A stretch of DNA of 64,000 bases from Medicago truncatula (Eukaryota; Streptophyta; Magnoliopsida; Fabales; Fabaceae), in contig NC_053042.1 of the NCBI RefSeq assembly GCF_003473485.1, forward strand, positions 43,611,762 through 43,675,761, in the 5' to 3' direction. The translations under genes and the position numbers were made by a program. The notes under the pieces were generated by a model that saw only the letters and a program-made list of their open reading frames with translations, did no database searches and had not been told where the DNA came from. The number at the start of each line of letters is the position of its first letter. Position 1 is the first letter of the stretch. Of the stretch, positions 1-64,000 are shown piece by piece.

Positions 1-169
1 TGCTGATCTTAGCCATATATCTTCAACTCACTATTTTATGCAAACCCCTTGTGCTTCAATGATCAATGAAAGGATTCATGTTAAGGCTTGGTGGGAAGAT
101 ATATCTTCTAGGACTGCTTTCCAAAAAGTTGTGGGAGGTATGACTTTTGGTCAGAGTGATCAAAAATGA
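1..169 (+). CDS. Phi-class glutathione S-transferase, 3' end only
   Basis: Frame 2 is open from the window edge to a TGA at 167-169 and gives 55 residues beginning ADLSHISSTHYFMQTPCA and ending GGMTFGQSDQK. The ADLSH block, a central KAWWEDISSR and the following F-x-K-V match the last helices of phi (GSTF) plant glutathione S-transferases, cytosolic enzymes that conjugate glutathione to electrophiles. The N-terminal thioredoxin-like domain and the catalytic serine lie outside the window, so activity cannot be judged. The stop is 215 bp from the stop of the oppositely oriented ATG18 gene, so the two are tail to tail. Family assignment is fairly firm from the C-terminal signature; the subclass is inferred. 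Confidence 0.85.
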   Translation, partial: ADLSHISSTHYFMQTPCASMINERIHVKAWWEDISSRTAFQKVVGGMTFGQSDQK

Positions 170-384
170 AAATGTTGTGAGATTTAATTCAATTGTAGTA
201 TCTAGCTAGTACTATAATCCTAGCTGTATTGGATGTTCTTGAAATTTGTTTCATTTCAATTACTAGTATAAGGAAATCATGTCAATCGTTAAATGTTATG
301 AGATTCATCTATGAAATCATATCAATCTATAAAATAATGTTTCTACTTACATTCTTATAAAGATTCATCTAAAATAGTGTCTCA

Positions 385-2782
385 CTATGCTACTTCAAGT
401 TTTAGAAAATTATGAGATTCAAGTTGAGTCATTTGTCCACCATGCACCGGGTCAAACTCGCATCGATAGAAGCTGCATAGAACAATCAACTCCAGATTAT
501 TAACATGAACATTTTGAATATGAAAGCATACAAAGAAAGCGTGCGTACAGAACCATTCATTGGTCATAACAAATATGATAAATAAAATAGCTGTAAATTA
601 CACATATCAGGAAATTACATTTAGGATTTTTCTAAAATATTACCTTCCATCCATGCCAAGAATTGTGAGTGTATTCTTTTGGTCACCAAATGCAACAGTG
701 TAACGACAGTGTTCATGCAAGTGAAACTGAGCAAATGACCACTCTGAATTGAAATACTTTGGCAACACTCCTGTAGCATAGTATTTCAAACTAAGCTAAA
801 TATCATGAAATAAATACATATATTGTTAAATTGAAACCATAAAATACTTCACAGACCTTCAACATTGATTCTGGAACAATTAAACCAAGAACCTAAAACA
901 CATTGTAAAAAAAATATAATGAGCTACATAGGTGGCTCCCAAAATTAATTGCATTAAATTACACGAAAGTAGGTTTGTGTATTACAGACAAGCAAGACAT
1001 TGATCAAATTACGCCATTGTGTTCTATCATAAACCATATTTCGATCCAACTCATTAATCTCAGTAAAAAATTAGAACATTAAGAGAAATTACCTTTAATT
1101 TTAATGAATGGGAGAGATGAGCTGAATGATGATGTAATGGAAGCAACAGAAGAATTTGATGAACTCTGTGACTTCTCATGCTCCGTGTTGCTAATATTAA
1201 CCTTAAGGCAGAAAACATGAACGGTGCCCTTATCACTAGAGACTGCTAACCACTGAGCCGTAGATGAGAACGCCAAACTGTAAATCTCTGCCGCATTTGC
1301 ACCCCTTCTTACCTAAATTTGATCCCAAGAAACTATATCAGTTAAGAAAAATAACGAGGCTCGAATTATCCATAAGACAAGAACTTTTATACACTAATAG
1401 TGCTAATAAACAAAATTATAAATAAAAAACTAGCATATTCCTATTTCATATATTTAAAGTCTCTCCCAAACTACTAAATTATGGATTCGGATGTGGATAC
1501 TTGAGAGCATACCATTTACCAAGTAGCACAGACTCGTAAATCATAACCTGCTAAATATCAATTAAAATCAGTAATTGTCAGACACACATTCTGATTCCCA
1601 TATAATACTATCAGTTTATCATATAAGGGCTTATAGCATAAGTACTAATCATGAAAGTGTGTTATTGTATATACTATTTCTATAACAAAAGATAGAATAA
1701 AGTCAAACTGCTTTCATACAAGCTATATGATGTTTTCTTAAGTTATAATGAAGAGCTTAAGGAAATAAGCTAAAAACATCTTATGGACATGTTATAAATT
1801 GTATCTTATAATTAAGCTTGTATAAACAGTGTCGCCACAACTTTCAATAGATAAGTATAAATAATCAATCCAAACAGACCCTATAAAACATTATGCATTT
1901 TAAGTCATCCAGCCAATCAACACTATCACTTGTCAATTTTATTTCCCTCAACCATTGTCCTCATTATACTAAAACTAAATAAATTCTAAGTTGCTAACTT
2001 TTTTATGCCAAACTAACCATATTTTTGAACCTAAAACCTGCTTAGCTTTTGAGCCATTGATTTCTTGACTCTCAAGTAATTAACTGGTTTTAAACCAAAT
2101 ATTACGCTAACATAACTCATTCAACTGTAATATTATAAGGAACAAAACATACCTCCTGAAGCAAAGCACCATTAGCTGTATCAAAAACACGAATGAGCGT
2201 GCCCCTAATGCTGGCAGTGGCGAGAAACTTTCCATTAAAGGTGAGAGCAAAGCACGCCAAACTCGAATGATGAGCCATAACATAATTTATCTTCTTCTTT
2301 GAATAGTGTTCCACACGTACCTCACCCTTGTGCAATCCAGGGCACGCAAGCACCATTGAATCAGCGAGCTGAGAAACCACGCAGAGCCCCTTAGGGTTCG
2401 CATAAGTCTCCACCTTATGAAGATGCTTCAAGTCCTTGAAATTGTAGACGTAAATATGAAACTCCAATGCCACTACGATCCTATCTCTCCGAAGACGGAC
2501 ACCACGAATGGCAGTTCGGAAGGACAACGAGCCAAAGGACTCGCCGCGGTAGTCATCCCATAGTATGAGCTTGTTAAGAGGGAACTGAGGGTGTGATCCA
2601 TTCCCGACTAGGGCGAGTATGTTAGACTGGAAAAGCATCTCGAGATGCGTGAAACCAGCACCGGGGAATATTCGGCGGAAGAGGTGGCGGAGAGGGTCGC
2701 AGCTGAAGACACGGAAGCCTGTAGGTGTTGAGGCGGAGAAGCAGGTTTGGTCCTGGTTGAAAGAGAGTGTGAGGGGAAGCAT
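385..2782 (-). CDS. ATG18: ATG18/WIPI (PROPPIN) autophagy protein, 4 exons
   Basis: The coding exons on the minus strand are 2153-2782, 1093-1312, 644-770 and 385-472; phases join to a 354-residue protein. It is a WD40-type beta-propeller of the ATG18a/c/d clade: [14 protein letters not shown] at the N-terminus, [23 protein letters not shown], then VRRG at residues 211-214 at the exon 1/2 junction. That is the plant form of the FRRG loop that binds PI3P and PI(3,5)P2 in PROPPINs. It is followed by [19 protein letters not shown] and the terminal [12 protein letters not shown]. In the family these proteins bind phosphoinositide on the phagophore and work with ATG2 in autophagosome growth. The start is the first ATG of the open frame; the N-terminal extension of Arabidopsis ATG18a is missing, so the protein is shorter than that member. 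Intron 1 (840 bp) holds a MITE-like segment. Confidence 0.93.
1627..1881. repeat. Tourist-like MITE remnant in ATG18 intron 1
   Basis: The segment starts GGGCTTATAGC and ends CCAAACAGACCC, and carries several AGCTTA/TAAGCT motifs inside. The right end matches the GGGTCTGTTTGG terminus of the much clearer element at 50629-51443. TAA precedes it but TAT follows, so the expected 3-bp duplication is imperfect. Probably an old PIF/Harbinger-type MITE. Confidence 0.4.
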
Positions 2783-3146
2783 TGTTGTTAAGGGTTTGGG
2801 ATCGGAGAGAAGTGTTTTAGGGTTGGAATAGAGTTGAAAAAGAGTGGCGATTTCAAATTACAAATATAGTAAGCGATTAGGTTTTCAGTTAGAAAAGATT
2901 TCCGGTTCTAGTTCTATTTTCCAGTTTCAAGTAACTTAATAAAGTTACTAATAAAGTTGTTAAAGAGTGATTAAACATAGTGGTAGATTATTGGTTGAAG
3001 ACACTACCAAAAAAATATTATTGGTTGAATGAAGATCTTATATGGACTAAAGTGGAGCCATTGGGCATGGTTTGAAAGATTCATAAAGGAATTTGTGTGT
3101 TTGGACTATAAGCAAAGTCAAGGAGATCACACTTTCTTTTTTAAAC

Positions 3147-3640
3147 ATTCACAAAAAGGAAAATTGATTGTACTTCAAATTTAATTGATGATATTATTGT
3201 TACCAGAGATGCTTTAACCAAGAGACAATCGCTCATCGAAAAATTATTAATACAACATAAATGAAAGATTGAGCAACTCAAGTATTTCTTGAGAATTGAG
3301 GTAGCCCACTCGAAGCAAAGCATTTTTATCTCTCAAAAGGAAGCATGTGCTTGATCTTTTGCAGGAAATAAGAAAACTTGGATGTAAACCTGCAAGTGTT
3401 CCCATTGAGAACAATCACGGAATAAGTTTGAGGAGGAAAGTGCCAAACTTAACAAGGGTTAATATCAAAGATTAGTGAAAAGTTGATTTATTTGGCACAC
3501 ACTAGGCCAGATTTGGCATATGCAATAAGTGTGGTGAGTCAATTCATTTGAGGGTGAAACACATGCAAGTTGTAGGCTATGTTCTGCACTATCTCAAAAC
3601 CACTCTAGTAGGCACGGATCCACTCACATGAAATTGTAGG
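3147..3640 (+). pseudogene. Decayed Ty1/copia reverse-transcriptase fragment
   Basis: Reading across frames gives the typical end of a copia RT domain: a degenerate LIDDIIVT-like stretch near 3180, then LKYFLRIEVAHSKQSIFISQ, VLDLLQEIRKLGCKPASVPI, and KHMQVVGYVLHYLKTTL. These correspond to the family blocks around YVDD, LGIEVA..K.GI.ISQ, and the return to RNase H. Several frameshifts and stops interrupt it and neither LTR is seen, so it is a dead fragment. Confidence 0.72.
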
Positions 3641-5120
3641 CAATTGCCCCCACTAATGTTTTGTTATATTTGTTGAAGTATTTGATAGTTTAATTATTAC
3701 CCTCTATTATAATAATAGACCGCCCCCCATGAACTCGAAGTTTATTACCCCCTATTTGTTGAAGTATTTGATCTTTCTCTCACGAATTTTAAAAAATCAA
3801 ATGTACAAATGCATTTGAGATGAAATTTTGAATGATTTTTTCATATACATAGAGATAGATTTTTTGTTTTGTTTAAGGATTGATAATGTTGAAGATGAGC
3901 AAAATTCTACAATACTTTTTTAAAAATAAAGACACATGAAGAACAATTATAATTAGTAGATGTTAAGAAATCTTTAATTTTTCTAAATATAATAGTGTAT
4001 TTTTAAAAAAAATAATAATAATGTACTGTTATAATCTCAAATATTTTTCTCAATGATAGCGACATTATTTTTTATCATTTATACATTGCTAAATATTTTG
4101 TATTAATATCTACTATATAAAATTTTGCCCTCTTCACTGCCACCACTGCCACGTACGTCTACCACCATATGTGTCCTCATCATCATCTTCTTACCCTTCA
4201 TCTTTGATAACTATAAAGTAAAAAGATAATGTGATTATGAGATAGAAAGATGTCATAAAATGGTTGTACAAATATTATTTTTCTTTCTGTATATATAGTA
4301 TTTTGTCATTCAAAAATAAAAAGTTTATCTAAATGTTTTAAACAAAAAATATACCGAATTTGATAGACAATTGTCGCATTAATTTATTTCAAATGTGTGT
4401 CATTGTTCACATGACTCTCTGTTTTCAGTTAAAAAAAACACGGCTCGTTGTGTTAGTCACATCATTTAACTTGAATGGAAAATAACATTCGAGGCCAAAC
4501 ATCTTGAATTACAAGAAGATGATCATTTTATTTTATTTTTTGCACAAATAGAATCTGAAAGTGTTCATATTATATAGTAAAATATTTTGCAGGTTCAAGA
4601 AAAGGTTGAGTTTAGTCATTGGTGGAAGAGCATAATCATAGTTGATCTAGTAGTTCGTGCTCTTGGGTGCTTTAGGAGGAAGTTAAGAAAAATCACAAAG
4701 ACAAAACTTAGATGTATTTTTTTAGGTGTATTTTGTATGCTTGTTTACATAAAATTTATTTTTTGAAGTTATAATATACTTTAAAAAAATTGTGGACTTA
4801 AGAAATTATTCATAGTTTTGCACAATTTATGTGAATGATCATAGAAATAAAAATAAAATGAAAATGGACCAAACTCTTGTCAAATTCGTCGTATGTATTG
4901 TTGGTTGTATTTTTTTTACTTTTTAAAGGATTTTTTTTTTTTTTTTGGTATAAGAGAGGGCAAAGCGCAAAGGATTTTTTTTTCTTTGAAGGATTTGTTG
5001 GTTGTATTGTAAAGTAATTGATAATTATTCACTAAAAAGGAAAGTTATCGGTAACACTCCAAAGAATAAGGTGAACCCAAGTATCGAATTTTGAGTCTGG
5101 TTGATGGATCTGGTATGTGG
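3641..5120. other. Spacer, A+T-rich, no gene seen
   Basis: No protein-like frame was found. Near 4258-4290 there is one terminus (TTGTACAAATATTA) of the MITE family that is complete at 5630-5796 and 39405-39585. At 4925-4983 an AAAGGA-T(n) direct repeat flanks a short T-tract insert. Confidence 0.5.
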
Positions 5121-5130
5121 TGACAAAAAT

Positions 5131-5390
5131 AAATTCGGGTATGTTTCATTTAGATTAAGTTTCATTTACTTCATTTAGAGTTTGGATGCGAGACATGTGG
5201 TAAAAAAGACGGTTGAGATTTTAAATTAAAAAACAAATATTTGTTTAATAAAAATACATAATAATAACAAACAAATTATGTTCCCTTCTTCTCTCATATC
5301 GCAACAACCTTTATTGTTTTTTAATTTAAAATCTCAACCGTTAGATGTTTTTTGAGCTTAGCCTAAATGGAGCATACCCGAACTCGACAA
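5131..5390. repeat. Inverted-repeat MITE-like element
   Basis: The left arm has TTCGGGTATG at 5134 and a 27-bp block at 5210-5236 that is repeated inverted at 5314-5340. The outer part of the arm, CGGGTATG...CATTTAG, is mirrored at about 5357-5382. The arms flank a non-coding A+T-rich centre, so the whole can fold back. No clear target-site duplication was found. Confidence 0.6.
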
Positions 5391-5629
5391 AAATTTGCTT
5401 CTTTAGTTTGAGAAACAATATTTTTTTTTTTTTACTAATAATAATAGAGGTTGTCTATCATATGCAACATTGCACAATTTATTCAAAAAAATTATATTTA
5501 TTATTAAATGTACAAATTTCAATACAAAATTTTTATTTAAAACTTTTTAACATGTGCAAATATGCACATGATAGAAAATCCCATAATAATATATAATATA
5601 TACCTATGTATCTTATACGAATATATAAA

Positions 5630-5796
5630 GAGAAATCATATGTATATATTTGTTTTTGGACAACTTTTGAATAATTATCACTTATATTCTTATTTTGTTG
5701 TTATTTTCTCTTTCTAATGCTTTTTATCAATATCAATACAGAAAAATAAGATTGTTTTAAAAGTTGTTAGAAAATATTGTACAAATATCATTATTC
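5630..5796. repeat. Mutator-type MITE, family A, copy 1, with 9-bp TSD
   Basis: The ends are GAGAAATCATATGTATATATTTG and, inverted, CATTATTC preceded by TTGTACAAATAT. It is flanked on both sides by ATATATAAA (5621-5629 and 5797-5805), a perfect 9-bp target-site duplication, the length made by Mutator-like transposases. The same internal layout (GGACAACTTTTG left, AAAAGTTGTT right) occurs at 39405-39585. Confidence 0.75.
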
Positions 5797-6473
5797 ATAT
5801 ATAAATGAGATATAATTTGCATAAAAAAAATAAAAATGAGATATATTATTTTGGTGTGACTCTTTATTCTTCTAATTTTACTCTTTATTTATATTATTTA
5901 TTTACAATTTTGTTCCTCTTTACCCCAATCAAATAACTGAATTTTTTAAATAACTTTTTGACAAACTAAACTCTAGTACTTATCACTTTAAACTTGGAAT
6001 ATTAATTGCATGCTAGTTTCAGATCATGTTTTTCATGTCATTGTTGTTTTTTCATATATATTGAAAAGAAAACGATGAAATCAACATAAAAAAAATTCTA
6101 TAGAGAATAAATGTTAATTATCACTAATCCTCTTTTACTCCATATATTTTGTGACTATTTCTTCCCCCATAATCTAGTATACTGGAATAAGATAAAAGAT
6201 GGTATGCATATTTATTGTATCTTCCTTTAACGTACGTGACCATTTTTATATATATAAAAATGACATTTTTTTTGTCCATGTTCCGGTTTATTTAAATATA
6301 CCAGCCATGAGAAAACAAAATAATAGAGCAGTTTCTTGCTTCTTTTCCTTGTATTTGTCCTGCGTATAGTAGCATAAGATGTAAATGAAAAATAAAATAT
6401 TTCAATATAATTGGATAGTGTCATACTCACTTGTTCGAACTTCGAAGGATGCTCCAAGTACTTTTTAATTAAA

Positions 6474-6763
6474 TACTCCATCCGTCTCAAATTATATGTC
6501 GTTTTAAGGAAAAAAAATTATTCTAAATTATATGTCGTTTTACAATATCAATGCAACATTGACGTTACTTTTCCTATTATAACCTTAACTATTTATTACT
6601 CTCTCTTACTTCAATTCTTTTATTTATATTTCTCATATTATTTATTAAAAACAATTTTGTAAAACAATTCATAATATTTATTTTTCATACAATATTAATT
6701 ACATTTCTTAATATTATGAAATGCATAAAACGTCGTACATTTTGGAACGGATGGAATATAGTA
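6474..6763. repeat. Stowaway-type (Tc1/mariner) MITE
   Basis: The left end TACTCCATCCGTCTCAAATT and the right end GGAACGGATGGAATATAGTA are the familiar plant Stowaway termini, with TA at each border. An ATATGTCGTTTTA motif repeats near the left end and recurs inverted (AAAACGTCGTACAT) near the right end. Non-coding. Confidence 0.75.
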
Positions 6764-7130
6764 TTAAACGTGTCAAGTTCAAAGAAGTTCAACAATTATT
6801 GGATTTGAAATCCAGTATACGACAAATCATGTGCGGGAGTGGGACCGGGAGGTTGAGCCAAAAATAAATCAATATGTGGTCCTAAAAATTTCGTAGGACC
6901 TTGAATTTCATCCACATATGAATACAATACACCCTTAATACCGGCTATATGAGTATAAGGAATAACCGGTGAGGATTCCGACAAAAAGTCAACGTTGACA
7001 CACTTGAGCCAGGTGGACACACATGTTTGTCTTTGAAGCAATGTTTATGTTATTCTTAAGTGAAAGGGTAACCAATGCATCATGGATACTAACCTAAATG
7101 GTAAAATTTTATGAAAAATGTAGTTAAAAA

Positions 7131-7702
7131 TAGGGTGTATATGGGTCGGGTTTGACCAAATCTAAGACCATAGTCATATATGACACTCTGGTTTGCGTGA
7201 GGTAAAGCAATCATCTGTTATATTATTGGGTTGGGTTGGGAAAACCCATTAATTTTTGGTTTCACTACATTTTTGTATCATAAAATAATAAATATTAATA
7301 TCAAATAATAAATTTCATCATAAAATATTTGCAACAAACTAAAGTTGAATGACATAAAATTTCATTAGCATCAAAATAACCGAAAATTGCAACATCATAA
7401 TTTGTAACTCTAACATGTTTTAATTTTCAATATAGATGATACCTTGTGTCAATTTTGAAAATTAAATTAAATTTATGACCAAGTTTTTTGGTATTCTTTG
7501 TTCCTGTGAAAATAAATATAAAAATGTGTGTTGTTATTGGGCATGTCGGTTTATTGGGTCTGGGTCTGATTTTACCCGAAACCCGTTATTTTATATGGGT
7601 TTTTCATTTTTTAAAACCATACCCAACCCAACCCTCTTTTTTGGATTTTTTTGTGGATTTGATCAGGTTTTTCTGAGTTGACTCAACTCATGTACACTCC
7701 TG
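7131..7702. repeat. hAT-like non-autonomous element
   Basis: Imperfect inverted ends TAGGGTGTATATGGGTCGGG and, at the right, ACTCATGTACACTCCTG. Flanks GTTAAAAA (7123-7130) and GTTAAAAG (7703-7710) agree at 7 of 8 bases, as for an aged 8-bp hAT duplication. Subterminal GGGTTGGGTTGGG and AACCCAACCC motifs are mirrored. It encodes nothing recognisable. Confidence 0.6.
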
Positions 7703-7829
7703 GTTAAAAGTTATTTATATGAGTTGACACAAATTAAAATAATTTATTTGTTTTGTGTATTATTTATGTTATTGTATAAATAGATAGATAAGTGGATGGT
7801 TTTAATCGGAGCAAACTAAGATGGATAAT

Positions 7830-7906
7830 CTCTACTCACTTTTCTCTGGAAAAAAAAACCTCTACTCACTTTTTTGTTTAAAAAAAAAATACATCTACTC
7901 AGTTTT
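7830..7906. repeat. Three copies of TCTACTCA-CTTTT separated by short A-tracts
   Basis: CTCTACTCACTTTT at 7830-7843 is repeated exactly at 7860-7873, separated by CTCTGG plus a run of A; a third, slightly different copy begins near 7893 after another A-run. This looks like successive tiny poly(A) insertions, each with its own target duplication. Confidence 0.5.
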
Positions 7907-8722
7907 TTATTAAGAGCACGACCACTATTTATTTAGATGGAAATTGTCTCGATTAGATTGTGAATAGAATTAGCCAATTACCTCTTTAATTTGTCTGGCC
8001 ACAAAACAAGGAAGGTGGTGTTATAATGATTATAACAGTATTTGTTTAGGATTTTTTTTTAAATTATTTTATAAAGAAAACATTTTTGACCTTAAAATGA
8101 AGAGTTATTAAGGTTAGCTTTTTCCAACATCATTTTTGTACCTATAACATAGTATTTTTAGTGTGAAACTAAATTAAATTTGTTTATTTTAATATGATGA
8201 TAGCTTGTTTACTGCTCTCATCTCTTACCATAGAATACTCGTCACATTTAATACGTCTCTAGAACCGTTTACCCTTCTTCTAATTATTGTTATTATTTGG
8301 TGGAGTACCCTAATACATATTATCAAAAGTGAAGTTTGGTGATAACAACGGTTGAGAAGTAGCTAGAGACAAGGCAGAGAGAATAAGAATATAATGGAAC
8401 ACGTAGAGTAAATGTAGATAAAAATTTGATGTGATTTGTAAATAGATTTATAAACACTCTTTGAATTTTGAAGTCTATTCCCATTCCAGTAAATTTCTAG
8501 AGTCCGTCTCAAATAAACTTTTATGCTATAAAAAATGTATATAAAAAAGTTCATAAGTGATCGGTTGCTCAAACACACAAGTAAAGCCTAATTAACCGAA
8601 TAATGTTATTTTATAGTAATACAGTTACCAATTGGTTATAACAATTAGCTAGAAATTAGGTACATATTAATAAGACCCAAATCGTAAAAAAAAGGGTGAC
8701 TTAATTTGTTGGCAATGATCAG

Positions 8723-8988
8723 CTGTTGCGTTTGAGGTTTCTCATGATGCTCAGGCTCTCTATAAGTTCAGTCGCAAGCATAGGAGGTATGGTGAGTGCC
8801 TACAGTGCCTTAATGATCAAGGGACATATATTCCCAACTTTGAAGCCATGAAGATGGGGAGAGAACAAAGGATGCAACATTTGCTAGCAAGTATAAATAT
8901 GGTACTCCAACCCAATGTACCAGTTTCAGCACAACAAGTGGGACATCCTTCTCTCCCAACAAATAAATCAACCTCAAGTTTTATATGA
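8723..8988 (+). pseudogene. Exon-like open stretch, product not recognised
   Basis: After an AG at 8721-8722 the frame is open for 88 codons to a TGA at 8986-8988, giving VAFEVSHDAQALYKFSRKHR, a central CLQCLNDQGTYIPNF and GREQRMQHLLASINM. The residue mix is far more protein-like than chance A+T-rich frames nearby and it has no in-frame ATG near its start, so it resembles a last exon. No upstream partner exons were found. It may be a gene fragment moved by a transposon, or the last exon of a gene whose other exons I missed. No family was recognised. Confidence 0.3.
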
Positions 8989-10096
8989 GAGAAAATCTCC
9001 ATATATTCTATACTCCACTGGCAAACAAAATTAGGTCTCGTTTACTTATTGAAAACATTTTAGTTTTTTTTTTTCCTTATAAAATTTATGTTCATATTAA
9101 ATTGTTAACATGGAGATGAAAGACTTGTGTATATATGGAAAGCAAACTAAGAAGAATGAATTTTCAAAAATAATGAAAACAATATTTTGGCATTTTAAAA
9201 ATGGTAGATTTGATTTAAAAATGGTAGATTTGATTTAAAATATTGTAAAAGAAAATGATGAAAAAATATCATTCAAAATAGGATTAAATAAGTAAATAGT
9301 CCCCCTAAAAATACCAACATTTAATTTTTAATCCCCCTTAAACATACCCTTATGTTTCTCAACAATTAGAGACACCAAACCACGGATTAGGATCCCCTCA
9401 AGTGTAAAAAAAACATGAAGAGATGATGTGGGAATATAGACCATTGAAATATAAAGAGGGGATAATGTTAAAATTTGAAAGAAAAAAAATGGACAAAAAG
9501 GAGAAAACTTGGTGAACGGCTAAGATGGGGAAATTGAAAAAACTTGATGGAAAAAAAATGAAAGGATCCAATTCCCCAAAGCACACTCAATCAAATTAGA
9601 GGTCTAACTTTTTTTTCACTTCCTTAAATCACCAAAATTCAAACCACGACTAATTGGATGATACTAAAATTCAATCATCGATTAGAACAATCTTTAATCA
9701 AATTTTACTTATCTTTTATTTGATGTCTGAAAATTCCAAAAACCCTCTTAAATTGAGACCTTCAAATTCTCAATTTACATGTGATGCATTCATGAAAATG
9801 ATGAAAGCTTATTATTGGACACCCAAAAATTAGCTATAAATAACTCCCAATATGCTAGCTTCTCAAGCTATACATGTTGCATCTATTGTCAAACCCAATT
9901 ATTTAGAACCTGAACAAAACATCAGCACTAAAATTAAAAATACATAACATGGGTATACATATATTAATTCCTCACATCTTATGTCATATAAGGATATATA
10001 GATCACTCAACCCAAAAAAAAAAAAAAAACATATTAGGATAGATCTCAAAAGTTAGAAGAAAACTAAGAAAATCAACAACTAGTAGCTAGGTAGAT
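8989..10096. other. Spacer downstream of NF-YB, no gene seen
   Basis: Contains a 21-bp unit (AAAATGGTAGATTTGATTTA core) repeated twice in tandem at about 9197-9239 and a segment at 9295-9640 with AGTCCCCCT-like motifs typical of plant dispersed repeats. The remainder is A+T-rich 3' flank. Confidence 0.45.
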
Positions 10097-10681
10097 TCAA
10101 TATCCCCTTGACTGAGGGCCACTGTTCCTATTATTGAACATAGAAGAGGAAGCAACATTCACTTTCCTTGGAGTTTGTGACTTACCATCATCATAATAAT
10201 ATGTTTCATTAATATTGTTTTCAATTTCATCACTGTTGTTGTTGTTGATGTTGATGTTGATGTTGTTGTTACCCTTGTTATTTTGGTTCCCTCTTTCCGC
10301 ATCCAATTCCCTATACTTATACAAATACCTTTTGAGTGGCTCAGCGTAATCATCAAACCCTAGTGTCCCCAAAGCCCAACAAACATCATCACCATTCACT
10401 GTCTTGCGCTTCTCCTTGTGACACTTGTCAGATGCTTCACCAGTTACAAAACTAACAAACTCTGAGACACACTCTTGCATGGTTTCTTTAGCATCTTTCG
10501 AGATTTTTGCATTTGGAGGCAAGATTTGTTTCATGATCCTACCAACATTAGCTATTGGAAGCAAACGATCTTGCTCTTTGATTACTTCATGATCTTGCTC
10601 TTGCTCATGAGATGTGAAATTGGTGTTGTACTTAAAGACTTCTCTATCTGAGACTTGTTTCCCTTTGTTGTTATCACCCAT
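10097..10681 (-). CDS. NF-YB: NF-YB (HAP3) CCAAT-binding transcription factor subunit
   Basis: This intronless frame encodes 194 residues. The conserved histone-fold domain spans about residues 36-125, from [20 protein letters not shown] through [20 protein letters not shown] and [24 protein letters not shown] pairs with NF-YC through this fold, then with NF-YA, to bind CCAAT boxes in the nucleus. Residue 62 is lysine ([10 protein letters not shown]) where LEC1-type members have an aspartate needed for embryo function, so it is a non-LEC1 type, nearest in feel to NF-YB5/NF-YB1. The N-terminus is short and charged. The C-terminus has an Asn-rich low-complexity stretch (about residues 132-150) encoded by a GTT/GAT trinucleotide tract seen on the + strand. 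The start is the first ATG, with a TATA-like box about 85 bp upstream. Confidence 0.95.
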
Positions 10682-10763
10682 GTTTTAGGGGAAAAAAATA
10701 AGGGTTAACTACTTTAAACCTCTTAAACACAGACACGTTGCTCTCACCTGTGGTCAAGTAGCC

Positions 10764-10771
10764 TATTTATA
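10764..10771 (-). promoter_or_regulatory. Candidate TATA box of NF-YB
   Basis: TATAAATA on the minus strand lies about 85 bp upstream of the NF-YB ATG, a usual spacing for a plant core promoter with a short leader. Position and sequence only; no transcript data. Confidence 0.45.
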
Positions 10772-10885
10772 TTAGATTTGGATGTAATCAATATATTTTT
10801 ATATTGCAACTAATCAATACTCTTAGATTTGGAGAATCACCATTAACTATAAGTAGCATTCAAACAAAAAAAATGTTAACTTGTA

Positions 10886-11057
10886 TCGTTGAATAAGTTA
10901 AGAAATTAAATGTAAAAGTGATATTTAGAAAATAGTGCATTGAATATCTTAAAAATTTCAAAAGCTACATGTCGTTGAATAAGTTAAGAAACTAAATGTA
11001 AAAGTAATATTTAGAAAATAGTGCATTGAATGTCTTAAAAATTTCAAAAGCTACATG
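10886..11057. repeat. 86-bp tandem duplication
   Basis: The unit 10886-10971 (starting TCGTTGAATAAGTTAAGAAA) is followed directly by a near-identical unit at 10972-11057, with only a few base differences. Non-coding, upstream of NF-YB. Confidence 0.85.
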
Positions 11058-11544
11058 AATGTTCGTCTATTCTAAGCTCCTTAACTTATGCCCTAAGGAC
11101 ACTTAACTTATGCCTTAATTGCACAAGTTAGTATACTCTTAAAACAAACACTAATATTTCCGTCTTTCTGGTTTTTATTGATATTTCTTCTTTTTATTGA
11201 TAATAAAAATAGCAAAACTTGTATCTTATAACTTAAAAATAAAGTTTTTTAATTTTTTTTTTTTTTTGAGAGGAAGGCAAGTAAAGAAAGTTTATTAATT
11301 GTTAAGGAATGATAAAATTGTAAAAATAACAATTAAGAGAATGATAGAATTAGATGAAAAAATGTTATATTAAAATTTATTATCTTTTCATATAAATATA
11401 TAGATATTTAAAAAAATGATTATATAATTAAATAAAGAAGATTTGAATTGTAAATAAATAATTTATATAAAGGGTGAAATTGGAAAGAAAAAGGTCACAC
11501 CAAATACTCGCATCTCATTTATATATACGTATACAAGTATAGAT

Positions 11545-11660
11545 TAATGACCAATGAAGATTGACTCAGTTGGTATAAAAGGTTGATTCACTCGCAAGAT
11601 CGCGAATTCAACTTCCACAACGTGAGAAATTTTTTTATCTCACCTAAAAAGATTTCTACA
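11545..11660 (+). repeat. Possible old tRNA-derived SINE
   Basis: TGACTCAGTTGGT resembles a pol III box A and GCGAATTCAACTT, about 35 bp on, resembles a decayed box B. A pyrimidine/A-rich tail follows. The second, clear SINE is inserted just beyond it. Weak call based on box spacing alone. Confidence 0.35.
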
Positions 11661-11674
11661 AAAAATAAGTATAT

Positions 11675-11838
11675 ATTTTTTTTTGTAAATAGACGAAATG
11701 GCAAAGTCATTATAAACTCACATGGCAAAGTCATTATAAACTCACACATATAAGTGGAGGTACCGGAGTTCGAACCCCGGTCATGGCATTCGGTCTAACA
11801 ATTTCGACATTTTACCAGTTGAGCTAGGACTTGTGGAT
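11675..11838 (-). mobile_element. tRNA-derived SINE with 14-bp target-site duplication
   Basis: On the minus strand the element begins near 11838 with TAGCTCAACTGG (box A) and carries GGTTCGAACTCC (box B), the two internal pol III promoter boxes of tRNA-derived SINEs. A 24-bp segment is duplicated in its 3' body (11697-11744). It ends in an A-run (T-run on the + strand) next to the direct repeat AAAAATAAGTATAT, present at 11661-11674 and again from 11839. The exact long duplication plus the A-tail shows retroposition rather than a real tRNA gene. Confidence 0.82.
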
Positions 11839-12089
11839 AAAAATAAGTATATTCAAATAAAGGTTTAGTTTGGCTTGTATTGATTTTGAGGTGGCCAGGA
11901 CAAAAAAAAAAAAAAAAAAAAAAAACATTATAAAGATTAATGTGGGTTTGTACAAGTTGTATCGCTCCTGCAAGATTACATCCAATCTTATTAGATAAAG
12001 TGAAATTTGGATCGGTTCGTTTCATTCAGTTTTAAGGAACACATAGTTACATATGGTTTTATGTTAAATAACATATTATACACTAAATA

Positions 12090-12133
12090 ACATCAACAAA
12101 TATTTCCTCAAAAAGAAAAACATCAACAAATAT
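12090..12133. repeat. Micro-insertion with 14-bp direct repeats
   Basis: ACATCAACAAATAT at 12090-12103 is repeated exactly at 12120-12133; between them is only TTCCTC followed by an A-rich run (16 bp). It looks like a target duplication around a retroposed poly(A) stub. Confidence 0.5.
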
Positions 12134-12399
12134 ATATTTTTTTTTTCTTTTCAAAAAGTTGGTGAAGGGAGATTTTTTTTTTTTTAGTAATTTAAGCGAT
12201 ACTAATGAGTATTTTACAATCCTATCCAACGAGATTTGGAGTTCATCTGTTGATATTATAAGACCAAGTTCTCACTACAGAGCTGACACCTCTTGGACAA
12301 ACTCTTAATCCTTGTGTGATTTGCAGTTTTTATTTTAATCGATTCAGATATAATGACAAGTCTAAATTTGATTAATCATAGTCACATAATGTGTGTCCT

Positions 12400-12590
12400 T
12401 TGTAAATTATAGTGATGCCTTGTGTGTGTTTTATGGTTCTCCGGTGGAATCGGTTAGTCATTTATCTGTCACTCATCTATGGTATGGTAGTTTTAATTCG
12501 GTGGGTGTTAGTGATACCTCTGAATTTGACTTATCTTCTGCTAGGTATAGGTTGGATTTGACTTTGGTTTGTCATTCAGTTGTATGAGCA
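12400..12590 (+). pseudogene. Possible LINE zinc-knuckle (zf-RVT) fragment
   Basis: The frame reads ALCVFYGSPVESVSHLSVTH then LWYGSFNSVGV, resembling the C-terminal zinc-binding block of plant LINE reverse transcriptases (C..C...E...HLF..C, then a Trp-rich segment). The second and last cysteines are replaced, and no RT domain is found upstream, so it would be an old scrap. Confidence 0.35.
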
Positions 12591-12599
12591 ATCTTTATA

Positions 12600-15500
12600 A
12601 GAGTCGGATGAATCTATCTTCTCTAGAAAGTCACTCACATAGAGCAACCGGTGCACGTGTAAAATTCTCCTCGTGAAAATGTTTTTTTCTAGTAAGAGAT
12701 TTTTTCGCTCTTATAAATTTTACGAGTGCAAAGTGAAACTTGTTCTTTGTCGGACAGACATTGACTTATGGGGAGATCAGATTTATCTTCTCGAGCTTTG
12801 GTTGTTCATGAGAGAGGAAGAGAATTGTCAAAAAGTAATTGTACAAATATCATTTCTCTTAAATTATTTAGAGATACATAGATAAATAAAAAGGCATAAA
12901 GGAAAAAAGATCAATTTGATTATTGTTGTTGTTGAAATAATAAAATAATATGTATTTTTGTGTATGATATAAAAATGGACTATAAACATCTTTAGCATAA
13001 AAATACTACATCTTACAAATGTACAACAACTTAAAAATATTATAATTGTACTACTATTTGATCTTTTAATCATCGGTCATGCTTTCTTCATTTATATGTC
13101 TTATAAACAATACCCATATAGACACATATATAGTAGAGTTGAATCCATATATTCGAATTATATGCTCATGCTTATGCAATATATATATTCATGTCTGCAA
13201 TGCGTAGTAGACGTAGTTATCTGCATTGATGACATGGCACCTCATGAACAGAACCACGCCTGTTTTATAAGGGACAGAGTGGCAGCCAATTTTCCTTTGC
13301 TGCTTTGAGTTAGGTTTGTATTCTGATGTGACATTATGACCTTATGTGTGCTGAATGTTGATCTCAAACTCTCAAAGGGCTCGTGGAGCAATCAACTTCA
13401 CGTATTCTTAAGTAGTGGTCCCCTACCCTTCCCTTTCCTTTTAGTTCTTAAACTAATGCTGTCTATAATTTCGAATTAAGTTAATGGTAAGTAAATTTGA
13501 ATCTGAATTTGTGGACAATAATATGTGTTCACTTTGCTGTTTTGTTGTACACGCAAACAAGTTGACGTGTCTGAAATAAAATCTCTCAAAAATTAGGATT
13601 CACATGAGTATTATTCAGTTTTGTTTAAAACAAAAATCATTCGAATATTTAGTTTATAATATTGTTGATGAAATATTTATGTCTGAAATTAAGATTGAGT
13701 CGACAAACAATAAGAAGACAGTATGTATAAGTACTGCGGTACGTATAGTCATGTTCATTACTGACATTAGCATATCATCATGGAATTAATTAGAATTTAC
13801 CTTACAGACAGATATCATGATTATTTTCTCTAGGAATTCATATAAGTTTACACGCTAAAAAAGCTTCAAATATAGTAAATAGAATCTGAGAGTGAAACTG
13901 ACAATAAAGTTTCTAAATTGGGGTATCAATAAGTTGTTTAGGTCAGCTGAGACCTCCTATAGGTTAGTTAGGCTCAAGATTTGACAGATAACCTTAAATA
14001 TTGAAATTATTTTAGGAAGCTTCCCCAATACTACGGAAGAAAATGATAAAAGGGAACAAATTTCTTTTCTGGTTGAAAACCCAAAACCTAGTGCCTACAC
14101 ATAAATCTATTTGAATTCGGCTTCTTTAAATTAAATTAAACAACTCATTTTATGAGGGAACTTTAGCAATATATTGTAGGTATATCGCAAGAAATCATGA
14201 GTTTGCTATAATAACAACTCTTGATTTTATCACTTTACACTTTATTTATTTTTGATGATCTTTACCCAATCTATTTGTACCTATATATAAAGAGGATGTA
14301 TAGTTTTTTGGTGGCCTTTTCATGTTCAATTTGACCTTTCATTTAAATTATTATATTTACAATTTAATCACTTTTATTTACTATTTAATATTAATAAACA
14401 AAGATAAATGTCATTAAAATATGAACAATGCCACTAAAAAATAGTTAAATCTCGTCAAAATAAAAACAACACAATATGAATGGTATTTGACACTATTAGA
14501 AGAGAGAAAAGAGGATAGTGTTCGTTTTTGTGCTAATTTAAAATAAATAAATAAATCCGCTAAGTGACAAATTGGTCCCTATGTTGGTTTTATCTCGTTA
14601 TATATATCAAAGGGATTAATTAGTTCTCCGCATGAAAATATCTTTGACTAATTTGGCTATCATTAGTAGTTTTTCGATGAATAAATTGGACCGTAATAAA
14701 AATTGTGACAGGCAAAATTGAGTTTTTAGTCTAAAAATAAATTTGTTATTAATTGATAGTAACATAGTATTATGAAGCACTGTCATGCATGCAGCTGCAA
14801 ATCTCACATGTCCGGTTTTTAATTATTAACATTCATTTACTAACTGTGTAATCTAAATCAACCGATCATAAATCAAAGTCGATATTGATTTCATACTTTA
14901 TCCCATAACTTTTTTTTATGTGAAATATTCCTTCATTTGACTTCCTGTACTTAAGAAATACAGTGTAAGATTCGTAATTTATGTCAAACATTATACAATT
15001 ACCAATATATGTGGAACATTTGAACGGATGAATTTTTTTTTTTAATTTCTGAAAAGGAAAAGTTGCGTATAATTTTTGTAATAATAATTATCAACATGGA
15101 CCATGAACAAAATTTTGATAAAATTAAATAAAGTGAAAGCATATGTAGTGTGATTATCGATACCTTCTATATATAAGTGTACTTATTCTGATATTTAAAA
15201 TTCTGTCACAAAGAAGTTTCATTACTTGTGGAATATTACACCCCTATCTATCTAGTACATTAACTTATAATTATTATTAGGGCTAACACACAAAATATCC
15301 ATCTAACCGTGCGTGGAATCACTGTTGAGGAACATGGTCTGTCTTCCCGTTATTGGACCTTGATATATATCTTTCAATTAACAATTGAAAAGTTGAGCTT
15401 ACGTGCAACGATGAATGATTATAATATTGAGAAATGGACAATTACGTAAAAAACATACTAATGAGGTATGGCCCTCACTTGTTAGGATCTTCAAGAATTC

Positions 15501-17600
15501 AATTTATTATATCTTACTTGTATATTGACAAGTTGAAGGTTTTGTTAGATATTTTGTCCAAAAAAGAGTTGAAGGTTTTGTTTGGTTCAACTAGGCATCT
15601 TATGTAGAACTCTTGTGTAGGTAGATTATTAGTATACTTTATTCCTTTACTATATCTTTGATTTTGTAATAGCCAGAACTTTGTTCATGTAATTTTTCCT
15701 TCTAACCTTTATTTTAAGAATTTCGATGTTCTGATAGTAAATTGGTTGCGCTCATGCAATCAGAGAGAATTAGGTCATCAACAAAGTATGTATATTTGTG
15801 TTACTTATACAAAAAAAAAATTAGGTAATCAATTTTATACTTCGTATATAACGTTTAAAATCTCAAAGACAACCTTAATCGCATGATTGCATATATGAAT
15901 CGCTATGCATCCGATCGACTATAATAACAATAAACTTAGTAACAGCAATTAGTGATGAGTGAAGTCGGATTTTACATTTTCCTTCTCTAACTTTCTCTTG
16001 TTAATGAGTCAAAGCACAAAAGAAAATATTTCTCTTGTTAATTTAACTTATTCTAGCAAGAAACTCAAATCTGGAAATTTGAGACCAAAAGAAAACACAA
16101 GCTTCCCCTTTTAAAAAATAAATAAATAAAAATAAAGTCCTATGCCTATGGCCTGCAACTAAATAAAAAACAGGCCAATAATGAATGAGTTTGACTACAA
16201 TTTGGTCGGGGATTCTTTGTCACAACTTGGGACAATAAACAAATATATAGACCTTGAAAGTGGGTGTAGGCACAGCATGAGTCATGCATGACGGGTAAAT
16301 ATATATTTTGTTTAGGGTACAAGAACTTAGGACAGAGATTGAGACAAATACCCAAAAGGGTTATTAAAGATCTCTACGATGGACTTAAGGAATTCATAAA
16401 TTCCAACTTTAGGTTAGGATTCCTGGTCCTTGATAATAGACATCTAAATTACTAGTTCCCACTAAATTATAGTGGGCATATTTGCTAATCAGATATTAAT
16501 AAAGTTCTTTTTTATTCTGCCACAACGGCCAGTCTTTGCCGTTGAATGTGACAAGTTACTATCAATATTTTTTGGGGGAATTTTTCCATCTTAGATTTTA
16601 AAAAGTCATGTATTTTTAAAGGTATGTTTTCGGGGACTGTATATTTTGTCTAGAAATGCACATTCAAATGCAATAAAATTTGTATTCTTTTTTGGATATG
16701 TACAGCCAAAGCCCAAAATGGACTTGGAGAAAGCTTCTCCTATATTTTATTGAAAATATAATTCTATATATGTTGAGTTTCTTCTCAAAAATAATTACTA
16801 CTGAATAGATCAATACAAGACAAAACAACTTAGGATAAATTTTTATGGTATTAAAAAAATTTGTCTTATACAATTTTTGGTTGATAAATGTTATTTTATT
16901 ATTTTAGACAATTTGTACGTGAAACAACAAGTTGTGTTGTGGTTTGGTGAAGGACAAGAATTTCAATTTTTGTCATATCTTTTGTCTCCAATTTATCTTG
17001 TCCCTAAAACAGTTTTGCAAATCAAACACTGTACAACCTAAGTTGTCATTTCATGTCCTCCATTTTTAGCAAATCAAACGCACACATACTAATAAAAACA
17101 TAATCATTTACAAGAGTTTAATTTTCACATGATATGTCAATCATGTTAAAAGAATTGTTTAAAAGTTTGACTTTTTATTGGCTAATGGGCAAGACAACAT
17201 ACGGGTGGAGATGGAGTGTAGGTCGGTTTAAGTTTAAGGGTAAGGTCATCAAGACAACTGTCTTAAGACTCAAAAAAATATTATAAAAAAATTACTTGAT
17301 AAAAATGTCTCATATTATACTAAAATAAATAAAATATATTTTTATTTAATAAAAAATATTATTATGAACTTCAAAAGAACCTCATCATAAAATTCGCCTT
17401 AGACTTCAATATATGTTTGGTTGGCTCTGATTGATTGTTATGGGATCAAACTCATAGACATGTCTCAATAGCACCTACCACTGCACTACAACACGTAAGG
17501 TTTGATATTTAACATCCTCATTAATTACTTAAAAAAAAAAAAATAACACAATGTTTAAAATAAAAATTGAATGAGGCCTTTAGAGTCGGACCTAACTTAG
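12600..17600. other. Long spacer, no gene seen
   Basis: About 5 kb of A+T-rich DNA in which both strands give only short frames without protein-like composition. One MITE family A terminus (TTGTACAAATATCA) lies at about 12839-12857. No tRNA, long repeat or convincing exon was found. Confidence 0.5.
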
Positions 17601-17603
17601 GCT

Positions 17604-17885
17604 ATGTTTAAATTGGTAGAGAGTAGTGGAATGGAATGGGATAAGACCATATTCCATTATTTAGATTTGTAAAAGAGGATTGGAATGAAGTGTAATGGAA
17701 GTCATTCCATCCAATAAAACTCATTTAGTCAATTTTTCATTCCTTCTAATTTAGGGTGTATCCAATGAAATGGAACACATTAATAATACAATTACAACAT
17801 TGTCCTTATTTTTTTTCTATTTCATTAGCAGCTCCTCATTCCAATGGTTTTTTCTCTTCACCATTTCTTATTCCTTCTTGCTCTC
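17604..17885. repeat. Dispersed DNA-transposon-like repeat carrying the copia insertion
   Basis: Contains GGCTATGTTTAAATTGG at the left and repeated TGGAATGG/CCATTCCA motifs in both orientations, a layout typical of plant MITE-like repeats. The copia element at 17891 is inserted next to it. The right border is not defined. Confidence 0.4.
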
Positions 17886-17890
17886 TCATC

Positions 17891-18310
17891 TGTTAGTTTG
17901 TTTTAATTCAAGTTTAGTTTAGTGATAATCACAATCAGTGGTTAATCACATTCTGTTTTAGTTTGTTATGAAGTTTGTTACAAGTTTGTTAGAGGTTAGT
18001 AGATAAGATCTAGAGTTTGTTACATTGCTTGTGCTTCAAGCAACTTAGCTAGATATTGTATATAAGCTACCTCCTTTGTACATTTCATATGTAGAATCAA
18101 TAAAGATCAATTACATTTTCATCATAACTTCTCTCTTCTCTCAATTCTCTCTCTCTAATTCACATAAACCTTAGAATAAGAAACTACTTCTGAACTGCTT
18201 CTGAAGAGTGCTTCTGAACTGCTTCTGAAGAGTGCTTCTGAACTAGCTTCTGAAGAGTGCTTCTGAACTGCTTCTGAACAAGCTTCCGCTTCTGATTTTC
18301 TGCGCTATCA
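17891..18310 (+). repeat. 5' LTR of the copia element (420 bp)
   Basis: Begins TGTTAG directly after the duplicated TCATC and ends GCGCTATCA before the primer-binding site. It holds a TATATAA box at 18059-18065 and an AATAAA signal at 18099-18104, consistent with U3, R and U5. Near its 3' end a 24-25 bp unit (CTTCTGAACTGCTTCTGAAG core) repeats in tandem from 18187 to about 18281. Confidence 0.9.
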
Positions 18311-18312
18311 AA

Positions 18313-18330
18313 TTGGCATCAAGAGCCTTT
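18313..18330 (+). promoter_or_regulatory. Primer-binding site of the copia element
   Basis: TTGGCATCAAGAGCC, three bases after the LTR end, is a variant of the TGGTATCAGAGC sequence complementary to initiator tRNA-Met used by plant copia elements. Confidence 0.7.
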
Positions 18331-18401
18331 GGTTTTGTTCTAAGGGGTAATCAAGATCTTCAATCACGCAATTTGTAGAAAGAAACGCTGAAGGAAACAC
18401 C

Positions 18402-20870
18402 ATGAATGGTAGCAGCAGTTTCAACACACATCTTCCAATTCTTGAAGCACGCAATTGGGAAAGATGGAGTGCAGTGATGAAGAATCTGTTTGGAGCACAA
18501 GATTTGCTTGAAATTGTGCAGAATGGTGTAGGTGAATTAGCTGCGAATGCCACTGAAGTGCAAAGGAACGCACACAAGGAATTGAAGAAGAAAGATTGCA
18601 AGGCTCTGTTCTTGATTCAACAAAGTCTTGATGAAGGAAACTTTGAAAGAATCTCAAAATCACTGAGTTCAAAGGAAGCATGGGACATTCTTTCAAAGTA
18701 TCATGAAGGTGATGATAAAGTGAAATTGATTAAGCTTCAATCACTGAGAAGGAAATTTGAATTGATGCAAATGGAAGATGATCAGAAGATTTCTGAGTAC
18801 ATCTCTAAACTCATCAATCTTGTGAATCAGATGAAGGCTTGTAGTGAAGCTATCACTGATCAACAGATAGTTGAAAAGATTATGAGGACCCTATCTTCAA
18901 GGTTTGATTTCATTGTGGTGGCAATTCAGGAATCAAAAGATGTTAAGACATTGAAGATTGAGGAGCTGCAGAGTTCATTAGAAGCTCATGAATTGATGGT
19001 TTCAGAAAGAAGCAATGAAAGATCAATTCAACAAGCCCTGCAAGTTCAAACTATCAAAAAGGATGATTATGATAGGAAGAACTTCAAGAAAGGGAAGAAA
19101 AACTCTAAGGGAGGAAACTGGTCTAAAGGCAAGAACAATGGATCTGATAAAGGTGAATCTTCAAAGGAAGGAAATTCTAATCAAAAGAAGAAAGTTGATA
19201 AGAAGAAGATTCAGTGTTTCAAATGTGAGAAATTTGGACACTATGCCTCTGAATGTTGGTCTGGTAAAGGAAAGCAATCAAAAAATGATGAAGAGGAAGC
19301 CAAAATTGCACAGGATGATTCAGATTATGAATCATTATTCATGATGGTTACAACAACTAGTAATGAGAGCTGCAATTCAGAAAGTTGGTTCTTAGATACT
19401 GGTTGTTCTAATCACATGACTGGAAACAATACATGGTTAAGAGAAGTGGATCCTGGAAGAAATACAAAGTTGAAACTTGCAGATCATAGAATCTTAATTG
19501 CAGAAGGAATGGGGAATATTGCTATTGAAGGAAAGAATGGGAAAGTGGCAATAATTGAAGAAGTTCTCTATGTTCCTGGAATGCAGTACAATTTGCTGAG
19601 TGTAGGTCAGTTCATTCAGAAATGATACTCAGTTACTATGAAGGACAACACCTTTAAGTTGTTTGATAATCATCAAAAGTTAGTTTTGAAAACTCCTCTT
19701 GCAAAGAATAGAACTTTTCAGACCAATATGAAAGCTGTAGAATTGAACTGTTTATCTACTATGGTAAAAGATGAAGATAGCTGGTTATGGCACTATAGAT
19801 TTGGTCATCTCAATTTTAGAGGTCTTAATCAATTGGTTGATAAAGAAATGATTCTAGGAGTGCCTAAAATTGAGATACCTAACACAGTTTGTGATACTTG
19901 CTTGTTGGGTAAGCAACCTAGAAGTGCATTCAGTTCAAGTTCAGCAAGTAGATCAAAGGAGCTGCTTAATGTTGTATATTCAGATGTGTGTGGTCCTTTA
20001 GAGGTTCCTTCATTAGGGGGAAACAAATATTTCATCAGTTTTGTTGATGAGTTTAGCATAAAACTCTGGTTATATTTGATTAAGGCCAAAAGTGAAGCAT
20101 TTGATGTGTTCCAGAAGTTTAAAATCTTAGTTGAAAAACAAAGTGGTAAATCCATTAAGATTTTAAGAACTGATGGTGGTGGTGAGTATACCTCAAAGGT
20201 GTTTGAGAATTTTTGTGAAGACAATGGCATTGTGCATGAAGTCACTGCTCCTTATACTCCACAACACAATGGTTTGGCTGAAAGAAGGAATAGAAGCCTG
20301 CTTGACATGACCAGAAGTATGCTAAAGATGAAGAAGATGCCTAATACATTTTGGGGAGAAGCAGTAAGAACTGCAGCATACATCTTAAACAGATGCCCCA
20401 CTAAGAAACTTAATCAAATTCCTGAAGAAATTTGGTTAGGATGCAAGCAGTCAGCAAAACACTTGAGAGTTTTTGGTTCATTGTGCTATATGCATATCCC
20501 TGATGCAAAGAGAAGGAAGTTGGGGGACAAGAGTGAGCCTATGATACTGGTTGGCTATTATGAAACAGGTGCATATAGATTGTATCATCCTCTAAATCAC
20601 TCTATAGTAATTAGTAGAGATGTAAAGATCTGTGAAAATGAAGCATGGGATTGGACTAAGAAAGAGAAGAGTTCCAGTCACACAATTCCCACAATAATTG
20701 AAGATGATGATCAAGTTGAACAATTTCAACTTGATACTGAAGTTCAACCTGAAGTGCATGTTGAAGAGAATCAAGTCACTAGAACTTCAGTGAGACAGAG
20801 ATTTGCTTCAACTAGATTAGCTGGACATGAAGTCATTCCAGACAATATAGTTAATGAAGAATGCTTCTGA
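18402..20870 (+). pseudogene. copia gag-protease-integrase polyprotein, one internal stop, RT/RNase H missing
   Basis: One frame runs 18402-20870, broken only by a TGA at 19623-19625. Gag fills about the first 260 codons (NWERWSAVMKNLF and UBN2-like helices). A CCHC zinc knuckle (CFKCEKFGHYASEC, C-x2-C-x4-H-x4-C) lies near codons 271-284 and the aspartic protease motif FLDTGCSNHM near 328. After the stop come the GAG-pre-integrase zinc site (H..H, C..C, in WHYRFGHL and CDTCLLGKQ) and the integrase core with the D-D-E residues in [16 protein letters not shown] and GLAERRNR. The frame ends about where the linker to RT should begin, fusing straight into the LTR remnant. The internal stop lies where relatives have a glycine, so it looks like a single point mutation, not a programmed site. 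Confidence 0.9.
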
Positions 20871-20914
20871 ACTGCTTCTGAACAAGCTTCCGCTTCTGAT
20901 TTTCTGCGCTATCA
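20862..20914 (+). repeat. 53-bp remnant of the 3' LTR
   Basis: Identical over all 53 bases to 18258-18310 of the 5' LTR and ending at the same GCGCTATCA, followed at once by the TCATC duplication. Confidence 0.9.
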
Positions 20915-20919
20915 TCATC

Positions 20920-21850
20920 TTCTACAACTCTTCATTGTTCGTGTGTTACTTTGCCTTGCTTTAATTCTTGTTATTAATAATATAGATACACCATCAATCA
21001 ATCACAAATCATCATTTACATTTGACAAAATAAAATATTTATACAAAAAAAATCCTTAAAAAACGACTCTTTATATCATTTTTCCAGCATCTTTGTCATC
21101 CTACTGCAATATTTAAAATATATTGCTCAGATTGTCTATAGTTCATAAAATGTCGTGGTTCAATAAGTCTGTCTTTTTGGATCCCTTTTATTTTTAACAG
21201 ATCTTTTGTATCCTTCTTAACAGTTGATCCGAACACTATTTACTTTATTATAATAGGTAAAAAAAAAAATTATAGAACATTATGGCGTCATTTGATTCAT
21301 GTAATCAATTCCACTTAGTGGAATAAGGCTTGATTGTTGTATGTTAGGCACCAATAAAAATTATCCTAACATGGGAATGAATAGGAAGCAAAATTATTTA
21401 ATGCTAATCAACGTGACAGGATAAACATGTTTGGGTTCGATAAAACTTTTAACTAGAAAGTTGCAAACATCGACATAACAAATCTGCTGTTTTTTTTTTT
21501 TTTGAAGAGGCATAACAAATCTGCTGTTATAAAGGACCAATTCCAGAACTTCATTATTTGACCATATATTCCGTAATTTCAGAGTTCCAAGGGAACTAAG
21601 CTGAGTACTCTACTGTCTGTTAACGTAAACGATTGTCATGACATACAAACAAAACACGTCCAATGGGCGCAAATAAATTATTTAAAGTTTTTAACAGGTC
21701 TCGTGGACCTATCGCCTCTATTGAACTCTAAAATGCTGAAGTGATTGGTATTGAATTGTATCAGACCAGGTATGAGTTGTAGCAGAGCAATGTTGCAACA
21801 TTAATCAATATAACTTCAACCATGTCTGCTTTCCAACTTGTTGGATGGCT
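20920..21850. other. Spacer between copia element and MTP6, no gene seen
   Basis: A+T-rich. At 21474-21528 an 18-bp direct repeat flanks a T12-GAAGAGG insert (described separately). The last 200 bp are probably the 3' untranslated region of the minus-strand transporter gene. Confidence 0.5.
21474..21528 (-). repeat. Micro-insertion with 18-bp direct repeats and poly(A)
   Basis: CATAACAAATCTGCTGTT at 21474-21491 is repeated exactly at 21511-21528. The 19 bases between are T12 plus GAAGAGG, which on the minus strand is CCTCTTC followed by a poly(A) tail. This is what a retroposon truncated to its last few bases would leave. Confidence 0.65.
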
Positions 21851-24800
21851 CTAATCGTGACTAGTATATGGAAATGGTCGTCCCAAACGTAGCTGGATAC
21901 CAACATGAATTATAGTTGAAGTTGCCTTCAAAATCTCTCTTTCAGCTTTCTCTGCCATTTCCATTGCATGTCTGTCGGTAAATAAACATGCTGCAAATGA
22001 GAGACTGGTCCATTTCAAAAGTAACTCACTAAGGCTATACAAAATATTTTTTTACCGAATTGGGATATCAGGAGGCATGGAGACCTCAATTTGAAGAACA
22101 ATCTTGCTTTGAAACATGTGACGTGTTATGCGCTCAACTGACATCTGAAAACCATCTAAAGACAATTAAAATTTGTAATACAAATAATTGAAAACCAACT
22201 TTAAAATACAAATATACTTCCACTGACAGCAGAATCCTCTTGCTTTCAGCCACCTTCAGTCAGCATTTAAACAGGGCGGAATAAAGGAGTGGACCACCAA
22301 TAGCGGTGGTCCGTTCCTTTAAACAGATAACCTCTCTGATACCAGTAAGCCCCAAAATTTTATGGCTTGAACTAGAATAATTCCAAGATAGTTTGTTCAC
22401 TTCAAACCAATACTTAAAACAAACAAACCCCCCACTTGATGAAAGTTTAAAATTTGTGACTGATTTAATTCAAATTGAGCATGTCATATTCCAGTAGTCC
22501 ACCTATCATGCCCACACACATCAAATTCCAAACTGAAGATTATTTTGACAATCTTTTGGTTCTCACATAAATATGTTACCTGCGGAAAGTTAGCTGAGAT
22601 GGTATCAGAAACCATTCCTTCAATATTACTATCTCCAGCTGGAGCTAGGCTGTTCTGGTCCATATCTCCACTCCAACTATCTTGTTGATCTTCTGTGCTG
22701 GGAGAAACATGTGACATAGCAGGATCTACAAGAGAACTAAGACTTATCAGTAGCGAAAAAGATAAGGGTACGTACAAGATATCAGAGCTCGTGACATTTT
22801 TGGGAAAGTCTCATCATTATATGATCATTAGAAACAAGTAAATGAATATTTGTTGTCATAAAGGATGCAAAATTTTAAAGTAAAAGGAGTGTGACTATAA
22901 AATTAATTGTTCATCTATGCAAATACACTACCTCTAGTCTGTGCTATTCTGTGACAAGATAGACAGAGAGACTGACCTAAATGGAAACAGATTTAAATCT
23001 TCCTTTTGACACTCATAACGGGCTTAGCATTTTCTCTACATAAGCAATGGTTCAAAAGTTATTTAAAAATAACTCACTAGCATAGACAATATAAATTTCA
23101 GAAGACTCGGTTATATACTAGACATAAATTTTCAGGAACATCCATCCTATATTGGGGGTGGGGACTCATAACAAATAACTAAGATTTTGTCTCAATCGCA
23201 TGCAAAATTTATAAAACCATCCAACAGACCTATGTGGATAAACATTTCAGTCACAGTAGGGTGGGACTTGTGAATTTGACGCCGGACATTTTCACCAATG
23301 TCATGTGCAGAACTAACACTAGAAAAGGGATCAACCTGCAAGGAAAAACTAACAAGTAAATGCCAATTCCAACAAAAAAACTGACGAGTAAATCCTGGAG
23401 ACTTAGTCAAATCATGAGTTCATGACGCATTCTGCATGTAGCAAAAAGCATATGAGTTTCAGGAGAACCAACCTCAATATTTACATCAAGATACAGAGTT
23501 GAACCAGCTCTCCTTCCTCTTAAACGATGGCATCCCTGCATATAAATATTTAAAAAAATGAATTGATAATAATATAAACGAAGTTCATATATTCATATGC
23601 AAAAAGGGTGACATTAGAAAAAGAAGCCACATGTGAGGTCCAAGAATGACAAAATAGTGCTTTAAAATTAATATGCAGACAAATACCTCGACACCATCAA
23701 CTTGCATTATTGTTTGTTTAATAGGATCCAAATGTTGTGACGGGATTGCAGCATCCACCAGCTCCAAGATACTGGTAGTTGATACAAAAACAAGCTAATT
23801 ACAAGTCCGGATATTGTCAAAATAGCCGATAGTCACATTCCTCCAATACACATTCTCTATTATCCCATATTCAATATATTGATGTATTTACGCTTTCATT
23901 TACAAGATAAGCATAACCTAATGTATACACTGTATAGGTCCTCCAGCAAATTTCTATATCCAGAACACGTGTGTTCAATATTCTGTTCTATCCTCGTACG
24001 AGTGTCACACCAAGTGGCAAGTTCCTATACGTTTAACTTAGGTTCCAGAATGTGGTTGACATGGAAACTCCCTTTACGAAATATTGTAGCAAGTTGCAAG
24101 CAATAATGATAAACTGAAGAGAAACATGTGACACAAAATTAGGTACCTTTGGTAACCAGCCTCAGCTCCTGCTTTTAAAATCATGATCGAGACAAGAAGT
24201 CCAGCAAGGGGATCTAAAAACTTCACTCCAAGAATAGAACCTCCTAACATGGATAGGAACATCTATGTGTCAAGTGAATGCTAGCAAGACGCAAATCATA
24301 AATGGGTCAATTACCCAGAAACAAGACTTGTGCAGTGCAAACGGTACACACATATTTTGAGGCAAAGATAGCATCTTAAAGCTTGCAGTCATTATTGAAG
24401 AACAAAAAATAGTACACCTTTTAATCCCTAAAAGAAACATTTGTTATCAATTAAGTCCCTATGAAACTAATTTTATTTAAATAGTCCCTTAAACTTCAAA
24501 ACCGTAATAATCAATGTTATCAAAGGCGGATCACGGTCAGCCGAAAATCCAGCATATATGTATTAAACATGGTTTGAAGCCTATGGCGGAAACATGGCAA
24601 CTATAATAAATGTTGCCGCCTATAGTTGGAGGACACAAAATCCTTCATGCCATAACACTATGGAGGAAATTTTGACAACACTGCTTATTACTTTGTCCCT
24701 CCATCCATTTCAGCGTAACGCTTTTAGCCCAGTTGGCGTTCCAGATTCAAATACTAGCCAATAATATTCAAGTATTATGGAAATATTGATAAACTGAAAT

Positions 24801-27800
24801 GGATAGAGAAACTAAAATACAGGGGATTTGAAATTTGACAGATCAAATATATAAAATCAAAAGGACTAAATTGATATTGGATGTATCTTCCAGGGACTAA
24901 AATTGAGTTCTAAATATGGTGAAACATCAGATAACTGTTAACAATGAAGATACTTTGATAATCTTGTAGAAAAGGACAAACTCAAAATGAGTAAATTAAA
25001 TAACTAAAACATTAATGATTTGATTTTAGACAGCAAGCACAGCACTTTATTTATGTTAATTTTTTAAAATATCTGCCAATCTTACACAAAAACTGTAGCA
25101 TCTGTTCAATTCAAGTATTCAACTAAATCAAATGTGTTAACTGTTTGAGTATATGAAAGAGAAAAAAAATAGAGCTTAGAGCCACTGTAATCATGCTTGT
25201 CAGTTAAGGAAGCAGCAAGTCAGCAACAACACGTAATAGTAATTGTGATATTAGTAACAGCTTCAGTATCAGAAAATACAACGGTAGTGTACCGATAGAC
25301 AGATGAACAAAAAACAACGCACAGTTCATCAATCTAGACACGCAATAGAGTTGGTCAGATATCAGTTATACCGTTGGTGTTAAGATGTACAGATAACCAT
25401 CTTCTCTTTAAAAAAAAAAACCATGAAAAAATTAATAGCTCATGTGATTTGAATTGATCGTTATTCATAACCTAGAAACACCCCTATTAATGCCCTGTCA
25501 GCAAGTAAACCTGATAGGTGAAACAACTTGTACTAGAAGCCAGTATCATAGCAATAGCATAGTATACTGAATAGACTGGCCTAGAGACCTTTCAAATATT
25601 CAAATTCCTTACCAACTCCAACAAGAGCAACAACTGATGAAATTGCATCTGCACGATGATGCCATGCATTTGCTTTCATCAACCCACTGCCTTGCCTTTC
25701 ACCAGCTTGTTTTGTTATCCAGTAAAGTCTGCATGTTTAAAAAGAAAATATAAATATTGATGTCCTGGAAAAGAAACAATAATAAAACATAAAATCTAGT
25801 ATTCAGCATAGAGGTCAAAAAGTCAGGATCAAGGAATGGAGCTCAAATTACTAGCCTTAGTTGTAAGAAGTCCAATCAAAAAAGAGATTCAATTTAGACG
25901 CCATTTAATGAGCGAATGTCAAGGAGCCAAGGCCACGGCGACACATTCCCTAGAAAGTTAAGTGTGTGGGCTAACATAACTACAAACACAGCTTAGTAAA
26001 AAAAATCGGGGATTTATTTAATTAAACTTTATTGTCTATATTCTTAAGATTTCTAATTTGGTGATTGTCTTTTTAATTAAACTTTATTATCTATAGTCGA
26101 CTTCTATTCATTTGTATCTTATGCTCAAGTTGGAAAAAATCAAATACGCTAGTTAGAGTTCAGTAAAATTCAGCATGCATAGAATAGTTGCATAAGTGGA
26201 TAGATTAAACGTCAGAGAATACTAGGACAACTTCACCCTGTCTTATTACAATACTAAGTAATGGCATTACCCTTCTTTAACACCTATTGACACAAGAGTC
26301 ATATTCAAGGCAAGTATGGGATGATCCATGTCAATTGCATGGTGGTGTCCACCTTGTCCGTGGCTATGTGCATGTGCCATTGCTTGGTTAACCATTTCGG
26401 GGCCAGCTGAGGACAATCCCTGCACATGTATATCGGCAACTTCCAAGTATAAGAAAGAAGGAAAATGATCTTATTTCATACCTTGCCTAACAAAATGCTC
26501 GATTGAATTTTTTCAATTTCATTGTTCATGGCAACGGGTGAAGTGACAAAGATATTGAAGTTTGAATTTACATACCATCAAAATATCTACAGCATGCCAT
26601 GCAATGCCACCCCCGGTAGCCAAAAGCATACAAGAGATTCCAAGAGCTCCTAAAGTCTCAAATTTACCATGTCCTGAGATACAATGAAAGAGAAATATAA
26701 TCATAAAAGACAGAAACCTTTTAAAGTCATGCAGACCGTATAAAACTTGACAAATATCATGAACGGTAAGAATTATACTAAAGCGTAAAAGGGCAGCCCG
26801 GTGCACTAAAGCTCTTGCATACGCAGTAGGGCTGGCAATGAATCGAACCAACTCGAAAATAGTTCGAGACTCGGTTCGGCAGTTAATTCGTTGAACATGG
26901 TTCATGAACCAAATGAGTCGAACTTGAGTTGAAAATTAAGTTCGTTAAATAAATGAGCCGAACTTGAGCTATGTATAGCTCGATTCGTTTGGTTCATGAG
27001 TCAACTCGATAAATATATACACCCATTACTATATCAATTACATTAAATTTAAATGAAATATTATTCCTACTCCTTTTTTATTAAAGTTTTTTGTTACAAC
27101 TACTTTATTAACAATTATAAAATACAAAAATTAAATCCAAAAGCCGATGGTAATTGATACATTTGAAAAAGTTGACAGGAGTATAACAAAAATACACGCC
27201 CAGACACTCTACAGAGTCACATTTTCATTCAGCTATGTTTTAAGCTTGCAAACAAGAAATTTTATGAGTCCCACATCGGAAACTTTGTGATTGATAAAGA
27301 AAAAGATATCTATAAGTAGAGCAGCGTGTGAAGTATTCGTAAATATACCATGTACAATGGGAATTGAAGTTCAGTCTTATTAATTAGTCTTATTAATTAA
27401 TTAATCATTAGTTATTGTGCTGTTACCAATTTAAGTTGTTTTAGACGTACCAATGAGGTTTATGACCTATTTTTATTCTCATAAACCTTAGTTAATTTTT
27501 TTGGTTGATATTTGAATTTGAAGTTTAAGTAATACATGTGTTCTTATTTTTTTTTTCTCTTGGTTCATTTGATTCGAGCTATCGAGTCGAACCGAGTTGC
27601 TTGTGAACTTGAATCGAGTTCGAGCTGGAAAAAAAGTTCATGACGAACTCGAGTCGAGTTTCGAGCTGAGTTGATTTTAATCGAGTCGAGCCGGGCTGAA
27701 CTAAGTTCGACTTGGCTCGACTCATCTTTGAGCTCTATATATTCTCAACTTTTTGTATTGATCTTCTGATGTTTACACAGAGTGCAAAAGTCTATTTATA

Positions 27801-28748
27801 GACTGCTTTAGACTCCTAAGAGTGACTTGGTGGATGGCTAACCTCACTGACACGTGTCAGTGAGTTAGTTTCAGTTACAGGGGTGCTTATATAGTGTGGG
27901 AGGGACTACACTGCGAGCTTGTTTGGGAGAGCTTATAGAAACAACTTATGAGTAGCTACTCATAAGTTGTTACTGCTTATTTCCATAAAATCTCTAGGAT
28001 AGCATTATGAAAACAACTTATAGCCTAAACAATTTGACTTTATTTTGTCTTTTGTTGTAGAAATAACTTATACATTTGTGCTTATCAGCACCCAATTAAA
28101 TTGTTAATCCAAACATAAACTTAAACTCCTAGGTTGACATGTAATGATGAATGAATTGTTAGCATCCATAATATAATCTAATAAAACAGTAACTTGGTGC
28201 TTATTATAAGAGATAAAAGAAGTAACGTGTAGATACAAATCAAGGGACCATATGGGTGTTCTTTATCTCTTGGAGCCTTTGCAACTTTAAAAGACAACAA
28301 AGCTATGCCACTAAGAACCTGTAACACAAAACACAACAGTGAAAATTGCTTCCACAAAAAACTACAATCGTGAGTGTTGCACAATTCTGTTACCACATAC
28401 CACATCGGATATGGAATGGGCAGCATCGGCGATAATCGCAGTACTACCGGAAAGGTAACCGGTAAATGCTTTTCCGGTGGCTAAAGCAATATCGGCGGCG
28501 AGACCGAGCTTGAAAATATTCTCTCCTTCTTTAAGATGCTTTGGAGGATGATGATGATCATGATCGTGAGAATGACCGAAATGCCATCGGTGAGAAATTT
28601 TGAATGCTGGGTTTTGGGGGGAAATGAAAGAAGCTTCTGATTGAAAGAATCCCGGTGACTCCGGCGGTGGAAGGAGGTGTTTTGAAAAGGAAAGGCGTGT
28701 GATGCATGTTCTGTAAATGGGATTCAGATTGTTGAATCTAAATCCCAT
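21851..28748 (-). CDS. MTP6: MTP6-like cation diffusion facilitator (metal tolerance protein), 12 exons
   Basis: Exons: 28401-28748, 28249-28318, 26576-26673, 26271-26419, 25613-25728, 24147-24243, 23687-23771, 23473-23535, 23230-23335, 22580-22725, 22056-22144, 21851-21971. All phases fit and give 495 residues. The N-terminus is basic and Ser-rich, like a mitochondrial presequence, followed by a His/Asp cluster (residues 57-67). Metal-site motifs are H111-x3-D115 (HSISD, TM2) and H245-x3-D249 (HHRAD, TM5), with a second His-rich loop at 188-199, and a cytoplasmic-type C-terminal domain (exons 7-12). CDF proteins exchange divalent metal for protons; the HxxxD pair fits the Fe/Zn group to which plant MTP6 belongs, reported for mitochondrial Fe/Mn in some species. 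Metal and organelle are inferred. Introns 2 and 5 carry transposon insertions. The donor after exon 2 is GTCCC, a weak match. Confidence 0.93.
22283..22320. repeat. Short hairpin in MTP6 intron 10
   Basis: GGACCACC and GGTGGTCC form a perfect 8-bp stem around AATAGC, extended by AAAGGA and TCCTTT outside a two-base mismatch. Probably a very small MITE remnant. Confidence 0.5.
24418..24905. repeat. Nested MITEs in MTP6 intron 5
   Basis: Outer element: left CTTTTAATCCCTAAAAGAAA and right CCAGGGACTAAAATTG are inverted and alignable for about 45 bp. An inner one at about 24513-24685 has ends AATGTTATCAAA and TTTTGACAACACT. Neither encodes protein; both lie within a spliced intron. Confidence 0.6.
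26827..27737. repeat. hAT-like element in MTP6 intron 2
   Basis: Inverted ends TAGGGCTGGCAATGAATCGA and, mirrored, TCGACTCATCTTTGAGCTCTA. Multiple subterminal TCGAAC/GAACTCGAG motifs appear in both halves. An LTR-like TCCCACATCGG segment sits inside near 27269. No coding capacity; the 8-bp flanks no longer match. Confidence 0.55.
27843..27864. repeat. 22-bp perfect palindrome with central CACGTG
   Basis: CTCACTGACAC followed by its exact reverse complement, centred on a CACGTG G-box core. It lies in MTP6 intron 2 in LTR-like sequence with a TATATAG motif downstream. Possibly a remnant promoter of a retroelement. Confidence 0.5.
27914..28121. repeat. MITE in MTP6 intron 2
   Basis: Left GAGCTTGTTTGGGAGAGC and right TTAATCCAAACATAAAC are imperfect inverted ends, with an internal AACTTATGAG/CTCATAAGTT hairpin and repeated ACTTAT motifs. 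Resembles Tourist/hAT MITEs. Confidence 0.45.
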
Positions 28749-30040
28749 CGTTTTTCTTCTTCTTCGTCTTCTTCAAATTGTTGTCTAGGGTTTCGTGGGT
28801 TTTGATTTGTTGAAACTGAAACTACGCTGAATCGTATCAGATTCGATACTTTGCTACCTGAACGCGATGTTGTTCGTCATGCTCGTGTAAAGGGAACTGT
28901 GTGGAGCACGATATGTGTCATGCCTTCACAAAATAAAAATAAAAAAACACTTTACACGTGCATTTGCACAAACAAAAAAATATTACACGTGCAAATTGTA
29001 TATTGAACAAGTAAGATAATGTATGTTTTTGATCAGTGTAATTTCGAGTTTGAATGAGTTAAGTTTTATTTGAATTGGATTTGGATTTTAAGGTTGAAAT
29101 TTGCTAAGAAAAATGATAGGTTTAATTTCTTGTCAAACTAAATAACTGAATTGAAATGACGATTAAATGTATAAACCTTAGAAGTGAAAAGACTTAAATT
29201 TAAATGATCCGAAAAAGGGTAAATGATTTGAAAGTTAAATCGTTTAATAGAAATAACTTAAAAATAAATTTTCCGAGGAAGTAAATGAACGGAAAGACAA
29301 TACTCTAAATTGAAAAATCATTGAAAAATAGAGTACATTGAATTAAAATTACAAGAATTTTAAAGAAATTCAAAAGACGATGGAAGATATGCATAAAGTT
29401 CTAAAAAACTTTTGAGTTTGATTTTTATTAGGGTTGGATTCAAAATTTAAGTAGTTGGCATTTGTTCTTTGTGATAACTCTTATTTATAGAGAAAGGAAC
29501 TGAGTAGTTGCCATTTTAGTGACATACCATAGTCATGTTAGTTACCTTGTTGAGCTATTATCAATTGATCGTGTATTGTGAGTCCATAAGCTTCACCTTT
29601 TCTCTTCGTAGACTAGTATTATATTGAGTTGAGATTTTGATACTCTAAATGGTCATAACTTGTCAACCTTATTCTTTGTTGATCCATCATTCGTTCTCAA
29701 ACCCTTTTGTGTCTCTTCATGATATGTTGACCTACAATCCTCCTCGACAAAAAAAAAACGCCAATAATTGATGCCCCAAGTTCGGTAATTTGACAAATGA
29801 CAAAAACTTATGTTAGTTGACAGCTCAACATGTTTAAAGGTTACATGTCTAGTGTGAACTAATGTGTTCTTTCTTACATTTTTTTTAGAGAGTGTTCTTT
29901 CTTGCATATATCACACATCATGAGTCTAATCATGAGTTGTGTCTATCAAATTTTGCGTTCGAGAAGGGTGATGAGTACTTACACGCTTTGAAAATCTCAT
30001 GACTAGTCGTTTCGTCACTACACCCTTTCAAGTGGTGCGT
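28749..30040. other. Upstream region of MTP6 and spacer, no gene seen
   Basis: The first 150 bp hold the MTP6 leader, with CTTCTTCTTC tracts on the + strand. The rest is A+T-rich DNA with no protein-like frame on either strand. Confidence 0.5.
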
Positions 30041-31380
30041 TATTGATGTAGTATTTTTGCATCAAACAATGGTAAGTATTTATATCGTCTTCTTAGGGAC
30101 TAGTGCGATATCACAAACCGTTTGACACCAAATATCATTTTAAGTTAAAGATAATTTGTTGTTCGTTTTAGAAACTAAGTTGCAAGAGTAAAAATTGAGA
30201 GTAATAAGGCGTAAAAACGTTGGAATTAGAGTTCCTTGATTAAGCGTCAAACATAACCTAATAATCACATATATGGATTCCAGCGTTTTACCGATATTAT
30301 CACGTATCGCTCAACAAGATTATTCGTGTCCAAATAATCGTGTGAGATCAATTGTATTGTTCAATAGTTGATTTCCCAAACTATCAAACAATCCAATTGT
30401 CGATCATATCGTTTAATAGACGATTTCTCAATCCATTCAACGATCCGAAAGCTTTATGTACTGATACCTTGTGTGATTATCAAAACATCGATCCTATGTC
30501 TAGAATTATTGTTTTGATAGATAAATTATTCTAAACCTAGATTCAAAAGTACTTTTCAATAAAAATTAAATCAAAGATGAAAATGAATTGCAAGAATAAC
30601 TTTAATATCATGTAAATTGGTAGAATCATATATTACAAGATTAAAAGATTACATTCTAAGCTCAATCAAGTACCTCTAATCCCAACTAAGGAGATTTAGT
30701 TCATCATTGTCATGAGAACTTTACAAAAGTGGAAGGAAAGTTGAGAATCCATGCAAGGAACTCGATTTCTCCAAGAATCTCGATGAATCCACACTCGATC
30801 ACTATTGCCCACTGTAAACAATGTATTTTCGCCCTATTCTCTCTCTAAAATGTTATATGATAATGTCTCAATCGAGGGAAATGAGCTTTTATACAATTGC
30901 TGAAAAAATATAATTTCGCCTGGCGGATTTTGTCTTGCCATGGCGACTTGAGCTTGCTTTGCCAGTGGGTTTCTGCCACGTCACAAGGATCATATGAAAC
31001 CGCCTTATTTCGCCTGGCAGAAATATTTCTCACCATGGCGAATTGCTCTTGTCCTGTTTTTCCAACTCCCTGGAACTGCTCGCCATTGCTTCGCCAAGCG
31101 AGATAGTTCGCCATAGCCATCTCTGTGGCGAAGGAACCTGGAACTCTATGGAGTTGCTCGCCATGGCGAGATGGTCTTTGCTCATTTTTGGCTCTTGCTT
31201 GATGATGTTTTGGCACTCCATTCCTACACAAATGGGTAGAGTAAGATGACTAAAGCGTAATAGGTCAAAAATCACTTTTCTCTCGCTTTTCCCTAGATAA
31301 CTTGTAAAACAAGTAACAAACGTGTCATAAATAAACATTTAAAATACCACTTCCTGACACTTATCAGTTATAAAAGGTGA
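30041..31380. repeat. Probable non-autonomous transposon with CGCC/GGCG palindromes
   Basis: Carries a GTAAGTATTTATATCGTCTTC-like junction motif near 30072 and ends near TTCCTGACACTTATCAG. The segment 30910-31175 is locally G+C-rich and built from variants of TTCGCC(T/A)TGGCGA, including CCATGGCGA at 30939, 31034 and 31163. Frames there are short and composition-driven. The class is not clear; borders are approximate. Confidence 0.45.
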
Positions 31381-32492
31381 GTTGATGACCCTGATTTTTC
31401 TACGCCTTTTATTTATATAATTTGTGCCCAAACCCCTGAAATCTGCCACATTCATTAATGTCTTCTTACAAAACTTTCAAATATTCTTCTTCGCCAAACA
31501 CACCGGCATACACTAACAATATGCCTTATGGTGCCAGTTTAAAAATTGGGTCTTGTTAACGACTGCCTCCGGAAAACTTTTTAAACATTTTAAATTAAGT
31601 CATTATTCAACAAAACAAATGTTAAAATTTTCAATTTTCAATGCACTTTATTACATAAACTTTCGTAAAAAGCTGCCATTGAAAGTCTTTAACTAGTGCC
31701 CCAGAAGCACTAGTTAACATTTCTTTCTTTCTTTTTTTTTTTAATATCAGCTTATGTTATATGGCTCAACATCTAACCCAAATTGATACCGCCAAAAACT
31801 TTTAATATCTTGATCCACTCTTCTACTACATCCGTTCACTATGATTATAATCCATGCAATTGGCTCGCTCACCGGCACATAACCTCGCAGAGACTTATGA
31901 TCTCATTTCTAAAACCCCCATTATCACAGAACACCTTGTTAAATCCTCTCAGACTAGAAAAATCCATCTCATTCACACAAACACTCAGTATAGCCTTAAG
32001 AACAACATACCAATATCTTAAACATTTTACAGTGGAACAATTACCTTTCTAATATGTTCGTAATTGACAAGTATTATTACATTGTGCTATAGGTATAACA
32101 AAAATGTTATGCTAACACAAAATATATACATTTTGTATTGCCCTATTTTAAAAAAAAGAAGGTGTTGTGATATATACATAACTTTTCTCTCATATTCTAC
32201 ATTTCCTCTTTCTCGTATTCAATTAAGACAATAATTTTCTCTCTTCTTTATCGTTTCTTCACATAGGCAAAATAAAATCCCTCCACAAATCAAAAGTCAT
32301 GACAATAATAATATTTCAAGAAAGATAAGATCCGACTCGTAACACAACAAGAAAATAAGCTTTCACTTTCCTTCCAACGCCTAACAAGACAACAAAAATT
32401 AAATCCTCAACATTATGACGTGCGATAAAATATCCTTTTAAGGTGGGTTGTTTTTTTAACTTATTCTTCCCTCATTTCTCCATATATTACGC
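31381..32492. other. Spacer, no gene seen
   Basis: A+T-rich, only short frames without recognisable features. Confidence 0.45.
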
Positions 32493-32600
32493 GTTAAGAG
32501 TCCCACATTGGATATGTGATGGTCTGACAATGTGTTTATAAGTGGGGACAATCCTCACCCCCAAACCGGTTTTGTGGGGCTGTGTTAGGCCCAACCACGA
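32493..32600 (+). repeat. LTR/TRIM-like repeat fragment
   Basis: GTTAAGAGTCCCACATTGG, then CTGACAATGTGTTTATAAGT, AATCCTCACC, CCGGTTTTGTGGGG and TTAGGCCCAA: a widespread legume repeat resembling the LTR of a small (TRIM-type) retrotransposon. A shorter relative (TCCCACATCGG) is in MTP6 intron 2. Confidence 0.55.
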
Positions 32601-33012
32601 CTCAAATATTGTTTATTCATACATAGGTTCGGGGTCGAATAAAGATGAAGACCTATGAAAAACCGTTTATTATCCTCAGACTATTCGTTACGATGGTGAC
32701 ATATCATAAATCCATGTGTTATGCCGATGGTTGAAAATAACAAGCTATATCTTTGTGTTCGTTTAAACTGTGACTGCCTAAATTGTCAGTAGAGATTTGG
32801 GGTAATTTTTATGTATTGTCGTGTAATATGTTATCAGAAACTCATAATGTTGAACCTTTATTGAATTTCAATCACCCGTATACTGCTAATGTAATGTCGA
32901 AGTGGTGTAATGTTATTGAATTATGAACGATTATGTAATAGTGTTGGTTATGTTGGACCATCGTTGGTGAGTTGATTGTACTACTCTTAGAAATGTGGTT
33001 ATGAGTTACATG

Positions 33013-33199
33013 TAGGGGCGGGAAAAAAGAACCAAAAACAAAACCGAACCATTGAAGCGATTTGCGAATCGAACCAATAAATTAATAACAATTATTGAAC
33101 CATAAACGAACCATTTTGAGCCGAACCAAACAATATTCGAGTCGTGAAACAATTTGGTTCAATTTTTTTTCCAAAACCAAATCAAGCTCACTCCTCCTA
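33013..33199. repeat. hAT-like MITE with 8-bp TSD
   Basis: Ends TAGGGGCGGG and CTCCTCCTA (inverted), flanked by GTTACATG (33005-33012) and GTTACAAG (33200-33207), matching at 7 of 8 bases. Inside are GAACC/GGTTC-rich subterminal motifs. Confidence 0.55.
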
Positions 33200-34111
33200 G
33201 TTACAAGTGCTGAGACATACCGATTTGTGTCCTAATTGACATAATAAACGTTGTATGTCTGCATATTAATACGCAACAACAGTTAACTATAGTTAAAAGT
33301 ATTTATGTCATTTTAGTGTGGAAATGACATTAGTTAAGTGTAGTTGAGAATATTTATGTCATTTCGGGGCGTGGAAAAACAGTTTTTGAAGTGTAAAGAA
33401 CAATTTCCTAACTTTGGCATTTTAATTTGCACCGGTTTGACGTGAACACTTCTAAGAGTGTAGTACCTACTCTATTATAGTAGTAGTCAATTTAGTATAT
33501 CATCATTAACCCCAACCAACCAAACAAAACAAAAGAAGTTGGACGGTGAAGGACAGTCGCGTCTTTTTTCAAAGGATGAGTGTCGGTCACTACTTTACTT
33601 TACATGAAATGAGTTTCAGCCAAAAAAAACATGTAATAATGCTACATTATTTTTATTTTATTAACGAAATAGTTGGTACAGCTATCAATATCACATTAAA
33701 ATTCGAAGTAATCATAAAATATCGTACAACATTTTTAATTTCCGTTATGAACTAAGATGAATGAAATAATAATTCCGCGAAAATACAACATTTCCGCTAT
33801 TTGGCGGGCAAATAAAAAGAAAATAAAATAAAGACGAAAGAATCAGTGACCGTACAGTTTCCAGAGAGAGAGAGAGAGAAAAAGAGTGAAACACTAACAA
33901 CAACAACACACGAACGAGAACACAAGGAACGTGTGAAAACAAAAACCCATTTTCTTTCTGTCTCTCTCGACGAGGAAGTTAGGAAGAAAGACGAGCTAAG
34001 CTCGCCGATCTTCCAGAACATTCTAGATCACTCTCTAATACGCAAACTCTGTTCCATTTTCCTTTCTTGTAAACACTGTACAGGAACATAAAAACCCCAA
34101 ACAAAACAAAA

Positions 34112-37100
34112 ATGGACTTGTACGGTCGGAGCCCCACTAGAAATGGATCCAACCCGCTTAATCAACATGAATGGCGTTCACCTGCTGCTGATCTTGGAGG
34201 TTAGTGTTTTCTTATTCTGGAAGTTTAAGTTAATGTTATGTTATTTTAGGGATTTTGTAATTTTGTAATTAGGGTTTTGATTTTGGTGGTGTTTATGTTG
34301 CAGAGTCGATGTGGCATTTATCACTTGGTAGTGGTGGTGGTGTTGAATCTTACCCAGAGAGACATGGTGTGCCGAATTGTGCTTATTATATGAGAACTGG
34401 GTTTTGTGGATATGGTGGAAGGTGTCGTTTTAATCACCCGCGTGATCGTGCTGCGGTAATGCTTTTTCAGTTATCTGCATTTTGCTAGAATTTCATGGAA
34501 GTATTTTATAGTTTCTAGTTTTTGTAGTAGATGCTATTTTCTTGCTATTTTTGCCCAGATTGTTTAGTTTTATTCCTAAATTGTTAAATTCAATTAAAGG
34601 TTAATGATTGTGCTATGTAGCATTGACACTTCATTTAATTCATTTTTTTCAAATTTTTATCGGTGTTGACACGTCTGTGATAAACATTTGCTAAGGGAAT
34701 ATATAATGAAATGAGTCAAATTTTTATCAGTGTTGGTCGTGCATAAACCTATATTAGTAAGGGAAAAAAGGTTAGAAGAATGCAATGTTACATTGTAACT
34801 TTGTAAGTGATATACATTTGCTATGGGACATACATAAATGAACTGATTCAAATATTGTTCAGGTTGCTGCTGCAGTAAGAGCTACAGGGGACTACCCGGA
34901 GAGGCTTGGCGAACCTCCATGTCAGGTATAATTTTGTTTTAGAAACGTTATTGTTACTATATGATTCAGATGTTCTTATATTTACTATTTAATAAAAGGG
35001 TTATACTAATTGTGGGTTTCTTTTGATGAACAGTATTATTTAAAAACTGGAACCTGTAAATTTGGCGCGTCCTGTAAATTCCACCATCCCAAAAACGGAG
35101 GGGGATATTTAAGCCAAGCTCCACTAAATATTTATGGATACCCATTACGACCGGTCCGACTCTTCTTTTTCTTTTCTTCTTCCGTCTGTAATATACAGAT
35201 AATTTTGCTTATGGTTAAACTTAAACCATGCATTTTGTTTAACACAGGGCGAGAGTGAGTGCTCCTATTATTTGAAAACGGGGCAGTGCAAATTTGGCGT
35301 AACTTGTAAATTCCACCATCCTCAACCTGCTGGCACTTCATTGCCAGCATCTGCACCTCAATTTTATCAACAGGTGCAGTCTCCAACGGTTCCTCCTCTG
35401 CCAGAACAGTTTGGAGGAGCTTCTGCAAGTGTGCGAGTGGCTAGACCTCCTGTGTTACCCGGTTCATATGTACAAGGGGCTTATGGTCCCGTGCTTCTTT
35501 CCCCAGGGGTTGTTCCATTTCCTGGATGGAGTCCTTATTCGGTAAGAGACACATATTTGTGTATATATGTCATCTGAAATATGGCGAAAACTCTTATTTT
35601 GTTCTTTTGATTTAGTAGTTACAATATTGTGATGATTTTAAATTAGTGCAGGCTCCTGTAAGCCCTGTGTTATCTCCTGGCGCGCAACCTGCTGTTGGGG
35701 CTACTTCTCTTTACGGAGTAACTCAGTTGTCGTCATCAACATCAGCTTTTGCTAGACCTTATACTCCTCTGCCCTCTTCTCCTGGCCCTGGAGGAAGCAC
35801 TCTTCAGGAAAAAGTATTTCCTGAAAGACCCGGTGAACCGGTCTGCCAATACTATATGAGAACTGGGGACTGTAAATTTGGATTAGCCTGTCGATATCAT
35901 CATCCACGGGACCAGGTTGCTGCACGACCACTTCTTAGTCCCTTTGGTCTTCCTCTACGCCCGGTATGAGTGGTATCTCAATTTGGTTATATGTTGAGTT
36001 GATTGTTTAGCTTTCTTTCATTTGTTTTAAATTTATGCTGTTTGAACTTATGATTTTTGATGTCATCCACATAAATGTGTAAATAATAACATGTATTCTA
36101 TTCAGGAGTCAGGACATGCCATCAGTACTTCTCATGTTTTAGGAACCAAATCTCCTTTAAAAAAAAAGGAACCAAATCTGTTGTTAGTCTAAACAAGCTA
36201 TTCTTTTATTTGCTTAAGACCAATGTACCTGCCTGGTTTCTAACTTGTTACCTGCGTTGGCTTTAGTTGCATTGGGTCAAAGTGGACAGCTGTAGTCCTT
36301 AACATTCAAATTTTTTTTTTTGCAAAACTGCAGAGTTGGCCCTTGATAACATGAATTTTGAGATTGCGATATTCCTCGTAGTATTACTCGTGCGTATACA
36401 TATTATGTGTGGCAGATTTGTTCCCAACTATTAATGTGTTTATTTGGTAAGCCAAGTATACACACTAACCTGGTTTGGTGAGATTGCTGCAGGCTTGTGC
36501 CTAATAGATGGCCACTGAAATGACAGAAAACTTTTCTATTTTAGAAAAAGTTACTTGCCTAATCTCATAAATTGAAGAACCCCGTCCTTATGGCTGTTTC
36601 CCCATATCTATTCCGCTTTCATTTGATATTCTGAGTTGTTATTATGCTCCCCTCCAATCTGAGTTGCAGCTCCATCATGTTGGTGGTGCTGCAACCAAGT
36701 GGTGCTAAAACTCTGCATTGGAGTTCCCATTTGTGGGTGTTTCATCTTCTGACTTTGTTTTAAGATGGATGAACTCAACACCGGATCTTTGGTCGAGGCC
36801 CATAATGACCACCTGTTTCTCACTGTTGGGAACTTGGGAGAGAACCTACGATGTTTCCTTTGCTTTGTTTTTATGTTTGTTTTGCTGTTTTTTTTTGGTA
36901 TTGTAGAAAAGATTCCATGTCTTTCATGAATTATAACTTCAAGCTAAGTTTTGAATGTCATATATATCTTTAACTAGAGTTAGTTAAATCTTAGCGGTTT
37001 TTTAAGTTTATCATTATTTGTATATTTTTTATGGATCATGATATGATCACACAATTAAATTTTTTCTCTTCCCAATTGATCCTAGGAAGGATCTCAATTT

Positions 37101-38424
37101 TGACAACCTTGCTTGATTCCTTGATGGAACATGATTGGCTTTCTGTATCTATCCTGCTCCCTCAAACAAAAGCTTGGGTCTGAGACATAGTATTTGTCTG
37201 TTTATTCTGAAAAATGGGGGATACATGGATCAAACTTAAAGTTACCTGGTCATTGAATTTGAAGCCATGATACCATGTCAAGGACCAACTCTCCTAAGCT
37301 CAAGTTATTGGATGAATGCACATGATTGGAATGATATATATGTAACAGTCTTAATGTAAAACCTGCTATTCAATCTATTTCCTTTTAAATGAACATGATA
37401 TTACGTATTGCATTCTAAGTGTCTGTAAAACAAAAAGGTCCGTGTATTAAAAATAAAAGTTACTAGCTTGTGAGTATTTTATGTGGGTATAATTTTTGAA
37501 TGCTTCTTTATCTCAGGAAACCCAAGGTTAGCAAAACCTAATTCAGAATTGATAGTTAAGCCTTTTCAGTTTACAACTCAAAATTTCAATGTAGTGATGT
37601 ACATAATGTTAAAGTTGTTGTATCGTAGTTTCCATTCTTTCTTAAGCTGTGCTTTGCTTGGTTGGTGTCATAGCATGGTTGAGGGGATATGAAACATGGC
37701 TACAAAAAAAGTGATGTGGATTCATTACTTCGCAAGTAAATTTTGGTTGCGGTGATCGATTTTGCCCCTCTTACGGGGGACTTTTGATGGAACAAGCTAT
37801 GCAACTGTAACTTCAACATTTGTACATATAATAAAGTTATCTGCATTATTATGTAGACTATAATGTAGTTATCCACATTAAGTAGCTTTAGATTAAGTTT
37901 TGTATTAACATATGCATGTTTTCCCTTTCATTTATGATGCGTATTACAGTTAACTAGCCGATTAAAATAAATGTCTGAATCTTAATTTTTGTGCATTCTT
38001 TTGGGAATTTTTCGTAATTTATTTATTTTCTAGAAAACAGGGTGTACAGCCTTGTTCATTTTATATACAAAATGGGCATTGCAAGTTTGGCTCGACGTGC
38101 AAGTTTGATCATCCCGTGGGGTCAATGAGATACAATCCATCAGCATCTTCTCTTATTGATGTTCCAGTTGCTCCGTACCCAGTTGGGTCTTTACTATCTA
38201 ACCTGGTTCCTTCAACATCTTCAGAATTTCGGCCTGAACTGAAGTCAGGGTCCAATTCCTTTTCAGCCAGAATGCATTCATCTGGAAATGGTTCTGGTAC
38301 CTCTGTTGGTTTAATTTTTTCACAAGGTGGGTCTGTCTCACTGTCTGGTGCGCAACTCTCAAGACAGAGTTCTGCTTCTTTGAACGGTAGCAGAGGCAGC
38401 AGACAAAGCGGTGAGATACATTGA
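34112..38424 (+). CDS. Plant CCCH-type zinc finger protein (ZFN-like), five fingers, 7 exons
   Basis: Exons: 34112-34199, 34304-34455, 34863-34925, 35034-35153, 35248-35541, 35652-35963, 38041-38424; 470 residues. Five C-x8-C-x5-C-x3-H fingers begin at residues 55, 100, 146, 304 and 348, three N-terminal and two C-terminal, with a Pro/Ser-rich linker between. Each finger is followed by HP and several are preceded by a YPER.GE-type segment. This 3+2 layout is that of Arabidopsis ZFN1/ZFN3-type proteins, nuclear nucleic-acid-binding factors; CCCH fingers in general bind RNA, and some members bind DNA. Finger 2 is split by intron 3 after CQ. The tail is Ser-rich without other domains. The start ATG follows an A-rich leader, with a GA microsatellite at 33862-33880 in the likely 5' UTR. 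The last intron is 2,077 bp. Confidence 0.94.
35964..38040 (+). other. Large intron 6 of the CCCH gene
   Basis: Bounded by CCG|GTATGAG and AAACAG|GGTGTA. No gene or complete transposon seen. At 36141-36179 a 13-bp direct repeat (AGGAACCAAATCT) flanks CCTTT plus an A-run. Confidence 0.7.
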
Positions 38425-39404
38425 TCAGGCTAGTGCAAAATTCACATTATCTATTGAATGTGATTTCACAAGCCACCATTGCTTCTGTTCATACTCCTCT
38501 CAGTATTTAATGGCAACCGTTCAAAGTTTCTTTTCGCCATTGAAAAATTTGTCACCCAATCGTGATTATTGTGTGCTATACACCAGGTCATTCTCTTTTA
38601 TGCTTATTTCATCTGATCATATTATCACTAGTACTATAGTCTCATATAAGCTTCATACTATTATGCTTTCTTGACTTATGCTGGTTGTAAGATGATTATT
38701 ATGTTTAGACAGAGAGCCTTCTTCCTGCTCTGTACAAAGGTAAAAAGAGTTGGCGATCTAGAGGGCCCAAATTTCAGTTTTGCACTGCTACCAAAACTTG
38801 CTAATTTGTTTCCGCCATGAATGTTATGATAGACATGGTTAATCTCTATGTGATTTTTTGTTTGAAAATTGAAATAACGAATGATAGAAATTAAGTATCA
38901 AATTTTTATCATAGCTCTGCGACTGCGATATTATAATCTGATTTAGAGGGTCTTTGGTTCGATGCCAACAAATGCATGTCCACAGCCTTTCTGATGTGAA
39001 AAATAAGAAGCTACAAACTGTAGCTTAGAGTGTAATACTGATGGCTCCTTTTTATTGGGAAAATGCCAGAGTTAATATGACAATTTTATTTTAAATTTGT
39101 ATATAAATGAGATACCAAGTTTTGATGTTATCTTTATTGGACAATGTAAACTATTGAACTTCTATTATAATCATTTATATAATTCAATTTTAATATATGT
39201 ATATGTGTGGGTTCTAATATATTTGTGTGCGTGTGTTAAATGAGCTAAATTGTCGATAAAATTTATGAGTTTTTTTTTTTTGAAACAAAAATTTATATCT
39301 AAACTTGAATTATTATCTAATCTAACATATAATAAAATTTAGATCAATCATATATAGCATACTCCATAGCATAGCATAGCGGTTAGGAATTTCAATTTTA
39401 ATAA
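38425..39404. other. 3' flank of the CCCH gene, no further gene seen
   Basis: Probably includes the 3' UTR. It is A+T-rich without protein-like frames; a short T13 tract near 39270 has AAAATTTAT on both sides. Confidence 0.45.
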
Positions 39405-39585
39405 GAGAAATTATATTTGTACAACCATTTTGCTACAACTTTTGGACAACTTTCTCTCTCATACTCACATTATATTCTTATTCTCTCTCTTTATTTTTCT
39501 CTCTCTATTTTTTTTGACCAATGAGAGAAGAGAATAATAAGATCCCAAAAGTTGTTTAAAAAGGGTTGTACAAATATCATTACTC
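39405..39585. repeat. Mutator-type MITE, family A, copy 2, with 9-bp TSD
   Basis: Ends GAGAAATTATATTTGTACAA and, inverted, TTGTACAAATATCATTACTC. Flanked by TTTTAATAA at 39396-39404 and 39586-39594, an exact 9-bp duplication. Internal CT-rich centre; no coding potential. Confidence 0.8.
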
Positions 39586-39594
39586 TTTTAATAA

Positions 39595-42500
39595 GGTGCA
39601 AGGTAGGTGTAGAGATAGATTTTGAGGAGATGCAGAATAGAAAAAGCTATAAAACTAAGCCTAATTGGAAAATCTGAGGGTGTGCACTTGACCACCCTGA
39701 GTTCAATGTGGCTCCGCCACTGGGTGGGTGGCCGTGTGTTGAAACTTGAATGCGAAACCAAACACTCGCTATGTAAACTACTTTCGGCCAAATTTACCTG
39801 TACGAACAAAACCTCAGGTTCTAGAAGTCAGTGGTGTCTAAGGTGAAACTTGCAATTAGTGTGTCACATGAAAAACTTTTGAGAACCATTAATCAAAGTA
39901 GTTTTATTGGATTCCATTGAACAAAACCTCAATTCTCTCCATCGGCATTCCTCTCAAAGTTAGTGTGAATGGAGCACAATAGAATATACTGAAACTGTTT
40001 GATCTAACTATTTTCAAAGTTTTTCACCTGTCATCTAAGGAATATAACCCCATAAAAAAATGTGATATTTACCCTAGGAATATAAAGCCATCTGATAGTT
40101 TGATTCCTCTCATAATAACAAGTTCCTCTTCTTAAATGGATGGACGTCGTCGATGCAGAAAGAAAATATTCAAACAGACAAAGAAGAGTATCGGTAACTT
40201 TGATATAATGATATTAAAGTACTTACACAGAAGAAGAATTACCCACTCAAATTACGGGAAAAAGGAAAAAACGACAAGTGGTTTGTGATGATTAAATATT
40301 TCTTATATGATTAATTACATGCAAATCGTTGTTAAAAGTTGATGAATAGAACCAGTTTAGTTCAAATACATGAAATACCTGTGTAGTGGTAACAAAGGCA
40401 ATCATATCATTCATGTGTTATCTTATCTTACCACGTAAGGCAATAACTATATATAATTAATCGGTTACAAAGCCATCAAATCAATATTGAACATAGTCTT
40501 GCTTGGCAAGTGCACGCTTGCTTTGCTGTAGAGGAGGCAATCAAGTGAAACCCATCAATGCTTTGCATCGATCTTCTTTGGAAGATATAATGTATTCTTT
40601 ATGAACACATGCAAGATTTTTTTAATAGACAAAATGATATTAGCCATACGAAACTCACAAAAAAAAATAAAAGTTTAGACGTCGATCATAATGTTTGACC
40701 TAATGATTTTACATTTTGTCGGTCGAGATAGAATTTATGGACAAATTAATTTAATAGTGCTTGGTTTTGTAAAAGAGAATTCTCCATGTGACTGATTATG
40801 ATTATGAAATATAGAAATTTCCATCATTACCAAAACATTGGTCGCTAAATAAAACTATATATTTTAAACTTAAACAATTTTGACCACATTCATTCATTTG
40901 TAATTTTATATAATGAATATGATTATAGTAATAACAACTTCTACCTACAGAATTTTCAAATAATAAACTTTAAATACTAATTAAACAAATGAAGTATACT
41001 ATTTTTAACAAAAAAAGATTAATAGTATTTAGATTATTACACCGAAAACACTTATTTGTATAATTGGTTTATTAGAAAATACAAGAAATATGTTTAGATG
41101 TGATGTGATAGTTCGTAAATTATTGTAGAAGAGTTATAAAAATTATGCATTGACAGCATTTTTTTATTGACAAATTAAGTTATTCCATTTGAATATTTTT
41201 GACGTTTTAATGTATTTTTTACACCATTTAAAATTTTTATTAACAAAAACAATATTCTTATATTTCATATAACTCTTCAATAAATGAAAATTTACATAAG
41301 AACATTTAAATTTTAGAGGCGAGCTAGTAATGAGACCTAAAATTATCTAACTAGGAGGAAAATAAGATTTTTTTTAAGTCAAGACTATAAAAAAAAAATT
41401 ATTTGTACTTAGTTTGAATTGTAATAAGTTTAGTTTTATTTTATATAAGTGGTGTAAGCTCAATATACATGAGCCTAATTTTATTTGAGTTAAGACATAA
41501 ATAGTTGGAGATGTTCAAAGTAAATTTAATTTGATAACTAATTACTAACGTTTACAATTAAAAAAAATATTTTTTTGTGTGAATCAATTATCATATGCGT
41601 AATTGTAGATACTAGTCTTTCAAACCGGATAAAATTGCAATAGATGATAAAGTTCTTCCACAAAAGATTTAAACGTTTGGAAATTATTCTTCTTAATACA
41701 ATTTTTTTTTTTTCGTTTCTTTAATTGATGCCCTTGCAACACTTGATAGTATGACTCTGACCCATAACTATGTAATTTAAACTTGAATTGAATTGAGTAC
41801 AAAGGTTAGGTGCATAAATATAAAGCCCTTGGACTTGAAGTATAGACCTCTTCTATCCAATGAATGGTAAATCACCATTTTGGATCATGAAATCATCGGT
41901 AGTTAGTTATTTGAGATTCAAAATTTATAAAATATAAATTTGCTTCTTCAAATTGTTAAACGTCTATCAAAATATTTTCTGCAACAAATAATTTTATGAG
42001 AGGAGTTGATGTGTCACATTAAATAACAATACTGTGACTTATCTAAGTCGATGCCATGTCACATAAAACTTTACACTAATACTGGTTTAAAACTTAAACT
42101 TGCATACGTAGACTTGTTCCAATTTAGTTTAGGGTTTCGATGACGGAAGTCCAATAAGCTAAAAAACTTGTCTTTTTTATAAATATGAAACTTGCGTTTA
42201 GAGTTTCTTATGATATGACATCAAAGTGAATCAACCGTAGTGTCATTTAACGTCACACATTATCATCTTTAATAGAGCTAGTTGATCGACGAAACAATTT
42301 ACCTAAAGTTAAACAATTTTGAAGAGCAATTTAATATTTATATATTTTTCGTCCCAAACTACCTTACATCGACCATTCCAAGACTCAAATGTTACGACTG
42401 TTTCTTTTTTCATCCTATTAATTTCTCGCAAGCCCTACAAATTTCATATTGTATAATATAAAAAGACACTTATCAAAATTCTCCAAAACACATTAAAATA

Positions 42501-45246
42501 ACCTTCAAAACGTACCATTTTTCCAAATTTGCGATTGGAATAGAATACATGAGAAAGTTGGAGAGGGTTGATATGAATTCTCCAACGTTACTAGTACTAG
42601 TTTACTAATAATTATATTGTACTCACAGTCCACACAAGTCTTGAACATATGGGGTCAAGTGTTTTCTGCACACCATGATTGTAGCCACAATCTTTCCGCC
42701 CTTACACTAATTATATTCAAGAAAAGGAGAAAAACCTCTTCTGCTAAGGCCCTCTTAGTCATAATATCTCAATTTAGGCCTACTTTCTTTGCCTTATTTT
42801 GCTATGACAATTCACATGAATTCATATGCACATAATTAATTTTGTATGGTTGAGACAGTATACTTGGAGACATTTTATGCGGACAATGATTGATTTCAAA
42901 TGACTAATGTTTTTTTTTTTTCCCTTCTAAAAACAAATCATTGATACCTAAATAGAATAATTATTGGTCAGATTTTACTTAAAATAGCGTCTATGTTAAA
43001 AATTTTGGTAGATCTAAAACTCCGCAAAAGAAAAATAAATTTAGAGAAATATTAATTTTACAATTGATAGAATGCAAAACAAAAAATGGTTAAAATGACT
43101 GTATGATCACTCTATACTATGATCATAAAGTAAAAAATATAATCAACTATGTACAACCTCTACGTACTAACTTTTCTATCTGAAACAATATTCAACTAAT
43201 TTTAACAAATTTAACCCTAAGAACTTATAGCTGCAAGGTCCATATAATTGATTCTTCACACTTGATACATACATATAACTTTAAGATAATTCTTCTTAAT
43301 GACAAAGTTATAAACTATAGCCCTACTAGTTTTATTCACTGTAGGTTCCATAACAAAGAGCTACTTTTCAAATTTTCTTTTCCTTGTAAAAGTTAACATA
43401 TGTTTACTTAAACATTATGTGTTGGCATGTATACTTATATTGTAATGGAATGCAAACTGTGGAAATGGTTCTATATCATTTCTTGTTTTTAATTAAAAAA
43501 ACAGGAAATGTTAATCATTATTTTATTTGTGTCTCCAGAGAATCAGACATGCCTTAACCTGAAAATCAAATATCCAACAAGAAAGTGATGAATGAAAAAC
43601 ATTAGTAGCTTGAAGAAATGTAAAACAAAAACACTAGCAGTTGTGTTTTACACCACAAAGAAAAGAAAAAACAATATAACCAAACTAAAATACAGTATTG
43701 CTTTGGGATCTAAAGTTTTAGCTTTGTCACACTTGGTCCACTTTGAAGTCAGTGTGCCTATAATAAGGGAGCACAATTGGCAACAAGGAGAAAAGAATAA
43801 AAAATTTCTGCAAATTTAATACTCTTTTAATTATTATGCTGCTTGGTGGTATACAAGTTTTCTAGTGTTAGAAAGGAATAATTTTCAGAGTAACATAGGA
43901 CCACCTCACCTGCCAATTAATGTACATATTTCTATAGAAAGAGAAGCTGTAAAGCCTGCTACTTTGGTTCAGATGATCAATTGCTCCTTTTTACAGGAAA
44001 AAATTACTACTAGTACTAGACTCAAAGTTATACTAGTACTAGAATGAAATGAAGGAGACAGCCAATTAAATTGTATTCAATTGCTCATTACCTACCACCC
44101 TACTCAAATCATACAACAAAACAATTTGATGGCCTCATTATGACCACCACATCAATGCAATCTAAGATCATCATTGTCCCAACGGCTGTCACATGAGTAA
44201 TTTTGATACACATTAGTGTCTATATCATGAGCTTATATTTATTTAATTCATTTAATTCTTATCATCATATCATATGTATTAAATCAAATAATTTATCTCA
44301 GCTAATCAAGGAACTTCACTTAAGGTCAAATTAATTGCATGTTTCTGAGTTCAATCTCTAACTGAAATAATTATTGGTTAGATTTTACGCACCGCTTAAA
44401 TAATCTCTGGATCACAACGGTTAAAGTAAAAAAAAATTGCTCTTCACTTAGCCTCCTTTTTTGACTTGCTCAAGTTGTAGTTTTCTTTGCCAAAGGCCAA
44501 GACAGTCTTCTCCAACTTGTAAAAAAATAGTGAGTTTGTCGAGCTATGATTTTGCAAAAGCTAGATAGTGTAACTTTTATAAAATCACGGTGGCTCTCAC
44601 TGTGATTTCGACAAATCCACCGTGATACATATCATTTTATTCAATAACTTCTAATGGGATTGGAGTACCATGGTTCTCACTTCTTCTCATTATGTCATGT
44701 CATTATGTCATGTAATGTAAATCATCATTTAATTTCAACTTTTATGACTTCACACATAATAGGAGTTAATTGGTACATGCTAATACTACTAATTATATTA
44801 TGTGAGTACTTTAAGTTTAACAAGCTATTATTACATCTCCCAAAAGCACTGCAAGCTGCAACCCTTCCTGATTCCTGCAATTTCTTAAGACAAAAAACAT
44901 GTAAAAGAAAAAGTCCACTTACTCATCACTTTTCACCGAAAAGTAAAAAGCACACACACCTGTGTTTTCCTTGACTTTAGATTAATTTATAGACACTCAT
45001 AAAGTATGTTTCAGAATCACCTCAAATTCTATAGAACTGCATGAACTCATGTGGTTTTCGATTCTCCACAACTTTCCATAGGTAGAAAATAAAGAAGTGG
45101 CTCTCAACAAAAAGAATATCTACCAGGAGAATGGCACCATAGTTTTGTTTTGGAATGAGTTGTTAACATAGTGACTTCAGTCAAAGAGTGACATTACTTA
45201 AACTAGTGGGGTGCAAAGGTATCAAAATTTGCCAGATTTTGTGGAA
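39595..45246. other. Long spacer upstream of the NPH3 gene, no gene seen
   Basis: About 5.6 kb with only short chance frames. At 44528-44634 an inverted GTGAGTTTGTCG/CGACAAATCCACC pair suggests a small MITE related to 45401-45474. Confidence 0.45.
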
Positions 45247-48200
45247 ATGGGAGTTGTCACTGTAGGTGAATTTAAGCCTAGTGTTTCAGGGAAGAGGAGC
45301 TTTCGTCCAAGCTCAAGCATAAGGCATGCTACTGAATGGTAATATTCTGTTTCTTGTGTGTTTTTACTATTCATTTTTGGTTTTATATGAATGTTTTTGG
45401 ACCGCGGTGAGTTTGTAGAATCATATGTCGGCAAAATCACAGTCTCATCGTAATTTTGTCAAACTCACCGGATACATTAGGGTGATTTTTCTTTTTCTAA
45501 GGTGAAGAGAATAAATGTAGTGAGGACTCAATGAATAGAAATTAGGCAGAAAGACAAAAATTGATCTAATGAGTAATGACCCACTATAATATAAACTTTA
45601 AGAACAAATCTTAATTTTTTTCCCTCTGTATTGTCATTATCACATGCCTAGAAGTAGATTTTGGTCTAATAATTGGATTCAAATTCTCTAAGGTTAATAC
45701 TTCTTGGTTTCATTTTTGTGGGTCTACATTCTACAATTAATTCAACTGTCCTTTTCCCATTTGATTCTGAAGGTACCAGCTGGGAAACTTTTTCTTTTGT
45801 CTTGTAGTGTTGCTCATGTGTTACTTAGTTCATCCCTTGTGTGCTTATTTTAATTTCCAACCCTCCAGAAGCATTCACATAGACAAACTGACACGTCGAT
45901 ATGTCAAAATTTGTAATAATTTATGTAAATTAATTAAATGTATGTTATTATTTAATGTACATGATACCAAATACATCTTCGATCAGAAATATCGGTGCAA
46001 TAGAGTTTCCCATCTAATTTGGTTAACATATTCATAACCTATGCAAACTTATGGTGGTAGGAAAAGTAACACGTTCAGTTTCAACCATCATGGTATCGTT
46101 TAAACATTGAAATTGGCAGATAAATTAAGCTTAACACGTGACATTGACTTTGATGTAATTATGTACACTCTAGACAGAACCATACTATGGTGTTGCAGCG
46201 TGGTGAATGTCAAAATCCCACGTGTCTTTTATGAAAACTCCAATTAACATTTGTCTGCAATTATTCACGTATGTTTATTATCTTTAGGTAGCCTCTATAA
46301 GGCTATGTTAGTAGAGTGTGTCTAATAAGATGTCACCGACTATAAGAAAACATTTTGGCTGTACATAGCCTTAAACATCAATATGACAATACTTGTGTGG
46401 CACAAATCCTTTCCCTTTCTTATCAGTGAATTTTACTCATCAATGATTTAGATTAATGGGTTCCAGTGTTTCACTACAGTGCCATAATAACATATTCCAC
46501 AATATTTTTAATTATACTTTAACTCGTGTAACTATATAAGTCTCTGAAGGTGTAACACAGTGATACGAGTTGAGACGCTGAAGGAGTTTAAAAAGGAGGT
46601 TTAGGGTTCGATCCATGCTGTTAATAATTTTCTTCTCCCTTTAACAAACTAACCATTAACATTTCCCTATAAAAAATATTGTCTAAGGCAATGTTAAAGA
46701 CTAAGTAGTCCCACTCAAATTATGTATTTATTGAATTGGGACCATTCTCATCTACGTACTTGATCTTGCAAGATTACTTTGTTTTTCTGTTTGTGGTTAA
46801 CAAAACACATACATTGAACTCCACCTTGTACATTAAATTGCATACACTATATACCTAATATCATATACATGCTGCAGCATAAGACTATTCTAAGGTCTCT
46901 AATATAATTGCACTTTGGTAATATGTATATATAGCTGCTTCAGTTGCCACTACTTTATATTGAATTTTCCATGTCTACCATATGCAATTATTCAGCTAGG
47001 TTTGTGTATTACAGGCCGATATCTGATGTCTCTAGTGATCTTAGCATCGAAATAGGAGCTTCATGCTTTGCACTTCACAAGGTAAAAAAAACAAGCTTCC
47101 TTTCTTATATGTTACTGCATATTCAGCATAGTGTTCTTTGATAAATATATACATGACATTTTTTTCTGTATAGAATATGCCAACATGCATGAGTTTTACC
47201 TTACTGATAATTGATCATAAAACCATGAAAATAATGCTCCATGTTTGTTTTTTTTTCTTTCTAAAATGAAAAGAGAGATAATATTGAAGTACTAATATGT
47301 TGTTTGCAACTTTTTTTTTCCTACAGTTTCCTCTAGTTTCTAGGAGTGGAAGAATTAGGAAACTATTGTTAGAATCAAAAGATTCTAAAGTTTCGCGCAT
47401 AAGTTTCCCTAATGTACCAGGTGGTGTGGAGGCATTTGAGCTAGCTGCAAAATTCTGTTATGGAATTAGCATCGAGTTCACTCTCTCCAATGTTGCTATG
47501 CTAAGATGCATAGCCCATTTTCTAGAAATGACAGAAGAATTCGCCGAGAAAAACTTGTTGACGCGAGCCGAATCATATCTAAAAGAGACGGTGCTTTCAA
47601 GCACAGCAAACTCAATATCCGTTCTTCACCGATGTGAAACTCTCCTACCAATTTCTGAAGAGATTAGCCTTGCTAACAGATTAATCAATGCAATTTCAAG
47701 TAATGTGTGCAAAGAGCAACTTGCTTCTGGTTTGCAAAAACTAGACCATAGTTTTCCTTCTAAAATCATTGAACCTGAAACACCTTCAGAATGGTGGGGA
47801 AAATCTCTTACTGTTCTTAATCTTGATTTCTTCAAAAGAGTTTTATCTGCAATGAAGTCAAAGGGTCTTAAACAAGACATTATCAGCAAAATTTTGATAA
47901 ACTATGCACATAATTCTCTTCAAGTAGTCAAAGGAAATTTACTTGATTTAGAATTTTTGAAGAAACAAAGGGTCCTTGTTGAAACAATAACTAGTTTACT
48001 ACCAACTCAATCAAGGAAAAGTCAGATTCCAATAGCTTTTCTCTCAAGTTTGTTGAAATCTGCAATAGCATCATCAGTATCTACTTCTTGTAGATCTGAT
48101 TTGGAGAGAAGGATTGGTCTGCAACTTGACCAAGCAATTCTTGAAGATATTCTGATTCCAACAAGTTTATATCAAAACAATAACCACAGCAGTACTATCT

Positions 48201-49308
48201 ATGATACAGACTCAATTGTGAGGATTTTTTCCATTTTTCTTAACTTGGATGAGGAGGATGAGGACGATAGCCGAATGAGAGATGAAACTGAAATGGTTTA
48301 TGATTTTGATAGCCCAGGATCGCCAAAACAAAGCTCAATTCTTAAGGTATCCAAATTGCTGGATAACTATCTTGCTGAAGTAGCTTTAGACCCAAACTTG
48401 CTTCCATCAAAGTTCATTTCACTTGCTGAGTTACTTCCTGATCATGCGCGAATTGTAAGCGATGGACTCTATAGAGCAGTCGATATCTTCCTTAAGGTGA
48501 GTAGTTTTTTCTTTCAAATAAATCAACAATCAATTTAGTCCCTCAAATTATCAGGGTCAGACAATTTGACCTCTAAAAGTAACAAAATTGAAAATTTTCG
48601 ATCACATTAGTCTCTGTCGGACAATTTCAAAGACTAAATTGGCCGACTCATCAGACTAATAGGATGAGCTATTTCCATTTCAACTATTTTGGAATATTAA
48701 CAATTTCACGACAAAGTTGATTTCAAAACAATTTTTGTGATTGACTCGATACTTTCTACTATGTTTCATAGGTTCATCCAAACATGAAGGAGTCAGAGAG
48801 GTACCGATTATGCAAAACTATCGACTGTCAGAAACTATCACAAGAAGCATGCAGCCATGCAGCACAAAATGAAAGACTACCAGTTCAAATGGCAGTACAA
48901 GTTCTATACTTCGAACAAATCCGTCTACGCAACGCTATGAACGGAGGAGGACACAATCAACTACTTTTTGGTGGACTTAACGGTCAATTCCCTCAACGTT
49001 CAGGCAGTGGTGCAGGAAGTGGAGCAATGTCACCTAGAGATAACTATGCATCAGTTAGAAGAGAGAACCGTGAGCTGAAACTCGAAGTAACAAGAATGAG
49101 AATGAGACTCACTGATTTGGAGAAAGATCATGTTTCTATGAAACAAGAGCTTGTTAAGTCTCATCCTGCTAATAAACTCTTCAAATCATTCACCAAGAAA
49201 TTAAGTAAGCTTAATGCATTGTTTCGGATGAATGGTATTAAGGCGAATGGCGTTGGTTCGGAGAGTCGGTTTCCTTTTCCAAAGAGAAGGCGTCACTCAG
49301 TTGCTTGA
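45247..49308 (+). CDS. NPH3-family BTB protein (phototropic-response type), 4 exons
   Basis: Exons: 45247-45338, 47015-47081, 47327-48496, 48772-49308; phases join to 621 residues. The start gives [20 protein letters not shown], the usual opening of this subfamily, then a BTB fold at about residues 32-130 ([31 protein letters not shown]). The NPH3 domain runs from about 206 to 490 ([20 protein letters not shown] to [20 protein letters not shown]). A predicted coiled coil lies at about 537-572. In the family the BTB part recruits CUL3 E3 ligase and the proteins act at the plasma membrane in phototropin or auxin-transport signalling; which process applies here is unknown. The C-terminus KRRRHSVA has a serine third from the end in a basic context, as in the 14-3-3 site of NPH3. 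The first intron is 1,676 bp. Confidence 0.95.
45401..45474. repeat. Small inverted-repeat element in NPH3 intron 1
   Basis: CCGCGGTGAGTTTG at the left and CAAACTCACCGG at the right are near-perfect inverted copies about 50 bp apart; a related pair lies at 44528-44634. Confidence 0.5.
46535..46690 (+). repeat. Possible tRNA-derived SINE in NPH3 intron 1
   Basis: GTAACACAGTGATACGAG resembles a diverged box A and GGGTTCGATCC at 46607-46617 is an exact pol III box B; an AATTTTC/C-rich tail follows. No duplication was defined. Confidence 0.4.
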
Positions 49309-49477
49309 CTACAAAGTAAATGTTTAACATGTAATGAGATTATGTATAGTTTATATGTTGCATAGAGTGATTGTGTTTATTTTTAAGTTTTCCATAGTTT
49401 TTTTTCCTTGTTCTTGGATTTGCTTTGTTTGGTTAATGGCACTATTAGATTATAATCTGATTAAGAATTACAACACC

Positions 49478-49501
49478 ATTAATATATATATATATATATA
49501 T
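49478..49501. repeat. (TA)n microsatellite
   Basis: An uninterrupted TA dinucleotide tract of about 12 units, 170 bp after the NPH3 stop codon. Confidence 0.8.
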
Positions 49502-49636
49502 AGTCTTTGTATTTGATTATCCTCTGATTAAGAATTATAAGCTCTAATCACGAACGATAACAAGCTAGCAAAATGATATTGCCATGTCAAAACAATAGTG
49601 AAATGTAGTAACAAAAAAAACAAAAAATTTAAATTC

Positions 49637-49709
49637 CGACTTCACTGGGGATCGAACCCAGAATCTCTGGTTCCGTAGACCAGCGCCTTATCCATTGGGC
49701 CATGAAGTC
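49637..49709 (-). tRNA. tRNA-Arg: tRNA-Arg (anticodon ACG)
   Basis: On the minus strand a 73-base cloverleaf: the acceptor stem GACTTCA pairs with TGAAGTC plus discriminator G. The D arm has GCCCAATGGATAAGGC (box A). The anticodon stem CTGGT/ACCAG carries loop CTACGGA, giving ACG, which reads CGU/C/A arginine codons after inosine editing. The T arm has GGTTCGATCC (box B). A T-rich tract follows the 3' end, as expected for pol III termination. All stems pair without mismatch, so it looks functional. CCA is not encoded, as normal in eukaryotes. Confidence 0.96.
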
Positions 49710-50108
49710 ATTTGTGATAACTGATCGATACACACAAGTCAAATACAAATGAAAAATCAACTATTTCATCCAAGCATAATATATATATTTTTTGTGTGCA
49801 AACATTATATATTGTATTTTTTTTATTAGATTAGATTTGAAATTGGTAGAAAAAAAACATATTTATAAAATAACTTGCATATATTATTTGAAGGAAGGAG
49901 ATAAGTTTCAAATTCGATCAGATATATATGATGTAAAAAATGTGTTTATCAATGGTATATTTTGCAAGTGTAAAAACAGTGGCAGATTATGTAAGGGCGG
50001 TTGATTCAAGTCTTATGAGCCATATGTTATCATGTCACCTATGACACCTCTTAAATGTTATTTATGATGTTAATTTTGGTAGGCTAATTTGACTTCTTAA
50101 AAAAAGAA

Positions 50109-50483
50109 GGGTAAATACCTCTTTTCGTCCATATAATATTAGCGAATTTCGATTTTAGTCCCTGTAAAAAAAAAGATTTAGATTTTGTCCCTGTAATTTC
50201 AGATTCTTCCACTTTTGATCCCTCATTCCACCACGTTAGCAGAATCTGCATACATGGCACGTAAAATGAGGGATCAAAAGTGGAGGAATATGAAATTACA
50301 GGGATCAAAAGTGGGAGGAATCTAAAATTACAAGGACGTAATTGATGCAGATTTTGCTGACGTGATGAAAGGACCAAAAGTGGAAGAATCTGAAATTACA
50401 GGGACAAAATCTAAATCTTTTTATTTACAGGGACTAAAACCGAAATTCGCTAATATTACATGGACGAAAAGAGGTATTTACCC
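50109..50483. repeat. Mutator-type MITE with long TIRs and 9-bp TSD
   Basis: Begins GGGTAAATACCTCTTTTCG and ends with the inverted form; the arms align for about 110 bp on each side. Flanks AAAAAAGAA at 50100-50108 and 50484-50492 are an exact 9-bp duplication. Non-coding. Confidence 0.82.
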
Positions 50484-50628
50484 AAAAAAGAATCTAAGAA
50501 GAAACCGATTTGATCTCTCTTCTCTATTTCTTTGATGTTCTAAACAAAAGAACCGTAATATTTCATTTGTCTTTCTCTCACTTGTATTTCTCACAAACAA
50601 TAAGACTTTAGTTTACTTATTATATTAA

Positions 50629-51443
50629 GGGTCTGATTGGTTAACCCCATAAAAGAGCTTTTAGCTTTTAGCTTATAGCTTATAAGCTCGTTTGACAAAA
50701 AAAGCTCTGTTTGGTAACACTTTTTCACCATGAGCTTATAGCTTATTTCACGAGCTTATAAGCTATTTTTCAGAAGCTATTCCAAGTAGCGTTTGAGCTT
50801 ATAGCTTCTCACATTTTCTTCCAATTTTACCCTTATTATTTCATTTAAATTGTATTTTTATCCATTATAATTTTTATAATAAGCTACGTAATAAAGACTA
50901 CAATCCCTTTATTCCAATTTTTGTATATATATCAGCCGACCTTTTTTTTTTTTTTTGAAAAAATATATACCTTCGTTTTTTTTATTACGAAACAAAATAC
51001 TATTATTCTATTAGTGTTACTTTTTTTTTTTTTGAGGTAAGTGTTATTTTCTTTATTCTCTGTTATTAGTATTACTCTATTAGTGCTACCTTTTTTTTTT
51101 TTGTTTTTGAGGTAAATGTTATTTTCTTTATAAAGTGAAAACACTTAAATGATAATAAATATAAGATAAAATTTTAGTGAATAAAATTTAATTTAATTTA
51201 TAATACATAGGATATATTAAATTAATAAATTTAAAGTATTTTTTTAAAGAAAAATTAGTTTACAAAATTACAAATATTTAAATTAATGATATAATTTTTA
51301 TTATGAATTAAGAATATCCTTTATGTCATTTTACATTTATCAGCTAGTTGAACTGTTATTTTTACCAAACACTTCAGTTAGCTTATCAGCTAAAAGCTAT
51401 CAGCTAGCTTATCAGCTATCCGCTATTTTTACCAAACAGAGCC
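50629..51443. repeat. Tourist-like (PIF/Harbinger) element with TAA TSD
   Basis: Ends GGGTCTGATTGGTTAA and TTACCAAACAGAGCC-type (inverted), bordered by TAA on both sides (50626-50628 and 51444-51446). Subterminal AGCTTATAGC repeats fill both flanks. The 815-bp interior has T-tract inserts (51021-51122) but no transposase frame. Confidence 0.72.
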
Positions 51444-51446
51444 TAA

Positions 51447-52453
51447 AAGAACTTTTTGCAATTGTAATTTGAATACACATCAACCATTATATATTAAACA
51501 AAATTTAATTGGACTAAATTGGGTCAAATTTTTATAAACGAGTCATCGAAACTGAACTAAACTGCATATAATTTTATCATTGAATAAAATAATTTTTTGA
51601 CTAAAAATCAATTCAAATCACATCGCAAGCCCCTTACTTCCAATATACAAAACTCAAAGGTGAAAAGTACTTAGAGCTATGGTTCCCTTCAATGTAGTCA
51701 ACCGTTTGTTGCATTCACGTATTCGGCACATCCGTAGTTCTTGGGTTAAGATCAGACATTCTATATTTCAAACTCAATATTTATTTATTTATCATAAAAC
51801 AAAGTAAAAATTGTATTGAAATATAGACGATATGATATTAATCCAACGACTAAAGTACCGAATAAGTGACTGTAAACGCTAGTGAGTATTGACAATTGTG
51901 CAAGGTCATCTCTTGGCATCACAGTGGGGACCGTGGATTCCTCGACATCTTTCATGTGTCCATGCACGTATTTATTTCCTTTTCATCTTTCACTCTGTCA
52001 TTCATTCTTAGCAGAGTTTCTTCATACATGTTCCACGCTTTTCACTAAATTTTATGATGAAAACCTCAATACACACATTATAAACGAGCTTTATGTTTTT
52101 TGATAATACATGGCATGCTATGAACACAACTATTTTAGGCTTAGTAACATTCAGTACAAGTAGTTAGGCTATAAGAAGTAGAAGCTCTATTACTAGACTC
52201 TCTCATGATTGTCCTACCTAGGAACTGAAAGTATTGATCACAACACCCCTTGAGAAGATTATATTAACTCATGCATATATATGGTTATATACTATGAAGC
52301 ACAAAACTCAGACACAAACACGGACACGTCGACACCAATAATAATTTGAGAAAATAACATACTTTAATCTAATCATATATGTCAGACATGATACATATTT
52401 GACACCGGAACGCGCCTAATCCAAAGAGTATTTGTGCTTCATAAGTTATATAT
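51447..52453. other. Spacer 3' of the first glutaredoxin, no gene seen
   Basis: A+T-rich. At 52308-52425 there is a dispersed repeat (CGGACACGTCGACACC, then AATAATTTGAGAAAA) that recurs at about 54405-54525. Confidence 0.45.
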
Positions 52454-52780
52454 CTATCGACTTATTGGACCCCAAATAAAAATAGGTCTAGCCTTCAAAA
52501 GCAACTGAGCAAGCTTATTTTGGACATTGAGGCTTATGACTTGATTAACACCACCTACAAATTGTTGTCCTATAAACACAGCTGGCACACTTGGTCGACA
52601 ACCAAGCTGAACCAATGCACTTTCTATTTTCTCACCATTTACCATTTTGTCAATCTCAATAACTGTAGAGTTGGCACCAAAGCTTCTTATCAGAGCTTTC
52701 ACAGAATCCCCCATGCAACAACTGCTCTTGCTAAATATCACCACTGGCTTATCAGCTATCAATGCTGCTACTATATACAT
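52454..52780 (-). CDS. CC-type glutaredoxin (ROXY class), unusual C-terminus
   Basis: An intronless 108-residue protein. The thioredoxin-fold core has KPVVIFSKSSCCMGDSVKAL with the CC-type active site CCMG, then VPAVFIGQQFVGG, the cis-Pro and glutathione-binding region. CC-type glutaredoxins are a land-plant class that interacts with TGA transcription factors in development and nitrogen signalling; they act in nucleus and cytosol. I start at 52780 rather than at the ATG six codons upstream because the length to KPVVIF then matches the paralogue at 59877. Relatives end in a GA(L/I)W(L/V) tail that recruits TOPLESS or affects TGA binding; here the end is KARPIFIWGPISR, with a residue run past the Trp. 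So this paralogue may be altered in function. A TATA-like TATTTATT complement lies about 97 bp upstream. Confidence 0.9.
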   Translation of the reverse strand: MYIVAALIADKPVVIFSKSSCCMGDSVKALIRSFGANSTVIEIDKMVNGEKIESALVQLGCRPSVPAVFIGQQFVGGVNQVISLNVQNKLAQLLLKARPIFIWGPISR

Positions 52781-54132
52781 TGCTACAAAATATTTCAAAT
52801 TTGTACCTTTTTATATATGAGTGACTTGAAGAATTTTCTTTGCTATTATGATTAAGTTGAGCACATGAGAAGGTCTATTTATTGTAGCTTCATGATCGGT
52901 GGTTTTAGAATAATATTTAAAACAGAAAAAGGTTTTAAGAGTTGTCATTGGTGGATTAATTCCCAATATTCTTTTTGTGATATTGCTTGATAGTAACCAC
53001 CAATATTATGCTTTTACATAATAATGAATCATGAGTAACTTATGGGTGCTTCTTTGCTATGTTAAGATTGGCTTTGTATTTACTATTGCAAATTTTATTA
53101 CTTGAAATTAAAACTAATGTTATGTTATCTCAAGTCCATTTGCGAATTGCATAGTGAAAATCATTTCAGGATTAAGCTATGATATATCACACATATTGAA
53201 TCATCATTGGCTATAAAATAAGTGCAGGTGCATTTAGTACACATTCTCTGTTTTCCCCTTTTTCCCATTTGAGAAAGGTAAAAACGTTACACCACGTAAC
53301 AATATTTATTTTAACCTTTGATATATCGTGGTTCATGTTTTACCGCAATATAAAGGTTTATGACCGCTACCATGACCACAACCAAAATTTAATTTAAAAC
53401 CATTAGTGCGAAAATGTAAAAAATGACCGTCTTAGAACTAAAAGATGACATTATATATAGCAATGATGTTAATGAACTTGTTAGTATAGAATATAAAGAC
53501 TTAATAGTATTTGTGAATAGGAATACAGAGAGGTCAATTTACTCCACCGGTCCCTAATTATAAACATTCATTGGAAAAAGGTTAGGAAAATGCTAACAAG
53601 TTATCTTTAAATATATAGACACGTGTTTTTAAGACAAAATTTCTTTCGTTTCTTAAACAATATCCTTAGAACACTTGTTAGCATGATCAAAAAATTATCC
53701 TTAAATAATATAAACCCGCTTTCAACTTTCTAAAAGTACTTATCAATTTTTTTATGGTCATAATCCTAATTAGTATCACTAATTTGCATAGTAATATGAA
53801 AAGTCAATATTGAGTACATTATGCACAAAATACAAATTAATATTTATAGATAAAATCGACACTTTAACTACACTACATACTTTTCTTAATAGTATACGTG
53901 ACATTTACAACTAAGACTTATATTTAGAGGCTATCATCTTGATTTGGATTTCCTTTCTTAAGCATTCCATTACCAAGTAACAATAAAATCAACATGGTAA
54001 CCATGCCTTTCTATTGTGCTCGTATTTTGAATCGTAAATATTGCTGATTTGAAATGGTGAGACAATAATGTTCTAACTAATTTGATGTGATTCATTATTA
54101 CTATATAAACAGGTTGAAGAATTTGAAAGAGT
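52781..54132. other. Upstream region of the first glutaredoxin, no gene seen
   Basis: Promoter side of the minus-strand glutaredoxin, then A+T-rich spacer up to the gene-fragment mosaic. No long repeat recognised. Confidence 0.45.
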
Positions 54133-54339
54133 ATGAAGAACACTAGCCATCGTCCACATTTCGCTGCTGCCTCCTCATCGGTTCCACCTAAAGCCTCCTC
54201 ATTGGTCGCGCCTGCCTCCTCAATGGTGAGACATTGCTGGTCTCCACTTCATGCCACTCCCAGTTGGATCCGTGCAAGATATCTCAGAAGAGTAAGAATA
54301 GTTCACTGTTTTTTGGTTTGTTTACTTGTTCCTGTGTGA
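54133..54339 (+). pseudogene. Exon-like Ala/Ser-rich frame at the head of the fragment mosaic
   Basis: A frame with higher G+C than its surroundings begins MKNTSHRPHFAAASSSVPP and contains a GCCTCCTCA-NTGGT motif repeated three times; it runs into intron-like sequence near 54290. Not recognised. It may be another captured exon or part of the O-fucosyltransferase fragment downstream. Confidence 0.3.
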
Positions 54340-54748
54340 ATAATTTTGAGTCCTACAGTGTACATCTGTGGAAAATTTTCATAGATGTCATTTTCAGACA
54401 AGGTCATCGGACACAATACCGATATTGACACGCCGACATTAGCAATAATTTGAGAAAAGAGAATAATTGATTGAAGCAATATGTGTCGGTGTTTTGTTAG
54501 TGTCATACACCAAACGCGTCTTCAATCTGAAGTGTTACCGCTACATTGGTTATTTAAGTATGACACTGAAATTAATATAATCAGAGGCTACCCTTGTACC
54601 TACAAATTTGTTGCCTGCCATTTTTGAGTAGACAAAATACTACAAGCTTTTGCTTATTTTTTATCTTGTTTGGAAAGATTATGGTGTTGATGCTGTTGTA
54701 AAAGACCTTTCTCATTATATATGATATGATCCTTGTTGTACTATTCAG

Positions 54749-55442
54749 CTCAATAGAGAAGGTGTTTTGCTTTTACGTGGCTTGGACTTGAGGCTTTCAA
54801 AGGATCTTCCTTCTGATCTTCAGAAGCTTCGTTGAAGGTATATCAAAGATTCTTCTTTTCTTGTATGGTTTTAGAAAGTAAAAAGAAAAATGCTATTTGT
54901 CGAAACACGAGGAAGAGTATTTTGATTGATGATTGCGTTCGTGAAAATAAGTTAGGCCCTAACTCAACTTCACAAGCTGTAACCTGAAGACTAATTAATC
55001 TCTATAAGCACTATTTATACTATATCAGATCATATCATCAGGGGATGTGAGACTAAGCATACCGCGAGGAAAAGCCAAGAGAGTACTTAGAAGGACTAAG
55101 AAATTTATTTATATGACAAGTAATTGCAGTTTGTGAAAATTGTCATCTAAATTTTCAGGTAGCTTTTAATGCATTAAGATTTGCTGAGCCCATTGAGGAA
55201 CTTGGTAACAAGATTGCAGAGAGAATGAAAAGCAAAGGACCTTACCTTGCTCTTCATTTAAGGATGGAAAAAGATGTATGGGTGAGGATGGTTGTCTTGT
55301 CTCCCTGGTCTAAGTCCTGAGTTTGATGAGATTATTAACAATGAGAGGATACAAAGACTAGAACTTTTGACAGCAAGATCAAACATGAATTACCATCAAA
55401 GAAAAATGGCTGGAATCCTTTGAATGTTATGGAAGTTATGAG
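54749..55442 (+). pseudogene. O-fucosyltransferase family gene fragment, frameshifted
   Basis: Two exon-like blocks keep their AG/GT borders. Block 1 (54749-54837) reads LNREGVLLLRGLDLRLSKDL and PSDLQKLR, then a one-base loss makes a stop. Block 2 (55159-55442) reads VAFNALRFAEPIEELGNKIA, GPYLALHLRMEKDVWVR and, after frameshifts near 55288-55310, SPEFDEIINNERIQ and LLTARSNMNYHQRKMAG. This is the central part of plant GT106/DUF246 O-fucosyltransferase-like proteins (HLRMEKD motif). The start and the whole C-terminal half are missing, so it is a dead fragment. Confidence 0.82.
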
Positions 55443-55745
55443 GTAATTCTTCTATCTATCTGGCTACCAAAATTTTGATATGGATTGTATTCACAGCTAA
55501 TTCTCGGTATATTGGCTGCCAATTGACTAAAAGTATTCAACTATTATTTTTATTTTTTTTGAAATTTGCTTTTTCCCTAATGATACAATTAGGTGCATCC
55601 TTGTGGAGAATGAACTGTGGAACATTTTCCTGAATCTAGATTTCTGCTTTTTGTGCCAGACCACCATTAAGGATTTGTTCCCACCAAATCCTTAGATAAA
55701 GTTGAGTTTCAGTTCATGCTAACTGGTAATCAACCTGTTTGACAG

Positions 55746-55970
55746 GGTGCGGAGCTCTTTTCTTTGAGGTATGAATTGACAGTTCCATTTGCCAGGTTTG
55801 TGGCAATGAATGGTCTGACATCTTTGAAAAGGTATCAAATAGCTAAGGTCTACGGAAGCGACAAACCATCTAAAGGAAGACACCGTGAATTTTATCAATG
55901 TGACTTTGATATTGCAGGTTCATCAGCAAAAATCAGCTCATCCAGATTTTGAGGTTGTTAGAATTTTGAC
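55746..55970 (+). pseudogene. Histidyl-tRNA synthetase exon fragment
   Basis: After a CAG acceptor, 55746-55918 encodes [40 protein letters not shown] and [13 protein letters not shown], ending at a GT. This is the class II synthetase motif 2 region of cytosolic HisRS (family form: LRYDLTVPFARYVA...[29 protein letters not shown]). The conserved YRRD is YGSD here. DFEVVRI follows near 55950, also a HisRS block. No other part of the about 850-residue protein is present. Confidence 0.85.
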
Positions 55971-57085
55971 TTAATTTTGAGGTTGTTAGAATCCATGATG
56001 AGCTGAAATCCCTGCTGCAATTTTTTTTTTCCTTCTGAATTTGTAGAACTACTTGGACTGTTTAGCGAGTTCATCATTTGATATTTCTATAACCATTATT
56101 ATGGTCTGTCTATACATAGTTTAGTGAGCGGTTATTGGCATAGCACAATATCATAATATGTATTACTATAACTGATGAGCTTATACGTTTCATTATTTAT
56201 TTTGAAGTACAACTTTTAATGCCATCTTTGTCGGCATCAGGTCTTAGACTTGTGTTGCTATCAGACTACCTGCTGGTGATGAGTTTTTGCGAGCTAAATC
56301 TGAATGATTTTAATCAACCTGACTCATGTGTTATGCCTGCATGCTGATGTGATCTTTGCAATGATCTTGTTAAATGTGACTGGTTTACTGACTGTTACTA
56401 TAATTTAACCTTATAACTTTCAAAAACATAAAAGAGAAAGAGATTGAATCAAAACCTGCATATCTAAAAGAACACAAGTGGAATAACGTGTTTGATCAAC
56501 ATTAAAGATAATTATCACAAGTGCTATAGCAATAGTTGCTACAGAAAGTGAAACATTTGTGTCATTCATTGTAGAGAAACTAAACTAAATACTGAAGTAA
56601 AGATACTACTTCTAAACTCAAACATAAAACACTTTTTTCTTAGTTCTTGAGAATGAAAAGTGAAAATACTACTTCTAAGCTACATAACATAAAAGGAACA
56701 CATCTCGTGACACTTCTTAGCCATCTCAAGGTCTGCCTCGACAACACCACCTTTCCATTTCCAACGGGATATTTCACCAAGAACACGCAGGAGGTGTTGA
56801 TACCCCCAATGGTATGTGCTTCTAAACTAAATGTCTTCTAAGTGTGTAACATCTGTCAGAGGATACCCTTTGCAGATGTATAGTATTATTGGCACTCCAT
56901 TATAACTTATGTTAATTGAAAATCTTCCATGCACCTAAGCCTCAATTTTTGTGCTTCTCTTAGTAATGAAGCACACCATAACATATATAAGGTGGATACG
57001 TTTGATTTTTTCTCTGATCGTTTGCTTATTGGAAAAGGATTTATTTTGATACTTTGTTTTTCAGGTTTGTTGGAAAAGTGATAAG

Positions 57086-57163
57086 ATGCTTGTATTATTT
57101 GAAACACCAGCAGGTTTTGCCCTTTTCAAATTGTTGGATGAAGGAAAGCTTTCTGAATTTCAG
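57086..57163 (+). pseudogene. NOP58 first-exon fragment
   Basis: An ATG opens MLVLFETPAGFALFKLLDEG followed by KLSEFQ and a GT donor. This is the start of the NOP5NT domain of the box C/D snoRNP core protein NOP58, which continues for about 500 residues in real genes. Nothing further of NOP58 is found downstream, so only exon 1 is present. Confidence 0.82.
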
Positions 57164-57645
57164 GTCATTAATATCTCATAAACTTCTTTACAAACTTGGT
57201 TTCATTTTCAGTTTTTTTTACAATTTTTAGTGTAATGGATGCCACAGTGCTTTATTACCCTTAGTTACTTGGTAGCTTTTCTAGCTTGGAATATATCATA
57301 CGAACCATGGAATGCATTTTGATGGAATTTTGAGGTCCATTTTCACTTTCTATCTCTCTGCTGAATATTCTGTTCAACATCCATCATTGCATTCATCTTG
57401 GATCCTTCATCTTAGGGTTCGTAATCTCAATTTGTAATGTGTTCATGGTGATTTCACTAAGATTTCATCTATTTATCTAATCTCGATCATGTGATTCACC
57501 TTCAACTATGCCTGTTCATGATATTTCACTAAAATGTCTGTTAGTTCTAAGAATGTTTGATGGATTTTGCCATAGTATTTTATCACTGATCTGTTTTATA
57601 TGAATGCTTGGAGGGGGTTTAGATTTACCCTGTTCTTGTAAGCAG

Positions 57646-57987
57646 GGAAGCCACAGAGACATTTGCTCATAATTGGGTGGAGTGCATTTGCGAACAACAA
57701 AAAGCTAATGGCTCTTTTCCAAGACCAGTTGGGTATCTCCCTCGCCCTTATAAGGTTAGCTCTCTTATCTGCAGTTATTAAATTCTCAAAGCAATTTTAT
57801 TAACATCGAGGCTGTTATAATTGTGGCTTTTGATAATTCTCAGGGACCTCACTCGCGTAGAGAAACTAATGACTCTGTTAATGATGAAACAAGTGAGGAC
57901 AATGTAGAAGAGGAAAGAAAGATTATGAGAGGTACAAGTGAGGGCAGAAGAGGAAAGAAAGATGATATGTACATTTACTGCAGATGA
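57646..57987 (+). pseudogene. Two exon-like blocks of an unrecognised gene
   Basis: 57646-57754 (after AGCAG, before GTTAGC) reads EATETFAHNWVECICEQQKA and FPRPVGYLPRPYK. 57844-57987 (after TCTCAG) continues in phase as GPHSRRETNDSVNDETSEDN and ends at TGA. Composition and intact splice sites say this is real exon sequence; I do not recognise the family. An EEERK segment is duplicated in the second block. Confidence 0.4.
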
Positions 57988-58046
57988 TAGGCACTGTTAG
58001 TTACTTAATGTTAACTGATTTGAGAATATATTTTAATATATAATAA

Positions 58047-58435
58047 GCCAAATACCTCCCTAGGTTCTTTAAGTTTCACGTTTGTTTCAGATAGGTCCTT
58101 TAAGTTTCTAAGGTTTCAGATAAGTCCTTTAAGTTTCGAGTTTGTTTTGGATAGGTCCTTTAAGTTTTTAAAGTTTCAGATATGTCCTTTAAGTTTCGAG
58201 TTTGTTTTAGATAGGTCCTTTCTATCAAATCAACTTTGGCTTAACGGAGGTTGATAGAAAGGACCTATCTGAAACAAACTCGAAACTTAAAAGGACCTAT
58301 CTGAAACCTTAGAAACTTAAATGACCTATCTAAAACAAACTCAAAACATAAAGGACCTATCTGAAACCTTATAAACTTAAAAGATCTATCTAAAACAAAC
58401 GTGAAACTTAAAGAACCCAGGGAAATATTTGACCT
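58047..58435. repeat. Mutator-type MITE with long TIRs and 9-bp TSD
   Basis: Ends GCCAAATACCTCCCTAGGTT and, mirrored, CCCAGGGAAATATTTGACCT. ATATAATAA occurs on both sides (58038-58046 and 58436-58444). Each arm is made of several GATAGGTCCTTTAAGTTT units in tandem, so the arms of about 180 bp are internally repetitive and nearly the whole element folds back. Confidence 0.82.
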
Positions 58436-58759
58436 ATATAATAATTTCTAAAAGTTTGGTCGTTATTGCTTTTCTTACCTAGTTCTAGATAAAACATAGT
58501 CAATAAGCATGCCAACTTATGAAAACAGCATAGAGAATATATTGTAGTAGCAGGTCAACTTATGAAAATAGTGCAGTTTTTAAAAATGTACAAGATTGGA
58601 TAGTGCAAGCGTACACTAATAATTAGTGATTGTGAAAATAATTATTTATCGACATTTTAAGTATATTTTTCACAATCTAGCTCAATCACTTTTTGGTTAG
58701 ATACCCTAGAAAAATTAAATCATAATAATATAAATAGTTAGCAAGAAACTATGAAATTG

Positions 58760-59120
58760 CTAGGAACTTTCGGCTAGAGATTTACTTTAAAATTATTATG
58801 GCAATATCCAAGCCAAACAGTCAGGAAACTTAAATTTTGGACAGCGAGAAGCTTCTCACAGAGCGCATATGAAAGAAAGGATGCTTGCCGTTGAAGGTGT
58901 TTTTTTTGCCAGGTATTAGTTTCAAAATAGCTAGGAATTTCTAAATATTAGTTGCCAATTAGCTAGGAAATATTTTGCTAGGCAATTTGCCGCCCCAATC
59001 CATGCTACGGCCAGTATGACAGCTAAATCACGACTAAATGGTAGGTAAATGACTTTGCTAGAAATTAGCTACGTGTTAGCTACGAACATCTCGTAGCAAA
59101 TCCCTGATTTTCTTGTAGTT
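58760..59120 (-). mobile_element. CACTA-like terminal region
   Basis: Read on the minus strand from 59120 the end is AACTACAAGAAAATCAGGGA, one base off the CACTACAAGAAAA terminus of plant CACTA (En/Spm) elements, and continues TTGCTACGAG. The adjoining 350 bp carry many GCTAG(G/A)AA and TAGCTA motifs in both orientations, the subterminal repeats where the transposase binds. The matching opposite end was not found in the window. Confidence 0.55.
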
Positions 59121-59123
59121 ATT

Positions 59124-59876
59124 AAAAAAACCGAAGAGGTAAAAAATTTAAAATAAAATCACTTCACCACTTGCTCAAAAAAAAAAAAGAGTAAGATTTA
59201 AGGTTAAAAATTGCAGCTAAATTTTGATAAAAAAAGTTGCAAACAAATTTAATCATTTTGCATGGAAAGTGTCGTGAACTAAAGAAAGGTCTGTCCTATT
59301 ATATAAGTTAAATAAATTTTTAGTCCTCTGAAATTTTCAAACGCATCACATATCACATTCTCGTCATACCTATTTCCTACATTTTCGGAACCGCTTTAAC
59401 CTTTGACTTGTGTTTTTTGCACATCATTTTCTTCTCAAAATACCAAAATCACATTGGGGTTGGGGGTAGAGTGTACATATTGACGCAGTCGGAAGTGTAG
59501 AATAGCAAGCGCCAAACCTAAAAACCCTCCTACATCATATTCAACTTCAACATCTAAATATCACGGTAAAAGGTCTATAAACTCACGGTTTGCCCACCAC
59601 TCAACCAACACATAAGATATCTTTATCAAACTTATGATACGTAAATCGAACCTCCTTATTACCTACGTGAATACTTGGACATAGATAGCAGTGTGTTTTT
59701 TGTGAAATGGAAAAGAAAAAAAGAATAAAGTAATAAAACTTTTAATATGTAAACAAAGCAATAATATATATAAGGCGTAAGTGCTCACATCACATACATT
59801 ATCTATAACCATGATATATAAGCTATACGTGCATGTAGAAATCAGTAACAAACAGCTATCTTTGATTTGATTCAAA
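59124..59876. other. Spacer 3' of the second glutaredoxin, no gene seen
   Basis: A+T-rich; includes the likely 3' UTR of the minus-strand glutaredoxin. No other feature recognised. Confidence 0.45.
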
Positions 59877-60185
59877 TTAAATCCATATAGCTCCGGCATT
59901 CATGAGCATAGGTACTAACTCATTCCGAAGATGAAGGGTCATGATTCTTTTAGAGCCACCAATGAATTGTTGGCCAATAAACACAGCTGGTACACTTGGT
60001 TGGTACCTTAGCTGAATCAGTGCTCTTTCAATCTGTGTCCCATTTGTTATCTCATCAAGCTCATAAACAATTGGGTTTGCACCAAAGCTTCGTATCAATG
60101 TCATAATGGAGTGGCTCAAACAACATGTGCTCTTGCTGAATATCACCACAGGTTTATCACTTACCATCCTTGTAATCATGTCCAT
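59877..60185 (-). CDS. CC-type glutaredoxin (ROXY class)
   Basis: An intronless 102-residue protein, the standard length. It starts MDMITRMVSDKPVVIFSKST and has active site CCLS at residues 21-24, PSVPAVFIGQQFIGGSKRIM (cis-Pro and glutathione-binding segment), and ends NAGAIWI, a close version of the C-terminal ALWL tail used in TGA/TOPLESS contacts. It is clearly a paralogue of the gene at 52454 (shared KPVVIFSKS.CC, RSFGAN, PSVPAVFIGQQF) on the same strand 7 kb away. Such genes often come in tandem arrays. Monothiol-type chemistry is likely given the class; the partner and target are unknown. A TATATATA run about 107 bp upstream is a suitable TATA box. Confidence 0.95.
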   Translation of the reverse strand: MDMITRMVSDKPVVIFSKSTCCLSHSIMTLIRSFGANPIVYELDEITNGTQIERALIQLRYQPSVPAVFIGQQFIGGSKRIMTLHLRNELVPMLMNAGAIWI

Positions 60186-60290
60186 GATTAGCTAGAATTA
60201 ATTTTGATTAATGTTGATGAAGTAATGTAATGTATTGGAAGAGTTTTGAGCTAATTTTCTATATGTAGAAACTAAGCTCCGATAAAGGGA

Positions 60291-60298
60291 TATATATA
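60291..60298 (-). promoter_or_regulatory. Candidate TATA box of the second glutaredoxin
   Basis: TATATATA about 107 bp upstream of the ATG, with no other TATA-like run closer. Position-based call. Confidence 0.4.
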
Positions 60299-60930
60299 GG
60301 TTGCATTCATAGTGTTGAAGATTGCATATTGTTTGAATGAGATGTCTATATAGTAAAAGAATAAGATCTTAAGAGAAAATTTTAGCGGATTCCCGAGACT
60401 GTTTCTGTTCTGCATGTGTGTTTCTATTCATAACAAGTTGCATTATTAGACAATACATGTGAAGGTAAATATAATGAATCCAAGATTTTCTATAAGATAA
60501 GATTCTTGCTCGTACATAAGGTATATTTTTGTCCATATATCCGGCAATCTAATTAACTACATACTTATTATCACCATAATATGGTTTTGCAACACTAACT
60601 CTGTATATTACTACTTAATTAGCAGTTATAATATATATTGCATGCAAATTACAGAGTAGGCATAAAGCTTTGGCAGGTCTAAATGTTTTTCAACTCCACA
60701 TGAAAGATACCACATTCCATTTTTATGGATGTATTTGATAACATGACAAATTTAAATTAAGAAACAAAAGCATATCTTAAGTTAAGGCTTGAGACACTTC
60801 CTTGGATGAAGGTCAAGGAACTTCTTAATTATCTATATGTAGGCATAGACACTATTTGGTGTTATCCAAAGAACACTTAGATGATACGGTATAAAAACTC
60901 TCTTTCGATTTAACCAGAGGTTTTGAGTTC
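60299..60930. other. Upstream region of the second glutaredoxin, no gene seen
   Basis: A+T-rich, no protein-like frame and no clear repeat. Confidence 0.4.
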
Positions 60931-61116
60931 AAATCCAGTTTTGGGAATGTAACGGTGTTAAATCACTTGCCACCCGTTGCGATCCTACCAATCTCAAAGG
61001 ATTACTCTCTGTTGCAGATGATACTGATTCACACAAAAATGCCACCTATTGCGATCCTACCAAACTCGAATGACTAATCTCTGTAATTACGCCCAAATGA
61101 TACTGATTCACAAAAA
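60931..61116 (+). repeat. SINE-like segment with 72-bp tandem duplication
   Basis: GAGTTCAAATCCAG near 60928-60941 resembles a pol III box B. Downstream, the unit starting GCCACCCGTTGCGATCC at 60969 repeats from 61041 as GCCACCTATTGCGATCC, both ending ATGATACTGATTCACA. Probably a retroposon body with a duplicated 3' part. Confidence 0.45.
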
Positions 61117-62403
61117 AAGTATATTTAGTGTTCCACAAACGCCTGTTTTTGACATTGATGTATGTGTCATATTTAGGAAGAGGAGAGATCAAATTACACC
61201 AATTTAAAGTTACACAAATGGTACATCACTTAATAACGTTTATATATCTCATATAAATTTTAAAACAAAACTAAAATCATTTCATACATTATTAAAGTGC
61301 AATATATTGGGCGGGCCTATCTATGATTGTTTGATAAGAGCAATATATGCTAAAAGCAGTAAGGAAGAGATAGAACTAGAAAATAATGGGAATATATATA
61401 CGAAAAAAGTACTAGAACAAGAAGAGTGTTACTCTCAAGGACAGTACTAATCAGAAGCTAAAGACGACATGATTTTCGATTTAGATTATGCCTTAATTTC
61501 CAGATTAACGTTTAAATGAGTCCTGAACTATTAATAGATTATGACTTACATTAGCTTAACATTTTTCCAGATGCTAAATATATACTATATTCCCACTTCT
61601 GAACTATTTATAGTATGCTCAGAACACAGGTTTAAACGTGTGGAAATATATGTGGTTGTCACAACTTAATTAGATTATGGTCGGTACTTGGTACAGACTA
61701 TTTATCAAACAAAATATGTCAGTGGATTTTGTGGTAAATGGAATCTGAGTATTATATCTTCATGTACGTGAAAAGTTCAAGTTAAAATCTCAGTGCTGAA
61801 TCTGCATATGTTATCGGACTATCAGCTATATATATTGCTTTATAAGTTCTTCAACTTAAAATTAAAAAAATAAAAATCAAACTAGTGCTTTCATAATGCC
61901 ATAGATTATTGAGCATTATTTAATTATCGATTGCTGAAAATAGTTAACTCTTTGGTGCTTTCATTTCGTTTCTGAAAATACACGGACATTTTATAGATTA
62001 CAATCAATCATTCCAAAAAATTATATATACAAAAGGAGTTATTATCCAAAAAAGAAACCAATGATCAGTTAATTTCAAGAGAAAATTAAGTAACAATCTA
62101 TATGGGCATTAGCAGAATTAATGATTATGGATTTTTGAATTCGTCAAACATTTTTATTTTTTTTTTCAAAAAACGAAAAGGGAAAAATAAGAATTTTAAA
62201 AACAAAATGGGGTAGGAGTACAAATTAAGGAGTAAGAAGTAAATATTCATAGAATTTCAGACTTAGTATTGGGCCAGGCTTTGAACTTTGTATACATTGA
62301 GCTACCAAAGCCTGTAATCCATATCAAAGTCTCTTAAATAATTCCTTTGAATTACACGATCAAAAAATCTTCAGATGAGTGAAGTCGTCAAAGAGAAATA
62401 CTT
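61117..62403. other. Spacer, no gene seen
   Basis: A+T-rich without recognisable features on either strand. Confidence 0.4.
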
Positions 62404-62695
62404 CTATTAGGTCAATGTCAATAGAAAAATCGTTGTGGGTGCCATCTTTTAAGAATGTCGGTGTTAAGAGTTTCACATTGAGTGGATAAAAGTGTTTAAT
62501 GTAAGATTTTTGGACATCAAACTTTCTCAACTAATGGATTAATTTACTGCTATTAGGTCAATGTCAATAGAAAAATCGTTATGGACGTCATCTTTTAAGA
62601 ATGTCGGTGTTAGGAGTTTCATATTAAGTGGATAAAAGTGCTCAATGCAAGACTTTTAGACACCAAACTCAGGTCCCTTTTAGACATCAAACAGG
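62404..62695. repeat. 146-bp tandem duplication
   Basis: CTATTAGGTCAATGTCAATA begins at 62404 and again at 62550. The two units stay alignable through TTTTAAGAATGTCGGTGTTA and AGTGGATAAAAGTG but differ at many bases, so the duplication is old. GTGTTAAGAGTTTCACATTG inside resembles the LTR/TRIM start at 32493. Confidence 0.65.
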
Positions 62696-63862
62696 TGCGT
62701 AAAAACTCAGATCGATGGATGAATCAATACGTTAGTAATCGGTCCCTTTTGGATTAACAGAACCTGACACGTTTTAACCCATATTAAGGGATGAGTCCAA
62801 CACGTTACTAACCAAACCACCTTTTCGAGTTATAAAACCATATACTTTCGGGTTTACGAATCCAACCACCACAAAATAGGCCATGTCTAATACCACCCAA
62901 TCTCTAAACAGAAAAAAAACACAGTAAAAAAAAAAAAAACAAGACAACCAAGCGAATTTCAGATCATAAGAGTCCAACAACAACTGATGTGTAAATACAC
63001 CATTAACGAATCAAAAAGCTAGTCCAATGTGAGTAGAATGAAACCTATTGCGAGCAACACCAATGATAACAGCTACACATTAGATTTTGGATGACGTGAC
63101 AATTTCATGTAGAATTTGGATGACGTGTCTAAAGGATAGTTTGAGGGTATGAATTAAGAAATATAATAGATAGATATGAAGAGAAAAATAACTTAAGTTA
63201 CATACATCCAATAAAAAATCAAGCATTGGTGTCAAACTTGCAACAAGAACTACAATTCTTCGTTTAACTAGCCTTGTGGTGGAACTTACATAAACATATA
63301 TAAAACTAAAATGATTTGAGGTCTAATATAAGACCTACGAATTTCAGGGCCTAAAACCCTTGATTTAGCCGCAGCCCCCTTGGGTCGACCTTGAGTTGTG
63401 TTTCTTTTTCTACTAATTTGATTTTGTACCATTATATTTAAAAATAACATTTTAACTATTTTTTTTCCCATTAAAGAAGTTTTTCGGATCAGCCACCGGA
63501 GGTAAGCCATTATTATTAGTACTGCAATTTAGGGGCTAATTGTTGCTTATTTTTTTTAAATAAGAATAAGTTTTAATGGGTTGTAATTGTGTTTGTTTGA
63601 GCTTTATAAACTAACGAGAATCAATTTTTTTAAATAAAATTGAGATACTACTATTTTAGTAGTTTCTAAAATAAAAATATTGTGTGCGCTACCTGAAAAG
63701 GGAAAATCAAAGAGTGGTTTTTCACCATTCCAAATTAATAAATAAAAATTAACCTGTACTTCCCATAAACATCTCTAAAAATAATATAGACTTTTCAAAT
63801 AAGGTAGGTTTGGAGATGTAACATTGACGCTTTTTTTTTTTCTCTTTCTTTCTTCCGCTTAA
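62696..63862. other. Spacer, no gene seen
   Basis: Only short frames. AAGGTAGGTTTGGAGATG near 63801 recurs as AAGGTAGGTTTGAGGATG near 63864, at the edge of the LINE fragment. Confidence 0.4.
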
Positions 63863-64000
63863 TAAGGTAGGTTTGAGGATGTGTATTAGAAATGATGTTG
63901 GTCTAGTTTGTTCTTGCTAAAACGGATTTGTTTGCTCCTCTGTGTGATGTTGATGTGGGGGAGGTCGTCGAGCTACATACAACTTTGGAATGAGTTTCAG
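63863..64000 (+). pseudogene. LINE RNase H-like (RVT_3) fragment, runs off the window
   Basis: Reads MCIRNDVGL, then after a one-base shift FVLAKTDLFAPLCDVDVGEV and VELHTTLE, then a TGA where relatives have Trp, then VS to the window edge. This is the RNase H-like domain found at the end of plant LINEs (family form: G.C.RDD.G.F..AK......D...GE...L..AL.W). The frameshift and stop show it is dead. More may lie beyond 64000. Confidence 0.72.

What the first reader, a model, noticed from the sequence alone, without database searches (positions are those of the whole stretch)
54133..57987. Mosaic of fragments from at least three unrelated genes, all on one strand with introns kept
Within 4 kb, the + strand carries, in order, a central part of an O-fucosyltransferase gene, one motif-2 exon of histidyl-tRNA synthetase, only exon 1 of NOP58, and two exons of an unrecognised gene, each bordered by AG/GT sites. 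The sources are unrelated and each is partial. Retained introns mean DNA-level, not mRNA-level, capture. Helitrons, Pack-MULEs and Pack-CACTA elements are known to do this. It lies between two tandem glutaredoxin paralogues. The capturing element is not identified; a CACTA-like end at 59120 is the only candidate terminus I see.
Basis: partly seen in the sequence, partly recalled or inferred. Interest (0 to 1): 0.72.

Follow-up and report, generated by a model that had tools for sequence, protein, structure and literature searches.

The report
Plant gene-fragment mosaic, probable CACTA remnant
A stretch of plant DNA carries broken pieces of at least three unrelated genes side by side, most likely picked up and dropped there by a jumping gene of a well-known kind, so it is a good but ordinary example of a known process.

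Summary
The observation largely holds. On the + strand, 54.2-57.2 kb carries, in order, a central piece of an O-fucosyltransferase gene (three exons, two introns kept; joined Pfam O-FucT E=9.8e-25), a motif-2 exon of cytosolic-type histidyl-tRNA synthetase plus a frame-shifted continuation (best PDB E=4.7e-24), and the first coding exon of NOP58 (NOP5NT E=6.1e-7). Two further exon-like frames (57.65-57.99 kb) match nothing searched. Reading frames are broken: these are pseudogene fragments, lying between two glutaredoxin genes.

Best reading: a decayed, non-autonomous Pack-CACTA-type element. A CACTA-like right end (12 of 13 bases) at 59108-59120 borders the window's densest GCTA cluster. But no convincing left end, target-site duplication or transposase was found, and parent genes and an empty site could not be tested because ten host-genome searches did not complete. 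A transduplicated gene mosaic is well supported; capture by this CACTA end is only the likeliest route. Soybean Tgm-Express1 is a close published precedent. New member of a known kind; low interest.

The parts
54222..54291 (+). O-fucosyltransferase fragment, exon a (left limit uncertain, no acceptor seen; the frame is open upstream past 54133)
   Evidence: Adds about 10 bits to the O-FucT match (63.7 to 73.5); donor AGAAGA|GTAAGA; open frame 54127-54339
54749..54837 (+). O-fucosyltransferase fragment, exon b, with a stop codon in its frame near the end
   Evidence: acceptor TTCAG before 54749; no family match on its own
55159..55442 (+). O-fucosyltransferase fragment, exon c, with two changes of frame
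   Evidence: Pfam PF10250 E=1.6e-12 for its first part; frames; joined match E=9.8e-25
55746..55919 (+). Histidyl-tRNA synthetase exon with motif 2
   Evidence: phmmer to 4g84_A, E=1.1e-23; acceptor TTTGACAG, donor-like GCAG|GTTCAT
55920..56010 (+). Probable continuation of HisRS coding sequence in another frame, with a 19-base repeat at 28-base spacing
   Evidence: [10 protein letters not shown] in a different frame; alignment extends, 1.4 bits more; D17
57065..57163 (+). NOP58 first coding exon (ATG at 57086)
   Evidence: NOP5NT E=6.1e-7; human NOP58 residues 1-24; AG before and GT after
57646..57754 (+). Unidentified exon-like frame 1
   Evidence: Open frame with AG/GT borders only; no family match above cut-off
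57844..57987 (+). Unidentified exon-like frame 2, ending in a stop
   Evidence: Acceptor and open frame only; no family match above cut-off
58047..58434 (.). Foldback (MITE-like) insertion between the fragments and the CACTA-like end
   Evidence: Inverted arms 58043-58190 / 58290-58437, 89% complementary; flanking 10-base direct repeat TATATAATAA at 58037 and 58435
58678..59107 (+). GCTA/TAGC-rich stretch resembling a CACTA subterminal region
   Evidence: 12 GCTA sites in 400 bases, the window maximum, mean 2.0; motif chosen after the fact
59108..59120 (-). CACTA-like right terminus, 12 of 13 bases of CACTACAAGAAAA; the terminal base differs
   Evidence: consensus quoted in PMC7210773 (passage)

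Best explanation
A decayed, non-autonomous transposon of the Pack-TYPE kind, most likely CACTA (Pack-CACTA), copied partial genomic pieces of at least three unrelated host genes with introns, carried them as one block, and inserted between two glutaredoxin genes. The left terminus was later lost or was never intact. A foldback MITE also inserted near its right end. The mosaic, its order and its pseudogene state are shown; capture by one CACTA element, insertion as one block and loss of the left end are inferred.
For: Three unrelated partial genes on one strand within 3 kb. Two O-FucT introns kept, splice-site-like borders. Broken frames. CACTA-like terminus with 1 mismatch in 13 at 59108-59120: the window holds 3 such matches against a mean of 0.17 (largest 1) in 30 base-composition shuffles. 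It borders the window's highest GCTA density. Published precedents: Tgm-Express1 with five gene fragments and introns (PMC1947982, abstract and passages); maize Pack-CACTA elements hold the most distinct loci (PMC8903248, passages); gene fragments in Chenopodium CACTA elements (PMC8978399, passages).
Against: No convincing left end. Matches in the right orientation are CACTACA at 53871, which agrees for seven bases only and whose preceding bases CTA do not equal the ATT after 59120, and CACAACAAGAAAATA at 32343, 22 kb or more away with zinc-finger and NPH3 reading frames between. No inverted copy of the 370-base end elsewhere by blastn or nhmmer. The right end has T where the consensus needs its terminal G. 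Against dinucleotide-preserving shuffles looser terminus matches are at chance (4 found, 4.64 expected; 12 found, 11.14 expected). The GCTA motif was chosen after seeing the sequence: fourteen other 4-mers cluster more strongly in the window, and a motif-free repeat count puts the stretch only in the top 7-8% of 1272 windows when started at 58700 or 58720, and in the top 28% when started at 58650. No transposase domain in six frames at E<=0.01. The end lies 1.1 kb from the last exon-like frame and 1.9 kb from the NOP58 exon, with a MITE between, so linkage is positional only.
Confidence: 0.58

Rival explanations
1. The fragments were captured by a different element, a Helitron or a Mutator-like Pack-MULE, whose ends are lost or not recognised; the CACTA-like end at 59120 is an unrelated relic.
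For: Helitrons and Pack-MULEs do the same thing (PMC13317346, section 7). The CACTA end has no convincing partner. A simple scan of 49-62 kb gave four hairpin-plus-CTRRT sites and three 5'-end-like sites.
Against: Of the four 3' candidates two lie inside the GCTA-rich stretch and one inside the glutaredoxin coding region; the only + strand 5' candidate, 54999, lies inside an O-FucT intron and would cut that fragment in two. Among the 25 of 53 inverted pairs shown for 53500-59400, one (I17, 25 bases, 72%) brackets all the recognised fragments, too short and weak for Mutator ends.
Confidence: 0.2
2. No single element: several separate events (filler DNA at double-strand break repair, or repeated insertions) put the fragments side by side.
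For: A 19-base repeat at 28-base spacing inside the HisRS part (D17) could be filler; no common outer boundary is shown.
Against: All three recognised fragments share one orientation and keep splice-site-like borders, as in Tgm-Express1. Three fragments in one orientation is weak evidence by itself (chance one in four).
Confidence: 0.17
3. The pieces belong to one real multi-domain gene.
For: Order and strand are consistent, and splice-site-like borders are present.
Against: Each piece is a partial domain of a different family, and frames are broken by a stop and frame changes.
Confidence: 0.03

Closest known systems
Tgm-Express1 (soybean CACTA element in the wp allele)
   Same: Similar size (5.7 kb there, about 5 kb here if the element runs from 54.2 to 59.1 kb), several unrelated host gene fragments with introns and usable splice sites (PMC1947982, abstract and passages).
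   Different: Tgm-Express1 has inverted repeat ends and lies in intron 2 of a flavanone 3-hydroxylase gene with known chimeric transcripts; here only one possible end is seen, the place is intergenic and transcripts could not be looked for.
Pack-CACTA elements of Arabidopsis and maize
   Same: Non-autonomous, carry coding DNA, some from several loci (PMC8903248, passages).
   Different: Annotated there by paired TIRs (CACTACAA in Arabidopsis) and target-site duplications, which are not both present here.
Pack-MULEs and gene-capturing Helitrons
   Same: Carry fragments of host genes (PMC13317346, section 7).
   Different: No Mutator-type terminal repeats and no convincing Helitron ends found.

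Membership tests
Pack-CACTA | Right terminus matching CACTACAAGAAAA (inverted) | tested here: met
   12 of 13 bases at 59108-59120; the terminal base differs
Pack-CACTA | Matching left terminus in inverted orientation | tested here: not met
   Only CACTACA at 53871 (seven bases) and a mismatched site at 32343, 22 kb away; no inverted copy of the 370-base end by blastn or nhmmer
Pack-CACTA | 3-base target-site duplication | tested here: inconclusive
   ATT follows 59120; CTA precedes the only nearby left candidate, 53871, so that pair fails, but the true left end is unknown
Pack-CACTA | Subterminal short repeats | tested here: inconclusive
   GCTA density is the window maximum, but the motif was chosen after the fact; a motif-free count is in the top 7-8% or the top 28% depending on the start chosen
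Pack-CACTA | Captured partial host genes, no transposase | tested here: met
   O-FucT, HisRS, NOP58 pieces; no transposase domain in six frames of 53000-59901 at E<=0.01
Pack-CACTA | Parent genes elsewhere in the same genome | not testable with these tools
   The genome search gave no answer in ten tries
Helitron | 5' TC and 3' hairpin-CTRR ends bracketing the fragments | tested here: not met
   Simple scan with recalled end motifs, 49-62 kb: four 3' and three 5' candidates, no pair that brackets all fragments
Pack-MULE | Long terminal inverted repeats bracketing the fragments | tested here: not met
   25 longest of 53 inverted pairs in 53500-59400 seen; the one that brackets all recognised fragments is 25 bases at 72%

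The most novel reading that the evidence does not exclude
The locus is a hybrid element frozen part-way through the proposed tandem-insertion capture pathway (complementary terminal deletions, as reviewed in PMC13317346), so that a one-ended Pack-CACTA with its captured exons is left as a visible intermediate, and its exons may still be spliced into transcripts from the glutaredoxin neighbourhood.
Probability: 0.05. Interest if true: 0.45.

Novelty: new member of a known kind. Interest (0 to 1): 0.2.

Why it matters
It adds one more probable case of a plant transposon shuffling exons of unrelated genes, with splice-site-like borders kept. It would matter beyond that only if chimeric transcripts or sister copies in the genome were found.

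Tried and rejected
Searching the host genome for parents and sister copies: the same genome search did not complete ten times. A left CACTA end by exact 7-mer, pattern with mismatches, blastn and nhmmer: nothing convincing; CACTACA at 53871 was considered and set aside because it agrees for seven bases only, its flank does not match the right flank, and the + strand holds six CACTACA in 64 kb. Helitron ends: candidates, none convincing. Identity of the last two exon-like frames: nothing above a Pfam cut-off or in PDB. A minus-strand frame at 56680-56826 looked exon-like by eye; only a sub-threshold match (DUF7030, E=0.041) and no PDB match at E<=10, dropped. A 28-base piece of the CACTA-like end in viral contigs: no exact match, as expected for plant DNA. 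The motif set used first (19 in 400 bases, next best 5) was chosen after looking at that stretch and is not used as a test; the motif-free test gave only modest support.

Full report
What is there. The + strand carries three recognisable, partial and unrelated genes in order. First, an O-fucosyltransferase piece in three exons: the first part of exon c alone matches Pfam O-FucT at E=1.6e-12, and the joined pieces run collinearly over model positions 97-227 of 326 at E=9.8e-25. Exon a is supported by a gain of about 10 bits. Exon b alone and the second part of exon c alone match nothing at E<=1; their support comes from collinearity in the joined match. The two introns between the three exons are kept. 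Second, a histidyl-tRNA synthetase exon with motif 2, closest in PDB to human cytosolic HisRS at E=1.1e-23; Pfam gives only sub-threshold matches for it. Coding sequence seems to continue past its donor-like border in a different frame (a gain of 1.4 bits, so weakly supported). Third, the first coding exon of NOP58 (NOP5NT E=6.1e-7; human NOP58 residues 1-24, E=2.2e-4). Two more exon-like frames follow (57646-57987) but match nothing above a cut-off, so a fourth source gene is not established.

State of the fragments. O-FucT exon b has a stop in its own frame near its end and exon c changes frame twice. The HisRS continuation is out of frame and holds a 19-base repeat at 28-base spacing. These are pseudogene fragments. 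Splice-site-like AG and GT borders lie on both sides of O-FucT exons b and c, HisRS, NOP58 and the first unidentified frame; exon a shows a donor only, the last frame an acceptor only. Retained introns argue against capture from spliced mRNA for the O-FucT piece; for HisRS and NOP58 the borders point the same way, but parent introns could not be compared.

Surroundings. Two glutaredoxin genes on the minus strand flank the mosaic (52457-52810 and 59880-60191), 74% identical over a 208-column alignment. A six-frame Pfam scan of 53000-59901 at E<=0.01 found only NOP5NT (23.5 bits, below its cut-off of 27 in that long frame) and O-FucT, both on the + strand, and no transposase or reverse transcriptase. 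That scan does not see HisRS, so it can also miss other short exons. A foldback element with a 10-base flanking direct repeat lies between the last exon-like frame and the CACTA-like end. The window looks like a legume: Rfam reports MIR5284, which I recall as a Medicago family; this is recall, not a result.

The carrier. At 59108-59120 the minus strand reads the CACTA terminal consensus CACTACAAGAAAA (quoted for a radish element in PMC7210773, passage) with one mismatch, at the terminal base. Three such matches exist in the window against a mean of 0.17 in 30 base-composition shuffles; with looser limits the numbers are at chance against dinucleotide shuffles. The 400 bases inside it have the window's highest GCTA count, 12 against a mean of 2.0. 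That motif was picked after reading the sequence, fourteen other 4-mers cluster more strongly in the window, and a motif-free repeat count puts the stretch in the top 7-8% of 1272 windows from 58700 or 58720 and in the top 28% from 58650. I found no convincing left end: CACTACA at 53871 has the right orientation and place, but agrees for seven bases only and is preceded by CTA where the right flank gives ATT. No Helitron or Mutator ends fit. So the terminus is a plausible relic, not a proven element.

Mechanism. Most likely a Pack-CACTA-type element acquired genomic pieces by the route proposed for such elements, tandem insertion followed by aberrant excision with terminal deletions (PMC13317346, section 7), moved them here as a block, and decayed. 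Capture and movement as a block are inferred; that review also says that another mechanism for capturing unlinked genes may await discovery. I put transposon transduplication of some kind at about 0.8, and this CACTA end as the carrier at about 0.58.

Novelty. The soybean CACTA element Tgm-Express1 carries fragments of five unrelated genes with introns and canonical splice sites (PMC1947982, abstract and passages); maize Pack-CACTA elements often hold coding DNA from several loci (PMC8903248, passages); Chenopodium CACTA elements also carry gene fragments (PMC8978399, passages). I ran six literature searches, none aimed at this exact locus, so I claim nothing about whether it is in print. The finding is a probable new member of a known kind.

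Noticed in passing
18251-20914: Ty1/copia remnant: two reading frames with gag, beta-barrel, pre-integrase, integrase and SH3-like domains but no reverse transcriptase domain. The second frame ends at a second copy of a 60-base stretch (18251-18310 / 20855-20914, 98%) that looks like the end of the LTR, which suggests a deletion of the rest of pol and most of the 3' LTR. Sequence after 20914 was not scanned for domains.
   Followed up: partly
50109-50483: Foldback MITE flanked by a 9-base direct repeat AAAAAAGAA that contains an Rfam MIR5284 match on the minus strand at 50191-50301: probably a MITE-derived microRNA family.
   Followed up: partly
58047-58434: Second foldback MITE, with 60-base repeats (three in register from 58061, two from 58290) and a 10-base flanking direct repeat, beside the mosaic.
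   Followed up: partly
45797-45809: Another 12-of-13 match to CACTACAAGAAAA, minus strand, with an intact CACTACAAGA end; it is not in one of the eight densest GCTA windows listed. A further one lies at 32343 on the + strand.
   Followed up: no
56680-56826: Minus-strand open frame of 48 residues that looks exon-like by eye; only a sub-threshold Pfam match (DUF7030, E=0.041) and no PDB match.
   Followed up: partly
30766-31250: Stretch with the window's strongest clustering of CGCC, GCGA and GCCA, overlapping minus-strand frames of 134 and 102 residues.
   Followed up: no
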